This document shows, one piece after another, positions 1 to 16,567 of a DNA stretch of 16,567 nt; the first letter of the stretch is position 1, and each line of letters opens with the position of its first letter. Both the position numbers and the translations under genes were made by a program. The stretch lies in NCBI RefSeq assembly GCF_000497445.1, contig NZ_CM002285.1, positions 1,249,830 through 1,266,396 of the forward strand, given 5' to 3'. A model generated the notes under the pieces. The model had not been told where the DNA came from. It searched no databases and saw only the letters and a program-made list of their open reading frames with translations. Origin of the DNA: Streptomyces roseochromogenus subsp. oscitans DS 12.976 (GTDB lineage Bacteria > Actinomycetota > Actinomycetes > Streptomycetales > Streptomycetaceae).

Positions 1-375
1 CGTCCCCGCCCAGTCCAGAACCGTCATCCAGGTCCGGATCACCGCGCCGGCCCGCTCGGCGGCCTCCGTCAGCAGACGGGCGTACCGCGGGCCGGTCAGC
101 GGGCGGGTCCAGGTGCCGAAGCCCCCGTGCGCGCAGTGCCGTGGTACCCCGCCGGCCTGCTGCTCCCGCTCCAGCACCGCCACCCGCCCGGCGCCGGTGG
201 CGGCCAGCCGCGCGGCGGCGGCGAGTCCGGCCGGACCGGCGCCGACGACGAGGACGTCGACAAAACGAGAAGTCGCCCTCTCCGATCTCGGTCCCGTCGT
301 ACCCGGTCCCGTCGTACCCGGTCCCGTCGTTCCCGGTCCGGTCGTACCCGGTCCCGTCGTACCCGGTTCCGTCAT
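1..375 (-). CDS. FAD/NAD(P)-dependent oxidoreductase, partial (continues past left edge)
   Basis: Only the first 125 codons are present; the gene continues beyond base 1 with no stop. It starts at an ATG overlapping the stop of the upstream dehydrogenase (ATGA, 375-372), with a GAGGGGG-type ribosome binding site just upstream. Residues 4-29 are a low-complexity stretch of five GTTGP units encoded by a 15-bp tandem repeat. A Rossmann dinucleotide-binding motif follows (DVLVVGAGPAGL, glycines at 45, 47 and 50), with an acidic residue ending the second beta strand (VAVLERE). At about residues 75-87 is GGVPRHCAHGGFG, a motif I associate with oxidoreductases that partner GlpA-like dehydrogenases. 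By position and motif it is probably the second flavoprotein subunit of a GlpA/GlpB-like polyol-phosphate dehydrogenase. The family call is good. The substrate and the subunit role are inferred. Confidence 0.85.
   Translation of the reverse strand, partial: MTEPGTTGPGTTGPGTTGPGTTGPGTTGPRSERATSRFVDVLVVGAGPAGLAAAARLAATGAGRVAVLEREQQAGGVPRHCAHGGFGTWTRPLTGPRYARLLTEAAERAGAVIRTWMTVLDWAGT
290..364. repeat. Five tandem copies of a 15-bp unit inside a coding region
   Basis: The plus-strand unit GGTCCCGTCGTACCC occurs at 290, 305, 320, 335 and 350. Copies 3 and 4 carry one substitution each, and a degenerate partial unit follows at 365. On the minus strand the units encode GTTGP five times at the extreme N-terminus of the oxidoreductase. 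Because the period is a multiple of three, copy-number change would lengthen or shorten the protein without a frameshift. Confidence 0.95.
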
Positions 376-1781
376 GGTCGCCCCCTCTCGAACAGCTCCC
401 GCACCGCCGCACCGCAGAAGAACCCCTGGCAGCGGCCCGCTCGGGCACGGGTGCGCCGGCGTAGGCCCCCCAGGGTGCGGGGCGGGATCGTGGCGGCGAG
501 GGCGTCGCGGATCTCGCCGCGGGAGACGCGCTCGCAGTGGCAGACGAGGGTGCCGTACTCGGGGTCGGCGGCGATGAGTTCGGGCCGCTGGTAGGGGCGC
601 GGGAAGGCCTCGCCCAGGTTGGGCATGGTCACCGGCTCCGGCTCACGCAGCGGGCCGAGGTCGAGCCCGGTGCCGGCCAGCAGGCCGGTGACATGGGCGG
701 CGATGGCCATCGAGGCGGTCAGACCGGTGGAGCGGATCCCGCCGACGGTCACGTACCCGCGTTCGGGGTGGGCGGCGATGCGGTAGTCCTCCTGCCCGGT
801 GGCCGCGCGCAGCCCGGCGTAGACGGCGGTGACCTCCTCGTCGACGAGGGCGGGCAGGATACGGCGGCCCTGGTCCCGCAGTCCGGCGAGGCCGTCGGCG
901 GTCGAGCCGGTGGCCCGCTTGTCGTCCAGGTCCTCGGCGGTGGGGCCGAGCAGGACGTTGCCATAGACGGTGGGGGCCACCAGGACACCCTTGCCGAGCG
1001 CGGTCGGGACGGGCAGGAGGATGTGCCGGACGAGGGGGCGGGCGAGCTTGTCGTACACGAGGAGCTGGCCGCGGCGCGGGGTGACGGTGAAGTCCTCGTG
1101 ACCGAGCAGCCGGTCGACGGTGTCGGCGTGCAGTCCGGCCGCGTTGACCAGGCGGCGGGCGTGCAGGGGGCCGCGGGAGGTGAGCAGCCGGTGGCTGTCG
1201 TTCTCCCAACTCACCCGGATCACCTTGGCGTTGAGGTGCAGATCCACTCCGGCGCGGACCGCCTGGGTGGCGTGCGCCAGGGTTGTCGTCCAGGGGCAGA
1301 TGACGCTCTCGCCGGGCACGTGGAGGGCGCCGAGTGCTCCGGGGCCGAGGTGGGGTTCACGGGCGTACAGTTCGCCGGGGCCCAGCGGGCGTGTCTCGTG
1401 GTAGCCGTTGCGTTCGGCCTTCTCGGCCAGCCTGGGCAGTGCGGCCAGCTGCTCCTCGTCCCAGGCGACCAGCAGGGCGCCGACGCGTTCTACCGGGATG
1501 CCGGACTCGGCTGCGTAGGCGCCGAGCCGGTCGCAGCCCTCGCGGACCAGGCGGGCCTCCAGGGTGCCGGGTGCCGCGTCGAAACCGGTGTGCAGGATCG
1601 CCGTGTTGGCCTTGGAGGTGCCCTGGCCGACGTCGTCCTGGGCCTCGACCAGGGCGACGCTCAGGCGGGGGTGCCGGGAGAGTTCACGGGCGAGTGCGCA
1701 GCCGACGACGCCGGCGCCGGCGATCACCACGTCGTACATCCGTGAGGGCAGCGGGCCTGCCGCGGTGACGGTGACGGTCAT
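372..1781 (-). CDS. GlpA-like FAD-dependent dehydrogenase with C-terminal [2Fe-2S] (BFD-like) motif
   Basis: This is a 469-residue flavoprotein of the glycerol-3-phosphate dehydrogenase/DAO superfamily. The FAD-binding glycine motif is at residues 20-27 (IAGAGVVG), and a GTSKANTAILHTGFD stretch follows at 54-68. The C-terminus has C414-x-C416 and C451-x4-C456, the four-cysteine pattern of the BFD-like [2Fe-2S] domain also present in anaerobic GlpA. The expected role is oxidation of the phosphorylated polyol made by the upstream kinase, passing electrons through FAD and the iron-sulfur cluster. The ATG overlaps the kinase stop (TGATG) and has no clear ribosome binding site of its own, so translation is probably coupled. 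The stop overlaps the next ATG (ATGA). An internal ATG at 1739 (MYDVVIAG) is a less likely start. No membrane segment is visible. Confidence 0.88.
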   Translation of the reverse strand: MTVTVTAAGPLPSRMYDVVIAGAGVVGCALARELSRHPRLSVALVEAQDDVGQGTSKANTAILHTGFDAAPGTLEARLVREGCDRLGAYAAESGIPVERVGALLVAWDEEQLAALPRLAEKAERNGYHETRPLGPGELYAREPHLGPGALGALHVPGESVICPWTTTLAHATQAVRAGVDLHLNAKVIRVSWENDSHRLLTSRGPLHARRLVNAAGLHADTVDRLLGHEDFTVTPRRGQLLVYDKLARPLVRHILLPVPTALGKGVLVAPTVYGNVLLGPTAEDLDDKRATGSTADGLAGLRDQGRRILPALVDEEVTAVYAGLRAATGQEDYRIAAHPERGYVTVGGIRSTGLTASMAIAAHVTGLLAGTGLDLGPLREPEPVTMPNLGEAFPRPYQRPELIAADPEYGTLVCHCERVSRGEIRDALAATIPPRTLGGLRRRTRARAGRCQGFFCGAAVRELFERGRP

Positions 1782-3208
1782 CAGTCGAGCAGGGCCGCGA
1801 CGGCGGTGCGGAAGCGGGCGCGGCGTTCGGCGGCCTGGTCGGCGCTGATGCGGGGTTCGTACACGGCGGCGGGCTTCCAGTCGGGCAGGGCCTGTTCGAC
1901 ACCCAGCGCGGGGTCCGCGCCCAGGCGGGCGAGGGCGGCCGCGCCGAGTGCGGTCGCGTCGGGCAGCGCGGATACCTCGACGGGGCGTTGCAGCAGGTCG
2001 GCCTGGGTCTGCATGAGCAGCGTCGAGCGGGTCAGGCCGCCGTCGACACGGAGCGTTTCCAGCGGTGCGCCGAGGTCGGCGGCGGCTGCGTCGGCGAGTT
2101 CGGCGACCTGGGCGGCGACGCCCTCGCACAGGGCGCGCACCAGATGGCCGGGGCCGGTGTCGAGGCCGAGTCCGGTGAGCGAGCCGCGTACCTCGCCGCG
2201 CCACCAGGGGGCGGCGAGTCCGGCGAGGGCGGGTACGAAGGTGACGCCGCCGCTGTCGGGGACGGAGCCGCCGACGGGGTCGAGGTCGGCGGCGGAGGAG
2301 ATGATCCCGAGGTCGGTGAGCCAGCGGACGGCGGAGGCGACGGTGTAGACCTGGCCGTCCAGGCAGTAGCCGGTGTTTCCGGCGAGCCGCCAGGCCACGC
2401 AGCTGACCAGGCCGGAGGTGCCGCGCCGGGGGCGGTCGCCGGTGTGCGCGAGCAGGAACGCGCCGGTGCCGTACGTGCACTTGGCGGCGCCGGGTGCGGT
2501 GATGCGCTGGGCGAGCAGGGCTGCCTGCTGGTCCACGGCCAGACCGGTGAGCGGGATCTCGTGGCCGAACGCCGTGGTCGTGCCGATGTGCTGGGCGTTG
2601 TCGGTCACCTGCGGAAGCCGTTCCTCGGACAGGCCGTACACCTCCAGCGCCCGCGGCGACCACTGCGCGCGGTCCAGGTCGAGGAGCTGGGTACGGCCGG
2701 CGGTCGCGGCGTCGGTGGCGTAGGCGCCGGTGAGGCGGTGGACCAGCCAGGCGTCGGAGGTGGTGACGACGCCCTCGCGGGTGCGGTGGCGGCGGATCCA
2801 GGCCATCTTGGGCGCGGCGAAGTACGGGTCGAGAGGCAGTCCGGTCAGCTGCCGCAACTCCTCGGCGTGTGCGACGAGTTCGGCGCAGACGGTCTCGGCG
2901 CGCCGGTCCTGCCACACCAGGGCGTCGGTGAGCGGGCGGCCGTCGGCCGGGTCCCAGGCGAGGACGGTCTCACCCTGGTTGGCCAGGCCCAGCGCCACGA
3001 CGTCCACGCCGGCCGCGGCGAGCGCCTGCCGGCCGGCGGCGACCACGGAGCCGTACAGCTCGGCCGGGTCCACCTCGGCCATTCCGCCGGGCAGATACCG
3101 GGGGCGGACCTCGGCGAAGCCGGAGCCCAGCACGCCGCGTTCCGGGCACACGACGAGGGCCTTGGTGCCGGACGTGCCCTGATCGACGGCGAGCACCGGA
3201 CCGGTCAT
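1781..3208 (-). CDS. FGGY-family carbohydrate kinase, glycerol-kinase-like
   Basis: This 475-residue protein resembles GlpK along its length. It has the phosphate motif VDQGTSGTK (8-16), a near match to FGGY signature 1 at DPYFAAPKMAWI (127-138), DQQAALLAQ with the candidate catalytic Asp226, YGTGAFLL (246-253), and the C-terminal DGGLTRSTLLMQTQADLL (389-406). The predicted reaction is ATP-dependent phosphorylation of a polyol or sugar. Compared with E. coli GlpK, where Arg83 and Glu84 contact glycerol, this protein reads NQGET (77-81): the Glu is kept but the Arg is Gly. Tyr129, Asp226 and Phe251 match the other glycerol contacts. The substrate may therefore not be glycerol. The start at 3208 is chosen over an in-frame ATG at 3241 because GGGGGAAGG sits 5-6 bases upstream and the kinase fold begins at once. 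It is the first gene of the operon. Confidence 0.9.
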   Translation of the reverse strand: MTGPVLAVDQGTSGTKALVVCPERGVLGSGFAEVRPRYLPGGMAEVDPAELYGSVVAAGRQALAAAGVDVVALGLANQGETVLAWDPADGRPLTDALVWQDRRAETVCAELVAHAEELRQLTGLPLDPYFAAPKMAWIRRHRTREGVVTTSDAWLVHRLTGAYATDAATAGRTQLLDLDRAQWSPRALEVYGLSEERLPQVTDNAQHIGTTTAFGHEIPLTGLAVDQQAALLAQRITAPGAAKCTYGTGAFLLAHTGDRPRRGTSGLVSCVAWRLAGNTGYCLDGQVYTVASAVRWLTDLGIISSAADLDPVGGSVPDSGGVTFVPALAGLAAPWWRGEVRGSLTGLGLDTGPGHLVRALCEGVAAQVAELADAAAADLGAPLETLRVDGGLTRSTLLMQTQADLLQRPVEVSALPDATALGAAALARLGADPALGVEQALPDWKPAAVYEPRISADQAAERRARFRTAVAALLD

Positions 3209-3228
3209 CGCGCCTTCCCCCGCTCCGC

Positions 3229-3256
3229 ACCGAAGATCCACTCCATACCGAAGATC
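3229..3256. repeat. Two 10-bp direct repeats in the kinase leader
   Basis: ACCGAAGATC occurs at 3229-3238 and 3247-3256, an 18-bp period. Both copies lie just downstream of the predicted transcription start of the kinase operon, a suitable place for a repressor or a leader-acting factor. The binding protein is unknown. Confidence 0.6.
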
Positions 3257-3264
3257 ACTGCGTC

Positions 3265-3294
3265 AGCCTGCCGCCGTGCCGCACCCGGCGTCAA
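3265..3294 (-). promoter_or_regulatory. Predicted vegetative promoter of the kinase operon
   Basis: Read on the minus strand, TTGACG (3294-3289) and CAGGCT (3270-3265) are separated by 18 bases, close to the Streptomyces TTGAC/TAGGRT housekeeping consensus. Transcription would begin near 3258, giving a leader of about 50 bases before the kinase ATG. Confidence 0.55.
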
Positions 3295-3308
3295 GCACCT
3301 CCGGATAT

Positions 3309-3351
3309 CCAACTTGCCTGCATAAATACTTGAGTTGGCAACAATGGCAAG
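3309..3351. promoter_or_regulatory. Overlapping inverted repeats in the divergent control region
   Basis: CCAACT (3309-3314) pairs with AGTTGG (3333-3338). CTTGCC (3313-3318) can pair with GGCAAG (3346-3351), and its TTGCC core also pairs with GGCAA at 3337-3341. The centre (GCATAAATACTTGA) is unusually AT-rich for this genome. It lies upstream of both divergent transcription units and is a plausible operator. I cannot assign it to a named regulator. Confidence 0.45.
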
Positions 3352-3373
3352 GCGGAACCCGCCCCTCTATAGT
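3344..3373 (+). promoter_or_regulatory. Possible promoter of the 3476-4462 gene
   Basis: ATGGCA (3344-3349) and TATAGT (3368-3373) are 18 bases apart. The -10 element is good (5 of 6 to TATAAT) and the -35 is moderate (4 of 6 to TTGACA). The transcript would begin near 3380, upstream of the AGGAG at 3413-3417. Confidence 0.4.
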
Positions 3374-3422
3374 GACCGCCGACCAGCGCGCCACCCCACC
3401 ATCGCCGCCCACAGGAGTGCTG

Positions 3423-3476
3423 TTGCTACGCCACCCCGCCCCGCCCGTGCGCCCGTGGCCCGGGGCCGCCGGCTGA
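3423..3476 (+). CDS. Possible 17-codon leader ORF coupled to the next gene
   Basis: The only strong ribosome binding site upstream of the next gene is ACAGGAG (3411-3417), but the frame of that gene has no start codon at a suitable distance. A TTG at 3423, five bases after AGGAG, opens a 17-residue proline- and arginine-rich reading frame (TTG CTA CGC CAC and on). It ends at TGA 3474-3476, overlapping the ATG of the next gene as TGATG. An in-frame GTG at 3417 overlaps the binding site and is less likely. This arrangement would allow coupled translation. It rests only on the geometry. Confidence 0.3.
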   Translation: MLRHPAPPVRPWPGAAG

Positions 3477-4462
3477 TGGCCAGAGAAGGACCCCGTCCCT
3501 CCTACGACCCAGCCGGCCCCGACCAGGCCCTGCGCGCCGCGCTGCAGGACCTGCGCACCGGCCGCTGGATGGCCATGCGCGCGCTGCTCGCGGACACCGC
3601 GCCCGGGTGGCAGTGGACCCAGCGCACCCAGGTCCTCGCAGCGGCCGCGGCCGGCACCGATGTGGTGCGCGCGTGGCTCGTGGAGGATCCGGGCAGCGTC
3701 CACGCCGCGGTGATGCACGCGCGGGTCGGCGTGGAGCGGGCGCTGCGGGCCCAGCGGGAGAAGCACCTGCGCACCCACGAGCTGTGGATCGAGGCCTGGG
3801 ACGCCGCCCAGTCCGCCACCCGGATCGCCCCGCGGGACCCCGTGCCCTGGGTGTGCCTGCTCGCGCTCGCCCAGCTGGATCCGGAGCAGCGCTGGGAGGA
3901 GCACCGGGAGGCCGCGCCCGAGCCGATGCTGCCGCCCGGCCCCTGGGGGCTGCTGGCCGAGGCCGGCCGGCGCGACCCGTACAACCGCGAGGCCCACCAC
4001 CGGATGCTCCAGTTCCTGTACGCGCGCGGCGGCTCGGGCCGGCTCGCGGAGGCCGCCGGCTATGCGCAGTGGGCGGCCGGGCGGGCACCGGCCGGTTCCG
4101 CGCTGCATGTGCTGCCGCTGTACGTCCGCGTCGAGCGCTACCGGCGCGACAGCGGGCACGACGCGGCGCTCGACCTGCACTGGGTGGCGGAGGACGCGGC
4201 GCGCGAGGCGGAGCGTGCTCTGCGCTCCTGGTTCGAGCAGACGCACCGTGCCGAGCGCTCCCTGCTGGACCTCAACCATCTGGCGCACGCCCTGTGGGGC
4301 TCGCTGCAGTTCCCCGACGCTGCGCGGGTGTTCGACGCCATCGGCCCGTACTTCACACCCCCGCCCTGGATGTACCGCACGCCCGACCGGGGCCGTGCCG
4401 TGGAGGTCTTCACCCAGGCCCGGGAGCGCTGCCGGGCCGCCGCGGACGGCTCCCGCCCCTGA
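3476..4462 (+). CDS. Conserved-type hypothetical protein, helical repeat (TPR-like)
   Basis: I do not recognise the family. The 328-residue product is rich in Ala, Arg, Leu and Trp, with repeated amphipathic helix pairs resembling tetratricopeptide-like repeats, for example HELWIEAWDAAQSATRIAPR and RRDPYNREAHHRMLQFLYAR. It has no signal peptide or membrane segment, so it should be cytoplasmic. Near the C-terminus is GPYFTPPPWMYRTPDRGRAV. The ATG at 3476 is chosen because it overlaps the stop of a possible leader ORF and has helical sequence directly after. An in-frame GTG at 3455 and an ATG at 3335 also exist, but neither has a ribosome binding site. The gene is divergent from the kinase operon and 71 bases upstream of the amino acid permease. 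A scaffold or regulator role is possible but unsupported. Confidence 0.75.
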   Translation: MAREGPRPSYDPAGPDQALRAALQDLRTGRWMAMRALLADTAPGWQWTQRTQVLAAAAAGTDVVRAWLVEDPGSVHAAVMHARVGVERALRAQREKHLRTHELWIEAWDAAQSATRIAPRDPVPWVCLLALAQLDPEQRWEEHREAAPEPMLPPGPWGLLAEAGRRDPYNREAHHRMLQFLYARGGSGRLAEAAGYAQWAAGRAPAGSALHVLPLYVRVERYRRDSGHDAALDLHWVAEDAAREAERALRSWFEQTHRAERSLLDLNHLAHALWGSLQFPDAARVFDAIGPYFTPPPWMYRTPDRGRAVEVFTQARERCRAAADGSRP

Positions 4463-4490
4463 AAGTCCCGGAAAGTCACTGAAGGTCCTG
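4461..4490. repeat. Three 10-bp direct repeats upstream of the permease
   Basis: GAAAGTCCCG, GAAAGTCACT and GAAGGTCCTG lie head to tail at 4461, 4471 and 4481, sharing GAA(A/G)GTC at an exact 10-bp period. They begin inside the preceding stop codon and end 43 bases before the permease ATG. Spacing of one helical turn puts all copies on the same DNA face, as in binding sites for direct-repeat regulators. The protein is unknown. Confidence 0.55.
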
Positions 4491-4533
4491 AACACGCCCT
4501 GTTCTCAAGCCCGTTGACCCGGAGGTCCCCCGC

Positions 4534-6066
4534 ATGTCCCCCAACCCCGATCCCTCGCCCGCCCCGGGCCTGCCCCAGCAGGACGAGGAGCGGCGGCTGC
4601 GCGAACTCGGCTACCGGCCGGTGCTGGCCCGCCGCATGGGCGGCTTCGGCAATTTCGCGATCAGCTTCTCGGTGATCTCGATCCTGTCCGGCTGCATGAC
4701 CCTGTACGGCTTCGGCCTGAACACCGGCGGCCCGGCCGTGATGCTGTGGGGCTGGGCGGGCGTCGGCCTGTTCGTGCTGTGCGTCGGCCTGGCGCTCGCC
4801 GAGGTCACCAGTGCCTATCCGACGTCCGGCGCGCTGTACTACATGGCCGACCGGCTCGGCGGCCGGCGCTGGGGCTGGTACACCGGCTGGCTGAATCTGC
4901 TCGGTCTGCTCGGCGCGATCGCCGGCATCGACTACGGCGCGGCACTGTTCACCGGCGCCTTCGCGAACCTGCGGTGGGGCTTCACCCCGACGCCCGGCAG
5001 GACCATGCTGATCTTCTGCGCCATCCTCCTGCTGCACGCGGTGCTGAACCTGTTCGGCGTCCGCCTGGTCAGCCTGCTCAACTCGGTCAGCGTGTGGTGG
5101 CACCTGGCGGGCGTCGCGCTCATCGTCGGCGCGCTCGCGATCGTCCCCGGCCACCACCAGTCGGCGTCCTTCGTGTTCACGAAGTTCGTCAACGAGACCG
5201 GCTGGCACAACCCGGTCTACGTGGCGGCCATCGGCCTGCTCCTCGCGCAGTACACCTTCTCCGGCTACGACGCCTCCGCCCACCTCTCCGAGGAGACCTC
5301 GCAGGCCTCGGTGTTCGCGGCGCGCGGCATCGTACGGTCCATCTGGGCGTCCTGGGTCGCCGGCTTCGTCCTGCTCGCCGGACTGACCTTCGCCATCCAG
5401 GACTACGACGCCACGCGCAACACCGCCACGGGTGTGCCGCCCGCGCAGATCCTGCTCGACGGCCTCGGCACGGACGGCGCGAGCGCGCTGCTCCTGGTGG
5501 TGATCATCGCCCAGCTGTTCTGCGGCAACGCCGAGGTCGCCGCGGCCAGCCGGATGGTGTTCGCGTTCAGCCGGGACGGCGCGCTGCCCGGCTCGCACCT
5601 GTGGCGCAAGGTGAGCAGCCGCACCCAGACCCCGGTCGCCGCCGTCTGGCTGGCCGTCGTCGTGGCGGGCGTCCTCGCCCTGCCGTCCCTGTACTCGGCG
5701 ACGGCGTACAACGCGGTGACCGCCATCAACGTCATCGGCATCACCCCCGCCTACGCCATCCCGGTGCTGCTGCGGCTGCGCGCGGGCGACCGTTTCCAGC
5801 CGGGGCCGTGGCATCTGGGCCGCTGGAGCAGGCCGATCGGCTGGATCGCGGTGATCTGGGTGGTCTGTGTGACCGTGCTGTTCTGTCTGCCGCAGGCCTC
5901 GCCGGTCACCGTCGACTCGATGAACTACGCCTCGGTGGCCCTCGCCGTCGTCCTGGCCCTCGCGAGCGTCTGGTGGTACGTCGCCCGCCGCGCGTACGGC
6001 ACCCCCACCGCCGCCGCGTACGGCAGCGACCGCGACCAGGCCGAACTCGCGGAGGGCATCATCTGA
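4534..6066 (+). CDS. APC-family amino acid permease
   Basis: This 510-residue integral membrane protein belongs to the amino acid-polyamine-organocation superfamily and is closest in style to the GABA/choline permease group. After a hydrophilic N-terminus the first core helix carries RMGGFGNFAISFSVISILSG (about 31-50). EVTSAYPTSGALYYMADRLG follows (about 90-109), a hallmark of this group, then about ten further hydrophobic segments, including one with YTFSGYDASAHLSEET (about 243-258) that matches the usual substrate-site helix region. It should import an amino acid or amine using an ion gradient; the substrate cannot be read from the sequence. The ATG at 4534 has GGAGG eight bases upstream. 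Three 10-bp repeats lie between it and the preceding gene. A hairpin at 6133-6165 separates it from the channel gene. Confidence 0.93.
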   Translation: MSPNPDPSPAPGLPQQDEERRLRELGYRPVLARRMGGFGNFAISFSVISILSGCMTLYGFGLNTGGPAVMLWGWAGVGLFVLCVGLALAEVTSAYPTSGALYYMADRLGGRRWGWYTGWLNLLGLLGAIAGIDYGAALFTGAFANLRWGFTPTPGRTMLIFCAILLLHAVLNLFGVRLVSLLNSVSVWWHLAGVALIVGALAIVPGHHQSASFVFTKFVNETGWHNPVYVAAIGLLLAQYTFSGYDASAHLSEETSQASVFAARGIVRSIWASWVAGFVLLAGLTFAIQDYDATRNTATGVPPAQILLDGLGTDGASALLLVVIIAQLFCGNAEVAAASRMVFAFSRDGALPGSHLWRKVSSRTQTPVAAVWLAVVVAGVLALPSLYSATAYNAVTAINVIGITPAYAIPVLLRLRAGDRFQPGPWHLGRWSRPIGWIAVIWVVCVTVLFCLPQASPVTVDSMNYASVALAVVLALASVWWYVARRAYGTPTAAAYGSDRDQAELAEGII

Positions 6067-6132
6067 GCCGGCCGTCCGGCGAGCGCCGGTGCGGGTGCGA
6101 ACCGGTGTTCCTGATACGGCAGGATGAACGAT

Positions 6133-6165
6133 CGCGCCGGTCACGGGAGTTCCCCGGCCGGCGCG
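6133..6165 (+). terminator. Hairpin, probable terminator after the permease
   Basis: CGCGCCGG (6133-6140) pairs perfectly with CCGGCGCG (6158-6165). Inside the loop CGGG (6144-6147) can pair with CCCG (6153-6156), giving a two-part stem. No T-tract follows, which is common for Streptomyces terminators. It could also act as an RNA-stability element between two same-strand genes. Confidence 0.5.
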
Positions 6166-6247
6166 TTCGCACATCCCGCACATCGACAGGTGACCACGTG
6201 ACGACACTTCACAACTCCGCAAGCGGCCCATGCCCCGGAGGTGACCG

Positions 6248-7333
6248 GTGAACCGTGCGCTGACCCTGGACGACCTCGTCCTCGCCGGTATCTCGGTCGC
6301 GGCGGGCCTGCTGCTCGCCTTCCTGTCCCGCACCCTGCTGCGCTGGCTGGCCAAGCACGCCAAGCGGACGAAGTGGAGCGGCGACGACGTCATCGTGGAC
6401 GCGCTGCGCTCGGTCGTGCCGTGGGCGGCCATCGCGGGCGGCGCGGCGGCGGCAGCGGCCGTACTACCGCTGACGCGCACGGTGCAGCACCACACCGACC
6501 AGTTCCTGGAGGTGTGGCTGATCCTCGTGGTGACCCTGTCCGCGGCCCGGGTGATCTCCGGCCTGGTCCACACGGTCACCCAGTCCCGCTCGGGCGTGGC
6601 GGGCTCGGCGACCATCTTCGTCAACATCACCCGCGTCCTGGTCCTGGCGATCGGCTTCCTGGTCGTCCTCCAGACGCTCGGAATCTCCATCGCACCCTTG
6701 CTGACCGCCCTCGGTGTCGGCGGCCTGGCGGTGGCCCTCGCCCTCCAGGACACCCTCGCCAACCTCTTCGCGGGCATCCACATCCTGGCGTCCAAGACGG
6801 TCCAGCCCGGCGACTACATCCGGCTCAGCAGCGGCGAGGAGGGGTATGTCGTCGACATCAACTGGCGCCAGACGACGGTCCGCCAGCTCTCCAACAACCT
6901 GGTGGTCATCCCCAACGGCCAGCTCGCCAAGGCCAACATGACCAACTACACGCATCCCGAGCAGCGGTTGACGATCCTGGTGCAGGTCGGGGTGGGCTAC
7001 GACGCCGACCTGGAGCATGTGGAGCGGGTGACGGCCGAGGTCGTCGCGGAGGTCATGCGGGAGGTCGAGGGCGCCGTCCCGGACCACGAGCCCGCCATCC
7101 GCTTCCACACCTTCGGCGACTCCCGGATCGGCTTCACGGTGATCCTCGGCGTCGGCGAGTTCAGCGACCAGTACCGCATCAAGCACGAGTTCATCAAGCG
7201 CCTCCACCGCCGCTACCGCGCGGAGGGCATCTCGGTCCCGGCCCCCACCCGCACGGTGTCCCTGCAGCAGGGGGCGGTGGTGATTCCGCAGCAGCGCAGC
7301 GGGGAGGACATGGTCTCGGGGGGCGTCGAGTAG
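6248..7333 (+). CDS. MscS-family mechanosensitive ion channel
   Basis: The product has 361 residues. Three or four N-terminal hydrophobic segments (about 8-28, 59-78, 88-106 and 128-146) are followed by the MscS pore-helix and beta-domain region. LGVGGLAVALALQDTLANLF (about 156-175) is the Gly/Ala-rich pore helix with its conserved ALQ-D-N. VQPGDYIRL and NNLVVIPNGQLA then mark the cytoplasmic beta domain, and a C-terminal alpha/beta domain ends near residue 340. Such channels open under membrane tension and release solutes during hypo-osmotic shock. The GTG start at 6248 has GGAGG (6237-6241) six bases upstream. The gene is about the length of other small bacterial MscS homologues and appears monocistronic, with hairpins on both sides. 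Confidence 0.93.
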   Translation: MNRALTLDDLVLAGISVAAGLLLAFLSRTLLRWLAKHAKRTKWSGDDVIVDALRSVVPWAAIAGGAAAAAAVLPLTRTVQHHTDQFLEVWLILVVTLSAARVISGLVHTVTQSRSGVAGSATIFVNITRVLVLAIGFLVVLQTLGISIAPLLTALGVGGLAVALALQDTLANLFAGIHILASKTVQPGDYIRLSSGEEGYVVDINWRQTTVRQLSNNLVVIPNGQLAKANMTNYTHPEQRLTILVQVGVGYDADLEHVERVTAEVVAEVMREVEGAVPDHEPAIRFHTFGDSRIGFTVILGVGEFSDQYRIKHEFIKRLHRRYRAEGISVPAPTRTVSLQQGAVVIPQQRSGEDMVSGGVE

Positions 7334-7345
7334 CTCGTATGCCGC

Positions 7346-7383
7346 GGGTCGGGGCAGGGCAGGGCTGAGGCGCTGCCCCGCCC
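7346..7383 (+). terminator. Hairpin terminator after the MscS gene
   Basis: CGGGGCAG (7350-7357) pairs with CTGCCCCG (7373-7380). The stem can be lengthened by GGG with CCC around one bulged T. It lies 13-50 bases after the channel stop codon and also faces the remnant peptidase from the other side, so it could serve both strands. Confidence 0.6.
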
Positions 7384-7465
7384 GCCGGGCAGATCGGAGC
7401 AGCGTCGCGGAGTCCTCGTGCCCATGGCCGCCGCGCCTGCTGTGCGGGGCCGTGAGGGACGAGGT

Positions 7466-8172
7466 GACCGGGGTCACCGTCCAGTCGGGGTGGCCCGGCA
7501 TGCGCGGGGTCCTCGTGCCGCAGAGCCAGTCGCGCAGGAAGCCGGACAGGTCCTGGCCGGAGATCTCCGAGGTGAGGGCGATGTAGTCCTCCGTGGTCGC
7601 CGAGGAGCTGCGGCACCGGTCCAGGAAGCCGCGCTCGATCGCGTGGAAGACGTCCTCGCCGACGACCTGCAAGCCGACGTTCCTTTCCTGATGGTGCAGG
7701 AAGCTCGGCTTCTGGAGCTCTCTCCCGGGTAACCCCGTGAGACTCCCGTCCGGATCGCTCCGACGGGTTTGACGGCGTGTGAGTCACCGCAGCACAACGC
7801 CAGGAGTCGCCCCTGTCGCCCAGGCCGTGTGCGGGAGGGTGCGGCGCGGGTCGGCGGAGTAGGTGACGGAGACGGTCGCCGCCGCGTTCGCCGGGAGCGG
7901 CCGGGCGGGGGTGATCGGCAGCTTCTCGTCCGCCTGCTCGCGGCCGGCCGGGCCGTCGCAGACGGACACGGAACGTATGTCCAGGCCGAGCGCGTCGAGG
8001 GAGAAACGGCTCAGCCGAGCGCCGGGAAGACCGGGTCGCCGAGGGTCTGCGGGCCGGGCTCCCCGCTCCGTCTGCCGGTACCGGCCGCCCGGGCCGGGGA
8101 GCCGACGGTCAGCGCCGTGGCGGTGCCGAGGAGGGCCGCCGCCGGGGCCGTCACTCTGCTGCGATATCTCAT
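7466..8172 (-). pseudogene. Remnant of a secreted M1-family aminopeptidase
   Basis: Three pieces occur in the correct order on the minus strand. (a) 8172-8011: an ATG-started Sec-type signal peptide (MRYRSRVTAPAAALLGTATA and on, ending SPARA) leading into QTLGDPVFPALG and a TGA. (b) From 8014, in another frame: LSRFSLDALGLDIRSVSV and KLPITPARPLPANAAATVSV, like the N-terminal beta domain of M1 peptidases, ending at TGA 7786-7784. (c) In the same frame as (b), about 7690-7466: VVGEDVFHAIERGF, ATTEDYIALTSEISGQDLSG and FLRDWLCGTRTPRMPGHPDW, like the C-terminal end of M1 enzymes. The GAMEN and HExxH zinc regions are absent, so no activity is possible. The junction of (a) and (b) loses about 30-40 residues, and several hundred are missing between (b) and (c). 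Family recognition is from recalled motifs. Confidence 0.8.
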
Positions 8173-8315
8173 GGTCTGGTCGGTCCGGCCGCCGGGCGGT
8201 GGCGATCACCGGTGGTCGGCGGGTGATCGCTTGTCATGACCACTGGAGGCGGGTTCCGGTCGCACCGGCACGCCGACTTTTCCGGCCGGGACCCCTGTCG
8301 AGCCGACCCCGATCA

Positions 8316-8335
8316 CGAGATATCTTGATGTCGAG
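8316..8335. promoter_or_regulatory. Palindromic operator upstream of isocitrate dehydrogenase (TamR-type candidate)
   Basis: Two imperfect palindromes share a half-site: CGAGATATCTTG (8316-8327) and CTTGATGTCGAG (8324-8335). A further TGTCGAG lies at 8296-8302, 33 bp from the one at 8329. The cluster is 31 bases before the GTG, and TATCTT (8321-8326) could be a weak -10, so a bound protein would block the promoter. In Streptomyces the MarR-family regulator TamR is reported to control aconitase and isocitrate dehydrogenase genes; assigning this site to TamR is inference. Confidence 0.5.
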
Positions 8336-8365
8336 CAATGTTGCAGACGTGGAGCGGAGCACCCG

Positions 8366-10585
8366 GTGACTGACTCGACCATCATCTACACCTACACAGA
8401 CGAGGCGCCGGCCCTGGCGACGCATTCGTTCCTGCCGGTGATCCAGGCGTACGCCTCGCAGGCCGGTGTCCCCGTGACGACCCGGGACATCTCGCTGGCC
8501 GGACGCATCATCGCCCACTTCCCCGAGTACCTGAACGAGGACCAGCGCATCCCGGACGCGCTGGCCGAGCTGGGTGACCTGGCCAAGACTCCCGAGGCCA
8601 ACATCGTCAAGCTGCCGAACATCTCGGCGTCCATCCCGCAGCTGCGCGCCGCCGTCGCCGAGCTGCAGGGCAAGGGCTACGCCCTGCCGGACTACCCGGA
8701 CGACCCGAAGACCGACGAGGAGCGCGAGATCCGCGCCCGCTACGACAAGGTCAAGGGCTCCGCGGTCAACCCGGTGCTGCGTGAGGGCAACTCCGACCGC
8801 CGTGCCCCGGCGTCGGTGAAGAACTACGCCAAGACCCACCCGCACCGCATGGGCGCCTGGACCCCCGAGTCCAAGACCAATGTGGCGACGATGGGCGAGA
8901 ACGACTTCGCCTCCACCGAGAAGTCCGTGGTGATCGCCGAGGACACCACCCTCCGCTTCGAGCTGGTCGGCGCGGACGGCTCCACCACCGAGCTGCGCGC
9001 GCCCCTGCCCGTCATCGCCGGCGAGGTTGTCGACGCCGCCGTGCTGCGCGTCGCCGCGCTGCGCGATTTCCTCGCCGCGCAGGTCGCCCGCGCCAAGCAG
9101 GAGGGCGTCCTGTTCTCCGTGCACCTGAAGGCCACGATGATGAAGGTCTCCGACCCGATCATCTTCGGTCACGTGGTGCGCGCCTTCTTCCCGAAGACGT
9201 TCGCGCAGTACGGCGAGACCCTCAAGGCGGCCGGCCTCACCCCGAACGACGGCCTCGGCGGCATCCTCAAGGGCCTGGAGAACCTGCCCGAGGGCGCCGA
9301 GATCAAGGCCTCCTTCGACGCCGGGCTGGCCGAGGGCCCGGCTCTCGCCATGGTCGACTCCGACAAGGGCATCACCAACCTGCACGTGCCGTCCGACGTG
9401 ATCGTGGACGCCTCCATGCCCGCGATGATCCGCACCTCCGGCCACATGTGGGGCCCCGACGGCCAGGAGGCCGACACCCTCGCGGTCCTGCCGGACCACA
9501 GCTACTCCGGCGTCTACCAGGCCGTCATCGAGGACTGCCGCGCGAACGGCGCCTTCGACCCGGCCACCATGGGCTCCGTGCCGAACGTCGGCTTGATGGC
9601 ACAGAAGGCCGAGGAGTACGGCTCCCACGACAAGACCTTCGAGATCCCGGCCGCCGGCACGGTCCGCCTGGTCGACGCCGCCGGCACTGTCGTGCTGGAG
9701 CAGGCCGTCGCCGAGGGCGACATCTTCCGCGCCTGCCAGACCAAGGACGCCCCGATCCGCGACTGGGTCAAGCTGGCCGTCACCCGCGCCCGCGCCACCG
9801 GCGACCCGGCGGTGTTCTGGCTGGACGAGAACCGCGGCCACGACGCGGTGCTGATCGAGAAGGTCAAGGCGTACCTGCCGGAGCACGACACCGAGGGCCT
9901 GGACATCCGCGTCCTGTCTCCGGTCGAGGCCACCAAGCTGTCGGTGGAGCGCATCCGCCGCGGCGAGAACACCATCTCGGTCACCGGCAACGTCCTGCGT
10001 GACTACCTGACCGACCTGTTCCCGATCCTGGAGCTGGGCACCAGCGCCAAGATGCTGTCGGTCGTCCCGCTGATGGCGGGCGGCGGCCTGTTCGAGACGG
10101 GCGCCGGCGGCTCCGCGCCCAAGCACGTCCAGCAGCTGGTCAAGGAGAACTACCTGCGCTGGGACTCCCTCGGCGAGTTCTTCGCCCTGGTGCCGTCCTT
10201 CGAGCAGTACGCCGAGGCCACCGGCAACGCCGGCGCCAAGGTCCTCGCCGGCACCCTCGACCGCGCCACGGCGACCTTCCTCAACGAGGACAAGTCCCCG
10301 ACCCGCCGCATCGGCGGCATCGACAACCGCGGCAGCCACTTCTATCTGTCCCTGTACTGGGCGCAGGAGCTGGCCAAGCAGACCGACGACGCCGACCTGG
10401 CCAAGGCCTTCGCGCCGCTCGCCGAGACCCTCGCCGCGAACGAGCAGAAGATCGTGGACGAGCTGCTCGCGGTCCAGGGCTCCCCGGCGGACATCGGCGG
10501 CTACTACCAGGTCGACAAGGCCAAGGCGGACGCGGTCATGCGCCCGTCGGCCACCTGGAACGAGGCTCTGGCGTCCCTGAGCTGA
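8366..10585 (+). CDS. icd: Monomeric NADP-dependent isocitrate dehydrogenase
   Basis: This 739-residue enzyme oxidatively decarboxylates isocitrate to 2-oxoglutarate with NADP+ in the TCA cycle, in the cytoplasm. Its length and sequence fit the monomeric (IDH-II) family throughout: [20 protein letters not shown] at the N-terminus, [19 protein letters not shown] (83-101), [18 protein letters not shown] (131-148) and [16 protein letters not shown] near the C-terminus. Ser132, Asn135, Arg139 and Arg145 fall at the positions I recall as isocitrate-binding in Azotobacter vinelandii IDH. S. coelicolor idh (SCO7000, from memory) is the expected orthologue. The GTG start has GGAG (8356-8359) six bases upstream. 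A palindromic operator lies in front and a strong terminator behind, so it is transcribed alone. No truncation or frameshift is seen. Confidence 0.97.
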
Positions 10586-10615
10586 TGCCTGTGACGCTTC
10601 CGCCGTCGCACTGAA

Positions 10616-10651
10616 CTCCGCCCCGGCCGGTGACTTCCGGCCGGGGCGGAG
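10616..10651 (+). terminator. Strong terminator after isocitrate dehydrogenase
   Basis: CTCCGCCCCGGCCGG (10616-10630) and CCGGCCGGGGCGGAG (10637-10651) form a perfect 15-bp stem around TGACTT, 30 bases after the stop codon. There is no T-tract, as is usual in this group. Confidence 0.9.
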
Positions 10652-10757
10652 CCGTCTGCGGCGCAAGGGGAGCGGCTGTGCGGGAGTTGAACAGCTGACG
10701 CGCATGAGGCTCCCGATGTGGCACCTTGCCCCCTGACCCCGACCCCTTGGAGCAGCC

Positions 10758-11552
10758 GTGGCCACCCCGCCCGTCCCCTCGTACACACTCCTCCCCGGTG
10801 CCCCCGAGTCGCCCGTGCTGCTGCATGTGCCGCATTCGGCGCGGGGGATCCCGGCGGAGGCGCGCCGGGGGATCGTGCTGGACGACGGTGCGCTGGAGCG
10901 GGAGCTGGACCACATCACGGACGCGCACACCGCCGAGCTGGCCGAGCGGGCCGCTGCCTTGGCCGCCGTCCGGCCCTGGCGGTTCGTGAACCGGCTGTCC
11001 CGGCTGGTCGTGGACCCGGAGCGGTTCCCGGACGAGCGGGAGGAGATGACGGCAGTCGGCATGGGCGCCGTGTACACGCGGACCACGCACCGGGCCGAGC
11101 TGCGGCCCGCGGACGCCGATCCGGAACCGCTGCTGGCCCGGTACTTCCGACCGTACGCGCGGGCCATGGCCGAGGCGGTCGCGGACCGGCTGGCCGCGAC
11201 CGGACGGGCCGTGGTGATCGACGTGCACTCCTATCCGAGCGAGCCGCTCCCCTACGAGCTGCACGGCGACGGACTGCGGCCCCCGGTGTGCCTGGGCACG
11301 GACGCCTTCCACACCCCGCCGGAGCTGGCCGAGGCGGCCCGCACGGCGTTCGCGGTCTTCGGGGAGACGGGACTGGACAGCCCCTTCGCCGGTACGTACG
11401 TACCGCTGGAGTTCCACGGCACCGACGCCCGGGTCGGTGCGCTGATGGTGGAGATACGGAGGGACGTCTATATGGCCGAGCCGGGCGGACCGGCAGGGCC
11501 GGGCCTGGACCGCCTGGCCACAGCGCTGGCCGCACTCGTCGACACAGCCTGA
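10758..11552 (+). CDS. N-formylglutamate amidohydrolase family protein
   Basis: This 264-residue cytoplasmic hydrolase belongs to the FGase (HutG-like deformylase) family. Motifs in order are LLHVPHSARGIP (21-32, with His23 and His26), DHITDAHTAEL (51-61), NRLSRLVVDPERFP (78-91) and VVIDVHSYPSEPLP (152-165, with Asp155 and His157), which together suggest a metal-dependent amidohydrolase site. Family members remove formate from N-formyl-L-glutamate, the last step of one histidine degradation route. No other histidine-utilisation gene is nearby, so the substrate here is unproven. The GTG at 10758 has GGAG (10749-10752) five bases upstream. The gene lies between the terminator of isocitrate dehydrogenase and a downstream palindromic repeat, so it appears monocistronic. 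No convincing promoter is seen in 10652-10757. Confidence 0.88.
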   Translation: MATPPVPSYTLLPGAPESPVLLHVPHSARGIPAEARRGIVLDDGALERELDHITDAHTAELAERAAALAAVRPWRFVNRLSRLVVDPERFPDEREEMTAVGMGAVYTRTTHRAELRPADADPEPLLARYFRPYARAMAEAVADRLAATGRAVVIDVHSYPSEPLPYELHGDGLRPPVCLGTDAFHTPPELAEAARTAFAVFGETGLDSPFAGTYVPLEFHGTDARVGALMVEIRRDVYMAEPGGPAGPGLDRLATALAALVDTA

Positions 11553-11640
11553 GCGCCCCGAAGGGGCGCGGGGCTGTGTCTGATACGCGGCTACCGCCGC
11601 GTGGGCGCGATCGACCACAACGACGCCGCAGACGCCCGAC
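11551..11640. repeat. Streptomyces-type palindromic intergenic repeat, includes terminator hairpin
   Basis: The stop codon of the preceding gene runs into GCGCCCC (11553-11559), GAA, GGGGCGC (11563-11569). A second hairpin follows: ACGCGGC (11585-11591) and GCCGCGT (11596-11602) around TACC. The sequence between and after these (GCGGGGCTGTGTCTGATACG, then GGGCGCGATCGACCACAACG) resembles a repeat I recall downstream of many genes in Streptomyces genomes. The first hairpin probably terminates the upstream gene. Whether the whole block is a mobile or REP-like unit needs a genome-wide count. Confidence 0.65.
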
Positions 11641-11730
11641 GACACTTCACGGCACCCCATGAGGCGCCCCGGCCCCCACCTGGAGCACTCCCACAGGACA
11701 GCCGCCGCTCCCCATACCAGTGTGGTGTCC

Positions 11731-12954
11731 ATGACCGAGGAGACCACGCTCACCGGGCAGGCCCCGCCGCCCGTACGGGACTGGAGCACACCCGACCTGG
11801 ACGGGACCGACTTCGACCCGGTCCTCGCCGACCTGATGCGCGAGGGTCCGCTGACCCGGATCCGGCTGCCGTTCGGCGAGGGCTGGGCGTGGCTGGCGAC
11901 CCGCTACGACGACGTGAAGCTGATCACCAACGATCCGCGCTTCGGCCGTACCGAGGTGACGCACCGTCAGGTGACCCGGATGGCGCCGAACTTCGCGCCC
12001 CGTCCGGGCTCGCTCGCCTGGGCCGACCAGCCCGACCACAACCGGCTGCGCAAGCCGGTCGCCGGTGCCTTCACGGTGAGCGCGATGAAGCGGCTGCGGC
12101 CCCGCGCGCAGGCCGTCCTGGACGAGCTGGTGGAGGGTGTCGTACAGGACGGGCCGCCGGCCGACCTGATCGAGCGGGTGCTGGAGCCGTTCCCGCTCAC
12201 CGTGGTCAGTGAGGTGATGGGCGTGCCCGCCGCCGACCGGGGGCAGGTGCACGCCTGGACCCGGGAGATCATCTCCACCAACGGCGTCGAGGCGGCCGGC
12301 CGGGCCAAGGACGGCCTGTACGGGTGGATCACCGCGACCGTCCGGGCCCGTGCCGCGAGCCCGGGCGAGGACGTCTACTCGATGCTCGGCGGGGCCGTGG
12401 CGCGCGGCGAGATCAGCGAGGCGGAGGCCGTCGGGCTGGCCGGCCCGCTGCAGATCGGCGGCGAGGCCGTGACGCACAACTGCGGGCAGATGCTGTATCT
12501 GATGCTGACGCGGCCGGAGTTGATGGAGCGGATGCGGGCGCGTCCCGAGGCGCGCGGCCCGGTGCTGGACGAGCTGTTCCGGTGGATCCCGCACCGCAGC
12601 TCCGTCGGGCTGGCCCGGATCGCGCTGGAGGACGTGGAGATCGCCGGCCACCGGATCGCCGCGGGCGAGCCGGTCTACGTCTCCTACCTCGCCGCCAACC
12701 GCGACCCGGCCGTCTTCCCGGACCCGGACCGCATCGACCCCGACCGCGATCCGAACCCGCACGTGGCGTTCGGCAACGGCCCGCACTTCTGCACCGGCAC
12801 CGTGCTGGCCCGGCTGCAGACCGAGCTGCTGGTCGACACGCTGCTGGACCGGCTGCCCGGGCTGCGGCTCGCGGTACCGGCCGAGCAGGTGCGGTGGCGG
12901 CACCGGACGATGATCCGCGGCCCGCAGACGCTGCCCGTGACCTGGTCCGCCTGA
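11731..12954 (+). CDS. Cytochrome P450 with atypical I-helix
   Basis: This 407-residue soluble bacterial P450 has the heme-thiolate signature FGNGPHFCTG (347-356) with Cys354 as the iron ligand, the K-helix ExxR motif (Glu281-Arg284, ELFR), and a C-helix region DHNRLRKPVAGAFT (102-115). The I-helix reads LQIGGEAVTHN (240-250). The acidic Glu245 is kept, but the usual Thr-Thr/Ser pair is Ala246-Val247 with a Thr one position later, so oxygen activation may differ. It would be a mono-oxygenase or coupling enzyme for an unknown substrate. No ferredoxin or reductase gene is next to it, so electron partners must be elsewhere. The ATG at 11731 gives a normal length but has only a weak GTGGTG upstream. 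In-frame GTGs at 11722 and 11725 and an ATG at 11659 are alternatives. It converges on the sigma-factor cassette. Confidence 0.92.
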   Translation: MTEETTLTGQAPPPVRDWSTPDLDGTDFDPVLADLMREGPLTRIRLPFGEGWAWLATRYDDVKLITNDPRFGRTEVTHRQVTRMAPNFAPRPGSLAWADQPDHNRLRKPVAGAFTVSAMKRLRPRAQAVLDELVEGVVQDGPPADLIERVLEPFPLTVVSEVMGVPAADRGQVHAWTREIISTNGVEAAGRAKDGLYGWITATVRARAASPGEDVYSMLGGAVARGEISEAEAVGLAGPLQIGGEAVTHNCGQMLYLMLTRPELMERMRARPEARGPVLDELFRWIPHRSSVGLARIALEDVEIAGHRIAAGEPVYVSYLAANRDPAVFPDPDRIDPDRDPNPHVAFGNGPHFCTGTVLARLQTELLVDTLLDRLPGLRLAVPAEQVRWRHRTMIRGPQTLPVTWSA

Positions 12955-12965
12955 CCGGCTACCGG

Positions 12966-12983
12966 CCCGGTCGCCTGACCGGG
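12966..12983. terminator. Bidirectional hairpin between convergent genes
   Basis: CCCGGTC (12966-12972) pairs with GACCGGG (12977-12983) around GCCT. It sits in the 30-bp gap between the P450 stop and the stop of the small minus-strand gene, so it can end transcripts from both sides. Confidence 0.6.
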
Positions 12984-12984
12984 T

Positions 12985-13467
12985 TCAGGTCCGCAGCCAC
13001 TCGGTGACGATCACCTCCGCGCCGGTCCGCAGCCTGAGCGCGAACGGACCGGCCGGCGTGGTGTCACTGGTGAAGCGCCCGAGAGTGTCGACCGCGACCG
13101 GGCGGACGGTCTGCGGTCCGCCGAGCACCTCGATACGCGCCGACCGCGGCGGCAGCACCTGCCCGATCAGCCCGTCCTCGGTGACCTCGACGTCCACGGT
13201 GACCTCGCCCGCGCGGAACGTCAGCATCCGCGGTGCGTCCGTGACCCCGCGCACCGGCAGCGCGTCCACGAGCGAGTCGAAGGTCAGCTCGGCGATCTTC
13301 GCGTCCAGGTCGTGCAAGGCGTAGGCGTCCAGGGCCAGTTGGCGCAGGACATCCGGCACCGGGTCCAGGACCGCGGCGGCCTGGCGCAGCTCCTCCTCCA
13401 GCAGTCCGTCCGCCTCCTCGTCGTCCGCCGGGCCCTCCTCGGGCACTTCGTCGTCGTAACCGCTCAT
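12985..13467 (-). CDS. Sigma-factor-linked hypothetical protein, acidic N-terminus and beta-sandwich-like C-terminus
   Basis: The product has 160 residues. An acidic start (DDEVPEEGPADDEEADGLLE, 5-24) leads to a predicted helical part with DALHDLDAKIAELTFDSL-like sequence: AYALHDLDAKIAELTFDSL at about 48-66. The C-terminal half is beta-rich; VAVDTLGRFTSDTTPAGPFA near residues 124-143 resembles the D-x-x-GRF...P-x-G pattern of carboxypeptidase-regulatory (transthyretin-like) domains. I recall proteins of this type beside ECF sigma factors and CHAT-domain proteins in actinomycetes, but know no assigned function. Its ATG overlaps the sigma-factor stop (ATGA, 13467-13464), so the two are translationally coupled. 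It could modulate the sigma factor. It has no membrane helix and no zinc-binding anti-sigma motif, so a classical anti-sigma role is not supported. Confidence 0.82.
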   Translation of the reverse strand: MSGYDDEVPEEGPADDEEADGLLEEELRQAAAVLDPVPDVLRQLALDAYALHDLDAKIAELTFDSLVDALPVRGVTDAPRMLTFRAGEVTVDVEVTEDGLIGQVLPPRSARIEVLGGPQTVRPVAVDTLGRFTSDTTPAGPFALRLRTGAEVIVTEWLRT

Positions 13468-14039
13468 GCCGCACCTCGTGCGTTCATCCGGGCCCGCAGC
13501 CGGCGCAGACAGCGCTGCCGCAGGGGTCCGATACTGCCGACCGCGATACCGAGCGCGGCCGAGACCTCCACATAGCTGGGCGGCGGGGAGGCCACCAGCA
13601 CGCGCAGCAACTGCCGGCAGCGCTCCCCCAGTCCGTCCAGCTCCTGCCACAGGCGGCGTAACCGCTCGGCCCGGTCCGCCGCCTCCTCCGAAGCGATCAG
13701 CGACTCCTCCGGGGTCTGCTCCTCGCTGGCCCGGTCCAGCACGCGCGGGTCGTCCGTCAGCGTCAGCCGGGCCACCGCCTTGAGCACCTTCAGACACTCG
13801 TTGCGGGCCGTGCTGGCCAGCCACGCACCGGCCTTGTCGGGCTCGCGGATACGGCCCAGGTGCTGGGCGAAGCGGAACCACACGGTCTGGTAGACCTCGT
13901 GCCCGTCGGCGTCGGAGAGCCGGTGCGCGCGCACCACCGACCACACCAGCGGACTCATCCCCTCCACCAGCGCCTTCCAGGCCGCGGCGTCTCCGTCGAC
14001 GGCGGACTGGACCAGCGCGCCGACCTCTGTGCGGTCCAC
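13464..14039 (-). CDS. ECF-type sigma-70 family RNA polymerase sigma factor
   Basis: This 191-residue protein has the two-domain layout of ECF sigma factors. Region 2 (about 20-90) includes MSPLVWSVVRAHRLSDADG, EVYQTVWFRFAQHL and GAWLASTARNECLKVLK. An acidic linker follows (EEQTPEESLIASEEAADRAE). Region 4 (about 130-185) includes LGERCRQLLRVLVASPPPSY and VEVSAALGIAVGSIGPLRQR, the helix-turn-helix. It would direct RNA polymerase to a small set of promoters. The GTG at 14039 is favoured because AAGGG lies about seven bases upstream. An ATG at 14102 (MRSGTLRSTAYDD) overlaps the protease stop as ATGA and would add 21 residues without a binding site; either is possible. It sits between a cytoplasmic protease and a coupled small protein, with no membrane anti-sigma gene beside it. 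Confidence 0.9.
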   Translation of the reverse strand: MDRTEVGALVQSAVDGDAAAWKALVEGMSPLVWSVVRAHRLSDADGHEVYQTVWFRFAQHLGRIREPDKAGAWLASTARNECLKVLKAVARLTLTDDPRVLDRASEEQTPEESLIASEEAADRAERLRRLWQELDGLGERCRQLLRVLVASPPPSYVEVSAALGIAVGSIGPLRQRCLRRLRARMNARGAA

Positions 14040-14098
14040 GGCTCCACCCTTCGTGTACGGCACGTCATCGTACGCCGTGGAGCGGAGCGTCCCGGACC

Positions 14099-15529
14099 TC
14101 ATACGGGCACGGCCGGGTCGACGACCGGCGCCGGGCGCCAGGTGGGCGGCCGGAGCACCGTGACGCGTGCCCCGCGCACCTCGGCGCGGTGCGTGGCCGA
14201 CGCCAGCAGCCGGTCGCGGGCGGCGCGCGGGTCGCGCTCCTGGTACGCCGTCATCCGCGCGGCGACGAGCCCCGCGACGACCGGTGTGGCGAAGGAGGTG
14301 CCGCTCCACTGCGCGAGCCCGTCGAACATCACCTGGTGCGGCTTGGCGCCGGTGCTCTCCCGGCCCTCGCTCAACGCGCCGGTGTGGCGCGGGAACTGGC
14401 AGGTGCAGGAGTAGTCGAAGCCGAACCGGCAGGCGTCGTAGGTGGAGTGCTGGTAGACGTACGGCACGGGCGCGGCGAAGCCGGTGAGGGCGCTGGTGAG
14501 ACGCTCGCCCGGGGCGAAGACCCGCACCCAGGGGCCGTGGTTGCTGAAGCAGGCCTCGCTCTCGCCGTCCGCACTCAGCGCGCCGACCGACACCACGCTG
14601 TCCTCGTACTCGGGCAGGCCGGCGTAGGCGGCGGGCCAGAACCGCGCGTTGCTGGAGTTGTTGCCGGCGGCGGCCACCAGCAGGGTGCGCCGCTCGCGCA
14701 GTGCCCGCATGAACGCCTCCAGGCCGATGAGCCCGTCGGCGCCCTCGGTGGTGGTGCCGGCCGAGAGGCTGATGATGTCGGGCCAGCCGTCCTCGTCGAC
14801 CGCCTCGAAGAGCCGGGCGCCGAACTCGGACTCCAGGATCGCGCCCGCGTCGTTCATGGTGTTGCGGACGGTCACGTTGGTATTGGGTGCGACGGCCGCG
14901 AGGATCCCGGCGATGAACGTGCCGTGCCCGGAGTACTGGCGCAGCACCCCGTCGGCGTCGGTCTCGGCCGGCTGGGTGTCGCCCGTGGTGTGGGCGAGCA
15001 GCGGGTAGTCGCGGTGGTCGTGCACCAGGCCGGTGTCGAGCACGAGGACCCGGGCGGCGCTGTCCGCGTCGTAACGGCCCTCGGCAGCGGCCGGGTTGGG
15101 CGGCTGGGTGCGCGGCACGGGCACCGGCTCGTCGCTCGGGCAGGCGTTGACCGCGATGTGCACGACGTGGTTACGGCCGACCAGGCGGCGGCCCTGGCGG
15201 TCCTCGGCCTCCCGCAGGGCGCGCAGGGCGTGCGGGACGGTGTCGGTGCCCTCGGTGGGGTCGCCGATCCGGATGCGGGTCACTCCGGTGCGGTTGGTGT
15301 GCGGGCCGTCCCGGCGCACATGGTCGGGGACGAGTCCCTCCGTCGCGGTGAAGTGGGCGCGCACGGTGTCCTCGACGACCCGGGCCTCCTCGCCGTCCCG
15401 GGCGAGCACCACGCCCTTCTCGTACAGGAAGTGCGCGGTGTCGTCGTCGTACGGGCCCAGCGCCAGGGCGACATCGGGCATCGCCCGCTGGATGTGATCG
15501 AACTGCTCGTGGAAACGCTGTGGTGCCAT
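14099..15529 (-). CDS. Cytoplasmic S8 (subtilisin-like) serine peptidase
   Basis: The product has 476 residues. The catalytic triad is complete: Asp165 in RVLVLDTGLV, His202 in YSGHGTFIAGI and Ser412 in WSGTSFATPVVAGLVA; Asn290 (VAAAGNNSS) supplies the oxyanion hole. Residues 1-150 form an N-terminal region without a signal peptide or membrane segment, including AHFLYEKGVVLARDGEEARV, which resembles fervidolysin-type propeptides. The enzyme should therefore act in the cytoplasm and may be autoinhibited. An insertion before the catalytic Ser holds Cys367, Cys375 and Cys377. The ATG at 15529 has GGAGGAGAC just upstream. It is the first gene of a three-gene minus-strand operon with the sigma factor and the small protein, and is divergent from a TPR protein. 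This suggests a proteolytic signalling role rather than nutrient digestion. Confidence 0.92.
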   Translation of the reverse strand: MAPQRFHEQFDHIQRAMPDVALALGPYDDDTAHFLYEKGVVLARDGEEARVVEDTVRAHFTATEGLVPDHVRRDGPHTNRTGVTRIRIGDPTEGTDTVPHALRALREAEDRQGRRLVGRNHVVHIAVNACPSDEPVPVPRTQPPNPAAAEGRYDADSAARVLVLDTGLVHDHRDYPLLAHTTGDTQPAETDADGVLRQYSGHGTFIAGILAAVAPNTNVTVRNTMNDAGAILESEFGARLFEAVDEDGWPDIISLSAGTTTEGADGLIGLEAFMRALRERRTLLVAAAGNNSSNARFWPAAYAGLPEYEDSVVSVGALSADGESEACFSNHGPWVRVFAPGERLTSALTGFAAPVPYVYQHSTYDACRFGFDYSCTCQFPRHTGALSEGRESTGAKPHQVMFDGLAQWSGTSFATPVVAGLVAARMTAYQERDPRAARDRLLASATHRAEVRGARVTVLRPPTWRPAPVVDPAVPV

Positions 15530-15548
15530 GGTGTCTCCTCCCCCGACA

Positions 15549-15587
15549 AGACGGTGTTCGACAGTGAGAGCCGTGGGGCCACCGTCT
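15549..15587. promoter_or_regulatory. Inverted repeat in the divergent protease/TPR control region
   Basis: AGACGGTG (15549-15556) and CACCGTCT (15580-15587) form a perfect 8-bp inverted repeat with centres 31 bp apart, about three helical turns. It fills most of the 77-bp gap between the two divergent start codons and could control both transcripts. CTGATAC/GTATCAG at its right edge may be a -10 for either strand. Confidence 0.5.
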
Positions 15588-15606
15588 GATACAGCAGGCC
15601 ACTACC

Positions 15607-16567
15607 ATGCGAGACGTGACAGCGGAAGGCGAGTCGGTTCTCGAACTGCTGCCCTTGGTGTTCGCCGACCCCGGCGAGGCCCGGGCGCGCGCGGAACAGG
15701 TGCTGCGGGCCGGTCCGCAGCCGCTGCCCGCCAGCGTCGCCCACCAGGTACTGGGCATCTGGCAGCGGGACTTCGGCGATCTGCGGATCGCGTTACGGCA
15801 TCTGCGCCGCGCCCGGGACCTGGCCGCGCGCGCCGAGTCGGCCGACCGCGAGGCGGATGTGCTCGCGACGCTGGGGGTCGCACTGGTGCACGCGGGGCGC
15901 ACGCGGCAGGGGCTCACGTCCTTCGAGCGGGGTGTCGCGCGCGGTACCGGACACACCCGGGCCCGGGTGCTGTACCGGCGGGCGTACGTGTGGTGGGTGC
16001 TGGGCCGGCACCGGGAGGCGCTGGAGGACGTACGGCGGGCACTGCCCGTGCTGAGGCAGGTCGGGGACGACATCTGGACCGCGCGGGCGCTGACCCTGCG
16101 GGCCACCGTCCATCTGGCGCTCGGCGCGGTGGACCGGGCGGTCGCGGACTTCACGGCGGCGGAGCGGCTGTGGGACACGACGGGGCAGGAGCACGACAAG
16201 GCGGACGCGGTGGAGAGCCGGGGCCTCGCCGCGTTCCGGTCCGGGGACATCCCGGCGGCGCTGCGGCTGCTGGACGAGGCCGAGGAGCGGTACGCGAAAC
16301 TCGGCACGCCCACCTACATGCTGTCCATCCGGCGCTGCGAGGTGCTGATGGCGGCCGGGCTGGCCCCGGAGGCGCTCGCCGAGGCGGACGCGACGATCGC
16401 GCTGCTGGACCGGATCGGCGGGCAGTCGACCCGCAAGGCCGAGCTGCTGCTGGCGGCCGCGCGGGCCGCCCGCTCGGCCGGGGACGCGCACACCGCGATA
16501 GCCCGCGCCGCCGTCGCCGTACGGCTGTTCGCCGCACAGCGGCGGACGTGGTGGGAGACGCACGCCC
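15607..16567 (+). CDS. TPR-repeat protein, partial (continues past right edge)
   Basis: The frame is open from ATG 15607 to the end of the window (320 codons) with no stop. It consists almost wholly of tetratricopeptide-like helix pairs of about 40 residues, for example ALRHLRRARDLAARAESADR, ATLGVALVHAGRTRQGLTSF, RRAYVWWVLGRHREALEDVR and LRATVHLALGAVDRAVADF, followed by at least two more units. There is no signal peptide. Proteins of this layout in Streptomyces often carry a C-terminal CHAT (caspase-like) protease domain, and that is my expectation for the unseen part, but no catalytic residue is visible here. A GTG at 15616 is an alternative start; the ATG has only a modest GCAGG upstream. 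It is divergent from the S8 protease/sigma operon and shares its control region. Confidence 0.85.
   Translation, partial: MRDVTAEGESVLELLPLVFADPGEARARAEQVLRAGPQPLPASVAHQVLGIWQRDFGDLRIALRHLRRARDLAARAESADREADVLATLGVALVHAGRTRQGLTSFERGVARGTGHTRARVLYRRAYVWWVLGRHREALEDVRRALPVLRQVGDDIWTARALTLRATVHLALGAVDRAVADFTAAERLWDTTGQEHDKADAVESRGLAAFRSGDIPAALRLLDEAEERYAKLGTPTYMLSIRRCEVLMAAGLAPEALAEADATIALLDRIGGQSTRKAELLLAAARAARSAGDAHTAIARAAVAVRLFAAQRRTWWETHA

What the first reader, a model, noticed from the sequence alone, without database searches (positions are those of the whole stretch)
12985..16567. Protease, sigma factor, small protein and TPR cassette: a possible proteolysis-linked signalling system
The sequence shows an intracellular S8 protease with an intact triad, an ECF sigma factor, and a small acidic/beta-rich protein joined by overlapping stops and starts. 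They are divergent from a TPR protein across a shared 77-bp region. ECF factors are usually held by membrane or zinc anti-sigma proteins; none is here. TPR-CHAT proteins, subtilases and ECF factors occur together in bacterial conflict and signalling systems. Inference: the TPR(-CHAT?) protein senses a partner, the protease cuts an inhibitor or itself, and the sigma factor then switches genes on.
Basis: partly seen in the sequence, partly recalled or inferred. Interest (0 to 1): 0.75.

Follow-up and report, generated by a model that had tools for sequence, protein, structure and literature searches.

The report
Caspase-linked sigma factor control module
Four neighbouring genes in a Streptomyces chromosome (a caspase-like protease, a subtilisin-like protease, a gene-switching sigma factor and a small non-enzyme protein) are kept together by evolution across actinobacteria, so they probably form one proteolysis-controlled gene switch, of a kind already proposed in print but, as far as I found, not yet tested.

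Summary
An S8 protease, an ECF sigma factor (SIG) and a 160-aa acidic protein (SML) overlap by ATGA at both junctions and are divergent across 77 bp from a TPR gene. That gene continues past the window, through two N-runs, into a CHAT domain with His and Cys motifs. The linkage is not chance: outside Streptomyces SIG is present in 66 of 69 SML loci, and SML and TPR-CHAT co-occur in 92 of the 99 genomes holding either, among 296. Split cassettes mostly keep both halves in one genome. The kind is not new: a review names group ECF54 for this context (carboxypeptidase, subtilase, CHAT) and proposes proteolytic control without an anti-sigma factor. Added here: the 'carboxypeptidase' is probably SML, a helical-hairpin plus Ig-like protein with no protease signature; SIG, SML and CHAT are the near-constant core; S8 is dispensable. 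Most likely, untested mechanism: TPR-CHAT senses a cue and cuts SML (or SIG-SML), releasing SIG, with the logic of Craspase/CASP-sigma. Against it: three loci keep SML next to S8 with no SIG beside it.

The parts
12985..13467 (-). SML: 160-aa acidic small protein; two predicted N-terminal helices and an Ig-like / CarboxypepD_reg-like beta sandwich
   Evidence: Family alignment; 41 of 83 members match PF13620 at E <= 0.1, best 9.1e-6; AlphaFold2 mean pLDDT 89.1
13464..14102 (-). SIG: ECF sigma factor, 212 aa; start overlaps the S8 stop, stop overlaps the SML start (ATGA both times)
   Evidence: PF04542, TIGR02937; overlaps read
14099..15529 (-). S8 subtilisin-like protease, 476 aa, triad Asp165/His202/Ser412
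   Evidence: PF00082 E 1.4e-22; alignment
15530..15606 (.). 77-bp divergent intergenic region with conserved blocks (CTGTATCA, GCATGGTAGTGG in S8 sense)
   Evidence: 58 Streptomyces-type sequences
15607..16567 (+). TPR-CHAT caspase-like protease gene, 5' part (TPR repeats); continues beyond the window into a CHAT domain at G000:C1:1267640-1268137
   Evidence: TPR_12 E 6.3e-17 and CHAT E 1.3e-24; intact relative L049

Best explanation
This is a Streptomyces copy of the ECF54-type module, a cytoplasmic sigma factor controlled by proteolysis. SHOWN: the four genes are a conserved set; SIG, SML and TPR-CHAT are the near-constant core; the catalytic residues of both proteases are conserved. INFERRED: SIG and SML are made together by coupled translation and form a complex in which SML holds SIG back; the TPR part of TPR-CHAT senses a partner or ligand; the activated CHAT cysteine protease cuts SML (or SIG in complex with SML); freed SIG switches on target genes. 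S8 is an auxiliary step (processing TPR-CHAT, or clearing fragments), as some lineages lack it. It works like Craspase (Csx29-Csx30-CASP-sigma) but is not a member of it.
For: SIG directly precedes SML on the same strand in 169 of 169 loci that have both, 66 of 66 outside Streptomyces; 4-nt overlap in 135 of 169 and 33 of 66. Among 296 genomes of the class: 92 have SML and TPR-CHAT, 197 neither, 3 only CHAT, 4 only SML; in the window's genus 11 both, 17 neither, none mixed. A relaxed second look, given to the 7 mixed genomes only, found the partner in 4, so 96 of 99. In 20 genomes whose SIG-SML place has no CHAT gene, a strong TPR-CHAT lies elsewhere (20 of 20, E <= 2.7e-142), with an S8 of the same type divergent from it in 18. 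CHAT His and Cys present in 134 of 143 loci, the other 9 being truncated or N-interrupted ORFs. Distances of SIG correlate with those of SML (Spearman 0.64) and TPR-CHAT (0.61) more than with S8 (0.23) in 45 loci, 35 with S8 (not corrected for kinship). A TPR-CHAT protease that cuts a sigma inhibitor is established for Csx29 (PMC10028731, passages). ECF54 literature proposes proteolytic control.
Against: No interaction, cleavage or regulon evidence. In 3 of 69 non-Streptomyces loci SML sits beside S8 with no SIG next to it (L136, L162, L196), and in one of these genomes, G151, SIG lies alone on another contig, so SML is not tied to SIG alone. SML matches no known anti-sigma structure among the rows seen. 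Opposite charge of SIG and SML holds for Streptomyces but not in general: 10 of 13 SIG have pI 6.2 or less. No conserved cleavage site in SML was recognised. The published proposal assumes no anti-sigma factor.
Confidence: 0.42

Rival explanations
1. The published ECF54 reading: there is no anti-sigma factor; the proteases keep the system off by degrading the sigma factor itself until a signal stops them. SML would be an adaptor that presents SIG to the protease.
For: Stated in PMC8999054 section 3.3. SIG-SML coupling fits an adaptor as well as an inhibitor.
Against: AntA/ClpXP, the one case that review calls shown experimentally, uses a general protease, whereas here a dedicated TPR-CHAT enzyme is co-inherited; CHAT relatives with known targets cut at specific sites (Csx29).
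Confidence: 0.25
2. SML serves the proteases, not the sigma factor: it is an inhibitor, chaperone or substrate of S8 or TPR-CHAT, and SIG merely transcribes the genes that respond.
For: SML directly follows S8 without SIG in L136, L162 and L196; SML and TPR-CHAT co-occur almost perfectly.
Against: In 66 of 69 non-Streptomyces loci SML directly follows SIG, also where S8 and CHAT lie elsewhere; SML distances correlate poorly with S8 distances (Spearman 0.16, 35 loci).
Confidence: 0.2
3. A conflict or suicide system: TPR-CHAT and S8 are executioners in phage defence or cell death, and SIG regulates them.
For: CHAT and subtilase domains occur in such systems (recalled). PADLOC 'subtilase' model matches S8 at E 7.4e-13; IetS at 1.1e-4 over short stretches.
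Against: Neighbours in the scanned split loci are ordinary genes; SIG, SML and TPR-CHAT match no PADLOC model at E 0.001; no CRISPR-like repeats within 6 kb of window or 12.7 kb downstream.
Confidence: 0.08

Closest known systems
ECF54 sigma factor group (Huang 2015, Casas-Pastor 2021, as cited in PMC8999054)
   Same: ECF factor of actinobacteria with carboxypeptidase (-like), subtilase and CHAT proteins in its context and no classical anti-sigma factor.
   Different: The literature lists 'carboxypeptidase' as one of the proteolytic enzymes; here that part looks like a non-enzymatic regulatory-like domain protein. I could not read the two primary papers, so this difference is an inference.
Craspase / CASP: Csx29 (TPR-CHAT), Csx30, CASP-sigma (PMC10028731)
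   Same: TPR-CHAT protease, a sigma inhibitor and an ECF-like sigma factor; protease frees the sigma factor (passages).
   Different: No CRISPR-like repeats seen here; SML is 160 aa against 565 for Csx30; no RNA guide partner known; extra S8 protease.
CalpL-CalpT-CalpS (type III CRISPR)
   Same: Protease that cuts an anti-sigma protein to release a sigma factor (parts and roles recalled; abstracts in the listing mention CalpL, SAVED and a transcriptional response).
   Different: Lon-type protease with a SAVED sensor, cyclic oligoadenylate signal, CRISPR-bound.
AntA (ECF282) degraded by ClpXP
   Same: Actinobacterial ECF factor controlled by proteolysis.
   Different: General protease acting on a C-terminal tag of the sigma factor; no dedicated protease or small partner.

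Membership tests
ECF54 | Subtilase and CHAT protein in the gene context | tested here: met
   Window and relatives; context definition
ECF54 | Carboxypeptidase (-like) protein in the gene context | tested here: met
   SML family matches CarboxypepD_reg PF13620 in 41 of 83 members at E <= 0.1; the window's own SML does not match by itself; that this is the protein meant in the papers is inferred
ECF54 | No classical (membrane or zinc) anti-sigma factor beside it | tested here: met
   SML has no Cys and no hydrophobic segment; window neighbours are P450 and FGase
ECF54 | Match of SIG to the published ECF54 HMM or to SFT86700.1 | not testable with these tools
   HMM and primary papers not held; a homologue search of a related SIG listed no Geodermatophilus in its best 120 of 4460
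ECF sigma factor | Regions 2 and 4, no region 3, about 200 aa | tested here: met
   Region 2 by PF04542; TIGR02937 (sigma70-ECF) over residues 28-192 of 199. Region 4 gave no Pfam hit of its own
TPR-CHAT protease | TPR repeats plus CHAT domain with His/Cys dyad | tested here: met
   in this strain the gene is interrupted by two N-runs
Craspase (type III-E CRISPR) | Cas7-11 (gRAMP) effector and CRISPR array | tested here: inconclusive
   No repeats in window 10500-16567 or L005 3300-16001; the rest of the genome was not searched for Cas7-11
Craspase (type III-E CRISPR) | Csx30 homologue | not tested
   No comparison with Csx30 was run; only the lengths differ (160 against 565 aa)
Type VII secretion mycosin (S8) | NCBIfam TIGR03921 at its cut-off | tested here: not met
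   81.8 bits against a cut-off of 278.75
Known anti-sigma folds | Structural match of SML to a solved anti-sigma domain | tested here: inconclusive

The most novel reading that the evidence does not exclude
A phylum-wide, CRISPR-independent caspase-type switch: TPR-CHAT, on sensing an internal cue, makes a site-specific cut in a small Ig-like anti-sigma protein of a new kind and so releases a cytoplasmic ECF sigma factor. Craspase with its CASP-sigma would then be a CRISPR-captured or convergent version of an older caspase-to-sigma logic.
Probability: 0.3. Interest if true: 0.75.

Novelty: new member of a known kind. Interest (0 to 1): 0.48.

Why it matters
ECF54 was proposed to be controlled by proteolysis with no anti-sigma factor; my searches turned up no experimental test of it, in a library that lacks most subscription papers. 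Near-perfect co-inheritance of a non-enzymatic small protein with a caspase-like protease, beside the sigma factor and even where the genes are unlinked, names a candidate target and makes the question testable with a few gene deletions and one cleavage assay. If right, caspase-type proteolysis would control transcription in bacteria widely, outside CRISPR.

Tried and rejected
Promoter footprinting: conserved blocks in the divergent region of 58 Streptomyces-type sequences (of 81 tried), but by eye no ECF-type motif shared between SIG-SML promoters and S8/CHAT divergent regions in lineages where they are split; the consensus scan found no sigma-70-type promoter and no terminator. Autoregulation is neither shown nor excluded.

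Natural SIG-SML fusions, which would have allowed an interface model: 4 ORFs carried two labels; their sequences look like frameshift or N-run artefacts. None accepted.

Opposite charge of SIG and SML as a binding argument: true in Streptomyces, not general.

Structure matches of SML: generic Ig-like sandwiches; no anti-sigma structure among the 50 rows shown. Sequence search of solved structures gave only two weak hits (E 0.0028 and 0.085).

S8 as mycosin, PatA or IetS: below cut-off or partial.

Name-based proof of ECF54: the named hits included Motilibacter and Vallicoccus, no Geodermatophilus in the 120 rows shown.

Weak points of my counts: 69 of the 70 non-Streptomyces places were fetched (G118 was missed). 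L169-L188 partly repeat genomes among L049-L128, so the 172-locus totals are redundant; the 69-locus set and the 296-genome table are the fair counts. The relaxed second look was given only to the 7 mixed genomes, not to the 197 without either protein. Fisher's p is not corrected for kinship. Several loci without S8 or CHAT end at a contig end. The first alignment (A1) had wrong strands and was dropped.

Full report
WHAT IS THERE. The window lies at C1:1249830-1266396 of a 9.78-Mb genome; the closest named relatives are Streptomyces. On the minus strand S8 (14099-15529), SIG (13464-14102) and SML (12985-13467) follow each other with ATGA overlaps at both junctions. The TPR gene starts 77 bp away on the plus strand and leaves the window. 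A run of 300 N begins at the base after the window, a second of 300 N lies further on, and one of 716 N ends just before the window, so the window looks like a stretch between gaps or masks.

THE MISSING HALF. Beyond the N-runs, L005:5200-6147 holds a CHAT domain (E 1.3e-24) with His and Cys motifs. It is in another frame than the TPR part; that may be a wrong gap length or a real break, and I cannot tell. In L049 (Streptomyces sp. IMTB 2501, SML 99% identical) the gene is one 870-aa ORF with TPR repeats and CHAT at residues 628-868.

CONSERVATION OF THE CASSETTE. I scanned 172 loci around SML genes with HMMs built from them: SML 172 (by construction), SIG 169, TPR-CHAT 143, S8 138. These are redundant and mostly Streptomyces. 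The fairer set is the 69 loci outside Streptomyces (69 of the 70 such places found in 296 genomes of the class): SIG in 66, TPR-CHAT in 43, S8 in 36. Where both exist, SIG precedes SML on the same strand, 66 of 66 and 169 of 169 overall, with a 4-nt overlap in 33 and 135. The order of the other genes varies.

SPLIT MODULES. I searched 28 genomes that lack CHAT or S8 beside SIG-SML. Twenty of them (17 of family f19 plus G087, G126, G307) have no CHAT gene there; flanks that I scanned in this group hold ordinary genes (an acetyltransferase/CoA-ligase protein, DUF5998, a thymidine kinase, ferrochelatase). All 20 have a strong TPR-CHAT elsewhere (E <= 2.7e-142). In 18 an S8 of the same type is divergent from it; in G307 it is adjacent on the same strand; in G148 the two are on separate contigs. 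The other 8, of family f17, have CHAT beside SIG-SML and no strong S8 of this type anywhere (3 with no hit at 1e-10, 5 with best E from 3.9e-12 to 7.0e-21). Genome G151 has SML, S8 and TPR-CHAT on one contig and the family SIG alone on another (E 7.3e-76 against 3.7e-18 for its next sigma). In L162 and L196 too SML follows S8 with no SIG beside it. The module breaks at different joints, yet its parts mostly stay in the genome: good evidence of joint function in trans.

CO-OCCURRENCE. Among 296 genomes of the class, 92 have SML (E <= 1e-6) and TPR-CHAT (E <= 1e-60), 197 neither, 3 only TPR-CHAT, 4 only SML (Fisher p 1.9e-67, not corrected for kinship). In the window's own genus the sample shows 11 with both, 17 with neither, none mixed. 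A relaxed look at the 7 mixed genomes found the partner in 4; G142 (470 contigs), G311 (75% complete) and G144 stay mixed: 96 of 99. In a phylum sample SML is found in 36 of 296 genomes, 28 of them outside the class, 11 of these 28 only weakly (E 4e-7 to 5e-12). Of two outside loci looked at, one has SIG beside SML and one shows none within its short flanks.

WHICH PARTNERS EVOLVE TOGETHER. In 45 loci, pairwise distances correlate best for SIG-SML (Spearman 0.64), SIG-CHAT (0.61) and SML-CHAT (0.54), less for CHAT-S8 (0.48), and poorly for SIG-S8 (0.23) and SML-S8 (0.16; 35 loci with S8). This is not corrected for species kinship, and S8 is more diverged, so it is supporting evidence only.

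THE PROTEASES. S8 catalytic residues are invariant in 12 of 12 aligned members. In 134 of 143 TPR-CHAT loci His and Cys are both in place; the other 9 are ORFs cut by a contig or locus end or by N-runs (judged from lengths and positions), the window's own among them.

WHAT IS KNOWN. PMC8999054 (section 3.3 read whole; [quoted passage not shown] A search for 'ECF54' returned three papers, two of them unrelated by title. The nearest worked-out model is Csx29-Csx30-CASP-sigma (PMC10028731, passages), in which a TPR-CHAT protease cuts a sigma inhibitor. The likeness is one of logic: no CRISPR-like repeats were found here, and homology of SML to Csx30 was not tested.

MECHANISM. Shown: a conserved module, conserved catalytic residues, overlapping genes, coupled inheritance. 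Inferred: SML restrains SIG and CHAT releases it; S8 is optional and hence accessory. In several f19 genomes the SIG-SML start follows a TATACT-like box at close spacing (by eye), as expected if SIG is made constantly and controlled after translation. The three SML loci without an adjacent SIG, and the lack of any interaction data, keep my confidence below one half; a reading in which SML serves the proteases remains alive.

VERDICT. The kind of system is already in print as ECF54. What is added is the likely identity and near-constancy of the small protein, the core set, the co-inheritance in trans, and a sharp test.

Noticed in passing
after window 16567; L005:4398-4697 and 5261-5560; L006:9115-9830: The window is bounded on both sides by N-runs (716 before, 300 after), and a second 300-N run lies in the TPR-CHAT gene, whose frame differs across it.
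   Followed up: partly
G117, G192, G250, G182, G099: Two S8 genes of this type lie in tandem on one strand beside TPR-CHAT in five f19 genomes.
   Followed up: no
L137:7267-8694 (-): The S8 of this distant relative has what looks by eye like a twin-arginine signal peptide, unlike the window's S8; it would be exported.
   Followed up: no
window about 14400-14440 (S8 insert): The Streptomyces-type S8 has an insert with a C-x(n)-C-x-C pattern, also in L129 and L131 but not in the other aligned rows; possibly a metal or redox site.
   Followed up: no
L204, L210, L167 (family f17): A DUF3145 gene (PF11343) lies next to the SIG-SML-CHAT module in all three loci checked.
   Followed up: no
L082, L098, L096, L124: Apparent SIG-SML or S8-SIG fusion ORFs that look like frameshift or N-run artefacts.
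   Followed up: yes
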